NCBI RefSeq assembly: GCF_003268655.1
Contig: NZ_CP029642.1
Location: forward strand, 186,001-250,000
DNA length: 64,000 bases
Direction: 5' to 3'
Origin: Arthrobacter dokdonellae
GTDB taxonomy: Bacteria > Actinomycetota > Actinomycetes > Actinomycetales > Micrococcaceae
Within the stretch, counting starts at the first letter, position 1, and each line of letters starts with the position of its first letter. Below the pieces are notes generated by a model. It did no database searches, was not told the DNA's origin, and saw nothing but the letters and a program-made list of their open reading frames with translations. The translations under genes were made by a program, and so were the position numbers. Positions 1-64,000 of this stretch are shown here, in pieces.

Positions 1-651
1 CAGCTGGATGCCGCAACCAGTGCCCAGGTCCAGGGCACGGCCCACCACACGGCGGATGGTGCCCTGCGCCAGGGTGAGCGACGCCTGGCCGATGCCCAGC
101 ACGTGGTCCCTGCGCAGCACGCCCGGCCGCTGGTGCGCGCCAAGATCGCTGGCCACCCAGAGATTGGTGTCGGGGCCGCCCGGGGTCTCCGCCGCCCAGC
201 CGTATGGGCGCAGGTCGACGGCGGCGCGCAGCAGGACCGGGGCGGCCGGCGCCTCCGGGGCGGCGTCCGGGGCGGCCGGTGCCTCCGGGGCCTCCGGGGC
301 GGCGGCCGGGCCGGCGCCGCCGTGGGCGCGTTCCGCGGCCTCCACCAGGCCGAGCGCCGTGAGCACGTCCGGGCCGGTTCCGGGCAGCGCGTCGGCGAGC
401 GCGGAGGCGGTGACGGTCTCGGCGAGCAGCCACAGCCGGACCACGGTGGCCAGCGGTTCGTCGCGCCCCTTCAGCGCAAGCAGCGCCGGCACCACCTGGT
501 CCCGGCCCAGCGCCTGGTGGGCTTCCTCGCCGAGGAGCGCCGTCACGCCGTCGACCGTATAGTCCACGGCGGCGAGGTCCGCCGCGAGCGCCGCCAGCAG
601 GACAGGGTTGTCGCTGCGCGGGGCGTCCGGAACGGTGGCGAAGTCGGTCAT
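1..651 (-). CDS. SAM-dependent methyltransferase, N-terminal part (cut by window edge)
   Basis: The frame reads from an ATG at 651 to the window edge, giving 217 codons without a stop. The last residues, DLGTGCGIQL, are the glycine-rich motif I of class I SAM-dependent methyltransferases, so the catalytic domain continues outside the window. Ahead of it is a helical N-terminal domain of about 100 residues, as in actinobacterial proteins that carry an accessory domain before a HemK-like methyltransferase fold. Residues of about 110-140 form an Ala/Pro/Glu-rich stretch encoded by imperfect GC-rich tandem repeats (about 235-315), probably a length-variable linker. The substrate (protein, RNA or small molecule) cannot be told from this part. 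Confidence 0.8.
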   Translation of the reverse strand, partial: MTDFATVPDAPRSDNPVLLAALAADLAAVDYTVDGVTALLGEEAHQALGRDQVVPALLALKGRDEPLATVVRLWLLAETVTASALADALPGTGPDVLTALGLVEAAERAHGGAGPAAAPEAPEAPAAPDAAPEAPAAPVLLRAAVDLRPYGWAAETPGGPDTNLWVASDLGAHQRPGVLRRDHVLGIGQASLTLAQGTIRRVVGRALDLGTGCGIQL

Positions 652-996
652 GCCTCCAGCCTAACGAGTTCAATACTTTTGCCGCCCAAAACCGTCGGCC
701 CACGGGCTCGATGGCCCCGGCAGCACGATGATCGACCTTCACGTTGGAGGGGGCAAACCGGCTGCGCAACCGGGTTTACCTCGCACTGCACGACGGGCCG
801 CAACGGGAACTGATTGCGGTGTGACCCGGCAACGTCCCGCAACCCCATGATCTATGTTGCAGCTCTTGGACCGACGGAACGGACCGAACGGACGTTTTTT
901 TCATGGATTTTGTCCTGGATTTTGTCCAAGAGCTGCAACATGGATTTCTTACGGGCCGCCCCGGGGAGAGGGACGAGCTCCGGGAGGGCGTGGGGG
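652..996. other. Intergenic stretch, 345 bp, with one dyad element
   Basis: No credible gene was found here; the frames that cross it are short and resemble no family. It holds the dyad at 854-941. The rest lies between the 3' end of trhO and the start of the methyltransferase gene, so the methyltransferase promoter should be here, but no convincing -35/-10 pair was recognised. Confidence 0.6.
854..941. repeat. Dyad element, 18-bp perfect arms (TGTTGCAG-TTGGAC family)
   Basis: The left arm (854-871) and right arm (924-941) are perfect 18-bp inverted copies around a 52-nt spacer that contains a run of T at about 895-901. The arms follow the pattern TGTTGCAG-N3-TTGGAC, and the spacer begins CGA. 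The element interrupted by the insertion sequence near 18361 has the same arm pattern and the same first spacer bases. It lies just downstream of trhO, so it may form a hairpin in the trhO 3' end. It could be a terminator or a small non-autonomous repeat. Confidence 0.75.
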
Positions 997-1890
997 CTAA
1001 GCCGTGCAACCCTGCGGGCACTGCAGGGTTGCCGGTTCGCTGGCGCAGTCGGCGCAGTACAGGTTCAGGTAGCGGCAGCTTGGATTGGAGCAGTTTTCGA
1101 ACTTGTTGCTCGGGCTGCTGCAGCGGATGCAGTGTCCGATTTCCTTGGCCTCCTCGCTGAATTCCATGTGCATGCGCTTGTCAAATACATAGAGGGAGCC
1201 TTCCCACAGGCCCTTGTCCTTGAAGGTTTCCCCATAGCGGACAATGCCGCCGTCCATTTGGTAGACCTCCTTGAAGCCGCGATTGACCATGAGGGAGCTG
1301 AGTACTTCGCAGCGGACGCCGCCCGTGCAGTAGGTAACCACCGGCTTGTCCTTGAGGTCGTCATATTTGCCGGAATCGAGTTCGGCGATGAAGTCGTGGG
1401 TGGTGGCGACGTCGGGGACGACGGCATTCCGGAATTTACCGATCTGGGCCTCGAAGGCGTTGCGGCCGTCGAAGAACACCACTTCCTCGCCGCTGGATTC
1501 CTTGGCGGCGACCAGTTCGTGAAGTTCCTCCGGCTTGAGATGCGTGCCGCCGCCGACCACGCCGTTTTCATCCACCTTCAGTTCGCCCGGGGCGCCGAAG
1601 CTGACAATTTCCTCGCGGGCCTTCACGCTCAGACGGGGGAAGTCTTCGCCGGTGCCGTCGGACCACTTGACGTCGACGTTTTTGAATCCGGCGTATTCGC
1701 GCGTGGTTTTCAAGTATTGTTTGAGGTCCCTGATGTCCCCGCCCACCGTGGCGTTGATGCCGTCCTTGGAGATCAGGATCCGGCCCTTGAGCCCGAGTTT
1801 TTCGCACACGGCCCGCTGCCAGAGCCGCACCGCCTCCGGATCTGGGACCTCGGTAAAGCCGTAAAAGAGCACAATTTTGTTTAACGCCAC
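997..1890 (-). CDS. trhO: tRNA uridine(34) hydroxylase (rhodanese-family TrhO/YceA)
   Basis: TrhO proteins are cytosolic enzymes that hydroxylate uridine 34 of tRNA on the way to 5-methoxyuridine-type wobble modifications. The 297-residue product has the family layout: an N-terminal acylphosphatase-like domain (about 1-95), then a rhodanese domain whose active-site loop CTGGVRC starts at Cys188. A Cys-rich tail (about 255-297, several CxxC pairs) follows. The GTG at 1890 is the start that fits the family N-terminus ([11 protein letters not shown]). The open frame continues upstream to 3264, but that part is antisense to the acetyltransferase and helicase genes and does not look like protein. 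No strong ribosome-binding site is visible. The gene is monocistronic and followed by the dyad at 854-941. Confidence 0.93.
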
Positions 1891-1965
1891 ACGCTTAATC
1901 GTACGGCGTGGAGCCAAACATGGCGCGGCGTGGCCTGTTGGGCGGCCACACCATAGGCTGGTGGC

Positions 1966-2682
1966 ATGACATCTGGTTCCACGGAACTTGCGGCACTGTT
2001 GGATGCCTGGTTTGCCGGGTGGACGGCGCTCCGCAGCTACCGGACCTCCTTCAACACCGGCTATCACTCCGCCCTGCGCTTGGACCGCAGCGGCGATTGG
2101 GAATATTTCATCAGCGACCCTGCGCCGGCGGATTTTGCCGTGCTGGCCGCCAAAGTGGCAGAGGACGACAACCGGGCCATGTGTGTCCTGGGCCCGGACA
2201 TCCACCGCTACGTCCGTCAGGCACACGCCGCGGGGCTCGGAATGCTTTCCGCGTCGGAACAGATGATGGCCGTCAGGATGGAGACCCAGGACAACCAGGA
2301 CCCGTTTCTTGGCGACCCCGACCTCACCCTCCAGGTCGACCGGATGGGCGGACGACGCGCGGCGTCCACCTGCCAGGCGCGTTTTTCCGGCACGATCGCC
2401 CGCGGCCGGCTCGTGCTGGCCAGCGGAAAGGTGGCCATCTATGGCGACTACGCCGTCTTCGACCAGATTGAGACCCACGCCGCCCACCGCCGCCAGGGCT
2501 ACGGGCGGCTGCTGATGCAGTCGCTTGCGGCGCGCGCCAAGGAGTACCCCGTCACCACCGGCCTGCTGCTGGCCAGCACCGACGGGCAGCGGCTTTACAC
2601 CAAGATGGGCTGGAGCAGCGTCAGTGCCGTGACCGTGCTGGTGCCGCGGGCCCGGCTCGAACAGGACATGGCACGGGCGTAG
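1966..2682 (+). CDS. GNAT-family N-acetyltransferase
   Basis: This 238-residue protein should transfer an acyl group from acyl-CoA to an unknown acceptor. The C-terminal half carries the GNAT fold: a beta-strand with [14 protein letters not shown], then the acetyl-CoA pyrophosphate-binding loop RRQGYG and helix [10 protein letters not shown] at about 175-192. A final strand pair has [10 protein letters not shown], the usual late GNAT motif. The N-terminal half (about 1-110) is less typical and may define the substrate. The start lies about 75 bp from the divergent trhO start, so the two genes share a control region. The family has many specificities, so no substrate is proposed. Confidence 0.85.
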
Positions 2683-2762
2683 CCCGCGCTGGCGCATCCG
2701 GGCAGGGCGGGGCTGCTTCCCCGCGGCGGAGCCGCGCTGCCGGGCGGTGGCACAATGATGGG

Positions 2763-5090
2763 GTGCCTGCCAACGACTCCATGATCCCGCTCCTGGGCGG
2801 GGGTGAACGCCCCGCCCAGCTCCAGCATGTCCGCCACATTCCGGCGCGGCAGGCCGTTTGCGTCCCTTGGCCCCAGTGGGTGCATCCGGACATTGTGCGG
2901 GCTTATGCGGGTCTTGGCGTGGATTCCCCGTGGCTGCACCAGGCCGCCGGTGCGCAGGCCGCCCACAACGGCGAGCACGTGGTGGTGGCGACCGGCACCG
3001 CCTCGGGCAAGTCGCTGGCGTACCAGCTGCCCGCGGTGGACGCTGTCCACCGCGCAGAGCTGCACGTCCTGGAGAACCCGGGCAGGCTGGAGCACGACGG
3101 CGCCGTGGCCCTGTATCTCTCCCCCACCAAGGCGCTGGCCGCCGACCAGCTCGCGTCGTTGGCCTCGCTCCACCTGCCAACCCTTCGACCGGCAACCTAC
3201 GACGGCGACACGGCGCCCGCCGACCGCCGCTGGATCCGCGACCACGCCAACTTTGTCCTGGCAAACCCGGACATGCTGCATTTCGGCGTGCTGCCCAACC
3301 ACACGTGGTGGGCCAGGTTCTTCCGGCGCCTGAAATACGTGGTGATCGACGAAGCCCACAGCTACCGCGGCGTTTTTGGATCGCACGTGGCGGTGCTGAT
3401 GCGCAGGCTGCGGCGCATCTGCGCCCACTACGGCGCGGACCCCATCTTCATTGGCGCGTCCGCAACGTCCTCGGATCCGGGCGTCTCGTTTTCGCGACTG
3501 ATCGGCGCACCCGTCACCACCATCACCGAGGACTCCTCCCCGCACGGCGCCACGACCGTCGCGTTCTGGGAACCCGAGCTCACCGAGTTCAAGGGCGAGA
3601 ACGGCGCCAAGACCCGGCGCACCGCCATCGCTGAGACCTCCGACCTGCTCGCAAACCTGGTCTCGTCCCGGGTCCGCACCATCGCTTTCATCAAGTCCCG
3701 GCGCGGCGCCGAGACCATCGCCAGCGTGACACGGCGCCTGCTGGACGACGTGGACCCCAGCCTGCCCGGACGTGTCGCCGCCTACCGTTCCGGCTACCTT
3801 CCCGAGGAACGGCGGGCCCTGGAAAGGGCGCTGCGGTCAGGGGAGCTGCTGGGCGTCTCCAGCACCTCTGCCCTGGAACTGGGGATTGACATCTCCGGCC
3901 TCGATGCGGTGCTGGTGGCGGGCTGGCCTGGGACGCGTGCGTCCCTGTTCCAGCAGATTGGCCGGGCGGGCCGGGCCGGCCAGGACGCGCTCGCCGCCTT
4001 TGTGGCCAGTGACGACCCGCTGGACACGTACCTGGTGCACCATCCCGAGGCCATCTTTGATGTCCCGGTGGAGGCCACGGTTTTCGACCCCTCCAACCCA
4101 TACGTGCTGGGTCCGCACTTGTGTGCGGCGGCGGCCGAGCTGCCCCTCACCCACGCAGACCTGCCGATGTTTCCGGACAACACAGCGACGCTGTTGGACC
4201 AGCTGGTTGCCGACGGCTACCTGCGCAGGCGCCCGGCCGGCTGGTTCTGGACCCATCCGCAGAGCGCCGCGGCCATGGTCAACCTCCGGGCCGACGGCGG
4301 CGGACCCATCAACATCATCGACGCCGACACTGGCGCACTCCTGGGCACCATGGACTCACCCCAGTCCCACTACCAGGCCCATCAGGGTGCCGTCTACGTG
4401 CACCAGGGTGAGCCCTACGTTGTGCTGGAACTCAACGAACAGGACCATTGCGCCCTGGTCCGCCGAGGCAACCCCGACTATTACACGACAGCCCGGGACG
4501 TCACCCAGATTGCCGTTCTGGAATCGGAGCGGCACGAGGTGTGGGGGCCGGTGGAGATGCATTTTGGCGAGGTGCAGGTGACCACCCAGGTGGTGTCATT
4601 CCAGCGCAAGGCCTTCATCTCCAATGAGGTCTTGGGTGAGGAACCGCTCGAACTCGGCGCGAGGGACCTGTTCACCAAGGCAGTGTGGTTCACCATGGAC
4701 AACCGCACGCTCCTGGACGGAGGCCTGGTGGAGCCCCAGTTTCCTGGCGCCCTCCACGCCGCCGAGCACGCGGCCATCGGTCTCCTTCCCCTGGTGGCAT
4801 CGAGTGACCGGTGGGATGTGGGCGGCGTATCCACCGCCCTCCACGCCGACACCGGCCAACCCACGATCTTTGTCTACGACGGCCACGCAGGCGGGGCAGG
4901 CTTCGCCGAACGCGGTTTTGCCATGGCCCGCGTGTGGCTGGCAGCCACCCGGGACGCGATCAGCTCCTGCGAATGCGATTCCGGCTGCCCGTCCTGCGTG
5001 CAGTCACCCAAATGCGGCAACAAGAACAACCCGCTCGACAAGGCCGGCGCCGTCTCACTCATTAACGTCCTGCTCAAGCACGCCGGCTGA
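2763..5090 (+). CDS. DEAD/DEAH-box helicase with C-terminal DUF1998 zinc domain (MrfA/YprA-like)
   Basis: This superfamily 2 helicase has 775 residues from the GTG at 2763; an in-frame ATG at 2781 is the alternative start. Motif I (ATGTASGKS) lies near residue 76, motif II DEAH near 195 ([11 protein letters not shown]) and motif III near 228 (GASATS). Motif [13 protein letters not shown], closes the second RecA-like domain. The C-terminal region is DUF1998-like, with a Cys cluster ([10 protein letters not shown], then C) that probably binds zinc. Relatives such as Bacillus MrfA repair mitomycin-type DNA damage. In actinobacteria this helicase (TIGR03817 type) lies beside the tad genes, as here, in a convergent arrangement with 3 bp between stops. 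Why helicase and pilus genes stay linked is unknown. Confidence 0.92.
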
Positions 5091-5093
5091 CTT

Positions 5094-5504
5094 TCAGGGA
5101 ACAGACGGGGGCCCTGCCCTGGCCAAGCCGCGGGCCGGCCAGGGCAGTGTGGTCCGCACCGACACTTCGACCTGGACGGTGTCCGCCCACGGGCCGAGGA
5201 CCCGGCACGACGTCAGTGCGGCGCCGTGCCGGGAGGCCAGGTCCGCCGCGACCTGGCATGGATCGCCGGCGGCCAGGCCGCGGGCGGCGTCGGCTGCGGC
5301 GAGCGCAGCAAGGTCCGCCGCCGTTGCAGCCTTCGATGCTGCTGCCCCCGCCTGCGCCAGCCCCAGTACCCCCGCCAGCAGCAACAGCAGGACCACGGAC
5401 AGTCCGGCCGCCACCACCGTCCCGGCGCCGCGCTCCCGGTCTCGGACCACCAAGGTTGCCCCGGCCCTCCTGCCGCGCTCGGGCCCGGCGTTACGTCCGG
5501 CCAT
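5094..5504 (-). CDS. TadE-like secreted/pilus-associated protein (Rv3654c type, helicase/secretion neighbourhood)
   Basis: This is a small membrane-anchored protein of 136 residues from the ATG at 5504. In-frame starts at 5516 (ATG) and 5543 (GTG) are possible; 5504 gives the smallest overlap with the upstream tadE-type gene, which ends at 5491. A positively charged N-terminus (about 1-27) is followed by one long transmembrane segment rich in Leu/Val/Ala (about 28-52). The exported part has a Cys pair, DPC and TSC. The segment after RERG resembles the pilin-like TadE leader but has no Glu at position +5, so it may not be processed like a true pilin. It is the last gene of the tad operon. Confidence 0.82.
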   Translation of the reverse strand: MAGRNAGPERGRRAGATLVVRDRERGAGTVVAAGLSVVLLLLLAGVLGLAQAGAAASKAATAADLAALAAADAARGLAAGDPCQVAADLASRHGAALTSCRVLGPWADTVQVEVSVRTTLPWPARGLARAGPPSVP

Positions 5505-6276
5505 GGTCGTTCCCATCCGGGCGAGTGCCAGCCACGGGCGCACCGCGAATGGAACATGCCCGCGCCCGCATCACATCCGGCGCACCGCGAATAGAATATT
5601 TCCCGGTCTGCACCAACTCGAGCGCACTGCCGGCCGGCGCCCGGGCCCACCGCCACAGCGCGGTCTTGCGCGGCGGCTGTTCCCCCTCCCCTGCTGGCAC
5701 CTCCGGCTGGGCCAGGTCGGGGAAGGCAAAAATCCGCCCCGTGAGGCGGCGGGCGGGGATCCGCGGCAGGACCGGTCCGGGCCGTTCCCGGCCCCCGACG
5801 GCCTGGTCCAACCCGAAGCTTTCCATGCGTGCGGTGGCCTTGGCGCTTTGCTGCCAGGGCATCATGACGGCCAGCGGGCCTGACAGCCCGCCCGTGACCG
5901 TGACGGTGGCGTAGCCCGCGGTCAGATCAACGGAGACCGCGCTCCCGCCGCCCGCAAGGTTTCTGGCAATGTCCGCCGACGTGGCAGTCGATTCGCCCCT
6001 TGCCAGAGCCCGGGCGCCTGCCCGGGCACCTTCCTCGAGCCGCAGCTGCAACAGGCCCGCGCCGGCACCGAGCAGCAGAAGCGCCAACAACGCAGTGAGT
6101 GCCGGCAGGACAACCGCAAATTCGGCCGTGACGGACCCCCGGTCTGCGCGGCTGGCAAGCAGTGGCTCAGCTCCGTCCCGGCCGGCACATGCGTGCTCCG
6201 CGTCTTGAGGTGAAGGGTTGTCCGGGTCCGGAACGCCGTGCCCCGGATTGTCCCGTCGAGTCCACCGCTGCCGCAT
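5491..6276 (-). CDS. TadE-family pseudopilin with unusual long C-terminal extension
   Basis: TadE proteins are minor pilins or assembly factors of Flp/Tad pili. The ATG at 6276 has a strong AGGAGG eight bases upstream. Residues 45-55 (ADRGSVTAEFA) form a prepilin-like cleavage motif with Glu and Phe at +5/+6, followed by one transmembrane helix (about 54-75). The recognisable domain ends near residue 154. A further 107 residues, rich in Arg, Pro and Gly, do not resemble TadE. Within them the hexapeptide SIRGAP occurs twice with a 14-residue period, encoded by a 42-bp-period DNA repeat at 5537-5592. The extension may come from intergenic repeat DNA joined to the frame. The gene overlaps the start of the next one. 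Confidence 0.85.
   Translation of the reverse strand: MRQRWTRRDNPGHGVPDPDNPSPQDAEHACAGRDGAEPLLASRADRGSVTAEFAVVLPALTALLALLLLGAGAGLLQLRLEEGARAGARALARGESTATSADIARNLAGGGSAVSVDLTAGYATVTVTGGLSGPLAVMMPWQQSAKATARMESFGLDQAVGGRERPGPVLPRIPARRLTGRIFAFPDLAQPEVPAGEGEQPPRKTALWRWARAPAGSALELVQTGKYSIRGAPDVMRARACSIRGAPVAGTRPDGNDHGRT
5537..5592. repeat. 42-bp-period direct repeat inside the tadE-type gene
   Basis: The 14-mer GGCGCACCGCGAAT occurs at 5537-5550 and again at 5579-5592; each is followed by a similar GAA/AAT sequence. The period of 42 bp is a multiple of three, so the repeat reads in frame as SIRGAP twice on the minus strand. Confidence 0.7.
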
Positions 6277-6337
6277 CGTTGCCGCCTCCTGTTCCCTGCT
6301 GCCTGTTCGCAGCTGCGTTGCCGCCTGAATGGGTGGA

Positions 6338-6646
6338 TCAGAAGCTCAGGGCGGTGCGGATGATGTTGAGCAGGAATCCGCGGACCTCGTCACTCTTGAG
6401 GATGACCACCAGCAGGCCCGCAAACCCCACGGCGGCCAGCGTGGCTATGGCGTATTCGGCGGTGGCCATCCCGGCCTCCGCGCCCAGCCGCCGCAACGGA
6501 GACAGGCGGCCCAACCGATGCACCCGTGGATTGCTGGCGAACGGACGCATGGTGCTGGCCCCCGGGAAGATCTCCCGTACGTTGCCGGCTTCGGGTGCGG
6601 ATGCGCTGGGGACGGCCGCTGCCGTGTGAAAGTCGGTGCTGAACAT
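6338..6646 (-). CDS. DUF4244 protein, Flp-type pilin candidate
   Basis: This 102-residue protein is the likely structural subunit of the Tad pilus. The ATG at 6646 is preferred because GAGGAGT lies eight bases upstream; a longer frame to 6745 lacks this support. After a 58-residue hydrophilic leader, the sequence G-MATAEYAIATLAAVGFAG fits the Flp prepilin rule: Gly, cleavage, then Glu and Tyr at +5 and +6, leading into a hydrophobic helix. The mature part would be about 43 residues, typical of Flp pilins, but the leader is longer than usual. No prepilin peptidase gene lies in the window. Confidence 0.85.
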   Translation of the reverse strand: MFSTDFHTAAAVPSASAPEAGNVREIFPGASTMRPFASNPRVHRLGRLSPLRRLGAEAGMATAEYAIATLAAVGFAGLLVVILKSDEVRGFLLNIIRTALSF

Positions 6647-6850
6647 CGTGACTCCTCGTTGTGTCCTGACTGGGTGGACGCGATGGTTGCCGGCGTCCGC
6701 CGGGCCGCGGGGCGGCACCTGCTGTCCACTTTTCCGTGCGCTCACGGAACGTGAAAGGCCCTTGCCCCCGATCGTGGATCTACGCCGCCGCAGGGTCCCC
6801 TGTGGAGGGAGAAACCGGAGAATTGCATGGTCGGTCGCTCGGTTTGGCTG

Positions 6851-7456
6851 CTAAAACGCAGGGATCATGGCGACCACGACGGGCACAATGCCAAGGCAGA
6901 TGAAGGCGGGCAGGGAGCACAGGCCCAACGGCACCACGAGCTTGACACCGAGCGCGGCAGCACGCTTTTCGGCGTCCCGCTGAGTCTGCCGCCGTCGTTG
7001 CGCGGCCTCGGCGTAGAGCAGCGGCGCGGCCGGCGCTCCCGTCAGCGCCGCAAAGCTCAGGGCAGCGTGTAGTTGTTCCACCTCGCCTTGATCGCGCACT
7101 CCCTTCCAGGAGTGTTCCCAGGAAGCGCCGATCTGCAATCCTGCCACGACTTGGGACAGGCCCGCCTGGATCCGCGCCGTGGACACCCCCGCCACGAGCT
7201 CCAACGCCCATGGAATGGCCAGCCCGGCATCCAGGGCGGCGCCGAGGAATTCCAACAGGAGAGGCACGTCGGCGATCCCGGCGTCCGCCTCATTGCGCCC
7301 GTTCCACGGTTTCCCCGGGTTTGAAGGTTCTGTGCGCCGGCGAACTCCCGCTGCCCCAGCTCCTGGGGAGCGGCCGGCCCAGCGACTCGACGCGTCGAAG
7401 CCGATCAGGCATCCCGCCGCAAGGGCCATGAGGGTAAATACTCCGAGCACGGCCAT
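6851..7456 (-). CDS. tadC: TadC-like type II secretion F-domain membrane protein
   Basis: This inner-membrane platform protein of the Tad machine should work with TadB. It has 201 residues from the ATG at 7456, which overlaps the tadB stop as TAATG, so translation is probably coupled. One hydrophobic segment lies at the N-terminus (MAVLGVFTLMALAAG), followed by the cytosolic F domain (VPLLLEFLGAALDAGL through SWEHSWKGV). A C-terminal pair of transmembrane stretches ends in PVVVAMIPAF. The open frame extends to 7648, but upstream residues read as shadow sequence over tadB. About 200 bp separate it from the pilin gene downstream. Confidence 0.86.
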   Translation of the reverse strand: MAVLGVFTLMALAAGCLIGFDASSRWAGRSPGAGAAGVRRRTEPSNPGKPWNGRNEADAGIADVPLLLEFLGAALDAGLAIPWALELVAGVSTARIQAGLSQVVAGLQIGASWEHSWKGVRDQGEVEQLHAALSFAALTGAPAAPLLYAEAAQRRRQTQRDAEKRAAALGVKLVVPLGLCSLPAFICLGIVPVVVAMIPAF

Positions 7457-8445
7457 TAGTGTTCCCTGCCTGGAACGGGCCTGGCTGCAGATCCAGGTAC
7501 GGCCGCCGCTTCCCGCCGGAGTCGCCCGAAGCCAGCGGCAGGTCCGGCCCGTGCGCGCTGCCGGGACGGCGTCCGTGCGGCAGCGGCAATCAGGGCGTAC
7601 GACCACCACCGCCCGCAAATCACCAGCACCAGTCCGGCGCCGAGACACGCCCAGCCGAGAGGACCGCCCAACAGGACACCCAGGGGATCAACCCCCATGG
7701 CCATGCCGAGACCAAGCCCAATGAAGGGCAGCCACGTCAACAAGCGGACCGTGGACCGCGGGCCGGCAAGGGCGGTTTCCCGAAGTTCGGCCGTGTCCTC
7801 CTCCACTTCCAAGCGGTCGGCCAGCCGGGACAAAACGGCTGCCATGGGTGCTCCGCTGGCCTCGCAAATCTCGAAGCAGGCGGCCACGTCCAGCCAAACC
7901 GTCCGTTGCCCGGGAGAAAGGCCGGCCGATTTCCGGTGTGGTCCTGTGCCGGGAGGCGTGGCCGTGCCGTGCCGCGCGGCAGACCTCAGGGCGTCCGCTG
8001 TCGGCAGGCCCAAGGCACTGGCCCGCTCCACGGCCCGGACCAGGGCTACGGCCTGCTGGCACTGAGGCTGCGGCGTCCGTTGACCCGCCGGCCCCGCCCT
8101 GCGTGCCGAACCGCGGGCAGGCCAGCGCCCAGGGCCGTCACCGCGGACGCGGTGGCCGCCCACCGGCTGCTCCGAAACAAGCACCTCTGCGAGCGCAGCC
8201 CACAGCACCGGCCCGTTACGTCCGGAGGCAAGAAGGGCGGAAAGCTGACGCACCAGCCGCGGCATCGAAGCCTCCGGACCTCGGCGGCGGACCCGCCACG
8301 GCCGGCCAAACGTCGCCGCGCGGTTCAAGGCATCTTCGGGGCGGGACGCCCCGCGGCCCTCAGCGGGACGGGGCCAGGTCCGCCGTCGGACGGAGTAAAG
8401 CAGGCAGGCAAGCGCGGTCAGCGCAAACACCATTACGGCAGCCAC
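7456..8445 (-). CDS. tadB: TadB-like type II secretion F-domain membrane protein
   Basis: This is the second platform protein of the Tad pilus. It is 329 residues long from the GTG at 8445, which has AGGGAG a few bases upstream. An ATG at 8433 overlapping the tadA stop (TAATG) is an equally plausible coupled start. It has an N-terminal transmembrane segment (VFALTALACLLYSV) and a long basic cytosolic stretch. The F domain includes VAACFEICEASGAPMAAVLSRL, the typical motif around the first conserved helix pair. A hydrophobic region (LLTWLPFIGLGLGMAMG and following) lies near residue 240. The tail is Arg/Ala-rich. Confidence 0.87.
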   Translation of the reverse strand: MAAVMVFALTALACLLYSVRRRTWPRPAEGRGASRPEDALNRAATFGRPWRVRRRGPEASMPRLVRQLSALLASGRNGPVLWAALAEVLVSEQPVGGHRVRGDGPGRWPARGSARRAGPAGQRTPQPQCQQAVALVRAVERASALGLPTADALRSAARHGTATPPGTGPHRKSAGLSPGQRTVWLDVAACFEICEASGAPMAAVLSRLADRLEVEEDTAELRETALAGPRSTVRLLTWLPFIGLGLGMAMGVDPLGVLLGGPLGWACLGAGLVLVICGRWWSYALIAAAARTPSRQRARAGPAAGFGRLRREAAAVPGSAARPVPGREH

Positions 8446-9746
8446 TCCCGGCTCCCTTCGGACAATGCCGGGTCCATTCCCAGCCGCTGTGCAAGTTCCG
8501 GCCAGGCGTCGCCCGTGGACAGCAGGCCCTTGGCGGGTACGGGGCCATCCGCGTCCTCCCGTCCGCCCGCCCCGAAAAGTTCCACCGGGCGGACCGTCAG
8601 GGCCGCCATCACCGCGAGCCGCCCCCCACGAAGGGCCACGACCCCGATTTGGGAAACAAACCGCCCGTTGGCGCCGCGATCAACGTGGACCACCACATCC
8701 AGCGCGCTGGAGGCCTGGAGCGCCACAGCCTCGGTGCTCATCCCGGCCAGCACGCCCAGTCCTGCCAGCCTGGCCGGAACGTCGGCAGCACTGTTGGCGT
8801 GGATGGTTCCGCCACCGCCGCTGTGGCCCGTATTGAGCGCCATGAGCAGTTCCCGGACCTCTGCCCCCCGGCACTCCCCCACGATCAGCCGCCCTGGATT
8901 CATCCGCAATGCCTGCCTCACCAGTTCCTGGAGGTCGATGCTGCCTGCACCCTCGGCATTCGCATGCCGTGCTTCCAGCGTGAGCACATGGGGGTGGTCC
9001 GGCTGCAGTTCCGCTGCATCTTCGACAAGGACCAGCCGCTCGCCGGGAAGGCAGAGGCCGAGCAGGGTGGAGAGAAGGGTCGTCTTACCGGCTCCGGTGG
9101 CGCCGCTGACCAGAAAGCCCAGACGGGAGCCGATGATGCGGCGCAGGACGGCTGCCAGGACAGGATGCACGCAGCCTGCGGCCTGGAGTTCGGCCAGCGT
9201 AAAGGAGCGGCGGCGTCCGATCCGGATTGAGAGCAGCGTGCCGCTGGAGGAGACGGGAGGCAGGACGGCATGGATCCGGTATCCCGGGGCAATCCTCACG
9301 TCCACGCATGGTGAACTGTCATCCAGCCGCCTGCCCCCGGTGGCGATGAGCCGGATGGCGAGGGCACGCAGTGCACTCTCGTCATCAAAAGCCACGTCCA
9401 CGGGTTCCGGTCCGGCACCCCGATCGAGCCACACCGAATCCGGCGCATTCACGAAGATGTCTGTCACGCTCGGGTCCAAGGCCAGCGGCTGCAGCGGACC
9501 CAGCCCGTTAAGTTCGGCACTGATCCTGTCCATGGCCACCAGTGATCCGGCGGCGCCGAGCAGCCGCCCGGTCCCGCGTACCGCCGCCGCGACCCGCAAC
9601 TCAGTGATGGGTCCAGAGTCCCCCAGCACCGTTTCCCTGACGGATTCCAGCAGGGCCGGATCCAGCACGGCTGGAACCATGCCCGCGGCCCGCGGATCCG
9701 GCAGCCGGGCGGCGTCGAACGGGCGCCGTGCCGCGTGGCGCGTCAC
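8433..9746 (-). CDS. tadA: TadA/CpaF-type secretion ATPase
   Basis: This hexameric cytosolic ATPase powers assembly of Tad pili. The 437-residue product has an N-terminal domain (about 1-180) and a RecA-like C-terminal domain with Walker A (GATGAGKTT, near 215). It also has an acidic Asp box (LVEDAAELQPDHPHV) and a Walker B region (RLIVGECRGAEVRELL). A His box, NTGHSGGGGTIHANSA, completes the family signature. The GTG start at 9746 overlaps the upstream stop by four bases (GTGA). It matches the helicase/secretion-neighbourhood ATPase group (TIGR03819 type) found in mycobacteria and relatives. Confidence 0.94.
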   Translation of the reverse strand: MTRHAARRPFDAARLPDPRAAGMVPAVLDPALLESVRETVLGDSGPITELRVAAAVRGTGRLLGAAGSLVAMDRISAELNGLGPLQPLALDPSVTDIFVNAPDSVWLDRGAGPEPVDVAFDDESALRALAIRLIATGGRRLDDSSPCVDVRIAPGYRIHAVLPPVSSSGTLLSIRIGRRRSFTLAELQAAGCVHPVLAAVLRRIIGSRLGFLVSGATGAGKTTLLSTLLGLCLPGERLVLVEDAAELQPDHPHVLTLEARHANAEGAGSIDLQELVRQALRMNPGRLIVGECRGAEVRELLMALNTGHSGGGGTIHANSAADVPARLAGLGVLAGMSTEAVALQASSALDVVVHVDRGANGRFVSQIGVVALRGGRLAVMAALTVRPVELFGAGGREDADGPVPAKGLLSTGDAWPELAQRLGMDPALSEGSREWLP

Positions 9747-10945
9747 CGCCCGTGCCTCCCGGCTCCCGCGGGGCGCCCTCCCACCGGCTGGCCGCTGCCG
9801 GGGGTGCCGGCGGCGCCGTCCCCGGCCAGCCAGGCCAGAATCCCCGCCACCAGGCGGCGCACCTTCCTGTGGGTGGCCATGTCCAGGAGCCGTCCGGCGT
9901 CGAGCGCCTCTTCCAGGCCCTTGATCCGTGGCAGGGAGCCCAGCAGCGGCAGGCCGAGCGCATCGGAGACGAGGCGCGCGTCAACGCCGTCGCGGAGGGG
10001 CCCGGCCACCACCGCTCCGACGGGCGCCGCGGGCAAGGCCTCAAGCACACGTTCCGCGGCGGCAGCCGCCCTGAGGCGGGCCGGGACGATCATGACAAAT
10101 CCATCGCAGTGAACGCCAAGCCCGAGTGCGTGCCCTGCCGGCCGTCGGACATCCACCACCACGAGCCCGTAGGCCACTCGCGCGGCCCGCATGACCTCAG
10201 CCTCCGCCGCCGGAGCAGCGGCGCGCCCCGCAGCGCCGTCCGCACTCCACGAAAGCAGCGACAGCCCGTCCATCGCAGGAAGCGACGCCGCGAGCTGCTC
10301 AGGGTTGATGGCCCCGGACGCCTGCAGGAGGTCGGGCCACCGAAGGCCGGAAAGGCCTTCCGCCGCCACAGCGCTGTCCAGGCCGCCGCCCCATGGATCC
10401 CCGTCCACCAGCAAAACCTGCGTCCCCCGCGATGCTTCAAGGCCGGCAATCAGCGCAGCCAGGGTGGAGGTCCCGGCCCCACCGCAGCCACCAATTATTC
10501 CCACGACCCCCGCCCCGGCGGCCGGTTCCCGCAGGCGGGTGAAGTAGTTGGCCAGCCATTGGGCGGAGTCCGGCAGCACGGCGACCCTGTCCGCGCCCAG
10601 GCGGGCGGCCTGCAGCCACATGCGTCCCGCATCCTCGGCCCGGCCCACCACCACGGTTGGGCCGCGCCAGCCGGCCAGCCCGCCGGGCACGTCGCTGCCA
10701 ATGAGGACGGCAGCAACCTCACCCCACTTCCCGCCGCCGTCCTCCATGGTTTCGGCAATGACCAGCCCGACGGCGGCCGCCGCGCAAACGCGTCCCACCT
10801 CGCCATGGAGCGCCGGCGAGGCGGAAACCATCATCACCGTGGTTTCCTGCCCGGGCAGCCAGGGCGCCCCTCGCTCGAGAGGCTCCGACACCATCGGTCC
10901 GCGGCCGGGACCGGCCGTGCGGCGGGCATTCATATGTGTCGTCAT
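9743..10945 (-). CDS. CpaE-like septum-site-determining protein (Ssd) of the tad operon
   Basis: This ParA/MinD-superfamily protein has 400 residues from the ATG at 10945. The N-terminal part resembles a receiver-like domain (residues of about 25-120, with VAAVLIGSDV). The ATPase part carries a deviant Walker A, GGCGGAGTSTLAA, near residue 160; the usual final Lys is replaced, as in other actinobacterial CpaE/Ssd proteins. A following LLVDGDPWGGGLD keeps the Asp. In mycobacteria the orthologous family (TIGR03815 type) affects septation and stress dormancy, whereas CpaE positions Tad pili in Caulobacter. It is the first gene of the tad operon. The open frame extends to 11038 without further homology. 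Confidence 0.87.
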   Translation of the reverse strand: MTTHMNARRTAGPGRGPMVSEPLERGAPWLPGQETTVMMVSASPALHGEVGRVCAAAAVGLVIAETMEDGGGKWGEVAAVLIGSDVPGGLAGWRGPTVVVGRAEDAGRMWLQAARLGADRVAVLPDSAQWLANYFTRLREPAAGAGVVGIIGGCGGAGTSTLAALIAGLEASRGTQVLLVDGDPWGGGLDSAVAAEGLSGLRWPDLLQASGAINPEQLAASLPAMDGLSLLSWSADGAAGRAAAPAAEAEVMRAARVAYGLVVVDVRRPAGHALGLGVHCDGFVMIVPARLRAAAAAERVLEALPAAPVGAVVAGPLRDGVDARLVSDALGLPLLGSLPRIKGLEEALDAGRLLDMATHRKVRRLVAGILAWLAGDGAAGTPGSGQPVGGRPAGAGRHGR

Positions 10946-11127
10946 GACTTCACTGTCCACCTGGCAGTCCGCCCGTTCCAGCGGTCCGCGGCCGAATGTG
11001 GACAGGCCGCCGGGGCAGCGCCGCTGTGGAGGACGCAACCATTTTGGACGGCAGCAGCCCGCGTCCGGGCGGCCCGCGCAAGCCGTCCGGGCAGCCCGCG
11101 TCCTTCGACCTGAGACCCTTAAAACCG

Positions 11128-11141
11128 TTCGAATATTCGAA
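11128..11141. promoter_or_regulatory. 14-bp perfect palindrome upstream of the polymerase gene
   Basis: TTCGAATATTCGAA is a perfect 14-bp palindrome ending 30 bp before the proposed start at 11171, in the 225-bp region between divergent ssd-like and polymerase genes. It is AT-rich against a GC-rich background and could be an operator. It does not match the mycobacterial LexA spacing (TCGAAC-N4-GTTCGA). Confidence 0.4.
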
Positions 11142-11170
11142 TGCCGGCCGAGGCAGTGGACAATGGAGGG

Positions 11171-12967
11171 ATGTACGCGTTATTGGCCTCGGCGCCCGAC
11201 CCCGCCGCCGTCGAGCTTCAGCTGTGGACGGCGGAAGGCAGCCCGGCGGCGCCGGCCAAGAACATGGCACGCGCCTCCGTGGCCGGCGCAGTGCGGGCCG
11301 TTGAGCAGGCCCACCGGCCCCGGTGGGTGTGGGACCGCTCGCAACGTTGGTACCCCGGGCTGTTGGCGGCTGGGATCCGGGTGGAACGTTGTCACGATCT
11401 GGCCTTGAGCCAGGCAATCCTGCTGCCGTCGAGATTCACGGCCGACACCGGCTACCGCCAGGCGGCCCATGTGCTGCCTCCCGAGGACCTGCCGCCGGCA
11501 CCGGGCACAGGCAGCGCCCAGGCCAGCCTCTTTGACCAGCCGGCCAAGAACCCGGCGTGGGACCTTGTTGCCGTGTCCGCTGAACTGGCCGCCCAACAAA
11601 CTGCCATTGCCGCCTCCACCCACCCGGCCAGGCTGGCACTGCTCACCACCGCGGAGTCCGCCTGTGCTTTGGTGGCCGCTGAGATGCAGCATGAAGGCAT
11701 CCCCTGGCGCACCGACCTGCACAGTGCGCTGTTGGCTGACTTGCTGGGCGCCGAGCCGCCGGACCACGCCCGGCCACCAAAACTCGAGGCACTGGCCATG
11801 GAGCTGCGGGCCGCCCTGGACGCGCCAGGTCTGAATCCGGACTCCCCGCAGGACCTGATGAGGGCCCTGCACCGGGCGGGCATTGACGCCAAGTCCACAC
11901 GTTCGTGGGAGTTGCAGGAATTCAAGCATCCGGCCATTGCGCCATTGCTGGCGTACCGGAAACTGAGCCGGCTGTTCACCACCAACGGGTGGGCGTGGCT
12001 GGAGCAGTGGGTGCGCGGCGGCCGCTTTCATTCCGAGTACGTGGTGGGCGGGGTGGTTTCCGGGCGGTGGGCCTCCCGCGGCGGCGGCGCCATGCAGATC
12101 CCCAAACAAATCCGCGGGGCCGCGGTGGCTGATCCGGGCCACAAGCTGATCGTGGCCGACGCCGCCCAGCTGGAGCCGCGGGTGCTGGCTGCGCTGGCGC
12201 AGGATTCGGCCATGGCCGCCGCGGGCCGCGACAAGGACCTGTACGCGGGCATCGCGGCGCAGGGATTTGGCGGGGAGCGTGCCATGGCCAAGGTGGCGCT
12301 GCTTGGGGCCATTTACGGTTCGACGTCGGGCGAGTCCGGCCGTCTCATGCCGCAGCTGACGCGCATGTATCCGGAGGCTGTGGGGTTCGTGGAGGAAGCG
12401 GCCCGCGCGGGCGAACGGGGGGAGCAAGTGTCCACGCACCTGGGGCGCAGCACTCCGCCGGTCTCCGAGCAGTGGCGGGCCAGCCAGCGCAGCAGCACCG
12501 CCGACGAGCAGCGAAGGGCGGAATCCGCGGCGCGGTCGCGTGGCCGCTTCACCCGGAACTTCGTGGTCCAGGGCACGGCGGCCGAGTGGGCCTGCTGCTG
12601 GCTGGCGGAACTCAGGCGCCGGCTGCGCGCCCTGGTTCCGGCGGAAGGAGCCCCGCCGTCGGACGGCGGTGTCCCGGTTACCCAGGACTGCCTGGCCCTG
12701 ATGCCCGACGCCGGTGCCCCCGCCAGCCCGGACGGAACCGGCGGCGCCGGCACCGGCGCCGGCGGCACCCGGGAAACGGGCCGCCCGGAGCTGGTGTTCT
12801 TCCTGCACGACGAAGTCATGGTCCACTGCCCGGACGCGCTGGTGGAGGCGGTGACCGAGATGGTGCATGAATCGTCCCGGGCCGCCACCCGGCTGCTGTT
12901 TGGCCCGATTCCGCTGGAGTTTCCCGTTAATGTGACAGTGGTGGAATCCTACGCGGACGCCAAGTGA
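11171..12967 (+). CDS. Bifunctional 3'-5' exonuclease/DNA polymerase-type protein (family A)
   Basis: This Pol I-like polymerase has 598 residues from the ATG at 11171; an in-frame ATG at 11141 is possible because the GGAGGG lies directly against the later start. The polymerase motifs are intact. Motif A reads DAAQLEPR and keeps the catalytic Asp. Motif B (O helix) reads RAMAKVALLGAIYG and keeps Arg, Lys and Tyr. Motif C reads HDEVMV. The N-terminal third, in the place of the proofreading domain, shows no clear DEDD carboxylates, so exonuclease activity is doubtful. A Gly/Ala/Thr-rich insertion (about 515-540) precedes motif C. It is shorter than true Pol I (about 900 residues) and is probably an accessory repair polymerase. 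Confidence 0.88.
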   Translation: MYALLASAPDPAAVELQLWTAEGSPAAPAKNMARASVAGAVRAVEQAHRPRWVWDRSQRWYPGLLAAGIRVERCHDLALSQAILLPSRFTADTGYRQAAHVLPPEDLPPAPGTGSAQASLFDQPAKNPAWDLVAVSAELAAQQTAIAASTHPARLALLTTAESACALVAAEMQHEGIPWRTDLHSALLADLLGAEPPDHARPPKLEALAMELRAALDAPGLNPDSPQDLMRALHRAGIDAKSTRSWELQEFKHPAIAPLLAYRKLSRLFTTNGWAWLEQWVRGGRFHSEYVVGGVVSGRWASRGGGAMQIPKQIRGAAVADPGHKLIVADAAQLEPRVLAALAQDSAMAAAGRDKDLYAGIAAQGFGGERAMAKVALLGAIYGSTSGESGRLMPQLTRMYPEAVGFVEEAARAGERGEQVSTHLGRSTPPVSEQWRASQRSSTADEQRRAESAARSRGRFTRNFVVQGTAAEWACCWLAELRRRLRALVPAEGAPPSDGGVPVTQDCLALMPDAGAPASPDGTGGAGTGAGGTRETGRPELVFFLHDEVMVHCPDALVEAVTEMVHESSRAATRLLFGPIPLEFPVNVTVVESYADAK

Positions 12968-12984
12968 GCCGGGCGCCGTCACAC

Positions 12985-13020
12985 CCAGTGGTCGTGAAGC
13001 CGCCAGTGGTCGTGAAGCCG
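12985..13020. repeat. Two tandem 18-bp units
   Basis: CCAGTGGTCGTGAAGCCG is repeated exactly at 12985-13002 and 13003-13020 in the 69-bp space between the converging polymerase and Nudix genes. A third partial copy begins at 13021. No function is evident. Confidence 0.6.
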
Positions 13021-13036
13021 CCAAGACCTGCGGCTC

Positions 13037-13717
13037 CTACAACGGCGCCGGGATCTCCCGGGACGCATCCCACGGCACGGACCAGCCGAGTTCATCGAGG
13101 ACGTGGGTCAGGATGCCCGCGGTGAGGCCCCACACCACCACTCCGTTCACCGTGAAGGCCGGTCCGCGGTAGGTCTGACCGTTCCGGGTGAGCGTCGCGG
13201 TGACGCGGTTGTCTGGATCCAGGAGGTCGCGGACGGGAACACGGAACACCTGCGCCGATTCGCCGTAGTCCACCACGTCGACGGCAGTCTGCCTCGTCCA
13301 CCAGCCCAAAACCGGCGTGACGAGGAAGTTGCTGACGGGCACAGGCACCTCGGGCAGCTGGCCCAGGATTTCGACCCCGTCGGGGTCCAGCCCCGTCTCC
13401 TCCTCGGCTTCCCGCAGGGCCGCAGCAAGGACGGAGGCGTCCCCCGGGTCGACGCCGCCCCCGGGGAACGCCACCTGCCCCGGGTGGTTCGTGAGCGTGG
13501 CGGCGCGCTCGACGAGCAGAATATCGAGGTCGGCGGACGCGAGGGGCTTCGAGGACGCCGCCGGAACATCGTCCAGCGCCCCAAAGAGCAGCAGCACCGC
13601 GGCCGCGCGCGCCACGCTGCGGTCCATGGGCGAATTCCACAGGGCGGCGCGGGCCGCGTGGAACTCGCCGGAGCGGGCCCGTCCGGCCAGCGCTTTCAGG
13701 TCGGTGTAGGCGCTCAT
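13037..13717 (-). CDS. Nudix hydrolase, CoA pyrophosphatase type
   Basis: This 226-residue cytosolic enzyme probably hydrolyses CoA or related diphosphates to 4'-phosphopantetheine and 3',5'-ADP. The Nudix box reads [20 protein letters not shown] followed by EETGL (about 103-127), with all catalytic glutamates present. Just before it, [20 protein letters not shown] is close to the extra signature of the CoA-diphosphatase subfamily (UPF0035). The ATG at 13717 overlaps the nth stop by four bases (ATGA), so the two genes are translationally coupled. The frame stays open upstream to 13951, but that is antisense-like shadow. Confidence 0.9.
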
Positions 13718-14568
13718 TCGACGTCCACGCCGGCGGATGCCACGCCGGCGGCGCCACCCGATCCGCCGTCGCCCAGCCGGGCGGCACGCTGCGATTCCTG
13801 CCGGTATTCGGCGGCCCGGCCCACGTCGGCCAGCATTCGGGCAAGGAGTTGCTCCTGCCCGGGCGCCAGCTCGTACTTGAGCAGCTTGGCCGCCTTGACC
13901 GGGTCCACTTCGCCTTCGCCGTACGACGGGCACAGGTGGGCAATGGAGCATGCCCCGCAGGCAGGCTTGCGGGCGTGGCAGACCCTCCGGCCGTGGAAAA
14001 CCACCCGGTGCGAGACCATGGTCCAGTCCCTGCGCTCAAACAGCGCGGCCACGTCGGCCTCGATCCGCACAGGATCGGCCGACGTCGTCCAGCCGAAACG
14101 CCGCGCCAGCCGGATGAAGTGCGTGTCAACGGTAATTCCCGGGATGCCGAAAGCGTTGCCCAGTACCACGTTCGCCGTCTTGCGCCCCACGCCCGGCAGG
14201 GTGGTGAGCGCGTGCAGGGAGCCGGGCACCTCGCCGTCATACTCGTCGACGATCCGTGTCGCCAAGGCAAGCAGGTTCGCGGCCTTGGCCCGGAAGAACC
14301 CTGTCGGCTTGATCAGGGTTTCCAGCTCCACCGTCGCCGCCTCGGAAAGGGCCAGCGCGTTGGGGTAGCGTGCAAAAAGTGCCGGGGTGACCGCATTGAC
14401 GCGCACGTCTGTGGTCTGGGCCGAGAGGACGGTGGCCACCAGCAGTTCAAAAGGGTTCGAAAAGTCAAGCTCCGCGTGCGCGTACGGGTAGGCCTCCGCG
14501 AGTTCGCGGTTGATCCTGCGGGCCCGCCGTTTGAGCGCCAGCGGCGATTCGTTGTCGACGGGCTTCAA
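13714..14568 (-). CDS. nth: Endonuclease III (DNA glycosylase/AP lyase)
   Basis: This enzyme removes oxidised pyrimidines and cleaves the abasic site in base excision repair. The helix-hairpin-helix [18 protein letters not shown] contains the catalytic Lys130, and the catalytic Asp148 follows in [10 protein letters not shown] 4Fe-4S cluster loop is complete with the spacing C-x6-C-x2-C-x5-C ([17 protein letters not shown]). The 284-residue product carries about 60 extra C-terminal residues, Ala/Gly-rich at the end, compared with the E. coli enzyme (211 residues). It overlaps the Nudix gene by four bases. Confidence 0.96.
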
Positions 14569-14571
14569 GGC

Positions 14572-16023
14572 CTACTGGCCCTCCGGCGCCCGCTCAACTC
14601 CGACCAGGTCCAGCAGCAGCCCCGTCTTGCCGTGGCTGTCCTGCACCAGAAAACTGCTCCCGCGGTCCTCAAGGGCCAGGATCCAGGAGCCGGGCATCAG
14701 CTTGAACACAAACTGTCGCGTGTGCTCGTCCACCACGTTTTGCGGGCGGTCCACGGCGAACCAGAAGGGGTCCGCCACCACGGGCTGGGCCTGCGGATTG
14801 ACGGTGGCGCCAATGCTCTCAGACGGCGCGGACTCCACGACCTTGGGATTGAGCGTCGTCGCCGGGGCGCTTTCCGCGGCACGTTCTGCTGAGGGCACGA
14901 CGCCGGCAGCCGGCTCCGCGCCGTGACCCGCCTGCGCTTCGCCCACGTTGGCAGACACCTGGGCGGACGCGCCGGCCCCGCGCGGTCCTGTTCCGGCGGC
15001 GTCCACCTGGGAGGCAACGGTTTCGGCGGAACGGCTCGCGGGCATGCCGGTCGTCGCCGGTGCCGCGTCCTGCGCTGTAGAATCCTGCGCTGGGGTGCCG
15101 TGCTTTGCGGTGTCCTGCGGTGCGGCGTCCTGCGCTGGGGTGTCCTGCGCTGCGGCGCCGTGGCCGACAGGACCCCGGGCAGCATCACCCTGGGAACCGT
15201 CGCCCTGAACCGCGGCGCGCGGCTGGGCGGCCGCCGCAGCTTCCGCGGAGCCCGCCGCACCGGTCACTCCAGCGGTGCCGGCAGCGCCGGCGGGCGTGAA
15301 GATCTGGCCGGCCGGGGTGTGCGCGGGCGTCTGGGACCCGGCGTTCCAGCCCGGGCCGGGGACGGGCCGGTCCTGTCCGGCCCCCTGTCCGGATGGGGCC
15401 TTCTGAAACTGCCCGGGACGTACGCCCGCGGCACCGCCGGCGGCGGATCCGACAGACAGCGCCAGCACCGGCTTGTGGGCCCCGGGCCGGCGCGTGGCCA
15501 CGACGGCGTCGCGTGCCGCGGGGTGGGCCGGGGTCTCGGCGCGGCCGGAAAAGTCGGAGGCGAAAAAGGGAATCCACTGTGCCAGCACGGTCGCCGCGAG
15601 CAGCACGAGCGCGCCGATCAGGGCCACCAGGTAGGCGGCCCTGAAACCGGTGACGGTTGCCAGAAAGAAGTAGAAGGTGGCAAATCCGGCCACCACGGAC
15701 GCGAACTGGTCAACCGAAAGGGAGCCGACCCGCGGCTTCACTTCCGGGCTCAGCCGGCGGATGACAAAAAGCACGCCGACCGCCAGCGGCAAAATCACGC
15801 CGATGCCCAGGAAGAACAACGGGCTGAGATTCCAGAGGTTGCCCGCAAAACCGGGGCCCATGACCAGCGGCAGCAGCGAGGCGACGAAAATGACCAGAAC
15901 TCCGACCAGTGCCGCAATGTCGCGGACGGTCAGCGGGCCAAGGACGGCCGTGCTTGGTGCCGGGCCCTTGCGTTCCGACGCCACGGCGGTGGTTGACGCT
16001 TTTTGCTGTGTCATGGGGGTCAC
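14572..16023 (-). CDS. Membrane protein with four helices, long Ala/Gln-rich repeat region and C-terminal domain
   Basis: This protein of 483 residues is not assignable to a named function. Residues of about 28-150 hold four hydrophobic segments (DIAALVGVLVIFVASLLPLV, then three more). Residues of about 160-410 are low complexity, rich in Ala, Gly, Gln and Pro. They include QD-containing repeats (AAQDTPAQDAAPQDTAKHG) encoded by degenerate tandem DNA at about 15066-15164. The last 65 residues form a compact, conserved-looking domain (DPFWFAVDRPQNVVDEHTRQ through GKTGLLLDLVGVERA). It lies 3 bp upstream of nth on the same strand. The layout suggests a membrane anchor, a flexible tether and a ligand-binding head. 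Confidence 0.75.
   Translation of the reverse strand: MTPMTQQKASTTAVASERKGPAPSTAVLGPLTVRDIAALVGVLVIFVASLLPLVMGPGFAGNLWNLSPLFFLGIGVILPLAVGVLFVIRRLSPEVKPRVGSLSVDQFASVVAGFATFYFFLATVTGFRAAYLVALIGALVLLAATVLAQWIPFFASDFSGRAETPAHPAARDAVVATRRPGAHKPVLALSVGSAAGGAAGVRPGQFQKAPSGQGAGQDRPVPGPGWNAGSQTPAHTPAGQIFTPAGAAGTAGVTGAAGSAEAAAAAQPRAAVQGDGSQGDAARGPVGHGAAAQDTPAQDAAPQDTAKHGTPAQDSTAQDAAPATTGMPASRSAETVASQVDAAGTGPRGAGASAQVSANVGEAQAGHGAEPAAGVVPSAERAAESAPATTLNPKVVESAPSESIGATVNPQAQPVVADPFWFAVDRPQNVVDEHTRQFVFKLMPGSWILALEDRGSSFLVQDSHGKTGLLLDLVGVERAPEGQ
15066..15164. repeat. Degenerate tandem repeats encoding QDxA motifs
   Basis: Alternating copies of a TGCGCTG-GGGTGTCC-like unit encode AQD/PQD-containing repeats on the minus strand. 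The unit length varies, and the region is probably hypervariable between strains. Confidence 0.5.
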
Positions 16024-16359
16024 TCCTCAAAGTCACGGTTCTGTTACAGCCTAATGAACGCGGATGGCCAACACTAGCGGGCACGGCCAAAAGCGGCCAC
16101 AATCACCGCTCTCGGACCGTTCTGCCCATGAAGTCCGCCCGACTCCGGTGGCTGACATGTTCTGCACTTCGGCGCAGATCCGCCCCCTCCGGCCCCTTCG
16201 GCCTGTGACGGCAACCACGCCGTGACGCCCGACACGCTAGAGTGAAACGTAGAGAAACTTGCAGAAAGCTAAGGTGCCGCGATCCGTTTCCCAGGCCCGT
16301 CAACAAGGCGTGGAAGCAGGGCCTGCGGCATCAGTCAAGAAGGAATGAAGGGGTTTTAG
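16024..16359. other. Intergenic stretch between divergent genes, 336 bp
   Basis: No gene was found here. The region should contain the promoters of the membrane-protein gene and of acs. A possible -10 element, TAGAGT, lies near 16236 but has no convincing -35 partner, and no TGTGA-N6-TCACA site was seen. The acs ribosome-binding site (AAGAAGGA...AAGGGG) lies at its right end. Confidence 0.5.
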
Positions 16360-18333
<1,974 letters not shown>

Positions 18334-18360
18334 CCCACCCCGTACGTCCCCCCACCCCGT

Positions 18361-18380
18361 CTGTGTTGCAGATGTTGGAC
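18361..18380 (+). repeat. Left arm of a dyad element split by the IS
   Basis: This 20-bp arm is a perfect inverted copy of 19932-19951. If the IS and one target duplication are removed, the two arms flank a 27-nt loop. The arm contains TGTTGCAG-N3-TTGGAC followed by CGA, as in the element at 854-941, so both belong to one family. It lies 28 bp after the acs stop. Confidence 0.8.
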
Positions 18381-18396
18381 CGATTTCGTCGATTTT

Positions 18397-18411
18397 CGCC
18401 GTTTTCAGTCC
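18397..18411. repeat. 15-bp target-site duplication, left copy
   Basis: CGCCGTTTTCAGTCC at 18397-18411 is repeated exactly at 19921-19935, directly flanking the IS ends TGT and ACA. Fifteen base pairs is at the long end for the IS481 family. Confidence 0.9.
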
Positions 18412-18501
18412 TGTGATCTCGCATACCTTATTGGACAGTTTTGTCTCGGACCTTCGTAGACACTCTGTCTCATCGCCTTGTAGACAGTTGGTCGGTTTTG
18501 C

Positions 18502-19797
18502 TTGTGGATTGTGCATAAAACACAACCATCAATCAAAGTCCGTCATCTCGTTGCTACATGGCCTTCCGATGCTCCTCGCGGTGCCGTGAGCGCGTTTTGT
18601 AAACAACATAATGTCTCCCGGGCCTGGTTCTACCAGGTCCGGGCGGCAGCCCAAGCGCTCGGCCCGGTCAAGGCGTTGGAGAAGAGGCCTCCGATCGCGT
18701 TGCGGCATCCGAAAACCACTCCCGCTTCCATGGTCGATCTGCTGCTGGGAACCCGCGAGGAGTTGGAGAAGGCCGGCTTTGATGCCGGCCCGCTCTCAGT
18801 GATCGCCAAGTTGCGCCGACAGGGCTTCCAACCGCCCTCCAGGGCGACTGTGGCCAGGATCTTCACCCGTGCCGGCGTCGTGGTGCCGGAGCCGAAGAAG
18901 AAGCCCCGCAGCGCCTATATCCGGTTCGTCTATCCGCAGCCGAATGCGTGCTGGCAGATTGACGCCACCGAGTGGGTGCTGGCGTGCGGGACGAAGGTCA
19001 CGATCTTCCAACTCATCGACGACCATTCACGGCTGGCCCTGGCCTCGTTGGCTGCTTCCGGGGAAACCAGCGAGGCCGCGATCAGGGTCGTGACAACCTC
19101 GATTGACCGACACGGGGTACCCCAGCGCTTCCTCAGTGACAACGGCGCGGCTCTTAACCCGACACGGCTGGGCAGGCGCGGGGAACTGGTGGAATTCCTG
19201 AAGGCCCGGGGCGTGGAACCCATCACCGGAAAACCCTACAAACCCACTACCCAGGGCAAGAACGAGCGGTTCCATCAAACCCTGCACCGGTACCTGAAGC
19301 AGCAGCCACCAGCCACCACGCTGGAGGTCCTGCAAACCCAGATCGATGCCTTCGACCGGTACTACAACACCGAACGTGAACACCAGGCCCTGAAGCCGGG
19401 TATGACACCGCAGGAAGCCTGGAACGCCACACCCAAGGCCCCGGCACCCGGCCCGCCGGAACCAGAAGAACCCACGGTAGGGGCAGAGCGGTTCAGCGGC
19501 CAGCGTCGTGTCGGACGAGACGGCAATGTCACCGTCTTGGGGACGCATTTCAAGATGGGCAAGAAATACATCGGCACCACCGTGAACATCATTCACGACG
19601 ACACCGACATCATGTTCTTCGACAGCCTTGGCTCAGAAATTATCAGCCACCCCATCCCACCCAAAGGCACCCCATACGTAGGCAACGGCAAACCCTCCGG
19701 CATCGCGGCAGACCCCGCCGGCGCCGTGCGGAAACGTAAAATCAGGCCAGTCAAAACAACAACTACGACCGAACAGCCCGAACCAGAAACCGTCTAA
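18502..19797 (+). CDS. IS481-family transposase (DDE/rve integrase core)
   Basis: This 431-residue transposase catalyses movement of the surrounding element. The N-terminal part (about 1-130) holds helix-turn-helix DNA-binding regions (GAVSAFCKQHNVSRAWFYQ and SVIAKLRRQGFQPPSRATV). The rve catalytic core follows, with Asp in CWQIDATEWVL, Asp in RFLSDNGAAL and Glu in TTQGKNERFHQTLH, the complete DDE triad. A C-terminal beta-rich tail (about 330-431) ends in basic residues. The start is uncertain: TTG at 18502 or GTG at 18511, neither with a strong ribosome-binding site. There is no frameshift or internal stop. Confidence 0.94.
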   Translation: MWIVHKTQPSIKVRHLVATWPSDAPRGAVSAFCKQHNVSRAWFYQVRAAAQALGPVKALEKRPPIALRHPKTTPASMVDLLLGTREELEKAGFDAGPLSVIAKLRRQGFQPPSRATVARIFTRAGVVVPEPKKKPRSAYIRFVYPQPNACWQIDATEWVLACGTKVTIFQLIDDHSRLALASLAASGETSEAAIRVVTTSIDRHGVPQRFLSDNGAALNPTRLGRRGELVEFLKARGVEPITGKPYKPTTQGKNERFHQTLHRYLKQQPPATTLEVLQTQIDAFDRYYNTEREHQALKPGMTPQEAWNATPKAPAPGPPEPEEPTVGAERFSGQRRVGRDGNVTVLGTHFKMGKKYIGTTVNIIHDDTDIMFFDSLGSEIISHPIPPKGTPYVGNGKPSGIAADPAGAVRKRKIRPVKTTTTTEQPEPETV

Positions 19798-19806
19798 AAA
19801 GAAGTG

Positions 19807-19847
19807 AGACACTTCCGGTCTGGCCACTACTCAGACCGGAAGTGTCT
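19807..19847. terminator. 16-bp perfect hairpin after the transposase gene
   Basis: AGACACTTCCGGTCTG (19807-19822) is perfectly inverted at 19832-19847 around a 9-nt loop, 10 bp after the transposase stop. No long T-run follows, so it may end or stabilise the transposase transcript, or it may serve as part of the repeated end structure. Confidence 0.6.
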
Positions 19848-19920
19848 ACACAACAATGAGACATCAACTGTCAACACAGGTGCGAGACATGAACTGTCTA
19901 CAGAGGTCCGAGACATGACA

Positions 19921-19935
19921 CGCCGTTTTCAGTCC
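19921..19935. repeat. 15-bp target-site duplication, right copy
   Basis: This is an exact second copy of 18397-18411, immediately after the terminal ACA of the insertion sequence. Confidence 0.9.
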
Positions 19936-19951
19936 AACATCTGCAACACAG
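19932..19951 (-). repeat. Right arm of the dyad element split by the IS
   Basis: This is a perfect 20-bp inverted partner of 18361-18380. It overlaps the end of the duplicated target by four bases, so the insertion was into the loop edge of an existing palindrome. Confidence 0.8.
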
Positions 19952-20010
19952 ATGTGTTTAAGGGCGGCCGCGGGAATGAAATTGTGATCGAAAATTTTCC
20001 TTTCTGCACC

Positions 20011-20039
20011 TTGACGTTTCGTTTTTGTTGCTTCATGAT
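20011..20039 (+). promoter_or_regulatory. Predicted promoter of the alpha-galactoside uptake operon
   Basis: A -35 candidate TTGACG (20011-20016) and a -10 candidate CATGAT (20034-20039) are separated by 17 bp, the optimal spacing. The start of transcription would fall near 20046. This is a by-eye prediction. The IS ends 90 bp upstream and therefore does not interrupt the promoter. Confidence 0.5.
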
Positions 20040-20046
20040 TGTTCCA

Positions 20047-20062
20047 TGTGATCCACTTCACA
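20047..20062. promoter_or_regulatory. CRP/GlxR-type operator TGTGA-N6-TCACA
   Basis: TGTGATCCACTTCACA is a perfect match to the CRP consensus half-sites with the required six-base spacer. It begins at the predicted transcription start, a location where a bound regulator would usually hinder transcription. A Crp/Fnr-family gene lies at 29099-29776 in this window and is a reasonable candidate to bind here. Confidence 0.65.
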
Positions 20063-20088
20063 GGCTTGCGCTTTTCAAGGGAGAAATC

Positions 20089-21411
20089 ATGTCACTCAAC
20101 GAAAATCGACCCCCAGCGGGAAACGTCCGGCCGGGTCTTGACCGCCGCACCCTTTTGAAGACCCTCGGCGTGGGTGCCGTCGGCGCCGCCGGCATCCCGC
20201 TCCTGGCCGCGTGCACGGGCGGCAGCGGCCCGGGCGCCACGCCGTCGGCCTCCACCTCGCTCACGTTCGGCTCCGGCTCCTCCGACGACGTGCCCAAGGC
20301 CGCCTACAAGGCCGTCACCGACGCGTTCACGGCGAAGACGAAGATCAAGGTCACCACCAACGTGGTGCCCCACAACGATTTCCAGAACAAGATCTCCACC
20401 TACCTCCAGGGCAGCCCGGACGACGCCTTCACCTGGTTCGCCGGCTACCGCATGCAGTACTACGCAGGCAAGGGCCTTCTGGCGCCCATCGACGATGTGT
20501 GGCAAAAGGTCGGCGCCAACTACTCAGACGCCATGAAGAAGGCCTCCACCGGCCCTGACGGCAAGATGTACTTTGTGCCCAACTACAACTACCCGTGGGG
20601 CTTCTTCTACCGCAAGAGCGTCTGGGCGGACAAGGGTTACACCGTTCCCACCACCTTCGATGCGCTCAAGACCCTGTGCGCCAAAATGAAGTCAGATGGT
20701 TTGATCCCCATCGAGTTCGCGGACAAGGACGGCTGGCCGGCCATGGGCACCTTCGACTACATCAACATGCGCCTCAACGGCTATCAGTTCCACATGGACC
20801 TGACGGCGCACAAGGAGTCCTGGGACCAGAAGAAGGTCAGCGACGTCTTTGACACCTGGAAGGCCCTGCTGCCGTACCAGAACCCGGCCGCCCTCGGCAT
20901 GACCTGGCAGGACGCGGCCATCAACATGGGCAAGAAGAAGTCCGGCATGTACCTGCTTGGCTCCTTTGTCACCCAGCAGTACACGGACAAGACCATCCTG
21001 GACGACATCGACTTCTTCGCGTTCCCCGAAATCGCCATGGAAGGCCAGGACGCCGTGGAGGCACCCATCGACGGCCTGCTGCTGTCCAAGAAGGGCGGCA
21101 ACAACCAGGCCGCTCGGGACTTCCTGGCGTTCATGGGCACCCCCGAGGGCCAGGACGCCTACGCGAAGGTGGACCCCTCCAACATCGCCACTGCCAAGGG
21201 CGCGGACACCTCCACGTTCAGCCCGCTCACCAAGAAGTGCGCCGAGACCATCGCCAACGCCAAGAGCATCAGCCAGTTCTTTGACCGCGACGCCCTGCCG
21301 GCCATGGCCAACAACGTCATGATCCCGGCGCTGCAGGGCTTCATCAAGGACGGCACGGTGGACGTCAAGAACCTCGAGTCGCAGGCCAAGGCACTGTACG
21401 CGGCCCAGTGA
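20089..21411 (+). CDS. Sugar ABC transporter substrate-binding lipoprotein
   Basis: This is the extracellular sugar-capture component of a carbohydrate importer (family 1 binding protein). The 440-residue product begins at the ATG at 20089 with an AAGGGAG ribosome-binding site. Its signal is twin-arginine-like (DRRTLLKTLGVGAVG) and ends in a lipobox, LLAAC, so the mature protein is a membrane-anchored lipoprotein, possibly exported folded by Tat. The body has the family pattern, including TYLQGSPDDAFTWFAGYRM and PNYNYPWGFFYRKSVW. It is first in an operon with two permeases, a DeoR regulator and an alpha-galactosidase, so the ligand is probably an alpha-galactoside such as melibiose or raffinose. 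Confidence 0.93.
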   Translation: MSLNENRPPAGNVRPGLDRRTLLKTLGVGAVGAAGIPLLAACTGGSGPGATPSASTSLTFGSGSSDDVPKAAYKAVTDAFTAKTKIKVTTNVVPHNDFQNKISTYLQGSPDDAFTWFAGYRMQYYAGKGLLAPIDDVWQKVGANYSDAMKKASTGPDGKMYFVPNYNYPWGFFYRKSVWADKGYTVPTTFDALKTLCAKMKSDGLIPIEFADKDGWPAMGTFDYINMRLNGYQFHMDLTAHKESWDQKKVSDVFDTWKALLPYQNPAALGMTWQDAAINMGKKKSGMYLLGSFVTQQYTDKTILDDIDFFAFPEIAMEGQDAVEAPIDGLLLSKKGGNNQAARDFLAFMGTPEGQDAYAKVDPSNIATAKGADTSTFSPLTKKCAETIANAKSISQFFDRDALPAMANNVMIPALQGFIKDGTVDVKNLESQAKALYAAQ

Positions 21412-21511
21412 CGGCTTGCGGCGGCGGCCGGCACCGGCCGGCCGCCCCCGTACCCACTGCAACCAGCCTGTCCCCAGCAAACGTCCACTGCGAGAAAACG
21501 AGTTTGCCGCC

Positions 21512-22486
21512 ATGAGTACGCCAACCGAGCTTTCCGAATCAGCCACCCCCGGCTCACGGGCCGGCCAAAGAACACCCGCGCGCCGGCCCAAACCGGGCAG
21601 GGTCAGGCGGCTTTCCAAGCGGGACAAGGTGGTCCTGGGCATCATGGTGGGCATCCCCACGCTGGTGCAGCTGGCCTTCGTCTGGATCCCCACACTGCTG
21701 TCGGTCCTGCTGTCCTTCACCCGCTGGAACGGGCTGGCCCTTTCCGACATCCGTGCCGCTGGCGTGGCCAACTACAGCTACGTCTTCACCGACAACCCCG
21801 CGTTCTGGCCGGCCGTCCAGCACAACATCCTGTGGCTGTTGTTCCTCGCCGTCATCGCCACCCCGCTGGGCCTGCTGCTGGCCGTCCTGCTGGACCAGCA
21901 GATCCGCGGCAGCAAGATCTACCAGAGCGTCTTCTTTATCCCGGTCATGCTGTCCCTGGCGCTCGTGGGCATCATCTGGCAGCTGTTCTATCAAAAGGAC
22001 AACGGCCTGCTGAACTTCCTGCTCGGCACCGCCGGCACGCCGCAGGCCGTCGACTGGTTTGGCAATTCCAGCGTCAACATCTGGGCGGCCCTCGTTGCTG
22101 CCACGTGGCGCCACGCCGGTTACGTCATGATCCTGTACCTGGCCGGCCTGAAAGGCGTCGACGCGTCCCTGAAGGAGGCGGCGTCCCTGGACGGCGCCAA
22201 CGCCCGCCAGACCTTCTTCCGCATCGTCTTTCCCGCCATGGCGCCCATTAACATCGTCATTGTGGTCATCACCATCATCGAATCGCTGCGCGCGTTCGAC
22301 GTCGTCTGGGTCATCAATAAGGGCACCAACGGCCTGGAACTCATCAGCGCCCTGGTCATCACGTACCTCATCGGCGAGGGGCAGTCCATCGGAATCGGCT
22401 CCGCCTTTGCCGTCATCCTGCTCGTCATCTCCCTGGTGCCGATCACCATCTACCTGTCCCGCACCTTCCGGAAGGAGAAGTTCTGA
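21512..22486 (+). CDS. Sugar ABC transporter permease, MalF/UgpA type
   Basis: This is one of two membrane subunits of the importer, 324 residues from the ATG at 21512. A Pro/Arg-rich cytoplasmic N-terminus is followed by about six transmembrane helices (the first is MVGIPTLVQLAFVWIPTLLS). The EAA loop that contacts the ATPase reads KEAASLDGANARQTFFRIVF, with the conserved EAA-x3-G spacing. The stop overlaps the start of the next permease (TGATG), so translation is coupled. Its frame stays open upstream of 21512, but the MSTPTELSES start fits the family better. Confidence 0.93.
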   Translation: MSTPTELSESATPGSRAGQRTPARRPKPGRVRRLSKRDKVVLGIMVGIPTLVQLAFVWIPTLLSVLLSFTRWNGLALSDIRAAGVANYSYVFTDNPAFWPAVQHNILWLLFLAVIATPLGLLLAVLLDQQIRGSKIYQSVFFIPVMLSLALVGIIWQLFYQKDNGLLNFLLGTAGTPQAVDWFGNSSVNIWAALVAATWRHAGYVMILYLAGLKGVDASLKEAASLDGANARQTFFRIVFPAMAPINIVIVVITIIESLRAFDVVWVINKGTNGLELISALVITYLIGEGQSIGIGSAFAVILLVISLVPITIYLSRTFRKEKF

Positions 22487-23406
22487 TGTCTGCTTCCACG
22501 ACCAGCAAACACGCCAGGCCCGCCAGGACGTCGAAGGACGGCGTGGGCCACGGCCGCAGCCGCCCGCACTACGGCACCCACATTTTTTTGACCGTCATGG
22601 CCGTCATGTGGATGGTCCCCCTGGGCTGGGCCCTGTTCACGGCCCTGCGCCCCAAGGCGGACACAGACAAGTACGGCTATTTCAGCCTCGGCGGCGCCTT
22701 CAACTTCGACAATTTCGCGCAGGCCTGGACCCAGGGCGGCTTCCCGCGCTACTTCATGAACTCACTCATCATCACGGTCCCCACCATCATCCTGGTGCTG
22801 CTGTGCAGTTCCATGATGGCCTTTGCCGTCAGCCGGGTCAGCTGGAAGTTCAACGTCACCCTGCTGATCATGTTCACCGCCGGAAACCTGCTGCCGCCGC
22901 AGGTCCTGGCCACGCCGCTGTTTGAGATGTTCAAGCTGATCCAGCTCCCCTACTGGTTCAGCGATTCGGGGAGCCTGCTCAACACCTACATCTCGGTCAT
23001 CATCGCCAACACCGCGTTCCAGATCGGTTTTTGCACCTTCGTGCTGTCCAACTACATGAAGGCCCTGTCCGCGGACCTGACGGAGGCCGCCCTGGTGGAC
23101 GGGGCCGGAATCTGGCGCCAGTACGTCTCCATCATCATGCCGCTGTGCAAGCCGGCCATCGCCGCCCTGGCCACGCTGGAATTGATCTTCATCTACAACG
23201 ACTACTTCTGGCCGCTGCTCTTCATCCAAAGCGGCGACCGGCTCCCTGTCACCACGGCCATCAACAACCTGCAGGGGACGTTCCTGTCCAACTACAACCT
23301 CCTCGCCGCCGGGGCCACCATCACGGTCATTCCCACCCTGGTCATCTACCTTGCGCTGCAGCGCCAGTTTGTGGCCGGCCTGACCCTCGGTTCCAGCAAG
23401 GGCTGA
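22486..23406 (+). CDS. Sugar ABC transporter permease, MalG/UgpE type
   Basis: This is the second membrane subunit, 306 residues with about six transmembrane helices. The EAA loop reads TEAALVDGAGIWRQYVSIIM followed by PLCKPAIA, typical of MalG-type permeases. It begins on the last base of the preceding stop codon (TGATG). No ATPase gene follows in the operon, so a shared MsmK-like ATPase encoded elsewhere must energise the importer, which is common for actinobacterial sugar systems. Confidence 0.93.
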   Translation: MSASTTSKHARPARTSKDGVGHGRSRPHYGTHIFLTVMAVMWMVPLGWALFTALRPKADTDKYGYFSLGGAFNFDNFAQAWTQGGFPRYFMNSLIITVPTIILVLLCSSMMAFAVSRVSWKFNVTLLIMFTAGNLLPPQVLATPLFEMFKLIQLPYWFSDSGSLLNTYISVIIANTAFQIGFCTFVLSNYMKALSADLTEAALVDGAGIWRQYVSIIMPLCKPAIAALATLELIFIYNDYFWPLLFIQSGDRLPVTTAINNLQGTFLSNYNLLAAGATITVIPTLVIYLALQRQFVAGLTLGSSKG

Positions 23407-23414
23407 GCTCACCC

Positions 23415-24287
23415 ATGAAAACCGAGAAGCACGTGAAGACCGCCAAGGGCGATCCCCTCCGCGCCGAGCGCGCCGAGCGCGGCGAGGACGCGCCCATGCT
23501 GGCCGACGCCAGGCGCACCGCCATCGTGGCCACCGTGTCCCGGGAGCGCGTGGTGCGGGTCTCCGACCTGGCCGAGCAGTTCGGCGTCTCCCTGGTCACC
23601 GTCCGCCGCGACATCGAGGCGCTGGACGACGCCGGACTGGTCCAGAAGATCCACGGCGGCGCCAAGCTCCCCGGTGGGGCCAGCACCCATGAGCCCGGCT
23701 TTGAGCTTAAGTCCACCCTGGGCACGCTGGAAAAGCAGGCCATCGCCCGGGAAGCCCTGCTGCTCGTCAAGGAAGGGATGGCCGTCGGACTCAGCGCCGG
23801 CACCACCACGTGGGCGCTGGCCAAGGAACTGAGCGCCCGCAAAAACCTCACCGTGGTGACCAACTCCGTCAAGATCGCCGATGTTTTCCAGGAAGCGGGG
23901 TCCCGCGTGTCGGTGATCCTCACGGGGGGCGAGCGCACGCCGTCGGACGCCCTGGTGGGACCCATCGCCACGCAGTCCGTCCGGTCGCTGCACCTGGACC
24001 TGCTGTTCCTGGGCGTGCATGGCGTGGACGCGGACGCCGGCTTCACCACGCCGAACCTGCTCGAGGCCGAGATGGACAGGGCCCTGATTGAGGCCGCCCG
24101 CAAGGTGGTGGTGCTGGCCGACCACAGCAAGTGGGGCACCGTGGGCATCAGCACCATCGCCTCCCTGGAGGAGGTGGACGAGGTCATCAGCGACGAAGCC
24201 CTCGGCCTTGAGGCGCAGCGCATCCTGCGCGAGCACGTCGGCAAGCTGCGCCTGGTCGCCACCGTCCCGCATCCGCCGGCCTCATAG
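23415..24287 (+). CDS. DeoR-family transcriptional regulator
   Basis: This is probably the local sugar-responsive repressor of the operon. It has 290 residues from the ATG at 23415, only 8 bp after the permease stop. After a charged leader of about 30 residues comes the DeoR-type winged helix-turn-helix (VVRVSDLAEQFGVSLVTVRR, then DIEALDDAGLVQKIHGGA). A DeoRC sensor domain follows, with the motif GLSAGTTTWALAKEL, which in the family binds a sugar phosphate. The leader is longer than in typical DeoR proteins (about 250 residues); an internal start near Met28 (PMLADARRTAIV) is possible. Confidence 0.9.
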   Translation: MKTEKHVKTAKGDPLRAERAERGEDAPMLADARRTAIVATVSRERVVRVSDLAEQFGVSLVTVRRDIEALDDAGLVQKIHGGAKLPGGASTHEPGFELKSTLGTLEKQAIAREALLLVKEGMAVGLSAGTTTWALAKELSARKNLTVVTNSVKIADVFQEAGSRVSVILTGGERTPSDALVGPIATQSVRSLHLDLLFLGVHGVDADAGFTTPNLLEAEMDRALIEAARKVVVLADHSKWGTVGISTIASLEEVDEVISDEALGLEAQRILREHVGKLRLVATVPHPPAS

Positions 24288-24320
24288 GCCCCCACCCGTC
24301 CAAATCGTCAGGAGCCACAC

Positions 24321-26453
24321 GTGCCAGCCATCCACCTGCGCCAAGGCGGAATTTCCCTCGTCATCGGGCTCGACGGCGGCTGCCCGCAGGTCCTGCACTG
24401 GGGCGCCGACCTCGGTCCCGAACTGCCGGACCTTGGCATCCTGGACGACGCCGTCCCCCACTCCGCCCTGGACGTCCCCGTGGTGCTGGGGCTTCTCCCG
24501 CAGGCGTCGGCGGGCTGGCGGGGCCGTCCCGGACTGTGCGGGCACCGGCTCGGGGACGGGCCGCCTGGATTCTCCCCTCGGCTGAGCCTGCACGGCTGGT
24601 TCCACCACGGCCGGGAAGCCACCATTGAGCAGGCCGATGAGGAACTGGGCCTTTCCGTGACGACGTTCCTGACGCTGCACGACGGCGGCCTGCTGGAGAT
24701 GCGCCACGAGGTGGCGAACCGCGGCGGCACGGACTTCGCCCTGGACGCGGTGTCCGTGGTGCTTCCCGTGGGCCGGGCCGGCACGGAGATCCTCGACCTC
24801 ACGGGCCGGTGGTGCCGCGAACGCCACCCGCAGCGCCGCCCGGCCGGCCAGGGCACGTGGGTGCGCAGCGGCCGCCACGGCAGGACCGGGCACGACTCCC
24901 CGCTGCTGATGGCCGTCGGCACGCCCGGCTTCGGGAACCGGCACGGCAAGGTGTGGGCCGGCCACTTTGGCTGGAGCGGGGACCACGAGCAGTTTGTGGA
25001 CACCGTGGCTGACGGGCGCACGGTGATGGGAGCGGCGGAACTGCTCGGGTCCGGCGAGGTGGCGCTGGGCCCCGGCGAAAAATACGCGACCCCACGCTAC
25101 TTTGCCGCGTACTCGGACCACGGCCTGGACGGCATCTCCGAGGCGTTCCACCGCTGGTTCCGGGCCCGCAGCCACCACCCGTCCATGCCCCGGCCGGTGG
25201 TCCTCAACGTCTGGGAAGCCGTCTACTTCAACCACGACCTTGGCGTGTTGACGGAACTGGCCGATTCCGCCGCGGAGCTGGGCGTGGAGCGCTTTGTGCT
25301 CGACGACGGCTGGTTCCGCCACCGCCGCAACGACCTGGCCGGCTTGGGCGACTGGTACGTGGACGAGGGCCTGTGGCCGGACGGGCTGCATCCCCTGGTG
25401 GAGGCCGTCACGTCCCGCGGCATGCAGTTTGGGCTCTGGGTGGAACCGGAGATGGTCAACGCGGACTCCGACGTGGCCCGCGCGCATCCCGACTGGATCG
25501 CCGGGCCGGCCCCCCGGCACGACGCCGGGTCCCCGCTGCCGCTGCCATGGCGCCACCAGCAGGTCCTGGACCTGGTGAACCCCGGCGCCTGGCAGTATAT
25601 TTATGACCGCCTCGACGCCCTGCTCTCCGAGTATCCGATCAGCTATTTGAAGTGGGACCAGAACCGTGACCTCGCCGAAATGGGCCACGACGGCGTGCCC
25701 AGCGTGCACCGGCAGACCCTGGCCGTATACCGGCTGCTGGACGCGCTGCGGGCCGCGCACCCCCGCGTGGAAATTGAAAGCTGCTCCTCCGGCGGCGCCC
25801 GCGTGGACCTGGGCATCCTGGAGCGCACGGACCGGATCTGGGCCTCGGACTGCAACGACGCCCTGGAACGCCAGGCCATCCAGCGGTGGACGGGGCTGGT
25901 GGTGCCGCCGGAACTCGTGGGCTCGCACATCGGCCCCACCACCGCGCACACCACGGGGCGCACCCACGATCTCTCCTTCCGCGCCCTCACGGCCCTCTTT
26001 GGCCACTTCGGCCTGGAGTGGGACATCCGCCAGGTCCGGGGCGCCGAACGTGACGAACTGCGCGGCGCCGTCGGGCTGTACAAGAGGCACCGCGCGCTCA
26101 TCCACACAGGCACCATGGTGCGGGCCGACGTGCCGGACCCGTCGCTGATGCTGCACGGCGTCGTTGCCGGGGACGGCACCCGGGCGCTGTTCGCGCTGGC
26201 GGCGGTGGCGACGTCGTACTCTGAACAGCCGGGCCGGGTGGCACTTCCCGGGCTCGCCCCGGACACGCTGTACCGGGTCGAGCTGTGTTATCCGGGGCCG
26301 GACGCGGCCGGCACCACGTTTGTGCAGGCGTCGCCGCCGGCATGGGTGGCGGGGGGCGCGCTGGCGTCGGGGAGGTTCCTGGCCGAGGTGGGGCTCCCGA
26401 TGCCCGTGCTGAACCCGGAGCATGCCATCCTGTTGGAGGTCACGGCGCGCTGA
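24321..26453 (+). CDS. Alpha-galactosidase, glycoside hydrolase family 36
   Basis: This enzyme removes terminal alpha-1,6-galactose from melibiose, raffinose and similar sugars. The 710-residue length is typical of bacterial GH36. The nucleophile is Asp446 in YLKWDQNRD and the acid/base is Asp510 in IWASDCNDALERQ; the preceding SCSSGGARVDLG is also a family hallmark. No signal peptide is present, so it acts in the cytosol on imported substrate. The GTG at 24321 has AGGAG at good spacing. It is the last gene of the transporter operon, which supports the substrate prediction for the importer. Confidence 0.95.
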   Translation: MPAIHLRQGGISLVIGLDGGCPQVLHWGADLGPELPDLGILDDAVPHSALDVPVVLGLLPQASAGWRGRPGLCGHRLGDGPPGFSPRLSLHGWFHHGREATIEQADEELGLSVTTFLTLHDGGLLEMRHEVANRGGTDFALDAVSVVLPVGRAGTEILDLTGRWCRERHPQRRPAGQGTWVRSGRHGRTGHDSPLLMAVGTPGFGNRHGKVWAGHFGWSGDHEQFVDTVADGRTVMGAAELLGSGEVALGPGEKYATPRYFAAYSDHGLDGISEAFHRWFRARSHHPSMPRPVVLNVWEAVYFNHDLGVLTELADSAAELGVERFVLDDGWFRHRRNDLAGLGDWYVDEGLWPDGLHPLVEAVTSRGMQFGLWVEPEMVNADSDVARAHPDWIAGPAPRHDAGSPLPLPWRHQQVLDLVNPGAWQYIYDRLDALLSEYPISYLKWDQNRDLAEMGHDGVPSVHRQTLAVYRLLDALRAAHPRVEIESCSSGGARVDLGILERTDRIWASDCNDALERQAIQRWTGLVVPPELVGSHIGPTTAHTTGRTHDLSFRALTALFGHFGLEWDIRQVRGAERDELRGAVGLYKRHRALIHTGTMVRADVPDPSLMLHGVVAGDGTRALFALAAVATSYSEQPGRVALPGLAPDTLYRVELCYPGPDAAGTTFVQASPPAWVAGGALASGRFLAEVGLPMPVLNPEHAILLEVTAR

Positions 26454-26472
26454 TGGGGCTGCGGGCCGGCTT

Positions 26473-26667
26473 TTACTTGCCGGCGGACTTGGCGGACTTG
26501 GCGGGTTCGGTCTGCAACAGCTTTTCGGCCTCCTCCAGCAGCCGCTTCTCCCCAAGAGTCTTGACGGTCACGGTCCGTTCACCCAGGGCCGACAGCCTCA
26601 CGGTAAATGTCCCTGCTGCCGCGGCACGCTCCGTGTCCCGGCCGCTACTGGGCTTGTCGTTGCTCAT
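26473..26667 (-). CDS. Small hypothetical protein, 64 residues
   Basis: The ATG at 26667 has GGAGGA at good spacing, which supports a real short gene within a longer open frame. The product has a central beta-like stretch (GTFTVRLSALGERTVTVKTL) followed by a charged helix (EKRLLEEAEKLLQTE) and a Lys/Ala-rich tail. No family was recognised. It overlaps the end of the next upstream membrane-protein gene by 23 bp, and the two are probably co-transcribed. It converges with the alpha-galactosidase gene. Confidence 0.65.
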   Translation of the reverse strand: MSNDKPSSGRDTERAAAAGTFTVRLSALGERTVTVKTLGEKRLLEEAEKLLQTEPAKSAKSAGK

Positions 26668-27130
26668 CGTCCTCCTGTCCGGTCCTCTGTGTGGGAGCAT
26701 TCCCATCCCCATTTTCGCCCACGGGGGCCGGCGTGTCGAGACCGGCGTCGGGCTCCGGCGCGCCCCCACCGAAGCCACTGCCGCGCGCCGGTTCAGAGAC
26801 CGCAACGGCCCCCATTTCAATGTCGTTTTGAATGCCGCGGGCAATTGAATTGAACAACGCGACATCCTCGGGCGTGGCGAGGCTTCCGGCCTTGAGGCTC
26901 GTCAGCACCTTCAGCCCCGTAAGCTTCACATCCACCCTGGAGTCCAGCGCCGAGTCGATGGCCCACTGCGCGCGCGTCCACCATTGGTCCCGCTTGTCCG
27001 CCACCAGCCGCTGGCGGTACGCCTTGTAGGCAACCAGTGCCGCGAAGAAAACACCCGTCGGTGCAAGGACGGGAATCCATTCCCTGCACCAGAGGCCCAC
27101 ATTCCAGATGAAAGGTCCCCATACGTCCAT
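26645..27130 (-). CDS. Hypothetical single-pass membrane protein
   Basis: This 161-residue protein has an N-terminal hydrophobic segment (WIPVLAPTGVFFAALVAYKA, about 18-37), then a cytosolic helical part (RLVADKRDQWWTRAQWAIDS...). The conserved-looking section TGLKVLTSLKAGSLATPEDV ends near residue 95. The last 50 residues are acidic and low complexity. No function can be assigned. It is divergent from aroQ with 59 bp between starts and probably forms a two-gene unit with the small gene at 26473. Confidence 0.7.
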   Translation of the reverse strand: MDVWGPFIWNVGLWCREWIPVLAPTGVFFAALVAYKAYRQRLVADKRDQWWTRAQWAIDSALDSRVDVKLTGLKVLTSLKAGSLATPEDVALFNSIARGIQNDIEMGAVAVSEPARGSGFGGGAPEPDAGLDTPAPVGENGDGNAPTQRTGQEDDEQRQAQ

Positions 27131-27189
27131 AGCCGCATCCTACCGCCGGGCCATCCGTGGCGGGCCGGATCGTGCGGCATGATTAAGCC

Positions 27190-27657
27190 ATGACTTCCAC
27201 CCCTGACGCCACGCCCGCGGACCGCGGCGAACTGCTCATCCTCAACGGCCCCAACCTGAACCTTCTGGGCACCAGGGAGCCAGCCATCTACGGCAGTGAC
27301 ACGCTCGACGACGTCGCCCGGCTCACCATTGCGGCCGCCAACGCCGCGGGATTCAGCGCCGAGTGCATCCAGTCAAACCACGAGGGCGATCTCGTCGACG
27401 CCATCCACTCGGCCCGCGGCACGGCGGTGGGCATCATCATCAATGCCGGCGCCTACACGCACACGTCCGTGGCCATCCGGGACGCGATTGCCGGCGTCGA
27501 ACTTCCAGCGGTGGAGGTACACATCTCCAACGTGCACAAGCGCGAGGAGTTCCGGCACCACTCCTACCTGTCCCCCGTGTGCGACGCCGTCATTGTCGGC
27601 GCGGGCACCCACGGCTATGTGCTGGCCGTCAGCTACCTGGACAAGGTGCTGGCGTAG
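27190..27657 (+). CDS. aroQ: 3-dehydroquinate dehydratase, type II
   Basis: This enzyme catalyses the third step of the shikimate pathway, dehydrating 3-dehydroquinate to 3-dehydroshikimate. The 155-residue length fits the dodecameric type II enzyme. The signature [20 protein letters not shown] contains the catalytic Arg/Tyr loop. Further conserved parts are [18 protein letters not shown] and the catalytic His region [17 protein letters not shown]. It stands apart from other aro genes here and converges with marP. Confidence 0.95.
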
Positions 27658-27670
27658 CCCGGGCCCGCCG

Positions 27671-28855
27671 TCACTTGACGCTGCAGCTCCCCGAGCCCAC
27701 GGCGCTGCTGAGCATGGGCGCAGCCGCGATGACGGGGGAAACCTCGGTCATCGTGAACGCGAAGCCCACGGGTTCGGAGGTCGTCGACTTGGCGAAGACC
27801 ACCCCCACCACGCGGCCCGAGGTGTCCAGCAGCGGGCCGCCGGAGTTGCCGGACTGCACGTTGCCGGCCAGCTGGTAGATGTCCTCGGTCGATTTGTGTT
27901 TGCCCGTGATGTCCGGAATCACCATGGGCCCGGAGGCCATCACCGTGGCGGGGCGGACCTGGAGCGGACCGCCCAGCGGATACCCCGCAAAGGCCGCCTG
28001 CGTGTTGTCGCGGAGGGTGGGGCCGGTGCCCAGCGGCGCCACGTTCAGCCCGTCCACGGCCAGGATGGCCAGGTCCTTGGCCGGATCAAAATAGACCACC
28101 CGCGCCGGAAGCGAGCCCTGCGTCGGGGTGTCCACTACGGGCATGGAAACACCAGCCACGACGTGCGCATTCGTCAGGACGCGGTCGGGTGAAACCACAA
28201 AGCCGCTCCCTGTCTGGTTCTGGCCGCACTGAAAGGCGGTGCCGGTGATTTTCAGCACGGACTTGGCCGCATTGGTCCAGGCGGGCGTGTTGGTGCTCGC
28301 ATTGGGCGCGGTCACCTGAACGTTGGGCCCGGCAGGGTTGAGCAGCTGCGGGATCCCCTCCTCCAGAACCAGGGAGCGCATCTGCGCCGCCACGGCCTTC
28401 ACCGGGTCCGGCGTCCACGCGTCGATCCTGGAAATGACCACCGAACCGCTCAGCTGCTTGGAGACGGCCGGGATGCCCAGGTTGGTCACACCAAAGGCGA
28501 GCAGGGAGATCACGGCCGCGCCGACCACCACGTTGAGCACGCCGCCCAGCAGCCGGTCGATGATCCGGACAGGCCCTGACTTCACCCGCCTGCCGATGGT
28601 CCGGCCAATCCTGATGCCCACGCCGTGGCCGATGGCGATCAAGAGGACCGTGGCGCCGATGACAAAAACCGTCCGCCAGCCGGGTCCGGGCGCATGCTCG
28701 CTGACAAAGGGGGAAGCGAAGAACGCCGCGGCGGCACCGGCAACAAAGCCCACCAGCCCGCCCAGGCTCACCACCAAGCCGGCCCCGAGCCCGTAGATCA
28801 GCTGCCACAGCAGCCACAAAATCAACACTGCATCCAACCAGGAGAAGCCAAACAC
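27671..28855 (-). CDS. marP: MarP-type membrane serine protease (CvpA domain plus trypsin-like domain)
   Basis: This periplasmic protease is needed in mycobacteria for acid resistance through processing of cell-wall proteins. It has 394 residues from the GTG at 28855, which has GGGAGG at good spacing; an ATG at 28903 is also in frame. Four transmembrane helices at the N-terminus form a CvpA-like domain. The protease domain has His231 (NAHVVAG), Asp261 (PAKDLAIL) and Ser338 (GNSGGPL), almost the same numbering as the triad of M. tuberculosis MarP. Arrangement and length support orthology. It converges with aroQ and is divergent from crp. Confidence 0.93.
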   Translation of the reverse strand: MFGFSWLDAVLILWLLWQLIYGLGAGLVVSLGGLVGFVAGAAAAFFASPFVSEHAPGPGWRTVFVIGATVLLIAIGHGVGIRIGRTIGRRVKSGPVRIIDRLLGGVLNVVVGAAVISLLAFGVTNLGIPAVSKQLSGSVVISRIDAWTPDPVKAVAAQMRSLVLEEGIPQLLNPAGPNVQVTAPNASTNTPAWTNAAKSVLKITGTAFQCGQNQTGSGFVVSPDRVLTNAHVVAGVSMPVVDTPTQGSLPARVVYFDPAKDLAILAVDGLNVAPLGTGPTLRDNTQAAFAGYPLGGPLQVRPATVMASGPMVIPDITGKHKSTEDIYQLAGNVQSGNSGGPLLDTSGRVVGVVFAKSTTSEPVGFAFTMTEVSPVIAAAPMLSSAVGSGSCSVK

Positions 28856-29098
28856 TCTTAGTCCCGCCTCCCTCTGCCAGCCCGCGCACCGGCTGTTGCC
28901 CATGCACTGCGTGCGGGTTCCCGAACGGCGCCCGCAAGCACATGTTACCGGTCCCGTCCCGGCATTCCCTGTGCCCGGCGGCGGTGGAATCCCGGCCAGG
29001 GAACGCCGGTAATGCCAAATTGGTCACAAAAGCTGGAAAGTTCTGAAAGAATCAGTACCAGGTTCCAACTGTTTAGTTACATACTTCAAGGAGATTTC

Positions 29099-29776
29099 AT
29101 GGACATCGAGGTACTGCGCCGCGCACCCCTTTTCACCACGCTCGACGACGAGGCCTTCCGGCTGCTGACCGACGAACTGGCCGAGGTGGACCTCTCCCGC
29201 GGGGCGTCCGTATTCCGCGAAGGCGACCAGGGCGACCAGTTGTACTTCATTGTTTCCGGCAAGGTGAAGCTGGGCCGCACCTCCCCCGACGGCCGCGAAT
29301 CCCTCGTCGCCATCCTCGGCCCGGGCGAGCTGTTCGGCGAGATGGCCCTCTTTGACCCGGCACCGCGCAGCACCACCGCCACGGCCGTTTCCGAAACCCG
29401 GCTGGCCGGGCTGAAGAACGAATCCCTCAACGCGCTGCTGCGCAACCGGCCCGAGGTGTCCATGCAGCTGCTGCAGGCCCTGGCCCGCCGCCTGCGCCGG
29501 ACCAACGACAACCTCTCCGACCTGGTCTTCTCGGATGTCCCCGGCCGCGTGGCCAAGGCAATCCTGGACCTCGCGGACCGCTTTGGCCGCCCCGCCACCG
29601 ACGGCATCCTGGTGGCACACGAGCTCACACAGGAAGAACTTGCGCAGCTGGTCGGCGCCTCCCGCGAGACCGTCAACAAGGCCCTGGCGGAGTTTGTCCA
29701 GCGCGGCTGGCTGCGCCTCGAGGCCCGCGCCGTCGTCATCCTGGACGTCAACCGCCTCCGCCAGCGCTCCCGCTAG
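29099..29776 (+). CDS. crp: Crp/Fnr-family transcriptional regulator (cAMP-receptor type)
   Basis: This is a global regulator of the GlxR/Crp type, 225 residues from the ATG at 29099 with AAGGAG at good spacing. The N-terminal cyclic-nucleotide-binding domain has the phosphate-binding cassette GELFGEMALFDPAPRSTTA, with Glu and Arg-Ser in the positions that hold cAMP. The C-terminal winged helix-turn-helix (LTQEELAQLVGASRETVNKALAEF, about 171-195) has the Arg-Glu-Thr recognition residues of proteins that bind TGTGA-type half-sites. Such a site lies at 20047-20062, upstream of the sugar operon. A GC-rich hairpin terminator follows at 29858. Confidence 0.93.
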   Translation: MDIEVLRRAPLFTTLDDEAFRLLTDELAEVDLSRGASVFREGDQGDQLYFIVSGKVKLGRTSPDGRESLVAILGPGELFGEMALFDPAPRSTTATAVSETRLAGLKNESLNALLRNRPEVSMQLLQALARRLRRTNDNLSDLVFSDVPGRVAKAILDLADRFGRPATDGILVAHELTQEELAQLVGASRETVNKALAEFVQRGWLRLEARAVVILDVNRLRQRSR

Positions 29777-29784
29777 TCCCCACG

Positions 29785-29847
29785 GGTCGAGCCGGTCGAG
29801 ACCGCTGGTCGAGCCTGTCGAGACCGCTGGTCGAGCCTGTCGAGACC
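29785..29847. repeat. Three 22-bp-period copies of GGTCGAGCCTGTCGAGACC
   Basis: The 19-mer occurs at 29785-29803 (one mismatch), 29807-29825 and 29829-29847, each separated by GCT. Its core TCGA-GCCTG-TCGA is an interrupted palindrome. It lies right after the crp stop. A related fragment, CTGTCGAGACC on the minus strand, adjoins the repeat array in purC. Confidence 0.75.
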
Positions 29848-29857
29848 CGAACGACGG

Positions 29858-29887
29858 CGGCCCGGTCACCATATGGTGGCCGGGCCG
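29858..29887 (+). terminator. Rho-independent terminator of crp
   Basis: Two 15-nt arms, beginning CGGCCCGGTCACC and ending GGTGGCCGGGCCG, pair across an AT-AT centre with one G-T wobble, and TTCTT follows. It lies about 80 bp after the crp stop. Confidence 0.7.
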
Positions 29888-29919
29888 TTCTTGTGTGGCC
29901 TGCTTCCCGCGTCCACCCC

Positions 29920-29980
29920 GTTGAATCTGCAGCTGATGCGATGAAACCGGACCGATCCTCGCATCAGCTGCAGTTTCAAC
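29920..29980. repeat. Dyad element, 21-bp arms with one mismatch, plus a third half-copy
   Basis: GTTGAATCTGCAGCTGATGCG at 29920-29940 is inverted at 29960-29980 with 20 of 21 matches around a 19-nt loop. A degenerate extra right half follows at 29988-30010. It lies between the converging crp and Nudix genes. The arm sequence differs from the TGTTGCAG-TTGGAC family, although both contain CTGCAG or TTGCAG and a loop with GGACCGAT. Confidence 0.7.
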
Positions 29981-30130
29981 CAAGTGGATCGCATCTGCTG
30001 CCGTTTCAACCGCCGATCTGGCCCATGCCGCCGCCGTTTGCGGCAAAGCGCCGGCGCGTGTGCCACCGCCAGCTCGGTGAGAGGCGTGAGGCAAAAAACC
30101 TCGAAAAGTAGGGAGCGTTGTCCGGCGAGG

Positions 30131-31075
30131 CTACCGCTCGCGGCAGGCTGCGCCTTCCGACGCCGGGGACGCCTGCACCTCCAGTTCGAAGGTGCCGTCC
30201 GGTTCCCTGACGAGTTCGGGCTGGTACTCGTTGATGGGGCGCTTGTGGTTCAGGTACGCAATGCAGCCGCGCGCCGCGCCGAGCTTTTCGAGGATGATTT
30301 CCACCCCGGGCACCACCAATTCCCCCAGCGTCAGCCCGGTCGTGGTGTCCAGGCCGATCTCGTCGCCCAGGCCGGTGGTGGCCCGGCCGGCGAGGATGTC
30401 CGCGGCGCACACCCACCGGCCCCACACGCCCTTGCTGGAGAGCAGCTGCGGCTCCTGGTTGACGGGAGCGGCGGCCGCGAAGTAGCGCGTGTCAAAGCGG
30501 CGGTGGGCGAAGTCCGGGCTGAGCCAGTGACTCAGGGGTTTGAGCAGGTCGGTGCGCAGGACCAGCCCCCGGCGCTCGAGCACGCTGGCAAAGGTGATGT
30601 CCTGCGCGGCGATGGCTTCACGCGCCTTCATCCATTCGGGCCCGGAGACGCCTTCCACGAGGGAGGAGGCGTCGGGCCCGGCGAGCAGGATGCCGGTTTC
30701 TTCAAACGTTTCGCGGATGGCCGCCACTACGTGACGCTTCGCCACGTCGACGTCGGATGTCCCCATGGCCTTGGCCCACTGCGCCGGCGAGGGGCCCGCC
30801 CAGTCGGTGACGTCGTCGTCCGCAGCTTCAATGGTGCCGCCGGGAAACGCCACCAGGCCCAGCGGCGAATTGCCGGGCCTGTACGTCATGAAGGTCTGCA
30901 ACCCGCCGGGACTGTCCTTCAACAGCACCACGGAGGACGCCGAACGGGGCTTGCTGGGAGTGCGCTCGCCAAAGTCGACCCATGCCTGGGCGGCTTCGCG
31001 CTGGTCTGCGCTGAGCGGAAAAATCCGCTTCCCTGCGGGCCGGTGGCCCGCGGGGGCATTACTGAAATTCGGCAA
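30131..31075 (-). CDS. Nudix hydrolase, NUDT7/NUDT19-like
   Basis: This 314-residue hydrolase has a split Nudix box. AFPGGTIEAADDDVTDW is followed by a longer spacer than usual, then VVAAIRETFEETGILLAG with the catalytic glutamates. This spacer and the C-terminal helical region (LERRGLVLRTDLLKPLSHWL) resemble NUDT19-type enzymes that act on CoA or acyl-CoA diphosphates. The exact substrate is not certain. It overlaps the upstream ridA-type gene by 17 bp. The tail is acidic and rich in Ser/Ala. Confidence 0.85.
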   Translation of the reverse strand: MPNFSNAPAGHRPAGKRIFPLSADQREAAQAWVDFGERTPSKPRSASSVVLLKDSPGGLQTFMTYRPGNSPLGLVAFPGGTIEAADDDVTDWAGPSPAQWAKAMGTSDVDVAKRHVVAAIRETFEETGILLAGPDASSLVEGVSGPEWMKAREAIAAQDITFASVLERRGLVLRTDLLKPLSHWLSPDFAHRRFDTRYFAAAAPVNQEPQLLSSKGVWGRWVCAADILAGRATTGLGDEIGLDTTTGLTLGELVVPGVEIILEKLGAARGCIAYLNHKRPINEYQPELVREPDGTFELEVQASPASEGAACRER

Positions 31076-31544
31076 TCAGCTCAACCTCGACAGGTGAATC
31101 CAGGGGCAACACGGCAACCCCGACGGCGGAACGCGCGTGGACCCCCGCGCCGCCAAAAACTTCGCCAAGCAGCTCGGATGCGCCGTTGATGACGCCGGGC
31201 TGGCCAGTGAAAGACGGGTCGGAGGCCACGAAGCCCACGACCTTGACGATGCGGATCACGCGGTCCAGATCGCCAATGGCGCTTTTGAGGGCGGCAATGG
31301 CGTTGATGGCGCAGGTTGCCGCAAGCTCCTTGGCGTCCTCAGCGGAAACGCCGGCACCCACCTTGCCCGTCGATGTGAGTTTCCCATTAACGAACGGAAG
31401 CTGCCCGGAGGTGTAAACGTAGCTGCCGCTCACCACTGCGGGCACGTAGGCGGCGACGGGCGCGGCTACGGCCGGCAGGGCCAGTCCGAGCTCCGACAGT
31501 CGCGCTTCAATGCGAGAATTCCCTTGAGTCTGCGCGGTTTCCAC
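31059..31544 (-). CDS. RidA/YjgF-family protein
   Basis: RidA-type proteins hydrolyse reactive enamine or imine intermediates from amino acid metabolism. The 161-residue product begins at the GTG at 31544. Family hallmarks are SGSYVYTSGQLPFVNGKL, the central CAINAIAALKSAIGDLDRVI and the C-terminal ARSAVGVAVLPLDSPVEVEL. The Arg of the ARSAVG motif, which binds the substrate carboxylate in RidA, is present. The protein is longer than E. coli RidA (128 residues), as in the YjgF subgroup common in actinobacteria. It starts 2 bp after the DUF4177 gene ends. Confidence 0.88.
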   Translation of the reverse strand: METAQTQGNSRIEARLSELGLALPAVAAPVAAYVPAVVSGSYVYTSGQLPFVNGKLTSTGKVGAGVSAEDAKELAATCAINAIAALKSAIGDLDRVIRIVKVVGFVASDPSFTGQPGVINGASELLGEVFGGAGVHARSAVGVAVLPLDSPVEVELIAEFQ

Positions 31545-31546
31545 GG

Positions 31547-31702
31547 TTAGGCCTTCTCCCGCTTCAGGTAGGCGACCAGCCCGTTGCCGTCCGGTCCTGT
31601 GACGACCTGGACCAGCTCCCAGCCGTCCTCGCCCCACTGGTCAAGGATCTGCTTTGTTGCGTGAATAATCAGCGGAATTGTGGCGTACTCCCATTTGGTC
31701 AT
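31547..31702 (-). CDS. Small DUF4177-type protein, 51 residues
   Basis: This short gene (ATG at 31702, TAA at 31549-31547) encodes MTKWEYATIPLIIHATKQIL and continues with WGEDGWELVQVV and LVAYLKREKA. The pattern of an aromatic strand, a helix, then GWELV and a short strand is characteristic of DUF4177 proteins, whose role is unknown. It is the first gene of a minus-strand run with ridA-type and Nudix genes. It is divergent from the penicillin-binding protein gene with only 36 bp between starts. Confidence 0.8.
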   Translation of the reverse strand: MTKWEYATIPLIIHATKQILDQWGEDGWELVQVVTGPDGNGLVAYLKREKA

Positions 31703-31738
31703 GCTTCAAAGCGTAGTCCCTGCCGGTAAACTGAGAAA

Positions 31739-33976
31739 ATGGCAGCAAAAAAACACCCCATTTTCGATACCGCCACCACCCTCGGAAAACTAATGCTCTT
31801 CCTTGGCGTGAGCGCGGTTTGTGGTGTCTTGGTCGCCGGGTTGATGGTTCCCGCCGTGGCGCTGACGGGCAACACCGCCACCTCCTCGATCGACTTCTTT
31901 GATCACCTGCCGGACCAGATGAACGTGGGCGTGCCCGCGCAGTCGTCAAGGATACTGGCCTCGGACGGCTCCGAGCTGGCCACCTTCTACAACCAGAACC
32001 GCACCAACGTCAAGCTTGCGGACATCTCCCCGTTCATGAAGAACGCCGCCATCGCCATCGAGGACGCGCGCTACTACCAACACGGCGGCATTGACACCAA
32101 GGGCTTGATGCGTGCGGTGGTGTCCATGGTGCAGGGCGGCGGGCGCCAGGGGGCCTCGACCATTACCCAGCAATACGTCAACAACGTCATCATCCAGACC
32201 TATGCGGCCAATGGCGAGTTCGACAAAATCAAGCTGGGTGGGGACAAAAAGGCAGGCGACAAGGTCCGCGAAATCAAGCTCGCCATCGCCATGGAAAAGA
32301 AGTACTCCAAGGACGACATCCTCCAGGGCTATTTGAACTGGGTGCTTTTTGCCAACGGCAACTACGGAGTTGAAGCTGCCGCCTCCTACTACTTTGGCGT
32401 CCACGCCAAGAACTTGACGCTGCCGCAGGCCGCCCTGCTGGCCGGCGTGGTCAACAGCCCCACGGCCTACGATCCCGTGGCCAACCCGGACAACGCCATC
32501 TCGAGGCGCAACATGGTGCTCGCCAACATGCTTGACCAGAAGATGATCGACAAGAAGCAGTACGACGCCGCGGTCAAGACCAAGATCGACCTCAAGATCC
32601 ATCCCAACAAGAACGGCTGCGCCACCGCCGAGCGCGGCGAGTACTTCTGTGAATACGTCACCAACCTGATCTCCAATGATCCCCGCTACGGCAAGACCAA
32701 GGCGGACCGCGAGAAGTTGCTGGAACAGGGCGGCCTGACCGTCAAGACCACGCTGGACCCGAAGCTGCAGGACGCCGCACAGGCCCAGTTCGCCAACTTC
32801 ACACCCATGAACAACAACCCGGACAAGGTGGGCCAGGCACTGGTGACGGTGCAGCCCAAGACCGGCAAGATCCTGGCGATGGCGCAAAACACGAAGCTCC
32901 ACGCGCCTAAGGGCCAGTGGAGCACGGAGTACAACTTCACGGTTGACAAATTCGACAAGAGCGGCAACTCCCTGGGCGGTTCCGGCGGCTTTGACGTGGG
33001 CTCCACCATCAAGCCGTTCACCTACGCCGAATGGCTCAACTCGGGCCACAAGATCAACGACATGGTCGATGCCTCGGTGCGCAGGTACCCCGTCGGGTTC
33101 CACTGGCAAAACTCCTGTGGCGTCAGCACCGGGGCCTACGATTCGTCCGATCCCGTCAACGCCGCCGACGACCTGCAAAATGCCGAGGACGGGCGCTACG
33201 CCCGCATCACCGCGCATATGGGGCTGGTGCTGTCGCTGAACACGGCAACTGTTGCCGAGGCCGCCCAGCTGGACCTGTGCAACATCCAGAAGATGATGAC
33301 CGCGGCCGGCATCCACTTGGGCGCGGACCCCAACAAGCCCTATAACCTCTCCAACGTCTCCAGCCTCCTAGGCAGCGGCGAGGTGGCTCCCCTGACGATG
33401 GCCACCGCCTTTGCCACCTTTGCTTCCGGCGGCGTGCACTGCGATCCCATCGCGCTCGTCTCCATCACCAACGCCAAGGGTGACAAGTTCCCCGTCCCCA
33501 CAGCCAACTGCAAGCAGACGATCCAGCCCGAGGTGGCCGCCGGCGTGGTCCATACCCTGCAGCAGGTGCTGGTAAACGGTTCGGGCTGGCAGATCGGCCT
33601 GCGCTACCCGGCCGGGGCCAAGACGGGAACCACCAACGACTCACAGCAGACCTGGACCACGGGTTTCACCAAGGGCCTGGTCACCTCCTCCTGGCTCGGC
33701 AGCCCTGAGAACAAGAACCGTGGAAACAATGACCTGCTCATCCAGAACAAGCGCATCCCCTACGTGGACGGCGCCACCTACGCGGGTGTGGCCTGGCAGG
33801 GCTACATGAACGCGGTTGCGGGCAACTATGACACCAGCGGCTTCCCGGAGCCGCCGTCCAGCATGCTCAACCCGGTCGTGGTGGCGCCGCCACCCAGCGC
33901 ACCCACGGACACCAAGAACACCAAGAAGGACGACAAGTCCGACACCAAGTCGCCGGCGCCGAAGAAGAAGGACTAG
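31739..33976 (+). CDS. ponA: Class A penicillin-binding protein (transglycosylase/transpeptidase)
   Basis: This bifunctional enzyme polymerises and cross-links peptidoglycan outside the membrane. The 745-residue product has one N-terminal transmembrane segment (KLMLFLGVSAVCGVLVAGLM). The GT51 domain has Glu108 in AIEDARYYQHGGID and the motif RQGASTITQQYVNN. The transpeptidase domain has the nucleophile Ser422 in GSTIKPF, then SLN and KTGTTND, all three active-site motifs. The tail (about 715-745) is rich in Pro, Lys and Asp. The ATG has no strong ribosome-binding site. TAAACT lies about 11 bp upstream, so a leaderless or near-leaderless transcript is possible. Confidence 0.95.
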   Translation: MAAKKHPIFDTATTLGKLMLFLGVSAVCGVLVAGLMVPAVALTGNTATSSIDFFDHLPDQMNVGVPAQSSRILASDGSELATFYNQNRTNVKLADISPFMKNAAIAIEDARYYQHGGIDTKGLMRAVVSMVQGGGRQGASTITQQYVNNVIIQTYAANGEFDKIKLGGDKKAGDKVREIKLAIAMEKKYSKDDILQGYLNWVLFANGNYGVEAAASYYFGVHAKNLTLPQAALLAGVVNSPTAYDPVANPDNAISRRNMVLANMLDQKMIDKKQYDAAVKTKIDLKIHPNKNGCATAERGEYFCEYVTNLISNDPRYGKTKADREKLLEQGGLTVKTTLDPKLQDAAQAQFANFTPMNNNPDKVGQALVTVQPKTGKILAMAQNTKLHAPKGQWSTEYNFTVDKFDKSGNSLGGSGGFDVGSTIKPFTYAEWLNSGHKINDMVDASVRRYPVGFHWQNSCGVSTGAYDSSDPVNAADDLQNAEDGRYARITAHMGLVLSLNTATVAEAAQLDLCNIQKMMTAAGIHLGADPNKPYNLSNVSSLLGSGEVAPLTMATAFATFASGGVHCDPIALVSITNAKGDKFPVPTANCKQTIQPEVAAGVVHTLQQVLVNGSGWQIGLRYPAGAKTGTTNDSQQTWTTGFTKGLVTSSWLGSPENKNRGNNDLLIQNKRIPYVDGATYAGVAWQGYMNAVAGNYDTSGFPEPPSSMLNPVVVAPPPSAPTDTKNTKKDDKSDTKSPAPKKKD

Positions 33977-33988
33977 GTCGTCAATATC

Positions 33989-34945
33989 ATGAGCACCCAA
34001 CGCACCCGGCACCCCCACCTCGCCGCCCTCGGCTGGACTGCCGGTGTGGCGGCCGCGGGAAGCGTTGGGTGCGTGGCGTACGGCGCGCTGGTTGAGCGCA
34101 CCTGGTTCACCCTCCGGAATGAATTCCTGGCGATCCTGCCGGCAGGGTCCAAGCCCTTGACCCTGCTGCACCTCTCCGACATCCATCTCTCCCCCGGCGA
34201 GCACAAAAAGGCCAACTGGCTGCGGGAGCTGGCGGACCTCAAGCCGGACCTGGTGGTCAATACGGGCGACAACCTGAGCCACCCAAAAGCCGTGAAGCCG
34301 CTGTTGGCCGCGCTCGCCCCGCTGATGGAGTTCCCCGGCGTCTTCGTCCCCGGCTCCAACGACTACTTCGCCCCGCGGTTCCAGAACCCGCTCGCCTATC
34401 TGGGCGGCCCGTCGAAACTTCCCGGGCAGGGCAAGCGTCACCCGCATGTCTTGGACACCGAATCCCTGCACGCGGGCTTCGGCATGGGCGGCTGGACCAA
34501 CCTCACCAACCGGGCGCAGTCCCTTCCGCTGGCGGGCATCCGCTTTGATTTCAGCGGCGTGGACGATCCCCACCTGCGCCGTGAGCGCTATGCCGGCTGG
34601 CCCCGCGGCTCCGCCAGCCAACACTCGGCCCCGCACGTCAAGATCGCCGTTGCCCACGCCCCGTACCAGCGCGTGCTGGATTATTTCACCGCCGACGGCG
34701 CCGACCTCATCCTGGCCGGTCACACCCACGGCGGCCAGGTCTGCATCCCGGGATACGGCGCGCTCGTCACCAACTGCGACCTCCCCACCTGGCGTGCCAA
34801 GGGACTCCACGACTGGAGCGTTGACGGGCGTACGACGCCGGTCAACGTCTCCGGCGGCATCGGCACCTCCCGCACGGCCCCCTTCCGTTTCGCCTGCCGC
34901 CCGGAAGCAGTGCTCCTGACGCTGACGGCCAGGCCGGGCAGCTGA
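33989..34945 (+). CDS. Membrane-anchored metallophosphoesterase (YkuE/DUF-type)
   Basis: This calcineurin-like phosphoesterase of 318 residues has a single N-terminal hydrophobic segment (LGWTAGVAAAGSVGCVAYGA) acting as signal anchor. Metal-binding motifs follow in order: LSDIHLS, VVNTGDNLSH, PGSNDYFAP (variant of GNHD), VAHAP and AGHTHGGQ. In this family the protein faces outward and cleaves phosphodiesters, possibly of lipids. It lies 12 bp after ponA on the same strand, so the two are probably one transcription unit linked to cell-envelope work. The last motif region is complete. Confidence 0.9.
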   Translation: MSTQRTRHPHLAALGWTAGVAAAGSVGCVAYGALVERTWFTLRNEFLAILPAGSKPLTLLHLSDIHLSPGEHKKANWLRELADLKPDLVVNTGDNLSHPKAVKPLLAALAPLMEFPGVFVPGSNDYFAPRFQNPLAYLGGPSKLPGQGKRHPHVLDTESLHAGFGMGGWTNLTNRAQSLPLAGIRFDFSGVDDPHLRRERYAGWPRGSASQHSAPHVKIAVAHAPYQRVLDYFTADGADLILAGHTHGGQVCIPGYGALVTNCDLPTWRAKGLHDWSVDGRTTPVNVSGGIGTSRTAPFRFACRPEAVLLTLTARPGS

Positions 34946-35314
34946 GTTCCGGCGCCCCCGCGGCGCCCTTGAGCCGTGAGGTTCGAGATAACCACGAATG
35001 CTGGCCGTGAGGTTCGAGATAATTCCCACCCGTGGTTGAGGTTTATCTCCAACCTCAACGGCGCCATCGGTGGTGATGTCCAACCTCAACGAGAAGGGGC
35101 GACGCCAACGGAGGGTGCGGACCACTGCCAAACCTGCACGCCCGCTCATCCATGGTCGAGGCCGTCCTCTCGTGTCGACGACGCCGGCCCGGGACGGACT
35201 CCCTGGTGTGGCCGGCGCCGGATTGCCCGGCGATTTCGCGTAACCGGCATCCGTCCGCTATTCTTGAGAGGTTGCTTTTTCGACAATCTTCGTGGTTGGG
35301 GAAGGGCAATGGAT
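34946..35314. other. Intergenic stretch, 369 bp, with a repeat cluster before the tRNA
   Basis: No gene was found here. It holds the repeat cluster at 34973-35091 and, further right, presumably the tRNA promoter. TTCTTGAGAGG...TTGCTTTTTCGAC lies near 35262-35283, but no consensus promoter was fixed. Confidence 0.5.
34973..35091. repeat. Dyad cluster built from GCCGTGAGGTTCGAGATAA
   Basis: The 19-mer occurs exactly at 34973-34991 and 35004-35022. A degenerate inverted copy is at 35040-35062 (GTTGAGGTT-GGAGATAA read on minus), and a shorter inverted copy is at 35075-35091. The direct and inverted halves can pair into a hairpin of about 20 bp. It lies right after the phosphoesterase gene. Confidence 0.7.
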
Positions 35315-35391
35315 CGGGGTGTGGCGCAGCTTGGTAGCGCGCGTCGTTCGGGACGACGAGGCCGCAGGTTCAAATCCTGTCACCCCGACCA
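35315..35391 (+). tRNA. tRNA-Pro (anticodon CGG)
   Basis: A complete 77-nt cloverleaf can be drawn. The acceptor stem is CGGGGTG/CACCCCG, the D arm contains AGCTTGGTAGCGC, and the anticodon stem CGTCG/CGACG has loop TTCGGGA (anticodon CGG). The T arm is GCAGG-TTCAAAT-CCTGT, and the discriminator is A. The 3' CCA is encoded. CGG reads CCG proline codons, which are frequent in this genome. Confidence 0.96.
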
Positions 35392-35393
35392 GC

Positions 35394-35423
35394 AAAGGCA
35401 GTGTCCACGCGGACACTGCCTTT
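35394..35423 (+). terminator. Terminator hairpin after tRNA-Pro
   Basis: AAAGGCAGTGTCC and GGACACTGCCTTT pair perfectly (13 bp) around the loop ACGC, starting 3 bp after the tRNA CCA end. Confidence 0.85.
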
Positions 35424-35632
35424 AGTGTTCCCCCTTTAAGGGGCCGGCTGCCCGGCAGCCCCGGCGAAGTCACGCCGAGCTCGTGGCAAATGTGGGGTCT
35501 TTAGTCATCCTTCGTTCCGCGTCTGCGGCACATTTTATGGGCATGCGCCCAGCAAACTCACTCAAACCTGCCAAGCGCAGGGTGTAGCCTCGGTCACGCA
35601 ACGAAAAAGCCGCCAAAGGAGATGGTTTTGCG

Positions 35633-37318
35633 ATGAGTAGTGCAGCAACAGAAAGCAGACGCCAAGGAGGGGTCCCCCAGCAAGGAGCAAAGCTCAAGCG
35701 GCACCTGGGTCCCGTGGGACTCCTGTTTACCGCCATAGGTTCAATCATCGGCTCGGGCTGGTTGTTCGGGGCCTACAACGCCTCACAAATTGCCGGGCCC
35801 GCGGCAATCTTTTCCTGGCTGATCGCCGGACTCATGGTCCTGATGATCGGCCTTTGCTATGCCGAGCTGGGGCCAATGTTCCCCATCTCCGGCGGCGTGG
35901 TCAGGTACCCCCACCTGGTATGGGGCTCCTTCGCCAGCTATTCGCTGGGATTCATCACCTGGATCAGCTCGGCCGCCGTCCCGGCCATTGAGGTCATGGG
36001 AGCCCTGACGTATGCCACCAAATACGGACCGTTCACCATCGCCCAACGAGTATCCAACACCACGGTGCACACACTGACGCCGCTGGGCATCCTGATCGCC
36101 GTGATCCTGATGGCCATCTTTGTTGTCATCAACTATTACGGCGTTCGGCTCTTCGCCCAGATTAACAACGTCCTGGTGTGGTGGAAGCTGTTCATCATCC
36201 TGCTGGTCATCGCCACCTTCCTGGTCATGGCCTTCGGCACTGCCCAGATGGGAACGCTGAACAACTTCACGTCACTGGGTTTCGCCCCCTCCGGGGGCGC
36301 CGCGATCTTCACCTGCATCGCCACGGCGGGAATCACCTTCTCCTTCCTCGGTTTCCGGCAGGGCATTGAACTGGCCGGCGAGACGTCGAACCCCAAGCGG
36401 AACATTCCCTTCGCCATCATCGGATCCGTGGGCATCACCGCCGTCATCTACGCATTGTTGCAGGTGGCCTTCACCATGGGCATTCCCGAGCATGTGCTGC
36501 AAAGCTCCGGCAGCTGGTCGCATCTGGCGTTCACCAACGACTTCGGCCCGCTCGCAGCCATTGCCACCATGGGCGGACTGACGTGGCTGGCCTACCTGCT
36601 TTACGCGGACGCCATCATCTCCCCCACCGACACCGGCCTCATTTACACCACCATTGCCGCCCGCGTCTCCTACGCCCAGGGCCGCAACGGCAATGCCCCG
36701 CGCTGGCTGGCCCGCACCAACAGCCATGGCGTCCCACACTGGAGCCTCTTCCTGACGTTCCTGGTGGGCCTGGTCATGTTCCTGCCGTTCCCGAGCTGGC
36801 AGCAGCTGGTTGGCTTCATCACTTCCGCCACGGTGCTGTCCTTTGGCTCCGGGCCGCTGGTGGTGGCTACGCTGCGCCGCCAGATGGCCGGCCGGGCGCG
36901 TCCGTTCAGGCTTCCGGGCGGCTACACCATCCCGCTGATCGCGTTCTACTGCGCGAACCTGATCGTGTTTTGGGGCGGGTGGAACACGAACTTGAAGATT
37001 TTCATCACCATCCTGCTCGGCTACATCCTGCTGGTCGTCTTTGAATTCACCGGCGACCGCAAGAGCAAGCCCAAGCTCGACTTCAAGGCCGGCGCCATCT
37101 GGCTGATCCCATGGCTGGTCCTGGTCGGGGTGCAAAGCTGGCTGATGGACCCCGCCGCACACCCGGTCCTGTTCTGGTGGGCTTTCCTGACCAACGCGGT
37201 CATCACCGTGATTGTCTTCATCCTCGCCCTGAATTCGCACCTGCCCATCGCCAAAGTCCAGCAGTACATTGACGACGCCGAGGAGGAGTCCCGCGACGAG
37301 GAGGAGCTGGCCGTCTAG
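35633..37318 (+). CDS. APC-superfamily amino acid permease
   Basis: This integral membrane transporter of 561 residues has about 12-14 transmembrane helices. TM1 carries the APC glycine motif (FTAIGSIIGSGWLFGAY), where the substrate carboxylate binds. TM6 (FTCIATAGITFSFLGFRQGI) is followed by LAGETSNPKRNIPFAI, the conserved APC loop. The C-terminus is acidic (DDAEEESRDEEEL). The substrate is not predictable beyond amino acid or amine. The ATG at 35633 has an AAAGGAG ribosome-binding site. It stands between the tRNA and a short gene. Confidence 0.9.
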   Translation: MSSAATESRRQGGVPQQGAKLKRHLGPVGLLFTAIGSIIGSGWLFGAYNASQIAGPAAIFSWLIAGLMVLMIGLCYAELGPMFPISGGVVRYPHLVWGSFASYSLGFITWISSAAVPAIEVMGALTYATKYGPFTIAQRVSNTTVHTLTPLGILIAVILMAIFVVINYYGVRLFAQINNVLVWWKLFIILLVIATFLVMAFGTAQMGTLNNFTSLGFAPSGGAAIFTCIATAGITFSFLGFRQGIELAGETSNPKRNIPFAIIGSVGITAVIYALLQVAFTMGIPEHVLQSSGSWSHLAFTNDFGPLAAIATMGGLTWLAYLLYADAIISPTDTGLIYTTIAARVSYAQGRNGNAPRWLARTNSHGVPHWSLFLTFLVGLVMFLPFPSWQQLVGFITSATVLSFGSGPLVVATLRRQMAGRARPFRLPGGYTIPLIAFYCANLIVFWGGWNTNLKIFITILLGYILLVVFEFTGDRKSKPKLDFKAGAIWLIPWLVLVGVQSWLMDPAAHPVLFWWAFLTNAVITVIVFILALNSHLPIAKVQQYIDDAEEESRDEEELAV

Positions 37319-37341
37319 CGCGCCCGGATAGAATGGTGCGC

Positions 37342-37458
37342 ATGAGCCAGAACCTTCCCCCGCGTTCCACACGCGGCCACATCTTCGACGCCGGGAGAGA
37401 CGGCCACGGCCCGCTGACGCCCAACTGCCTCGTCGTGGCGAAGATCCAGGCGCGCTGA
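37342..37458 (+). CDS. Possible short gene or remnant, 38 residues
   Basis: An ATG at 37342 opens a 38-codon frame: MSQNLPPRSTRGHIFDAGRD, then GHGPLTPNCLVVAKIQAR and a TGA at 37456. The sequence is less Ala/Arg-biased than random shadow frames in this DNA and looks like a conserved peptide, but I do not recognise it. It could be a real small protein, or the leftover N-terminus of a longer gene. It lies 23 bp after the permease and 30 bp before the next membrane-protein gene, with no strong ribosome-binding site. Confidence 0.35.
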   Translation: MSQNLPPRSTRGHIFDAGRDGHGPLTPNCLVVAKIQAR

Positions 37459-37488
37459 CATCAAGGGCACCAGTTTCGGGGCACCACT

Positions 37489-39486
37489 GTGACGTCGTGG
37501 ATCGAGGCCGTGCCCGCTTTGGCCGTGACATTGCTGATCCTCGGAGTGCCCGGCGCCGCCGTCTTCGCGGCCCTGCGCGTCCGCGGCCTGGCCGCGATGT
37601 GCCTGACGCCGGCCGTTTCCGTTTCGATCGTTTCCGCCAGCGCCGTGGTGGCGCCCCTGATCCGCCTGCCGTGGGGGTGGCCGGTGGTGCTGCTGGGGAC
37701 CTGTGTCACCGTGACGGGTGCCTGGCTGGCCCGCCGCTTCATCCCGGCACTTAAAGCTGCCGGCCCAGGAAGCTTCACGGGCCGACGCGGGGCCAGCGGC
37801 TCCCGCGGACCAGTGCCGGCCGCCGCCATCGGAGTCCTGGCGGCCCTGGCCATGACCGCCGTGTTCCTGGTGGTGGTCTCACCCAGCCCCGGGCAGTTCA
37901 CCCAGGGCTATGATTCCGTGTTCCACCTGAACGCGACCGAATACGCCGTCCAGACCAGGAACGCGTCCTCCTTCTCCATTTCAAGCTTCATCCTGCCCCC
38001 GGGCAAGTCCGCGTTCTACCCCGCCGCCTGGCACGGGCTGGCAAGCCTTTTGGTGCTCCTGACAGGCATCAGCATTCCGGCGGCCATGAACGTTCTCACG
38101 CTGGCCGTGGCAGGTCTGGTGTGGCCGTTGTCCTGCGTGTTCTTCACCCGAACGCTGTTTGGGGAGAAGCGCAGCGTGCTGTTGGCCGCCGGCGCCCTTT
38201 CTGCGGCCTTCCCGGCCTTCCCCTACCTGCTGCTGCAATACGGCTCCGCCTACCCCAACCTGCTGTCCAACGCGATGGTCCCCGCCGGCGCGGGCCTGGT
38301 CCTGCTGATCATCCGCCCGCCCGCGCGCCCGCCGCTGGAGCCGGCCATGGCGCTGGCCATGGTCGTGCTCTTCCTGCCCGGGACCGCCATGGCCCAGCCC
38401 AACGGCGTCTTCAGCATCCTGCTGGTCCTCACTCCGTTGCTCGTCCACCGGGTCTTTCTGTGGCTGCGCAGGGGATTCCGGCGGGGCCCGCGCCGTGGTT
38501 GGGCCCTGACCGCCGCGCTGGCTGCCTGCGTGGCCGCCGCGGCCGGCGTCCTGCTGTCCCTGCCACAGTTTAGAAGTCTTTTCAACTACACCAGCCCGGC
38601 GTTCCTGCCCTTCTGGCTGGCGCTGGTGCGCAACGTCACCCACGCCCCGGACCCCATCTGGTTCCCCGCCGTCGCCCTGACGCTGCTGGCGCTGTACGGT
38701 GCGTGGACCGCGGCCAGGGTGCACGGAATGCGCTGGCTGCCGGCATCGCTGCTGCTGCTCAGCTTCACCTACCCCCTGGCCGCCGGAACCAACCTGCCCG
38801 TCGCCAACGTGGTCATGGCCCCGTGGTGGGACAACCCCGAGCGCATTGCGGCCCTGATGCCGCTGGCCGCCGTCCCGCTGGCCGCCCTGGGGCTGGGCCG
38901 GTTGCTCGACCGGGTCCGGGCCAGGCGCTTCCGCTTGGTCTCCACCCGCAAGGGAACGACGACGGCGGCAGCGGTCCTCGCCGTCGTCCTCGCCTTCTCC
39001 AACCCGGGCTTTTGGCAGATGGCCGGCGCGGTGGGGCAGATATACAACGTCCCGCCCCAGCCGGACAGGCTGGCCCAGGTGGACGCGCAGGAGCTGTCGC
39101 TGATCCGCCGGCTCGACACGCTCACCACGTCCCGGGACGTCATTGCCAACAACCCGTACAACGGTTCGGCGCTGGCCATGGCGCTGGCGGGCCGGCACAT
39201 GCTCTTCCCCTACAGTTCCCAAGGCGACCTCACCGCGGACCAGTACACGCTGCGCTTCTGGCTCAACCGGGTGGGCAGCGACCAGGCCGTGTGTGCTGCG
39301 GCCAAGCGCCTGGGCGTGACCTACCTGCTGGACTTCGGCACGGACTACATCCCGGCGTTTGACAACCCGAAGTCGTTGTATCCCGGCGTCACCCTGGCTG
39401 GCGGCACCGAGGGCTTCACCCTGGTGGCCAGGGAAGGGCATGCCTCGCTGTACAAGCTCACGCTGTGCGGAGGGGTGCCGATGTAG
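37489..39486 (+). CDS. Polytopic membrane protein, DUF6541-like (GT-C-like layout)
   Basis: This protein has 665 residues from the GTG at 37489, with roughly 12 or more hydrophobic segments and a short extracytoplasmic C-terminal domain (about 510-665). The first large loop has QGYDSVFHLNATEYAVQTRN, and later GKSAFYPAAWHGLASLLV. An acidic residue in the first loop and such aromatic motifs resemble GT-C glycosyltransferases and the DUF6541 family. The catalytic role is not established. The soluble tail contains two Cys (QAVCAAAKR and KLTLCG). Possible function: cell-envelope polysaccharide assembly. Confidence 0.72.
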   Translation: MTSWIEAVPALAVTLLILGVPGAAVFAALRVRGLAAMCLTPAVSVSIVSASAVVAPLIRLPWGWPVVLLGTCVTVTGAWLARRFIPALKAAGPGSFTGRRGASGSRGPVPAAAIGVLAALAMTAVFLVVVSPSPGQFTQGYDSVFHLNATEYAVQTRNASSFSISSFILPPGKSAFYPAAWHGLASLLVLLTGISIPAAMNVLTLAVAGLVWPLSCVFFTRTLFGEKRSVLLAAGALSAAFPAFPYLLLQYGSAYPNLLSNAMVPAGAGLVLLIIRPPARPPLEPAMALAMVVLFLPGTAMAQPNGVFSILLVLTPLLVHRVFLWLRRGFRRGPRRGWALTAALAACVAAAAGVLLSLPQFRSLFNYTSPAFLPFWLALVRNVTHAPDPIWFPAVALTLLALYGAWTAARVHGMRWLPASLLLLSFTYPLAAGTNLPVANVVMAPWWDNPERIAALMPLAAVPLAALGLGRLLDRVRARRFRLVSTRKGTTTAAAVLAVVLAFSNPGFWQMAGAVGQIYNVPPQPDRLAQVDAQELSLIRRLDTLTTSRDVIANNPYNGSALAMALAGRHMLFPYSSQGDLTADQYTLRFWLNRVGSDQAVCAAAKRLGVTYLLDFGTDYIPAFDNPKSLYPGVTLAGGTEGFTLVAREGHASLYKLTLCGGVPM

Positions 39487-39649
39487 CCCTTCACGGACCG
39501 CCGGAAGCAGAAGGAGCCCCCGTCGCCGGAAGCATCGTCAACAATTCCGGTTGACAACATCTGTAGCGGGTTAACACAAACTAGTCATAGCGCATAGAGT
39601 TGACATTAATATTTGCATCGACATGGTGGTTTGCAAGAGGAGCAGCATA

Positions 39650-40912
39650 GTGGGCAGCAGTTTTGGTGACCGTCTCCGGCAGGAGCGCCTGGCGCGGAGC
39701 CTGACCCAGGCGGAACTGGGCGGGGCCCTGTACTCGGCCAGCTACATTTCCCTGCTTGAAAACGGGCGGCGCGAGCCCACCGTTGAAATTATCAAGCAGC
39801 TTTCACGCCAGCTGCAGCTGGCCCCGCATTCCATCGAGGAGTGGGCGCAGCCCGTCTCCACGGAGGAGAGCAGCTACCTCATTGCCTCACTCTATGCCCG
39901 CCAGTGCTGGGACACCCGCGACTACGTAGGCGCAGCCCAAAGCGCAGGCACCGCGGCGGAAAAGGCCCTCGCCAGCCACGACTCGGTCACCTGGTGGAAC
40001 ATGTCCTACCTGCAGGCGAACGCGCTGCTGCGCTGCGGCGGCCAGGAAGACGCCCTGGAGGTCCTGCAAAAACTGCTCAGCCACGCCCTGACCGCGGACA
40101 GCGACGCGCTGACGCTGCGCACCCGGCAAACCATGTCCGCCGCCCTGTTGAGCCTGGGCCGCCTGCCCGAGGCAATCGAGCAGGCCACGCTCGCGGTCGA
40201 AATAGGTTCAGGGGACACCGACGAGGAATACGCCGCCTACCTCATCGGCCTGCAGACGCTGGTGGGGGCCCTCGCCGAAGCAGGCGACCTTGAAGGGGCC
40301 TGGCAGCACTGCCTGACCCTGGCGGATGCCGTCACCGAATCCACGCCGCCGCAGCTGGCCGGGGAAATCCATTGGGTGATCGGCAATGTGGCGTTCATCC
40401 GCCATGACGTCAACCGGGGCCTGTTCCACCACGCACAGGCAGGCCGACTCCTCTCCCCCACCCAGGACCTTTCCCGCTGGGCCCAGTTCAACAAGGCCAC
40501 CGCCTGGGTGCGGCTGGCGGCGGGCGTCGTCGAGCCGGCCACGCTGGAAGCGATCGAACGCAGCGAACTGGCGCATTCCGTGGTGGGCGCCACCCGCACC
40601 GAAGCCCTGGAGGTTTCCCTGCTGCGGGCCCGGTGGCTCTACCTCAACGGCGACATGGCCGCGGCGCTGACCCTGCTGGAAAGCATCGGGGCCGAGCGCG
40701 AGACCCTCGCCACGCATATCGCCGGCGACACCGCGCTGCTGCTGGGCAAGGTGCTCAAGGCGCAGGGCCGCGTCGAGGACGCCTTGGCCGCCTTCAACGA
40801 TGCCAAGGCCATGTTCACGGATGCCGGGGCCACGGACAGGATTTCCCAGGCCATGGAAAGCATTGTGGACATCGAGTCGCTGCGCCGCTCCGGCACCCTG
40901 GGCGGCAGCTAA
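39650..40912 (+). CDS. XRE-family regulator with TPR-like helical repeats
   Basis: This protein has 420 residues from the GTG at 39650, chosen because AGAGGAG lies 7 bases upstream; an ATG at 39623 is also in frame. An N-terminal HTH_3 domain (FGDRLRQERLARSLTQAELG, then ALYSASYISLLENGRREPT) is followed by about 340 residues of alpha-helical pairs resembling tetratricopeptide repeats (e.g. GAWQHCLTLADAV, GRVEDALAAFNDAKAMF). This layout resembles peptide- or protein-responsive regulators. It converges with purC; stops overlap by 4 bp. The upstream 163 bp are AT-richer than the surroundings and contain TTGACA-like -35 candidates. Confidence 0.87.
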   Translation: MGSSFGDRLRQERLARSLTQAELGGALYSASYISLLENGRREPTVEIIKQLSRQLQLAPHSIEEWAQPVSTEESSYLIASLYARQCWDTRDYVGAAQSAGTAAEKALASHDSVTWWNMSYLQANALLRCGGQEDALEVLQKLLSHALTADSDALTLRTRQTMSAALLSLGRLPEAIEQATLAVEIGSGDTDEEYAAYLIGLQTLVGALAEAGDLEGAWQHCLTLADAVTESTPPQLAGEIHWVIGNVAFIRHDVNRGLFHHAQAGRLLSPTQDLSRWAQFNKATAWVRLAAGVVEPATLEAIERSELAHSVVGATRTEALEVSLLRARWLYLNGDMAAALTLLESIGAERETLATHIAGDTALLLGKVLKAQGRVEDALAAFNDAKAMFTDAGATDRISQAMESIVDIESLRRSGTLGGS

Positions 40913-42132
40913 CTGAACGCGGCGCCGGTAAGTCGCTGGTACGCCTCAACGTAGCGTCCCCGGGTGCGTTCGACGACGTCGGCTGGCAGCCGCGGCGGAG
41001 GCGTTTCGCCGTTCTTGTCCCAGCCGGATTCCGGACCAACCAGCCAGTCGCGCACATACTGCTTGTCGAAGCTGGGTTGGGCCCGGCCCGGCTTCCAGAG
41101 CTGCGCATCCCAAAAGCGGGAGGAATCCGGCGTGAGGACCTCGTCGCCGAGGGTGACTTCGCCGGTCGCGGGATCCGTGCCGAACTCCACCTTGGTGTCA
41201 GCCAGGATGATGCCGCGCCCGCGCGCAATCTCCTCCGCCCTCGCATAGATGCCCAGCGTCAGGCGGCGCAGGGTGCCGGCCGCTTCGGCGCCAACGGTAC
41301 CGGCCATGGTTTCAAAGGTGATGTTTTCGTCGTGCGTGCCCACCTCCGCCTTGGCCGACGGCGTGAAGATGGCCGGCTCCAGCCGGGATCCGTCCTGCAG
41401 GCCGGCCGGCAGCGGCAACGCGCATACCGTCTGCCGCTGGCGGTACTCCAGCAGCCCCGATCCGGTCAGGTAGCCGCGCGCGATGCATTCGATGGGGAAC
41501 ATCTCCAGCTTTTTGCAGACCATGGCCCGGCCGGCGACTTCCACCGGCACCCCGTCCTCCACCGTCGTGGCCACCAGGTGGTTGGGGACGTCGAGCTGTT
41601 CGAACCACCACAGGCTCAGCTGCGTCAGGATGCGTCCCTTGTCCGGGATTTCGGTGGCCAGGATGTTGTCAAAGGCGCTGATCCTGTCGCTGGCGACCAC
41701 CAGCACCACGTCGCTGCGCCCGGCGAACGGGTGCCCGCCGGCTGGGCTCGGCGAACCCTGGGTCTCGACAGTCGCATCAGGGCCCACAGCGGCGAGGGTC
41801 CCGGAGCGAGCGCGCGAGCTTCGGGCCGCATCAGGGCCCACAGCGGCGAGGGTCCCGGAGGGAGCTTGCGAGCTCCGGGCCGCATCAGGGCCCACAGCGG
41901 CGAGGGTCCCGGAGCGAGCTTGCGAGCTCCGGGCCGCATCAGGGCCCACAGCGGCGAGGGTCCCGGAGCGAGCTTGCGAGCTCCGGGCCGCATCAGGGCC
42001 CACAGCGGCGAGGGTCCCGGAGCGAGCTTGCGAGCTTCGGGAGCCGCTGGGGACGTAGAGGTCGCGGACCTTGCCGGAGTAGACGTGTTCCCAGCCGGGC
42101 AGGGTAGGGGCGGTGGTTGGTGCCGAAGTCAT
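40909..42132 (-). CDS. purC: SAICAR synthetase with in-frame array of five 18-residue repeats
   Basis: PurC joins CAIR and aspartate using ATP in purine synthesis. The ATG at 42132 has AAGGAAC upstream. Residues 13-28 (GWEHVYSGKVRDLYVP) are the normal N-terminus with the ATP-binding Gly/Lys segment. The family sequence resumes at about 140 with SDVVLVVASDRISAFDNIL. Between them lie about 110 extra residues, five copies of an 18-residue unit containing SGTLAAVGPDA, encoded by five 54-bp palindromic DNA units. The remaining motifs (DKGRILTQLSLWWFEQL, EVGTHDENITFE, LADTKVEFGTDP) look intact. At 407 residues it is about 110 longer than usual. The insertion is at a turn between the first strands, so activity may be kept. 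It follows purD by 10 bp. Confidence 0.92.
   Translation of the reverse strand: MTSAPTTAPTLPGWEHVYSGKVRDLYVPSGSRSSQARSGTLAAVGPDAARSSQARSGTLAAVGPDAARSSQARSGTLAAVGPDAARSSQAPSGTLAAVGPDAARSSRARSGTLAAVGPDATVETQGSPSPAGGHPFAGRSDVVLVVASDRISAFDNILATEIPDKGRILTQLSLWWFEQLDVPNHLVATTVEDGVPVEVAGRAMVCKKLEMFPIECIARGYLTGSGLLEYRQRQTVCALPLPAGLQDGSRLEPAIFTPSAKAEVGTHDENITFETMAGTVGAEAAGTLRRLTLGIYARAEEIARGRGIILADTKVEFGTDPATGEVTLGDEVLTPDSSRFWDAQLWKPGRAQPSFDKQYVRDWLVGPESGWDKNGETPPPRLPADVVERTRGRYVEAYQRLTGAAFS
41774..42043. repeat. Five 54-bp palindromic units inside purC
   Basis: Units start at 41774, 41828, 41882, 41936 and 41990 and differ at a few positions. Each unit contains GGGCCCACAGCGGCGAGGG, then CCCGGAGC and its inverse GCTCCGGG around GAGCTTGCGA, so a hairpin can form. 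After the last unit the sequence GGGAGCCGCTGGGGA follows, which completes an outer stem with AGCGGC. The same core and the same ending occur in the array at 51329-51432. A fragment of the GGTCTCGACAG repeat adjoins at 41761. Confidence 0.92.
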
Positions 42133-42142
42133 CTGGTGTTCC

Positions 42143-43435
42143 TTACGCCTGGGCGGCCGTACCGGCCACGGTGATTTCGCCGCGCGCGGCCTTGGCTGCA
42201 ATGTCGCACCGGTACTGGCCGCCTTCGAGCGAGATCTGTTCCATGCCCGCATACGCGCGTTCGCGGGCGTCCTCCAGGTCCGCGCCCAAGCCGACCACCG
42301 CGAGAACGCGCCCTCCGGCGCTGACGGTGTTGCCGGCGTCGTCCACGGCCGTGCCCGCGTGCAGCACATGGACGCCGTCCAGGCGGTTGGCCTTCTTCAG
42401 GCCGCGGATGCGGTCGCCGGTGCGTGGAGCGCCCGGATAGTTGGCGCTGGCCAGGACGACGGCGACGGCGGTCTCGGGTGCCCAGCGGAGTTCGTCGGCC
42501 TCGTCGAGCTGGCCCTTGGCCGCGGCAAGCAGGAGGCTGCCCAGGGGTGTCTTGAGGCGGGCCAGGACGGCCTGCGTTTCCGGGTCCCCGAAGCGGGCGT
42601 TGAACTCGATGACCCGGGTGCCTCGGCTGGTCAGGGCCAGTCCGCAGTACAGGACGCCGGTGAATGGCGTGCCACGGCGCGCCATTTCGTCGATGGTGGG
42701 TTGGGCGACTCGGTCGATGACCTCCTCGACCAGGCTTGCCGGCACCCATTCCAGCGGCGAGTAGGCACCCATGCCGCCGGTGTTGGGCCCTTCGTCGCCG
42801 TCAAAGATGCGCTTGAAGTCCTGGGCCGGCGCCAGCGGGACCACCGTGCGGCCGTCGGCCAGCACAAAGAGGGAAACCTCGGGTCCGTCGAGGTATTCCT
42901 CGATGACCACCGTGCCCCCGGCGTCAAAGCAGCTTTGCGCGTGGGTCAGGGCCTCGTCGCGGTCATCGGTGACCACCACGCCCTTGCCCGCTGCCAGGCC
43001 GTCGTCCTTGACCACATAGGGTGCGCCGAAGGCGTCCAGGGCATCGGCCGCCTCCTGCGCGGTGGCGGCCACCATGGCCATGGCGGTGGGGACCTGGGCC
43101 TCGGCCATGATGGCCTTGGCGAACGCTTTGGAGGCCTCCAACTGGGCGGCCTCGCGGCTGGGCCCGAATACCGGGATGCCGGCGGCCTGCACGGCGTCGG
43201 ACACGCCTGCGGCCAGCGGCGCCTCGGGGCCCACCACCACCAGGTCGCTCTCCAGCCTCAGCGCGAGGGCCGTCACGGCCGCAGGATCGTTGGCGTCGAT
43301 GCTGTGCGTGGGCACAATGGCGGCGATCCCCGCGTTTCCGGGTGCCGCATGGACCTCCGTGACGCTTGGGTCGCTCAACAACGATCGGACAATGGCATGT
43401 TCGCGGCCGCCCGGGCCAATCACTAGGACCTTCAC
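42143..43435 (-). CDS. purD: Phosphoribosylamine-glycine ligase (GAR synthetase)
   Basis: This ATP-grasp enzyme makes glycinamide ribonucleotide in purine synthesis. The 430-residue product has the family N-terminus KVLVIGPGGREHAIVRSL. The ATP-grasp core includes APYVVKDDGLAAGKGVVV and VIEEYLDGPEVSLF. The signature RGTPFTGVLYCGLALT and the metal-binding RVIEFNARFGDPE are also present. The GTG start at 43435 follows family alignment; no strong ribosome-binding site is seen. It lies 10 bp upstream of purC, giving a purD-purC operon. Confidence 0.96.
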   Translation of the reverse strand: MKVLVIGPGGREHAIVRSLLSDPSVTEVHAAPGNAGIAAIVPTHSIDANDPAAVTALALRLESDLVVVGPEAPLAAGVSDAVQAAGIPVFGPSREAAQLEASKAFAKAIMAEAQVPTAMAMVAATAQEAADALDAFGAPYVVKDDGLAAGKGVVVTDDRDEALTHAQSCFDAGGTVVIEEYLDGPEVSLFVLADGRTVVPLAPAQDFKRIFDGDEGPNTGGMGAYSPLEWVPASLVEEVIDRVAQPTIDEMARRGTPFTGVLYCGLALTSRGTRVIEFNARFGDPETQAVLARLKTPLGSLLLAAAKGQLDEADELRWAPETAVAVVLASANYPGAPRTGDRIRGLKKANRLDGVHVLHAGTAVDDAGNTVSAGGRVLAVVGLGADLEDARERAYAGMEQISLEGGQYRCDIAAKAARGEITVAGTAAQA

Positions 43436-43692
43436 GCTACAAGCGTACTTGGCTTGGCGTCCGGGTCCGTAAACTGCCGGTCCGCCGGGGACGGCGACCG
43501 TTCCGGGCCGGCCGCATGGCGTCAACGCAGCCTCGGAACCGCGCCGTAACAGGGGCTGACGGCCATTGCCGCCGCGAGGCGGACTTGATAGCTTTGCGAA
43601 TGGATGGCGCCCGTCCGGAGCCATCCCGGGAACGACAACCGAGCACCGGACCTTTCGGCCCAGGCGGTCCGCAACTTCAGGGGGACAGGTAC

Positions 43693-46083
43693 ATGCACGC
43701 AAGCACCCGTGGTTTCGTTTGGCGCCGATCTTTGGCCTGCGCGGTGGCGGCGCTCCTGGCCAGCGGCACTGTTGCCGCCGGCGGCGCCTCGGCAGCACCC
43801 CAAGAGGGCCCGACGGCGGTGGCACCGTCCAGCGCCACTGCGGCCCCCACGGCATCGCCCGCCGGCAACGCCCCATCGGCCACCACGGCGGCCACGGACC
43901 CCGCACCGGCAGCTCCGACGTCGGCAGTCTCTTCCAGCGCCCCTGCGTCTCCCACGGCAACGGCTCCCGCCCCCAGCGCCACGGCGGACCCGTCCCCCAC
44001 AAAACGAGCAACGCAACCGGCCGGGACTCTCCCGGCCGGCCTGGAAGCGGCCCTCAAGCGCGATCTTGGCAAGTCGGTGGCCGAGTTCGAGGCCAATGGC
44101 GAGCTGGCCAGGGGAGCCGCCGCCGTCGAAGCTGCGGTCGGCAAGTCGGACCCCGCGTCCGTGGTTTCCGTGGATGGTGACTCCATCAAGGCGGTGACCA
44201 CGGATGCCGCCGCTGCCAGAAAAGCCGCCGGCACCGCAAAGATCACCGTAATCCCGGAGGCGGCCTCGCCGGCCCCGGGAAAGGTTGACCCAGGCGGCGT
44301 GGAAGCACTGTTCGCGGACTACGCCAAAGTTTTCGGAGCCAAGAACCTGCAGTCCATCATGGTCGATGCGTCTGGCCGTTATGTCATCCGCACCGGTGAC
44401 ACTGCGGCCAAGCCGCCGGCGCCGGCGTCCCCGCCCCGAACGGCAACCGCCCCCGCTGCCTCGGCGGCCAGGGTGCCCACTGCCGCCCCCGTGGCGTCCG
44501 CAGCGTCCGTAGCGGACTTTGCCGCAAAGTACAGGAACGTGGTCGTGAAGCCAGCGGACGGCCACGTCGCTGCCTTCGCCGGCGACGTGGTGGACGGCCA
44601 GGGCTACGCGTCCCATGTTTCCGGCAACGAGTATGAGGCGTGCAGCATCGGCTGGAACGGTTTCAACAGGGCCGGTCGGCCCGCCGTCATCTCCGCCGGC
44701 CACTGCACCCTAGACGGTTCCCTGAAGAATCCGCTGCTGACCGACCCTGCCCACGACGCCGCCGCCAGGCCCCCAATCTCCGGCATCGCCTTCCTGGGCA
44801 GCCTGGGCACTTTCGGCTTCTCCCAGTTCGGAGGCCCAGGCAACAGCCCCGTCATCGGCTTCGACCCCAAGGCCCCAAGCCTCGCTGGCGTCGGCAACAT
44901 TGGCACCGATGTCTCCGTCATTGACAACATCACCGCAGGCCTCAACCAGCTTCCCTTGGCGACACACTGGATGGACCCGGCCAACCTCCCGGCCGCCGCC
45001 ACCAGGGTCACAGGGGTGTCAACGGCCATCCCGGGCGCCGACATCTGCAAGTCGGGGCGGACCACGGGGTGGACCTGCGGCACCGTCACGGGACGGGGAC
45101 TCTTCCTCGTCGCGGGCGTCCAGAACCCGAGTAGCGTCTCGGACGTCCGCGGCGTGCGCGGCTTTGCTTCCACCCTCCCCAGCGACCGTGGCGATTCCGG
45201 CGCCCCCGTTATCTCAGGCACTACCGCCGTCGGCATCCTGAGCGCCGGCGACGGCACCACGACCTACAGCACGGACCTGGTGGACGCCCTGGCCCACACC
45301 GGCGGCTACACGGTCAGGATCTTCGTCAACACCCCCACGTTGGCCACCCCGGCCAACGGCACCATCCACCGGTCAACCACCATCACCGGCAGGGTCGCCG
45401 CGGCGCCGGCCGGCACCACCGTTTCCGCGACCATCGGCGGCAGGACCGTCACGGTTCCCCTTGGCGCCAACGGCACGTGGTCCATCAAGGCCCCCAACAC
45501 TTTCGGCACGTTCAAGCTCACCGCCCGCGCCAAGAGCGGCTTCAGCACCTCCGCTTTGGCCACCTTCAACGTCACTATAGTCAAGCAGACACTGGCTGCG
45601 CCCGCCTTCACCGCCCCGGCAGCGAACGGCTCGGCTGCAGCACCGGTCAGGACCATCACGGGTACAGGGAAGCCGGGCGCCACCATTGTCCTTTCCGGCG
45701 CCGTGACAGGCACCGCGCACGTCGGCACCAACGGCAGGTGGTCCGTGGCAGCGCCCAAGGCACTGGCCCCTGGACGCTACGCCCTTACCGCCAGGCAGTC
45801 CCTGAAGGACTGGAACACCTCGACGGCGGCCACCATCAGGTTCCGGGTGGTTGCGCCCGTGCGGGCGGCCGTCCCGCTCTCCGGCGGCGCGGTGACCGTT
45901 GTCGAGGCCGGCGTCACGGCGGCCCAGGGCTCGGCGGCCGGTGGCGCCTTGGCCGAAACCGGCGTCCCGGGCACGCTTGGCGGCTTTGGCGCGGCGGGCG
46001 GTGGACTGCTGCTGGCCGGCGGCGCACTCCTGCTGTTCCGGCGCCGCGACAAGGAACGGCCCGATACGGAACAGGAACACTGA
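43693..46083 (+). CDS. Secreted, sortase-anchored S1 serine protease with pro-domain and Ig-like domains
   Basis: This exported protease has 796 residues. It starts with a signal peptide (RSLACAVAALLASGTVAAGG, ending ASA). Then comes an Ala/Pro/Thr-rich stretch and a pro-domain similar to those of alpha-lytic protease and streptogrisins (about 110-290). The chymotrypsin-fold catalytic domain has His337 in SAGHC, a candidate Asp406 in GTDVSVID and Ser502 in GDSGAPVIS. Two Ig-like domains (about 540-730) follow, and the C-terminus has LAETG, a hydrophobic helix and a basic tail, a class E sortase signal. It is probably displayed on the cell wall. The downstream lipoprotein resembles a second, detached pro-domain. 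Confidence 0.9.
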   Translation: MHASTRGFVWRRSLACAVAALLASGTVAAGGASAAPQEGPTAVAPSSATAAPTASPAGNAPSATTAATDPAPAAPTSAVSSSAPASPTATAPAPSATADPSPTKRATQPAGTLPAGLEAALKRDLGKSVAEFEANGELARGAAAVEAAVGKSDPASVVSVDGDSIKAVTTDAAAARKAAGTAKITVIPEAASPAPGKVDPGGVEALFADYAKVFGAKNLQSIMVDASGRYVIRTGDTAAKPPAPASPPRTATAPAASAARVPTAAPVASAASVADFAAKYRNVVVKPADGHVAAFAGDVVDGQGYASHVSGNEYEACSIGWNGFNRAGRPAVISAGHCTLDGSLKNPLLTDPAHDAAARPPISGIAFLGSLGTFGFSQFGGPGNSPVIGFDPKAPSLAGVGNIGTDVSVIDNITAGLNQLPLATHWMDPANLPAAATRVTGVSTAIPGADICKSGRTTGWTCGTVTGRGLFLVAGVQNPSSVSDVRGVRGFASTLPSDRGDSGAPVISGTTAVGILSAGDGTTTYSTDLVDALAHTGGYTVRIFVNTPTLATPANGTIHRSTTITGRVAAAPAGTTVSATIGGRTVTVPLGANGTWSIKAPNTFGTFKLTARAKSGFSTSALATFNVTIVKQTLAAPAFTAPAANGSAAAPVRTITGTGKPGATIVLSGAVTGTAHVGTNGRWSVAAPKALAPGRYALTARQSLKDWNTSTAATIRFRVVAPVRAAVPLSGGAVTVVEAGVTAAQGSAAGGALAETGVPGTLGGFGAAGGGLLLAGGALLLFRRRDKERPDTEQEH

Positions 46084-46135
46084 TGGGACGGTCATCCAGT
46101 TCATGCAGGACGTTGACACTGGACAGGACGTGGCA

Positions 46136-46699
46136 ATGGAAGAAATGAACAACAGGAAGCTGGCGGCCGTCCTCGCCGCCGCGAGCATGGCAGGAGTACT
46201 GGCCATGGGCGGATGCGCCCCCCAGCAGTCCCCGGGCGACACACCGGGCGCCCAGCAGGGCGGACCGCAAACCGGTTCAACTGCTCCTGCCACTGAGCAG
46301 TCCACCGAACTGCTGATGCTCAACGACCAGCTGAAGGCGGCGCTCGGCAGCGCCTACTCCGACTCCTGGATCGAAGGCGGGCGGCTCCACGTGGCCATCA
46401 CCACACGGGAGGCTGAAAAGGCGGTTTCCCGCGCTGGCGCCGTCCCGAAGCTGGTCACCTTCGACGTCGCACAGCTGGAGGCGGCGCTGCGGGCCGTGGC
46501 CGCCTGGCAGGCATCGCTGCCACCGGCGCAGGCCTCTGCCATCCACAGAATCATCAGCGACGGCCGCAACGGCACCGTCACCATCTACGTGGACACCACT
46601 CAGCTTGACGCCATTTCCGGCGCGGCCGCCACGGACAGACCAGCCGGCAACGTGCCCCTGCTCATCAAGGAATCCGCGGGCCTGCCCACACCCCAGTAG
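46136..46699 (+). CDS. Lipoprotein resembling a free-standing S1 protease pro-domain
   Basis: This protein has 187 residues from the ATG at 46136; an ATG at 46145 is equally possible. A signal peptide (KLAAVLAAASMAGVLAMGGC) ends in a lipobox, so the mature protein is lipid-anchored outside the membrane. After a Gln/Thr-rich linker, the folded part has a strand-helix-strand pattern: AYSDSWIEGGRLHVAITTRE, then AVPKLVTFDVAQLEAALRAV, then ISDGRNGTVTIYVDTTQLDA. This is like the alternating units of alpha-lytic-protease pro-domains. No catalytic motif is present. It lies about 50 bp after the protease gene, so it may act as an inhibitor or folding chaperone. This last point is inference. Confidence 0.65.
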   Translation: MEEMNNRKLAAVLAAASMAGVLAMGGCAPQQSPGDTPGAQQGGPQTGSTAPATEQSTELLMLNDQLKAALGSAYSDSWIEGGRLHVAITTREAEKAVSRAGAVPKLVTFDVAQLEAALRAVAAWQASLPPAQASAIHRIISDGRNGTVTIYVDTTQLDAISGAAATDRPAGNVPLLIKESAGLPTPQ

Positions 46700-46765
46700 A
46701 AAACCGGACCACTGTTGACGGCGCCGCCGCGCAGCCTTCCGCCCTTTAGTCGCTAGGATGACACC

Positions 46766-47770
46766 ATGATCCAGACCTTCCGGGCGCACGACGCCGTTGA
46801 ACTCGCCGTCCTGGAACGCAGCGGATTTGTCGAGTCCCGGCACGTTGGTTCCGCCGTCGTGGTAGCCGCCGACGGATCCGTGGTCACGTCCCTGGGCGCC
46901 GTCGACTCCCCCATCTTCCCGCGCTCCGCCGTCAAGCCCTTCCAGGCACTTGCGGCGATGCAGTCCGGAGTTCCGCTGCGCGGGGCGCAGGTGGCCATCG
47001 CCGCCGGCAGCCACACCGGGTCGCTGGAGCACATGGACATTGTCTCCGGCATGCTCAAGGCGGCCGGTCTCACCGAGAACCATCTGGGCTGCCCCGCCGC
47101 CTGGCCTTCGGATTCTGAGGCCCGCGCGTGGCTGCTGCGCACGGACCGGGGCAAGTCCAAGCTGGCCATGAACTGCTCCGGCAAGCATGCTGCCTTCCTG
47201 TGGGCCTGCAAGGAAAATGGCTGGAACACGGCCGGGTACCTGGAACCGAACCATCCCATGCAGCGCGCCGTGCGCCGGGCACTGGAGGAATACACGGGCC
47301 AGGCGATCCGCCATACGGGAGTCGACGGCTGTGGCGCCCCTGTCATGTCGGTCACGCTCAAGGGCCTGGCCCGGGCCTTCACCACCCTGGCCAAGGCGCC
47401 GTCGGACAAGTCCGCCAACGCGCGCGCCGCGACAGTGGCCACCTCGATGCTCGACTACCCGTGGGCCGTGGAGGGACACGGCCGGCCCAACACCGTGGTC
47501 ATGGAGGACCTGGGCGTCCTGGCCAAACTAGGGGCCGAGGGCGTGTTGGCGATGGCCACCCCCGCCGGGGCCTCTGTGGCCGTGAAGATGCTCGACGGCA
47601 ACGGCCGCGCCGCCACCCTGGTGGCGCTGACGCTGCTGGCGGCGTCAGGGGCGTTGGACGTCCCCGAAGTGGCCGCGGTGCTCGGCAAGGTGGTCCCGCC
47701 CATCATGGGTGGCGGCAGGCCCGCGGGCAGTCTCCGCCTAGGCCAAGCCGTCAGCGCCCTCCTGAACTAA
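46766..47770 (+). CDS. Asparaginase, Rhizobium type II family
   Basis: This 334-residue enzyme belongs to the family of R. etli-type asparaginases, unrelated to the E. coli type. Recognisable parts are PRSAVKPFQALAAMQSG with the SxxK-like Ser-Lys pair, GSHTGSLEHMDIVSGML, MNCSGKHAAFLWACKENGWN with a conserved Cys and Lys, and GVDGCGAPVMSVTL. No signal peptide is present, so it should act in the cytosol, turning asparagine into aspartate and ammonia. Aspartate is the co-substrate of PurC, but a link to the nearby purine genes is only a possibility. Confidence 0.9.
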   Translation: MIQTFRAHDAVELAVLERSGFVESRHVGSAVVVAADGSVVTSLGAVDSPIFPRSAVKPFQALAAMQSGVPLRGAQVAIAAGSHTGSLEHMDIVSGMLKAAGLTENHLGCPAAWPSDSEARAWLLRTDRGKSKLAMNCSGKHAAFLWACKENGWNTAGYLEPNHPMQRAVRRALEEYTGQAIRHTGVDGCGAPVMSVTLKGLARAFTTLAKAPSDKSANARAATVATSMLDYPWAVEGHGRPNTVVMEDLGVLAKLGAEGVLAMATPAGASVAVKMLDGNGRAATLVALTLLAASGALDVPEVAAVLGKVVPPIMGGGRPAGSLRLGQAVSALLN

Positions 47771-47778
47771 GGGGCACC

Positions 47779-48132
47779 GTGGTTTCCCGACGCCGGATTG
47801 ACATTTCCGAGGGCAGGGCCGCCCTTGACGCCTGGAAGCAGGGGGGCGTGCCCCGCGCCGTGACGGCCATGGCCGTGCGCTACTCCCTGGAGGAACTTGC
47901 CGCCCGCGCCCCCGGCAATTCCGTCGAGGTGCGCGTGCCGCCCTTCGGCGTAACCCAGTGCGTGGCCGGGCCCCGGCATACGCGGGGCACGCCGCCCAAC
48001 GTGGTGGAGTGCGACGCCGGAACCTGGCTTGCGCTGGTGACCGGACGGACGGGCTGGGGTGACGCCGTCGAACGCGGCCTGGTGGCGGCTTCCGGGCTGC
48101 GGGCCGACCTTTCGGGGGAACTGCCACTCTAG
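47779..48132 (+). CDS. Sterol-carrier-like protein next to purF (Rv0807 type)
   Basis: This 117-residue protein resembles the sterol carrier (SCP2-like) fold found in actinobacteria at this position. It has an N-terminal helix (IDISEGRAALDAWKQGGV), then RAVTAMAVRYSLEELAARAP, a strand with SVEVRVPPFGVTQCV and a final ECDAGTWLALVTGRTGW. The order of this gene, purF, purM and DUF3073 matches mycobacteria, where the first gene is also of unknown function. The GTG at 47779 lies 8 bp after the asparaginase stop, indicating one transcription unit. The ligand is unknown. Confidence 0.83.
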   Translation: MVSRRRIDISEGRAALDAWKQGGVPRAVTAMAVRYSLEELAARAPGNSVEVRVPPFGVTQCVAGPRHTRGTPPNVVECDAGTWLALVTGRTGWGDAVERGLVAASGLRADLSGELPL

Positions 48133-48154
48133 CGGTGCGGGTACCCTTGTAGGT

Positions 48155-48484
48155 ATGACTTCCCAGCCCGTTGACCCCTCAGCCGACGCCGTGCAGGCAC
48201 CGGCTCCGCGCCGCCGGCTCACGGTGCGCCGCGCGCCCAAGTACGTCCCCTTCATGGTTGCCGGCGCCCTGCTGGGCGTGATTGTGGCAGCGATTCTTGC
48301 CTACGCCTCGAACGGTGCGGAGCAGTTTGGCTCCGGCAGTGTCTTTGGCTTTTTCGCCGTGCTGCTGATGGTTCCGGGTGTTGGCCTGGGCGCGGTGGCG
48401 GCCCTGGTCATCGACCGCAGGAGCATCCGGCGCACCGAAACGGCCGTGGTCGAGTCCGTTCCGGAGGATGGAACCGGCGACTGA
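48155..48484 (+). CDS. Small membrane protein with two helices
   Basis: This 109-residue protein has a basic N-terminus (RRRLTVRRAPKYV) and two transmembrane segments (VPFMVAGALLGVIVAAILAY and VFGFFAVLLMVPGVGLGAVA). A charged C-terminal tail (DRRSIRRTETAVVESVPED) follows. The first Arg-rich segment before the helix suggests an N-in topology. No function is known to me. It starts 22 bp after the sterol-carrier-like gene and lies 62 bp before purF. Confidence 0.8.
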   Translation: MTSQPVDPSADAVQAPAPRRRLTVRRAPKYVPFMVAGALLGVIVAAILAYASNGAEQFGSGSVFGFFAVLLMVPGVGLGAVAALVIDRRSIRRTETAVVESVPEDGTGD

Positions 48485-48546
48485 CGATGCCCGACGGCTG
48501 CGGGCATGCGTTAGAGCCCGCCGCCATTACATGAGACAATTTTCTC

Positions 48547-50112
48547 GTGGCACGCGGAGACGGAAAACTATCACATGACCTTTTGCCCGGCGAAAAGGGA
48601 CCCCAAGATGCCTGCGGTGTCCTGGGGATCTGGGCGCCCGGTGAAGAAGTGGCAAAACTCACCTATTACGGGCTGTACTCCCTGCAGCACCGTGGCCAGG
48701 AATCGGCGGGAATCGCCACCAGCGACGGCTCGCGCATCAGCGTCTACAAGGACATGGGCCTCGTTTCCCAGGTCTTTGACGAACCGACCCTGAACACCCT
48801 GACCGGGCACATCGCCGTCGGCCACTGCCGGTATTCCACCACGGGATCCTCCAACTGGGCCAACGCCCAGCCCACACTGGGCGCCACGGGAAGCGGCACC
48901 GTCGCGCTCGCGCACAACGGCAACCTGACCAACTCCGCCGAACTGTACGACATGGTGGTGGCCACCGACGGCGTCCCCACGTCGGGCGAGATGGCACAGG
49001 GCAACACCTCCGACACCGCGCTGGTCACCACCCTGCTCAAGGGCAAGGAAGGCCGCTCGCTCGAGGAAACGGCCATCGAGCTGCTGCCCAAGATCCACGG
49101 CGCCTTCAGCTTTGTCTTCATGGACGAGCACACGCTCTACGCGGCACGCGACCCGCACGGCGTCCGTCCGCTGGTTTTGGGCCGGCTCGAAAACGGCTGG
49201 GTGGTCGCCTCCGAGGGCGCCGCGCTCGCCACCATGGGCGCGAGCTTCATCCGCGACATCGAGCCCGGTGAATTCATCGCCATCGACGAAGATGGCGTGC
49301 GCACCCAGCGCTTCGCCCCGGCCACCCCCGCCGGCTGCGTCTTCGAATATGTCTACCTGGCCCGCCCGGACGCCACCATTGCAGGCCGGTCCGTCTACGA
49401 ATCCCGCGTGGAGATGGGCCGCCAGCTGGCACGCGAAAACAGCGCCCAGGCGGACCTGGTCATCCCCGTACCTGAATCCGGAACTCCGGCCGCCATCGGC
49501 TATGCCGAACAGTCGGGCATTCCGTTCGCCCACGGTTTCGTCAAGAACGCCTATGTGGGACGCACCTTCATCCAGCCCAGCGAGACGCTGCGCAAGCTCG
49601 GCATCCGGCTCAAGCTCAACGCGCTGGAGTCAGTGATCCGCGGCAAGCGGATTGTGGTGGTGGACGATTCCATTGTCCGAGGCAACACTCAGCGCGCCGT
49701 GGTGCGCATGCTGCGTGAGGCCGGCGCCGCCGAAGTCCACGTGAAAATTTCTTCCCCGCCGGTACGGTGGCCCTGCTTCTACGGGATCGATTTCGCCTCG
49801 CGCGCCGAGCTGATCGCCAACGGCGCCGCCGTGGATGAGATCAGCAAGTCGATCGGCGCCGACTCCCTCGCCTACATCTCCGAGGACGGCATGATCGACG
49901 CCACCCTCCAGCCGCGCGAACAGCTGTGCACTGCCTGCTTCACGGGCACCTACCCGATTGAGCTGCCGTCCAGCGACCGCCTCGGCAAGAACCTGCTCGA
50001 GCGCACCAAGCCGGCGGACAGCACCACCTCCACGGGCTGCGATCCGGGACCGGACGCGGAACTGGAATCCATCCTGACCGACCAAGACCGTTCTGCCGCA
50101 GACGGCTCCTAA
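48547..50112 (+). CDS. purF: Amidophosphoribosyltransferase
   Basis: This enzyme catalyses the committed first step of purine synthesis, moving ammonia from glutamine to PRPP. The 521-residue product starts at the GTG at 48547. A 22-residue propeptide precedes Cys23 in ACGVLGIWAP, the glutaminase nucleophile, as in the B. subtilis-type enzyme that is matured by cleavage. The phosphoribosyl site is the PRPP loop KRIVVVDDSIVRGNTQRA near residue 370. C-terminal Cys residues (LCTACFTGTYP) fit a 4Fe-4S cluster site. purM follows after 38 bp. No strong ribosome-binding site precedes the start. Confidence 0.96.
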   Translation: MARGDGKLSHDLLPGEKGPQDACGVLGIWAPGEEVAKLTYYGLYSLQHRGQESAGIATSDGSRISVYKDMGLVSQVFDEPTLNTLTGHIAVGHCRYSTTGSSNWANAQPTLGATGSGTVALAHNGNLTNSAELYDMVVATDGVPTSGEMAQGNTSDTALVTTLLKGKEGRSLEETAIELLPKIHGAFSFVFMDEHTLYAARDPHGVRPLVLGRLENGWVVASEGAALATMGASFIRDIEPGEFIAIDEDGVRTQRFAPATPAGCVFEYVYLARPDATIAGRSVYESRVEMGRQLARENSAQADLVIPVPESGTPAAIGYAEQSGIPFAHGFVKNAYVGRTFIQPSETLRKLGIRLKLNALESVIRGKRIVVVDDSIVRGNTQRAVVRMLREAGAAEVHVKISSPPVRWPCFYGIDFASRAELIANGAAVDEISKSIGADSLAYISEDGMIDATLQPREQLCTACFTGTYPIELPSSDRLGKNLLERTKPADSTTSTGCDPGPDAELESILTDQDRSAADGS

Positions 50113-50150
50113 GCCCCCGGCTCCCAAGAACCTTGCCAGAAAGAGACGCC

Positions 50151-51296
50151 ATGACCAACGCCTCCCAGCAATCCGCCACCGCAATCACCTACGCCAGCGC
50201 CGGTGTCGACACCGAGGCCGGGGACCGCGCCGTCGAACTCATGAAGGAAGCCGTCAAGGCCACGCACGGCCCGTCCGTGGTGGGCGGGTTTGGCGGTTTC
50301 GCGGGACTGTATGACGTCTCAAGGTTGCTGAGCTACAAAAAGCCGTACCTGGCCACGTCCACCGACGGCGTGGGCACCAAGGTGGCCATCGCCCAGGCCA
50401 TGGACATCCACGACACCATCGGCTTTGACCTGGTGGGCATGGTGGTGGACGACATCGTGGTGGTGGGCGCCGAGCCGCTGTTCATGACCGACTACATCGC
50501 CACCGGCAAGGTGGTCCCGGAGCGCGTGGCGGACATTGTCCGCGGCATCGCCTCCGCCTGCACCGTGGCCGGAACCGCATTGGTGGGCGGCGAAACCGCA
50601 GAACACCCGGGCCTGCTGGCGCCCGACGAGTACGACGTCGCCGGCGCCTGCACCGGCGTGGTCGAGGCGGACCTGCTGCTCGGACCCGCGCGCGTGCGGG
50701 CAGGCGACGTCATCATCGGCATGGCCTCCTCCGGCCTGCACTCCAACGGCTACTCGCTGGTGCGCCGCGTCATCAACCACGCCGGCTGGGCCCTGGACCG
50801 CCAGGTGTCCGAATTTGGCCGCACCCTGGGCGAGGAACTCCTCGAACCCACCCGCGTGTACGCCGCCGACTGCCTGGACCTGACCCGTTTCCTGCCCGTC
50901 ACGGCCGAAAAGGCCGTCCGCGGCTTCAGCCACGTCACCGGCGGGGGCCTGGCCGCCAACCTGGCCCGCGTGTTGCCGCAGGGCCTCGTCGCGACCGTGG
51001 ACCGTTCGACGTGGAGCCTGCCGGCCATCTTCAGCCTCGTGTCACAGCTGGGCAATGTGCCGCTGGCCGACCTGGAGCGCACCTTGAACCTGGGCGTGGG
51101 CATGGTGGCCGTGGTTTCCGCGGACGCCGCCGACGCCGCCGTGGAACGCCTGAACGCACGCGGCCTGCCGTCGTGGGTCATGGGCACCGTCTCCGCTGAG
51201 TCCTTCGACGCCGACCGCTCCGGCACCGACTACACGCAGGGCGCCAAGGGCGTCGACGGCGGGGCCGTCCGCCTGGTGGGCAGCTACGCGGCTTGA
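50151..51296 (+). CDS. purM: Phosphoribosylformylglycinamidine cyclo-ligase (AIR synthetase)
   Basis: This enzyme closes the imidazole ring using ATP, giving AIR. The ATG at 50151 follows AGAAAGAGA; the frame is open further back to 50133 but without support. The 381-residue product has TYASAGVDTEAGDRAVELMK, the family opening, then TSTDGVGTKVAIAQ with the catalytic Asp/Gly loop. DLVGMVVDDIVVVGAEPLFM and LVGGETAEHPGL are the nucleotide-binding motifs of the PurM fold, followed by GMASSGLHSNGYSLVR. It is the last gene of the asparaginase-purF-purM run and is followed by palindromic repeats. Confidence 0.96.
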   Translation: MTNASQQSATAITYASAGVDTEAGDRAVELMKEAVKATHGPSVVGGFGGFAGLYDVSRLLSYKKPYLATSTDGVGTKVAIAQAMDIHDTIGFDLVGMVVDDIVVVGAEPLFMTDYIATGKVVPERVADIVRGIASACTVAGTALVGGETAEHPGLLAPDEYDVAGACTGVVEADLLLGPARVRAGDVIIGMASSGLHSNGYSLVRRVINHAGWALDRQVSEFGRTLGEELLEPTRVYAADCLDLTRFLPVTAEKAVRGFSHVTGGGLAANLARVLPQGLVATVDRSTWSLPAIFSLVSQLGNVPLADLERTLNLGVGMVAVVSADAADAAVERLNARGLPSWVMGTVSAESFDADRSGTDYTQGAKGVDGGAVRLVGSYAA

Positions 51297-51328
51297 TCCT
51301 TCGGCGGCATTTTTGCTTTGAAGCCGCT

Positions 51329-51432
51329 GGGCCCACAGCGGCGAGGGACCCTGGCCGAGGAACGAGGCTAGGGAGCCGCTGGGCCCACAGCGGCGAGGGA
51401 CCCTGGCCGAGGAACGAGGCTAGGGAGCCGCT
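51329..51432. repeat. Two 52-bp units related to the purC array
   Basis: Exact tandem units lie at 51329-51380 and 51381-51432. Each starts GGGCCCACAGCGGCGAGGG as in purC and ends GGGAGCCGCT, followed after unit two by GGGGA. The middle (CCTGGCCGAGGAACGAGGC) differs from the purC units. The outer AGCGGC/GCCGCT arms remain, so the unit keeps hairpin potential. The array lies 33 bp after the purM stop. Confidence 0.9.
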
Positions 51433-51518
51433 GGGGAACAACAAAATCCCCGCCCGTCGCAGGGGCCTTTCGGCTTCGCGTCGTGCAGGGTTTGTTGCAT
51501 TTGGTGGACTAGACGCTC

Positions 51519-51749
51519 CTAGCCGATGCGGCGGGAGTCTGCCTCGTCGTCGTCCTCAAACTGATCCGCATATTTGTCTTCATACGCCGAGTAATCAGGC
51601 TCTGCAGGAGCCTCAAGGTGATGGCTCGGGGCTCGCCGGGTTGTCCCTCCGAGCTCTTTCTGCAGAGCTGAATAGTCAGTGTTCGGGGAGTAATACTTGA
51701 TGTCCCGAGCCTGCTTGGTTGCCTTCGCCTTTTGACGGCCGCGCCCCAT
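51519..51749 (-). CDS. DUF3073 protein, 76 residues
   Basis: This is a small conserved actinobacterial protein of unknown role, found beside purM in mycobacteria too (Rv0810c type). The typical N-terminus MGRGRQKAKATKQARDIKYY is present, followed by SPNTDYSALQKELGG and an acidic tail (EDDDEADSRRIG). The ATG at 51749 has GGGGG-type purines upstream but no clear ribosome-binding site. It converges with purM across the repeat array. Confidence 0.9.
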   Translation of the reverse strand: MGRGRQKAKATKQARDIKYYSPNTDYSALQKELGGTTRRAPSHHLEAPAEPDYSAYEDKYADQFEDDDEADSRRIG

Positions 51750-51897
51750 GGCGTGACCCCCTTTTTACACTTGGACCGGAGGTGGTCGCTCGGGCTGAGA
51801 GCGAGGCTCCGGAATATTCGGTCAATTTGTCGTACTCCTAGATTACATGAGATCGGCACCGGCTGCGCCCGCGCTTGGATCGTTGGGCCATGGGCGG

Positions 51898-51931
51898 CCA
51901 ATATTTTTCCGCGACGCCGGCGAAATATTGG
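51898..51931. promoter_or_regulatory. Inverted repeat CCAATATTT-N16-AAATATTGG
   Basis: Two 9-bp perfect arms lie 133 bp upstream of the septum-domain gene. An RNA hairpin or a regulator site is possible; no known regulator was recognised. Confidence 0.45.
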
Positions 51932-51949
51932 ATAGAGTCGGGAGGATGG

Positions 51950-51963
51950 GGGAGTTAACTCCC
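51950..51963. promoter_or_regulatory. Palindrome GGGAGTTAACTCCC
   Basis: This is a perfect 14-bp palindrome 100 bp upstream of the septum-domain gene. No known operator class was recognised. Confidence 0.4.
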
Positions 51964-52063
51964 GCAGGGGGAACTTTATTTGCGCCCAGGGCGAAGCTGA
52001 ATTCCTTTTGTCCAGGCAATAAATGGTGCCGGCCGCCGGCGCAGCAGGGAAGGCTAGTTCTTC

Positions 52064-53506
52064 ATGACCGAACACGACAAGGCAAACGATCACTCATCGG
52101 GGGAACCTCCCGCGGAGGGCACCGTGCCGGTTGCGGATGTCCCCGCCACCGACGCTTCCGAGGGGGCCGACGCGACGCAGGAAACCCAGATTTCCGCAGC
52201 CGACTTCGACTTTGCCGAACCTGAACTCGGGGAAGCCAAGATCAGCGCGGAAGCGGCCGACAGCGTCGACCTGAAGAAGGTGGAAGCCGAGGCGGCCGAA
52301 GTTGAACGTGAGGCCGCACGATCCACGCAGCTCGGCGCTGCCGAGGTCATCTCCTCCGTGCCACCGGCGGCCGTCGACTTCGACATGCCCAAATCCGGGC
52401 ACGGCCGGGATACCGACGCGACCGCCGTGACGCACGACGCCGGCCAGCCGCCTTCCGCGGCCGCCTCACCATCGGCTCCCCCTGTTCCCGAGGCCGACGA
52501 GCCTGCTGCAGCTGAGGGGCCCGCTGCAGCTGAGGCGCCTGCCGCCGCAGAACACCCGGACGCACCCGGGGTCGGGCCGCACCGCGTCGGCCGCGGCATT
52601 GACGACGGTTCCGGCTGGCGCCGCCCGGAGACGCCGTGGGAACAGCCCACCACGCAGTGGCAGCAGTCGGCCACGCCCTGGCAGCCCAAGGCCAACGCCT
52701 GGCAGTCGCCTGCCCAGCATGCCCAGGGCGAGGCGGACGCGGCAGCAGCCAGCCTGGCCGCGGGCGGACCAGCCACCGGAGCGCCCGCGGGCGAACAGGC
52801 TTCGGGCGAACAGGCTTCGGGCGAACAGGCTTCGGGCGAACAGAGCGCGGACGCCTTGCCGCCGGTGCGGCCCGGCGTCCCGCCCATCCCCCCGATGCCC
52901 GGCCAGACCGGCTCCGGCCAGCCCGCCTCCAACCAAAGCTGGAATCAGGCGCCTGCGCCCGACGCCGGCAAACAACAGGGAAACAAGGGCAAGCTGCTGA
53001 TCGTCCTCGGCGTGGTCGTGGTCGGACTCGTCCTCGTCGCGCTGTTGGTCTGGCTGCTGCTGGGCCTTTTCTCCGGCAACTCCACGGCCGGGTCCCCCAC
53101 CGCGGTCGCGGGCGCCACGTCGGGTGCCTCCACCAACCCGGACGACGTCATCGTGCCGCGGGCCTCGCCGGAGGACTGGCTGACCGGTGACTGCCTGCGC
53201 GGCTATGTCGGCATCAACCAGGCCGCCGACGTGGTGGTGTGCAGCAGCCTGCATTCGGCCCAGGTGGTGGGTTCCTCGGTTCTCACGGAGTCAACCGCGT
53301 TTCCGGGCGATGATGTGCTCAAGGCCAAGGCCGCGGCGGTGTGCAAGGCCGTGCAGTACACGGATGCAACCAAGGCCTACGCGGGCTTGAAGGAATTCAA
53401 GGCCTACCCTTCGGAGAGCACGTGGGATACCGCCAACGACCGCCGGATTGACTGCATCGTCGTGGACCCGACGGGCGATCACCTGAAGACGTCGCTGATC
53501 CAATAG
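52064..53506 (+). CDS. Single-pass membrane protein with septum-formation domain
   Basis: This 480-residue protein has a long acidic, low-complexity cytosolic part (1-300). It includes GEQAS repeats (about 243-262, four 15-bp DNA units starting at 52790) and Pro-rich stretches. One transmembrane helix lies at about 310-335 (LLIVLGVVVVGLVLVALLVW). The extracytoplasmic domain begins near residue 370 with WLTGDCLRGYVG and has four Cys in total, matching the septum-formation domain (PF13845-like). It might take part in division or envelope assembly; there is no direct evidence. GGAAGG lies 10 bases upstream of the start. Confidence 0.75.
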   Translation: MTEHDKANDHSSGEPPAEGTVPVADVPATDASEGADATQETQISAADFDFAEPELGEAKISAEAADSVDLKKVEAEAAEVEREAARSTQLGAAEVISSVPPAAVDFDMPKSGHGRDTDATAVTHDAGQPPSAAASPSAPPVPEADEPAAAEGPAAAEAPAAAEHPDAPGVGPHRVGRGIDDGSGWRRPETPWEQPTTQWQQSATPWQPKANAWQSPAQHAQGEADAAAASLAAGGPATGAPAGEQASGEQASGEQASGEQSADALPPVRPGVPPIPPMPGQTGSGQPASNQSWNQAPAPDAGKQQGNKGKLLIVLGVVVVGLVLVALLVWLLLGLFSGNSTAGSPTAVAGATSGASTNPDDVIVPRASPEDWLTGDCLRGYVGINQAADVVVCSSLHSAQVVGSSVLTESTAFPGDDVLKAKAAAVCKAVQYTDATKAYAGLKEFKAYPSESTWDTANDRRIDCIVVDPTGDHLKTSLIQ

Positions 53507-53549
53507 CGCCCGCACCGGCGGAGACGGACTGCCAGTGCGCCACGCGCAG

Positions 53550-53599
53550 AAAAGGGCTGCGCCCCCGGTGGATTTTCCCATCGGGGGCGCAGCCCTTTT
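53550..53599. terminator. Bidirectional terminator between the septum-domain gene and clpB
   Basis: AAAAGGGCTGCGCCCCCG (53550-53567) and its perfect inverse (53582-53599) form an 18-bp stem with a 14-nt loop. A-runs and T-runs at the ends make it work on both strands, 43 bp after one stop and 14 bp from the other gene's end. Confidence 0.93.
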
Positions 53600-53613
53600 G
53601 ACGGTTAAGCGCG

Positions 53614-56232
53614 TTATTTGCGCCGCACGGTCAGTCCCGACTCGCCAGCTGACGCGTCCGCCATGGCGAGTTCTTCGAAGTCCGCGGCCGTGTCCACCAG
53701 CACGGTGTCGCCGTCGCTGATGTGGCCGGAGAGGATGTCCTTGGCCAGGCGGTCGCCGATCTGCCGCTGGACCAGCCGTCGCAGGGGCCGTGCCCCGTAG
53801 GCGGGGTCATAGCCGGACAGCGCCAGCCACGCCTTCGCCGAGTCGGTCACGTCCAGGGCCAGCCGGCGCCCGGCCAGCCGTGCCGCCAGCGATTGGACCT
53901 GCAGGTCGACGATCCTGGACAGCTCGTCCACACTCAGCGCGTCAAACATGACGATCTCGTCCAGGCGGTTCAGGAACTCGGGCTTGAACGACGCCTCCAC
54001 GATGGACATGACGGCCTTGTGCTTCTCGTCGTCGGACAGCGAAGGATCCACCAGGAACTGGGAGCCGAGGTTGGAGGTGAGCACCACAATGACGTTGCGG
54101 AAGTCAACGGTGCGGCCCTGCCCGTCGGTGAGGCGGCCGTCGTCGAACACCTGGAGGAGGATGTCAAAGACCTCCGGGTGTGCCTTCTCCACCTCATCCA
54201 GCAGCACCACTGAGTACGGGCGACGCCGGACAGCCTCCGTGAGCTGCCCACCCTCGTCGTAGCCGACGTATCCGGGAGGCGCGCCGACCAGCCGGGCGAC
54301 GGAGTGCTTCTCGGAGTATTCGCTCATGTCGATGCGGATCATGGCGCGTTCGTCGTCGAAGAGGAAGTCCGCCAGGGCCTTGGCCAGTTCCGTCTTGCCC
54401 ACCCCGGTGGGGCCCAGGAACAGAAAGGATCCCGTGGGACGGTCCGGGTCGCTGATGCCGGCGCGGGCGCGCCGGACGGCGTCGGAGACGGCCGTGACGG
54501 CCTTGGACTGGCCGATCAGGCGGGCGCCGAGCACCTGCTCCATGTTCAGCAGCTTCGCACTTTCTCCCTGCAGCATGCGCCCGGCGGGGATGCCCGTCCA
54601 CGCGGAGATGACCTCGGCGATGTCGTCGGCGGTGACTTCCTCGGCCACCATCAGGTCCTTCTTTTCCGTCTCCTCCTCGGCGGCCGCGGCGTCCAGCTCA
54701 TGCTGCAACGCCGGCAGTTCCCCATACAGGATCCGGGAGGCCAGCTCCAGGTCGCCGTCGCGCTGGGCCTTCTCAGCCACGGAACGGCGCTCGTCAAGCT
54801 TCGCCTTCAGCTCGCCCACGCGGTTCAGGCCGGCCTTCTCCGCCTCCCAGCGCGCGTTCAGGGCCGACAGTTCCTCCTTCTTGTCCGCCATGTCCGATCG
54901 AAGGGCGGCCAACCGTTCCACGGAGGCCTCGTCGGTTTCGCCGCTGAGCGCCAGTTCCTCCATGGTCAGGCGGTCGACGGCGCGGCGGAGCTGGTCGATC
55001 TCCTCCGGCGCCGAATCGATTTCCATGCGCAGGCGGGAAGCGGCCTCGTCCACCAGGTCGATCGCCTTGTCCGGCAGCTGCCGGCCGCTGATGTAGCGGT
55101 TGGAGAGGGTGGCGGCGGCCACCAGGGCGGAGTCGGCGATCGCAACCTTGTGGTGCGCCTCGTAGCGTTCCTTGAGCCCGCGGAGAATGCCGATCGTGTC
55201 ATCGACGCTGGGTTCACCGACGTAGACCTGCTGGAAGCGGCGCTCCAGGGCGGGATCCTTTTCAATGTTTTCGCGGTATTCATCCAGCGTGGTGGCACCG
55301 ATCAGGCGCAGCTCGCCGCGGGCCAGCATGGGTTTGAGCATGTTGCCTGCATCCATGGAGCCCTCCGACGCGCCGGCCCCCACCACGGTGTGGATTTCGT
55401 CAATGAAGGTGACGACCTGCCCGTCGGAGGCCTTGATTTCCTCCAGCACCGCCTTGAGCCGCTCCTCGAATTCACCGCGGTATTTGGCTCCGGCCACCAT
55501 GGACGCCAGGTCGAGGCTGATGAGCGACTTCCCCCGCAGGGATTCGGGCACGTCTCCCGCCACCATGCGCTGGGCCAGGCCTTCGACGACGGCGGTCTTG
55601 CCCACGCCGGGATCGCCGATAAGGACCGGGTTGTTCTTGGTGCGCCGGCTAAGGACCTGAATGACGCGGCGGATCTCGGAATCGCGGCCAATGACGGGGT
55701 CGAGCTTGCCGGCACGGGCCACGGCCGTCAGGTCGGTGCCGAACTTCTCCAGCGCCTGAAAGGTGTTTTCCGGGTCCGGCGTGGTGACCTTGCCGTCGCC
55801 GCGGACGGTGGGCAGGGCGGCGTCGAGGGCCTGCCGGGTGGCACCGGCCTGGCGCAGGGCACTTCCTGTTGCCCCGGCGTCGTCCGCAAGGCCGAGCAGC
55901 AGGTGTTCGGTGGAGACGTAGATGTCGCCCATGCGTTCGGCGGCCTGCTGGGCCGCCTGGACAGTCAGCAGCGTGTTCCGGCCCAGCTGCGCCTGCGCCA
56001 CGGAGGTGCCGGACGACGCCGGGAGGTTGTGGATGGCGGTGCTCGCTGCGACGCTGACCACATCGGGATCGACGCCGGCGGCTTTCAGCAGCGCGACCGC
56101 GACGCCCTCGCGCTGGTCCATGAGGGCCTTGAGCAGGTGGGCGGGCTCGACGGTGGGATTGCCGGCGGTGGAGGCGTTCATGGCTGCGGCGGAAAGAGCC
56201 TCCTGGCTCTTAGTGGTGAACTTGGCGTCCAA
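53614..56232 (-). CDS. clpB: ATP-dependent disaggregase ClpB
   Basis: ClpB refolds aggregated proteins with DnaK. The 872-residue product starts at a TTG at 56232, preferred because AAAGGACC lies eight bases upstream; an ATG at 56247 lacks such a site. The N domain has double Clp repeats ([28 protein letters not shown]). NBD1 has Walker A GDPGVGKT (206-213) and NBD2 has Walker A GPTGVGKT (about 607-614). A coiled-coil middle domain lies between, including [24 protein letters not shown] heptads. A HAIR operator lies just upstream, consistent with HspR heat-shock control. Confidence 0.96.
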
Positions 56233-56274
56233 GAGAGGTCCTTTCATGAGGTGCTTGGAAGTGATGCCTTCAAA

Positions 56275-56295
56275 GTTGAGTCTAGTACGCTCAAG
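56275..56295. promoter_or_regulatory. HAIR-type HspR operator of clpB
   Basis: On the minus strand the sequence reads CTTGAGC-N7-ACTCAAC, close to the HAIR consensus CTTGAGT-N7-ACTCAAG with one change in each arm. It lies 43 bp upstream of the clpB start. HspR with DnaK binds HAIR sites in other actinobacteria. Confidence 0.75.
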
Positions 56296-56345
56296 TTCAT
56301 TTGTGTGACTTCGCGGAAGTGTTTCTTCCCACGGCGAAATCGCCC

Positions 56346-56376
56346 TTGACCTTGACGCTGCGTCAAGATTTAGAGT
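56346..56376 (+). promoter_or_regulatory. MerR-type promoter with 19-bp spacer and dyad
   Basis: TTGACC (56346-56351) and TAGAGT (56371-56376) are separated by 19 bp, the long spacing that MerR-family activators correct. Between them lies the dyad CTTGAC-GCTGC-GTCAAG (56351-56367). The predicted transcription start falls at or next to the ATG at 56383, so the mRNA is probably leaderless. This suggests autoregulation by the downstream gene. Confidence 0.7.
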
Positions 56377-56382
56377 CATTTT

Positions 56383-57150
56383 ATGGAAGTTGTTGATTGG
56401 CCCATTCACCGGATCGCGGCCCTCGCCGGCACCACCAGCCGCACGCTCCGGCACTACGACTCCGTGGGACTGCTGGCGCCGACCAGGGTCGCCGGGAACG
56501 GCTACCGGCACTACGACCAGGCGGCGCTGGTGCGGCTGCAGCGGATATTGCTGCTGAGGGAACTGGGCCTGGGGCTGCCTGTGATTGCCGCCGTGCTGGA
56601 CCACCAGGAATCGGCCGCGGCCGCGCTCGAGGCGCACGTCAACTGGCTGCGGTCCGAGCAGGAAAGGCTGGCGCGGCAGATAGCTTCCGTGGAGAAGACC
56701 ATTGAATCGGTACGAAAAGGAGGAACGCTCATGGCCGAGCAGATGTTTGACGGCTTTGACCACACCCACTACAAGGACGAGGTTGAGCAACGCTGGGGCA
56801 AGGACGCCTATGCCCGCGGCGATGCCTGGTGGCGGGGCCTGGGCGCTTCTGGGCAGGCTGCCTGGAAGGAGCGGCTGGCCGTGTTGAACAGCGACTGGAT
56901 TGAGGCGTTTTCCAGCGGCGTACCGGCCTCCTCCGCGGAAGCGCAGGACTTGGCGCGGCGCCACGTTGAGTGGCTCACGTCCGTTCCGGGCACGCCGGCG
57001 TCGTCGCCCGACGGTGACGTGCGGGGCTACGTGACGGGCCTGGGCGAGATGTATGTGGCTGATCCCCGTTTTGGCGCAAATTACGGCGGGGAAGCTGGGG
57101 CCGCGTACGTCCGCGACGCGCTGGCCTTGTATGCGGAGCGGGAGCTGTAG
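56383..57150 (+). CDS. MerR-family regulator with TipAS ligand-binding domain
   Basis: This TipA-like protein of 255 residues has an N-terminal MerR winged helix ([20 protein letters not shown], then [19 protein letters not shown]). A coiled-coil dimer helix (about 75-112) follows. After a Met at about 117 comes the TipAS domain (about 120-255) with [19 protein letters not shown] and [20 protein letters not shown]. TipAS binds thiopeptide antibiotics in Streptomyces and can also be made as a separate short form; the internal AUG with AAAGGAGG-type purines (56717) could serve the same here. It is divergent from clpB. Confidence 0.9.
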
Positions 57151-57170
57151 GCCCACGCGTTCCCTTTCGA

Positions 57171-57260
57171 CGCTCCTGCAGATCCGGGGGCGATACAAGG
57201 AACGCTCCTGCAGTGACCTGCAGGAGCGTTCGCCCAAAACTCCCCGGATCTGCCGGAGGG
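57171..57260. repeat. Nested dyad element
   Basis: The inner hairpin is AACGCTCCTGCAG (57201-57213) and its perfect inverse (57218-57230) with loop TGAC. The outer arms are CTCCTGCAGATCCGGGG (57173-57189) and its inverse at 57242-57258, with 16 of 17 matches. The whole element folds as a long stem. It lies about 20 bp after the tipA-like gene. Confidence 0.8.
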
Positions 57261-57337
57261 TCTATAAGGAAGGCCAGCTTAGTCCACCATCTCCAGCAAC
57301 CTCGGCAACCACGGCAACCACGGCCTAAGCTGGGGCC

Positions 57338-58207
57338 ATGATCTTGATCGATCCGCCGTTTTGGCCGGCCCATGGCACGGTGTTCTCGCATTTGGTCTCG
57401 GACAGATCGCTGGTCGAGCTCCACGAATTTGCCGTGGCGGCCGGGGTGAGTGAACGCGCCTTTGACCAGGACCATTACGACGTTCCGGAACGTCTCTACG
57501 GGGGATTGGTGGCGGCCGGTGCGGTGCCGGTGTCCGGCAAGCATCTGGTCCGCGCCCTGGCCGCCTCGGGCCTGCGTGTCAAGGCACGGCACCGCGGCAA
57601 GTCCGTTGAACCGGCGCTGCAGTACCGCTGGGACACGCTCATCCCGGCCGCACCGAAAGTGGGCGCCGAGCTGCTTCGCCGCTGGAACGAACCACACCGG
57701 CACTACCATTCAGCAACGCACCTGTTGGCCGTTCTCGAGGCACTTGACCTGCTCACCGACGGCCGCCCGCCACAGCCAGTCATTCTCGCGGCCTGGTTCC
57801 ATGACGCCTTCTACAACGGTGTCCCCGGAAAGGACGAGGAGGAGTCGGCTTTATTGGCACAGGCGCACTTAAACCCCCTGATTCCCGCGGACGTGGCCGC
57901 CGAAGTGTCCCGGCTGGTCCGCCTCACCGCCACCCACTCCCCCGGACCAACGGACCACGCCGGCGCGCTGCTTTGCGACGCGGACCTCGCAGTCCTCGGC
58001 GGGCCGCCGGAGTCATATGCCCGCTATCTTGCGGGAGTCCGCGCAGACTACGCCCACATACGCCCGGCTGAGTTCAACAACGGACGGGCCGCCGTCGTAC
58101 GCCGGCTGCTGGCGCTGGACCCGCTCTTCCACACGCCAAAAGGCAGGGCACTATGGGCGGGCCAGGCGCACGTGAACCTCAACAACGAATTGGCACACTT
58201 GCACTAA
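57338..58207 (+). CDS. DUF4031 plus HD-type domain protein
   Basis: This 289-residue protein has two parts. The first 85 residues (MILIDPPFWPAHGTVFSHLV...) are DUF4031-like, a small domain of unknown role often fused to or found beside hydrolases. The rest resembles HD-superfamily predicted metal-dependent phosphohydrolases. Metal ligands may be His in EPHRHYHSATHLLAVLEAL and HD in AAWFHDAFYNG, with a further His/Asp pair in ATHSPGPTDHAGALLCDADL. A hydrolase acting on a nucleotide is possible. It starts 80 bp after the dyad element. Confidence 0.8.
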   Translation: MILIDPPFWPAHGTVFSHLVSDRSLVELHEFAVAAGVSERAFDQDHYDVPERLYGGLVAAGAVPVSGKHLVRALAASGLRVKARHRGKSVEPALQYRWDTLIPAAPKVGAELLRRWNEPHRHYHSATHLLAVLEALDLLTDGRPPQPVILAAWFHDAFYNGVPGKDEEESALLAQAHLNPLIPADVAAEVSRLVRLTATHSPGPTDHAGALLCDADLAVLGGPPESYARYLAGVRADYAHIRPAEFNNGRAAVVRRLLALDPLFHTPKGRALWAGQAHVNLNNELAHLH

Positions 58208-58230
58208 TACGTACCCAGTAGGCTTGGCGC

Positions 58231-58656
58231 ATGTCAGACTACAGCCAACTGCCCGTCGCCGAATTTGCCTTCCCCGGTCCACTGCGCGACCAGCTGGTGG
58301 CCGCAATTCTCGACGGCTCCAAAACGTCCACCACGGGAACAGTCCACGAGTATGAGGTGGAGCAGGAGGACTTTCCTGTGGTCGGCGCCCGGGAAGTGGT
58401 GGTCGATTCCCAGGGAAGGCCAGTGGCCGTCATCGAGATCACTGACGTGCGCCACGTGCGCCTCGCCGACGTGGACCTACAGCACGCCATCGACGAGGGC
58501 GAGGGCTACACCACCGTTGCGCAGTGGCGCGAGGCGCATGAAGGGTTCTGGCATTCGGCACCAATGCGCACTGCCCTCAACGACCCCGCGTTCACCGTCG
58601 ATGACAGCACCATGCTGGTGTTGCAGCGCTTCCGCCTGGTCGAGCGGCTGCCATGA
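58231..58656 (+). CDS. ASCH-domain protein
   Basis: This is a 141-residue protein of the ASCH fold, related to PUA-like RNA-binding domains. The family motif near the N-terminus, LDGSKTSTTG (GxKxxTxR-like), is present and is followed by FPVVGAREVVVDSQGRPVAV. The last half has VDLQHAIDEGEGYTTVAQWR and WREAHEGFW, typical of this group. Some relatives hydrolyse N4-acetylcytidine; this is not proved here. It follows the DUF4031/HD gene by 23 bp. Confidence 0.87.
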   Translation: MSDYSQLPVAEFAFPGPLRDQLVAAILDGSKTSTTGTVHEYEVEQEDFPVVGAREVVVDSQGRPVAVIEITDVRHVRLADVDLQHAIDEGEGYTTVAQWREAHEGFWHSAPMRTALNDPAFTVDDSTMLVLQRFRLVERLP

Positions 58657-58770
58657 GCACCCACGGCCTTGTCCGCAGCTGGCACGACGACGACGGGTTG
58701 GATGGCAAGAATGCGGGCCAGAAATAGTTATCAGAAAACACCCACACCCGCCGCTCGCTAGTCTTGTGCC

Positions 58771-59430
58771 ATGCCTTCGAAACCCGCACCCCGCCTTCCC
58801 CGGCTCGACCCCGTCCAGCTGAACAACCTGGCAGACAATGAGGACGCGTTTTTCGGCCCGGGCGACACCTATGACGGCCAGCGCTTCAACCGGCCGTCCT
58901 TTGACGGGGCGGACCTTACGTCCACGGACTTTCTGGAATGCCAGCTCGACGCCCCCACCTTCGACGGCGCCGAACTGCGCGGCACCCGGTTCCGCGGCTC
59001 GGTCCTCACAGACAGCTTCGCGCCCGTCCTGAAGGCCTCCCGGACAAGCTGGCGGGATGTGGAAATCACCACCCCGCGGTGGGGATCGGCCGAACTTTAC
59101 GACAGCACCTGGGCCAACGTGCGGATCGACGGCGGCAAGCTGGACTTCCTCAACCTGCGCGCGGCCAAAATCACTGACCTGCAAATCAGCGACTGCATCA
59201 TCGGCGAACTGGACCTGGGCGGGGCAACCGTCACGCGGCTGGCCCTGAAAAACTGCCGGATCGGGACACTGGACCTTCAGCAAGCCACACTCAAGGACGT
59301 GGACCTGCGCAGCACGGATTTCCGCACGCTCAACGGCGTCGGTTCCATGGCCGGCGTCGTCCTTGACGAATACCAGCTGGGACTGCTGGCGCCCATCCTT
59401 GCGGCTCACCTCGGCATCACGGTCGCCTGA
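58771..59430 (+). CDS. Pentapeptide-repeat protein
   Basis: This 219-residue protein has degenerate A(D/N)LxX pentapeptides from about residue 36 to 195 (e.g. SFDGADLTSTDFLECQLDAP and NLRAAKITDLQISDCIIGEL). It should fold as a right-handed quadrilateral beta-helix. Some such proteins mimic DNA and protect gyrase from quinolones, but many have unknown roles. The C-terminal 25 residues (VLDEYQLGLLAPILAAHLGI) form a helix that could dimerise the protein. It stands alone. Confidence 0.85.
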   Translation: MPSKPAPRLPRLDPVQLNNLADNEDAFFGPGDTYDGQRFNRPSFDGADLTSTDFLECQLDAPTFDGAELRGTRFRGSVLTDSFAPVLKASRTSWRDVEITTPRWGSAELYDSTWANVRIDGGKLDFLNLRAAKITDLQISDCIIGELDLGGATVTRLALKNCRIGTLDLQQATLKDVDLRSTDFRTLNGVGSMAGVVLDEYQLGLLAPILAAHLGITVA

Positions 59431-59580
59431 GCGGACCGCTGCCGCCCGAAAAATCGGCACTGCCAGCGAACTGCCAGCCGCCCACCCCTTGCCGCGCAGG
59501 TCCATCTGCAGGAGCATTCTTCTTGACATTACCCGCCGGAGTGAATCCGGCGCGCCGTTCACCACGAAGGCAGGGACGCA

Positions 59581-60564
<984 letters not shown>

Positions 60565-60619
60565 CAGGGCATTGCCGGAATGCCTCTGGCCTTGCCGGAA
60601 TGCACCTAGGCTGGTGGGC

Positions 60620-62230
60620 ATGACTCCCCGTTTTGAACGCGTCCTGGCCCGCCGCGGCGTGGGCGGCCACCGGCAGTACCGCATTCCGGCGCTTGCCGTG
60701 TCCACCCGCGGCACGCTCCTCGCGGCGTATGACGGCCGCCCCAACCTGGACGATCTCCCCAATCCGATCGACCTGCTCCTGCGCCGCAGCACCGACAACG
60801 GCCGGACCTGGGGTCCGCAGCAGACCGTCAGGACGGGCGCCGGCCTGGACGGCTATGGCGACCCCAGCCTGCTCGTGGACACCCGGACCCGTCGGATCTT
60901 CATGTTCCACGCCGCCGGCACGCACGCCGGCTTCTTTGAGGCGGCCGAAGGGCTGGACCGCGAGGACGCCATCCAACACGCGGACCTCAGCTTTTCCGAC
61001 GACGACGGCGCCACCTGGGAACACCGCCGTCTCACCCCGATGCTCAAGCGCGCCGGCATCACCGGCCTGTTCGCGGCCGCCGGGACGGGCATCCAGGTCC
61101 ACACCGGGCCCTTCGAGGGCCGCCTGGTGCAGCAGTTCGTGCTCCTGCACCACGGCGCCATCAAGGCCGCAAGCGCCTACAGCGACGATCACGGAGACAC
61201 CTGGACTTTGGGCGGATTCGTCCCCACCGCCGCAGTCGGCGCCGCCAACGAAAACAAGGTCGTCTGTCTTGCCGACGGTTCCCTGCTGCTGCATTCGCGC
61301 GCCACCCCCCACCGGCTCACGGCGGTCTCCACCGACGGCGGCCACAGCTACACCGACGCCCGGCCGCACCCGGAACTGCCCGACCCCAGCGACAACGGCT
61401 CGCTGGCACGCTTCGACGGCCTGCCCAACGTCACGGGCCTCGCGATTCCGGAAACGGACAGCTGGCTGATCGCCACGCACAACCACGACCCCTCGCTGCG
61501 CCGCAACACGGTGCTCAAGCTCTCGCGGGACAACGGCGCAACGTGGCCATTCGCAGTCGTCCTTTGCCCCGGGAGTTCGGAATATTCCACGGGCGCCCGC
61601 CTCCCCGACGGCCGCATCGGCGTGCTCTACGAGCGCCAGGGCTACCAGGAGATCGTGTTCACCTCGCTCGAGCCGAGGGAACTGCTCGGGTCCCCCGCCG
61701 CGGCGCTGACGCACGACGGCGGCACCGCCTTCGCCGGCTGCCTCGCCTTTGACGTGGTGCTGCGTTCGGTCACGCCCGCGCGTCCGGCCGTGTGGCGCAG
61801 CACCGGCGAAAGCTTCACGCTGACACAGACCGACGGAGGTTGGGACCCGTCCGCCTGGAAGGAGGTGGGGCAGGGTTACACGGAGGAGGCGCCGCAGGTG
61901 CTCTCCAACCGCGAATCCCAGGACCTCAACTACGGGCCCGCCATTCCCGGATACAAAGCCGGCGACGTCCTGGCCTTCAGCGGCCGGGTGGAAAACCGGG
62001 GCGCGGAGCCTGCCGGTGTGGTCATCCGGCACGGCGGCGCCGAAGTGATCGCCACGGAATCGCTGGAACCGGGGGCAAGCCTCGGCTTCACGTCGAACCA
62101 CACCGTGACGGCGGGAGAGCTCGCCGCGGGGCAGGCAGAGGCCGTGTTCACCCTCGAGGCCGGCCCCGACACGGCCGCGAGATCCTTCACCTTCAACACG
62201 GCCACCGGCGACATCACCGAATCCGGCTAG
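60620..62230 (+). CDS. Exo-alpha-sialidase-like glycoside hydrolase
   Basis: This is a 536-residue sialidase of the GH33-like six-bladed propeller type. The RIP motif is YRIPAL near residue 22. Asp-box motifs S-x-D-x-G-x-x-W occur at least four times (STDNGRTW, SDDDGATW, SDDHGDTW, SRDNGATW), plus STDGGHSY. The N-terminus has no signal peptide, unusual for sialidases, so either the start is wrong or the enzyme is cytosolic. The C-terminal 90 residues (GDVLAFSGRVENRGAEPAGV...) form a beta-sandwich-like domain. The natural substrate might be a non-sialic sugar. Confidence 0.86.
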   Translation: MTPRFERVLARRGVGGHRQYRIPALAVSTRGTLLAAYDGRPNLDDLPNPIDLLLRRSTDNGRTWGPQQTVRTGAGLDGYGDPSLLVDTRTRRIFMFHAAGTHAGFFEAAEGLDREDAIQHADLSFSDDDGATWEHRRLTPMLKRAGITGLFAAAGTGIQVHTGPFEGRLVQQFVLLHHGAIKAASAYSDDHGDTWTLGGFVPTAAVGAANENKVVCLADGSLLLHSRATPHRLTAVSTDGGHSYTDARPHPELPDPSDNGSLARFDGLPNVTGLAIPETDSWLIATHNHDPSLRRNTVLKLSRDNGATWPFAVVLCPGSSEYSTGARLPDGRIGVLYERQGYQEIVFTSLEPRELLGSPAAALTHDGGTAFAGCLAFDVVLRSVTPARPAVWRSTGESFTLTQTDGGWDPSAWKEVGQGYTEEAPQVLSNRESQDLNYGPAIPGYKAGDVLAFSGRVENRGAEPAGVVIRHGGAEVIATESLEPGASLGFTSNHTVTAGELAAGQAEAVFTLEAGPDTAARSFTFNTATGDITESG

Positions 62231-62301
62231 GTGTGGGAAACCGCACCTGGGAGGCATTTTCGGGGTGGCTTCCCGGCAGTTTCTGGCTCACCGACGCCCT
62301 G

Positions 62302-62829
62302 TCAGGGATCCTGAAGGTCTTTCAGCGACTTCGCGATGTTGTGCCGGGCTCCAGCCGCGGCCTGCGCGGCCCTGAGGGTCTCGGCCGTGACGTTGAACCC
62401 GGAAACCCGCGCCTGCAGCTGGGAGAGCTCCGCCGTGAGCATGGCTTCCTGCTCGGCCAGGGCATCGCGCTGTGAGACGAGGTCTCCGTGCTGCTCGGCC
62501 ATGACGGTGAGCCGGCCGCGGGCGGACCGCGCGGCCGCTGCATCGCCACCGGCCGCTGCGGCGGCGGCCTGTGCTTCCAGGGAGTCCATGGCTGACTTCA
62601 AGTCGACCGCCTGCAGGTCCAGGCGCTGGCGGCTGACCGAAACGTCCGCCACGCCGCGGCGCATTTGCGCGAGGGCCGCCAGCTGCTTCAGCTGCGCGGC
62701 GCCCACGGTGAGCTGGCCGCCGGTGGAGGCACCGGCGTCGGACGCCCCGGCGGGCTGGCGTCCGGATGCCTCCCGCCCGGCCGGGGGCCTGCGACGGAAG
62801 GGGGCGGAGAGGCGGTCGAAGACACTCAT
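62302..62829 (-). CDS. PspA/IM30-like coiled-coil protein
   Basis: This 175-residue protein has a Pro/Arg-rich N-terminus (residues 1-40) and then a long heptad-rich coiled coil (LKQLAALAQMRRGVADVSVS, AMDSLEAQAAAAAAGG, LAEQEAMLTAELSQLQARV). The pattern is like part of PspA/IM30 membrane-stress proteins but shorter and more diverged. It lies 6 bp downstream of the next gene on the same strand and probably acts with it. A membrane-associated scaffold is possible. Confidence 0.65.
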   Translation of the reverse strand: MSVFDRLSAPFRRRPPAGREASGRQPAGASDAGASTGGQLTVGAAQLKQLAALAQMRRGVADVSVSRQRLDLQAVDLKSAMDSLEAQAAAAAAGGDAAAARSARGRLTVMAEQHGDLVSQRDALAEQEAMLTAELSQLQARVSGFNVTAETLRAAQAAAGARHNIAKSLKDLQDP

Positions 62830-62835
62830 GCCGGC

Positions 62836-63411
62836 TCAGGAATCGCCGAGATCCGTATACGTGGCGGACCAGTTTTTCAGCATGGCGGCCTCGATCTCGA
62901 GGGTCCTGGTGAGGTCCTTGACGTCGACGTCGGTCATGGGCGCGGCAGCCGCCGCCAGGGCGCTGCGGATGCCGGCGGACGTCTGGATGACCTGTTCCGC
63001 CTGGCCGCCCAGGGTCTGCGCGTACGCGGCCTGCACGGCCGAATCGGGCTCCTTTTGGGCCACGAGCAGCTGATGTTCAAGCACGGCGCCGGCCTGCTGG
63101 AGCGTGCGGTAGATGGAATCCAGGTTGCCCGTGTACTGGCGCGTGCTTTGGGCCACGGCCAGGCTGCGCTGGGTCGCTTCGAGGGATTCCTGCAGGCGGA
63201 TCCGCTGCTTCATGACGTCGCCCAGCGGGCCGGCGGTGGACTGGGCCCGGACCTTGAGCGCATTGCGCTTGGCCAGTTCATACCTGGGCTTTGACTTGTT
63301 CACCAGGCCCAGGACGCCCCGGGATATGAGGACGGCCAAGGTGATGCCCACGCCGAGCACCACGGCAATGGCCACCAGCGCGATGATCAAGATGACGGTG
63401 CCAAAGTCCAT
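62836..63411 (-). CDS. Single-pass membrane protein with coiled coil
   Basis: This 191-residue protein has an N-terminal transmembrane helix (VILIIALVAIAVVLGVGITL). Its cytosolic region has predicted helices (KQRIRLQESLEATQRSLAVA, GNLDSIYRTLQQAGAVLEHQ). It is the likely membrane partner of the PspA-like protein encoded just downstream. The start is divergent from yccF with 157 bp between, where two 15-bp direct repeats lie. The family is not known to me. Confidence 0.7.
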   Translation of the reverse strand: MDFGTVILIIALVAIAVVLGVGITLAVLISRGVLGLVNKSKPRYELAKRNALKVRAQSTAGPLGDVMKQRIRLQESLEATQRSLAVAQSTRQYTGNLDSIYRTLQQAGAVLEHQLLVAQKEPDSAVQAAYAQTLGGQAEQVIQTSAGIRSALAAAAAPMTDVDVKDLTRTLEIEAAMLKNWSATYTDLGDS

Positions 63412-63448
63412 GGCGTTTGTGTTCCTTCTCTTTGCAGCGGCGGCGCAC

Positions 63449-63479
63449 CTTCAGTGCAAATCATCTTCAGTGCAAATCA
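63449..63479. repeat. Two direct copies of CTTCAGTGCAAATCA
   Basis: Exact 15-bp copies at 63449-63463 and 63465-63479, separated by one base, lie between the divergent coiled-coil membrane gene and yccF. They could be tandem regulator sites. Confidence 0.6.
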
Positions 63480-63568
63480 GCGTAGCACCGGTGGCTGGGG
63501 CAAAGATCAGGGAGCCGCTCAGGGTGGTCCCTGATGCCGCGCGGGCGCATAAGCGGAAGAATGGGTCC

Positions 63569-63958
63569 GTGAAGACAATCCTCAATATCATCTGGCTGGT
63601 GTTCGGCGGCCTGTGGCTGGCGCTCGGCTACGTTCTTGCCGGCCTCGTCTGCTGCGCCCTGATCATCACCATCCCGTGGGGGATCGCCTCCTTCCGCATC
63701 GCCGGCTACGCGCTGTGGCCGTTCGGGCGGACCGTGGTGGACAGGCCCGGCGGCCCCGGCATGGCCAGCACCCTGGGCAACGTCGTCTGGATCCTGGTGG
63801 CAGGGATCTGGATTGCCATCGGCCACGTCGCCACCGCCGTCGCCATGGCGATCACCATCATCGGCATCCCGCTGGCCATCGCCAACCTCAAGCTCATCCC
63901 GGTCTCGCTGATGCCGCTGGGCAAGCAGATTGTGCCCACGGCCTGGGCCCGCGCGTAA
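63569..63958 (+). CDS. YccF-domain membrane protein
   Basis: This 129-residue membrane protein with about four helices has two YccF domains. The duplicated motif is visible as ALIITIPWGIASFRIAGYAL and AITIIGIPLAIANLKLIPVS; each contains the I-P-W/L-G/A-I-A core. The GTG at 63569 is the best start for the family N-terminus KTILNIIWLVFGGLWLALGY. The frame is open far upstream without homology. The role of YccF proteins is not established. Confidence 0.87.
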   Translation: MKTILNIIWLVFGGLWLALGYVLAGLVCCALIITIPWGIASFRIAGYALWPFGRTVVDRPGGPGMASTLGNVVWILVAGIWIAIGHVATAVAMAITIIGIPLAIANLKLIPVSLMPLGKQIVPTAWARA

Positions 63959-63967
63959 GCTTGCGGT

Positions 63968-64000
63968 ATGCGTAAAAAAGCCGATTGGCTGGACATCACG
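63968..64000 (+). CDS. First codons of a gene cut by the window edge
   Basis: An ATG at 63968 opens a frame MRKKADWLDIT to the window end, 9 bp after the yccF stop. The short peptide is not enough to identify it. Confidence 0.4.
   Translation, partial: MRKKADWLDIT

Follow-up and report, generated by a model that had tools for sequence, protein, structure and literature searches.

A dispersed palindromic element and its putative tandem amplification within purC of Arthrobacter dokdonellae

The purC gene of Arthrobacter dokdonellae contains an in-frame array of five 54-bp units, and sequence comparison indicates that this array is a tandem amplification of a dispersed element, here called R1, of about 59 nt with two nested, covarying stems. 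The reading that we consider highly probable is that a copy of R1 entered SAICAR synthetase at its strand 2/3 turn, likely before the split from the sister species, was then amplified to five units and now forms a surface loop, disordered and tolerated by the enzyme. Palindromes that encode protein have been best documented in Rickettsia and Wolbachia, both of them difficult experimental organisms. R1 would represent such a family in free-living, GC-rich actinobacteria and would bring the insertion of such an element into a conserved enzyme within reach of experiment; the purC site displays several stages across species (short turn, one copy, eroded copy and five copies), and the exact abutment of R1 to stop codons offers a sharp handle on site choice or retention by such elements.

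The purC array and the R1 element

An earlier note on this DNA had described five 54-bp units lying in frame and free of stops in purC, and the description stands: Tandem Repeats Finder returned a period of 54, 5.0 copies and 97% matches (41773-42041) with a score of 503, against a top score of 78 among 40 dinucleotide shuffles of the window, by which we mean the whole 64,000-nt stretch analysed. Any two units agree at 50-54 of 54 positions and two are identical. The array lies in frame between SGKVRDLYVP and SDVVLVVASDRISAFD and, when translated, would yield peptides such as SGTLAAVGPDAAR. The gene product matches PF01259 with an E-value of 5.6e-71, exceeds the NCBIfam purC cut-off and is the only full-length PurC encoded in the genome.

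Table 1. Features of the window discussed in the text.
Feature	Position	Strand	Remarks
purC, SAICAR synthetase with insert, 407 aa	40909..42132	-	open frame throughout; Pfam PF01259, NCBIfam purC
SGKVRDLY segment, N-terminal, residues 19-26, 5' of the insert	42055..42078	-	kept in congeners
Five-unit 54-bp array, residues about 31-120	41773..42042	-	unit starts 41773, 41827, 41881, 41935, 41989
R1 element, full length	41995..42053	-	covariance-model match, 80.7 bits
Remnant at 3' edge of array, from second palindrome family; reads CTGTCGAGACCC in the purC sense	41760..41771	-	assigned by eye
Second R1 array of the window, period 52 bp, about 2 units	51322..51437	-	directly past the end of a plus-strand gene

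The repeat motif recurs at other places in the genome. Thirteen copies, one per place and with that of purC included, share the invariant ends TCCCC and GTGGGCC and two nested stems; the palindrome named in the earlier note is present but forms the inner part of this larger hairpin. In the alignment, 90.0% of cells were paired, compared with 73.2% in shuffles and 36-44% when the partners were slid, the structure having been drawn on the same 13 copies, which favours the drawn over the slid versions, and 39 double changes were counted against 13.8; the covariation is thus strong. The element is 58-70 nt long, and its predicted RNA folding is strong for both the single element (z -2.60) and the whole purC array (z -2.36). 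Depending on the frame, 1 to 15 of 111 elements contain a stop, the sense frames being close to shuffles and the antisense frames having fewer stops than shuffles.

A covariance model of R1 gave 56 matches at E<=0.01 in the genome, several of which are units of one array; within the purC array a single match is full-length (Table 1) and the remaining units match over the inner part. The element was also found in 23 of 23 genomes of the genus, with at least 4 to 76 matches each at E<=1e-6, and in at least 37 of 197 sampled genomes of the family, representing 8 genera out of 32, with this genus contributing 11 of the 37; these are lower bounds because scoring covered a subset of the candidates. 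The element is not peculiar to purC: it is genus-wide and occurs in other genes too. A known RNA family was rejected for R1 over positions 39000-53000 of the window, where Rfam gave 0 matches at E<=0.1. At 29785-29847, a 22-bp palindromic unit (GGTCGAGCCTGTCGAGACCGCT) is repeated three times in tandem shortly past a gene-end TAG and a TCCCC; it belongs to the second palindrome family, the same that is found at the purC turn of G011 and G004.

The insert in PurC and its history in the genus

The core of PurC was confidently modelled by AlphaFold, with a pLDDT of at least 90 for 277 residues, whereas the insert is predicted to be disordered (pLDDT <50 for residues 37-130). The modelled fold is that of M. 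abscessus PurC (Foldseek 6yya, target TM 0.85), with strands at residues 14-19, 23-28 and 142-147, and the predicted disordered stretch falls between the last two, in agreement with the surface turn proposed from the sequence. The insert adds about 70-110 residues at this turn, depending on the yardstick: the excess is 110 residues over M. abscessus PurC (116 here and 6 there between matching positions), about 100 over the shortest congeners (128 aa vs 25-28 aa) and 70 over the sister species (128 vs 58). The SGKVRDLY segment, which we take to have a role in ATP binding, is conserved among congeners and is part of the modelled fold. The core is under purifying selection: of 22 relatives, the 20 that gave a finite dS had dN/dS values of 0.05-0.21, and in the other two dS was saturated; 5' of the insert a firm ratio is unattainable because that stretch comprises only 17 codons.

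We compared 22 congeners with A. dokdonellae (G000), giving 23 species with one genome each, and counted the length of the turn from the G preceding KVRDLY to the start of SDRISAFD. The same conserved insert in all close relatives, which the earlier note had envisaged as the mark of an ordinary domain, is not what was found: the turn is 128 residues long in G000 and 25-62 in the congeners, R1 sequence occurs there in 7 of the 23 species (G000, G022, G012, G017, G021, G010 and, weakly at 25.8 bits, G001), and G011 and G004 have a different palindrome, of the second family, at this site. We accordingly rejected the reading as an ordinary conserved domain of PurC. The PurC N-terminus and turn of L005, titled Sporosarcina beigongshangi, are identical to those of the congener G014, so its title or assembly looks wrong.

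A tree built from three proteins and rooted at the midpoint places G000 and G022 as sisters, whereas the remaining species with R1 in purC, five in number, group in a second clade, and therefore either R1 entered twice or one old entry was followed by many losses. The sister carries a single degenerate copy (48.9 bits) with a 3' flank resembling that of G000; the two copies have diverged, and their shared ancestry, most likely on the sequence evidence, rests on position and the similar flank. Given that single copy, the five near-identical units of G000 are most simply the result of a later, local amplification, and the fivefold expansion looks lineage-specific. Arrays of R1 elsewhere have spacings of 52, 54, 56 and 57, so that a need to keep the frame open is the probable reason why the purC unit is a multiple of three, through selection. 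Since R1 is GC-rich and nearly stop-free and the unit amounts to 18 codons, the gene stays open.

The sequence of events that we favour would begin with a copy of R1, moving as DNA, that entered purC at the strand 2/3 turn, most likely before the split from the sister species. In the lineage of A. dokdonellae it would then have been amplified to five tandem units, presumably through slippage or unequal recombination, and the extra residues would form a disordered surface loop, near neutral and tolerated by an enzyme that is probably made at full length and active.

It is also conceivable, although improbable, that the array is a selected module of variable copy number that tunes the activity, stability or interactions of PurC, or slows its translation through hairpins in the mRNA. 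The repeats do stay in frame, the predicted folding is strong and unit number differs among intergenic arrays too, but the turn is free to vary in length and sequence between species, with other palindromes at this site in G011 and G004, and the insert is predicted to be disordered. We give very little credence to a purC that is decaying, split by the insert or translated from a start past it, such that the repeats would lie outside the working enzyme. The insert is long for the PurC family and GTG codons occur in the first core strand past it; against this, the frame is open, the core is under purifying selection, the N-terminal segment 5' of the insert is conserved and modelled into the fold, no methionine lies between insert and core, AAGGA stands 7 nt 5' of the upstream ATG and the genome has no second full purC. 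Tandem repeats are prone to misassembly, but a count of five produced in this way is hardly credible since the units are not all identical, the genome is in two contigs and the sister species has a single related copy.

R1 beside stop codons and inside other genes

The usual place of R1 is the first base past a stop codon, in the sense of the gene. With a strict pattern set, a stop triplet directly preceded R1 in 10 of 19 copies of the genome and 17 of 27 copies from others, and the seven neighbouring offsets gave stop totals of 0 and 1. In larger sets, R1 started right past a stop in 14 of 30 loci of the genome (counted from 41, the rest having failed the end criterion or been omitted) and in 49 of 81 loci of relatives (counted from 87, with G004 excluded). 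For 40 of these 63, the upstream frame that leads into the stop was open and resembled coding sequence, compared with 0 and 1 for the other two phases. The abutting stops were TAG in 42, TAA in 14 and TGA in 7 cases, while other gene ends had 141, 83 and 125, respectively.

The G004 genome departs from this pattern: only 2 of its 20 strict R1 copies abut stops and 16 are preceded by CGC, with R1 nested in a second palindrome in the order ggtctcgc, R1, ggctcgacc. Seven of its R1 copies, on seven contigs, are identical over 59 nt. At the loci L192-L211 of this genome the R1 copies nested in the second palindrome share their flanks, as would be expected had the two spread together as a composite unit.

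The abutment to stop codons would be explained either by directed entry or by the survival of harmless copies. A more far-reaching proposal, which we regard as doubtful, is that R1 is an active, stop-codon-seeking palindrome family of the Micrococcaceae, whose insertion past stops is directed by a non-RAYT mechanism, and that its in-frame copies act as ready-made disordered linkers with a preferred frame, which make housekeeping enzymes longer through tandem expansion.

A minority of R1 copies lie in frame within conserved genes, namely purC, siroheme synthase, Lhr, HrpA and an Fpg/Nei-type glycosylase, the last three in relatives. A scan blind to frame flagged 2 of 41 loci in the genome, siroheme synthase (cysG) and MenD, and 4 of 86 distinct loci in relatives, HrpA, Lhr twice (L281, L314) and one doubtful case; in G004 it flagged 1 of 20 loci, an N-terminal case. 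The codon-usage scan did not flag purC because the array units occupy its flank. The CynX-like transporter of G004 is among the cases found blind to frame. A second Lhr site (L189), the glycosylase, a thiolase and PaaC were instead found because their proteins resemble the purC insert, a route biased towards one frame. NCBIfam and Pfam supplied the names of the host proteins, the Fpg/Nei models being under their cut-offs except for the Pfam domains, and the R1 model confirmed the element in 11 of 11 loci given to it. In Arthrobacter sp. ERGS1:01 the R1-bearing helicase is annotated as a single gene.

In siroheme synthase the R1-bearing linker has 55 residues, compared with 36 in the sister G022, and the DNA alignment shows one insertion block. 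Of the 23 genomes, 14 had a measurable linker; the 13 besides A. dokdonellae range from 31 to 53 residues, and it is only by comparison with the 36 of the sister that 55 is long. The in-frame R1 of MenD was not counted as a clean insertion because the linker itself is variable in the 11 other genomes where the search pattern located it, and in 11 of 23 loci that pattern found nothing. The locus L152 of the genome holds two R1 matches about 0.8 kb apart (1501-1558 and 2249-2307; C1 ~84513 and ~85261), one of them in the menD linker frame. The menD frame of L269 (G006) also ends in this linker region, where a short repeat, WLKQWLEHWLEH, is present, and the gene is possibly broken there.

Several candidates were set aside. 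In L187 (G003) and L188 (G009) R1 stands at the start of paaC or immediately ahead of it and shares an open frame with that gene, and in the CynX-like transporter it is near the protein start; as these copies are possibly external to the real genes, they were left uncounted. The R1 of the thiolase in G020 is a C-terminal extension, and L284, flagged as intragenic, was doubted as R1 there comes after a TAG. HrpA, Lhr and the transporter, whose sense insertions were detected without regard to frame, all read R1 as NTC-CCC, as does purC; with three genes beside purC, a preferred reading frame is a lead only.

Comparison with known palindromic elements

Bacterial MITEs (Correia, ERIC and others) are described in PMC2229807 and PMC10969869 as small, non-autonomous, structured and sometimes fused in frame. 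R1 resembles them in being small and structured and in its in-frame fusions, but neither target-site duplications nor terminal repeats common with an autonomous parent were recognised, by eye in the flanks of the 20 R1 copies of G004 and with a parent search limited to PF01797.

The GTAG- and CGTC-tagged REPs are, according to the portion of PMC3733652 available, palindromes mostly 3' of genes, some intragenic, and the ends of the GTAG REPs are said to supply TAG stops to flanking ORFs. R1 is likewise mostly downstream of coding regions (the 14 of 30 and 49 of 81 loci above), but its TAG stops show no preference for a preceding G; the base before the stop triplet was A in 6, T in 3 and C in 5 of the 14 cases in the genome, and C in 22, A in 17, G in 8 and T in 2 of the 49 in relatives. 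A GTAG or CGTC tag was rejected on this ground and since 13 of 13 copies end in TCCCC and GTGGGCC; in the same portion of that paper Actinobacteria are not among the phyla given for these REPs. A RAYT-driven REP was also rejected since the RAYT Y1 transposase (PF01797) is absent from the genome; it is present in 2 of 23 genomes of the genus, and its earlier loss is possible. In the open-access literature searched, as far as its text was available, no R1-like element is described for Arthrobacter or its family; Arthrobacter livingstonensis appears in a table of predicted REPs in the available part of PMC12306157, with which R1 may possibly overlap.

A further likeness is to the Rickettsia palindromic elements (RPE) and the Wolbachia palindromic repeats, which the accessible text of PMC2229807 and PMC10969869 describes as dispersed, intergenic and also fused in frame within conserved protein genes. 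R1 shares this habit, in purC, cysG, Lhr, HrpA and the glycosylase as well as between genes, and the resemblance to Rickettsia suggested in the earlier note thus applies in kind, as an in-frame dispersed palindrome. It does not make R1 an RPE: at 58-70 nt it lies outside the RPE length of 105-146 or about 150 bp given in the same sources, so that the two are set apart by description rather than by sequence, and R1 belongs to another phylum, abuts stop codons and builds tandem arrays. The likeness holds as an analogy only, and R1 in purC is a variant of an already known kind, the intragenic palindromic elements.
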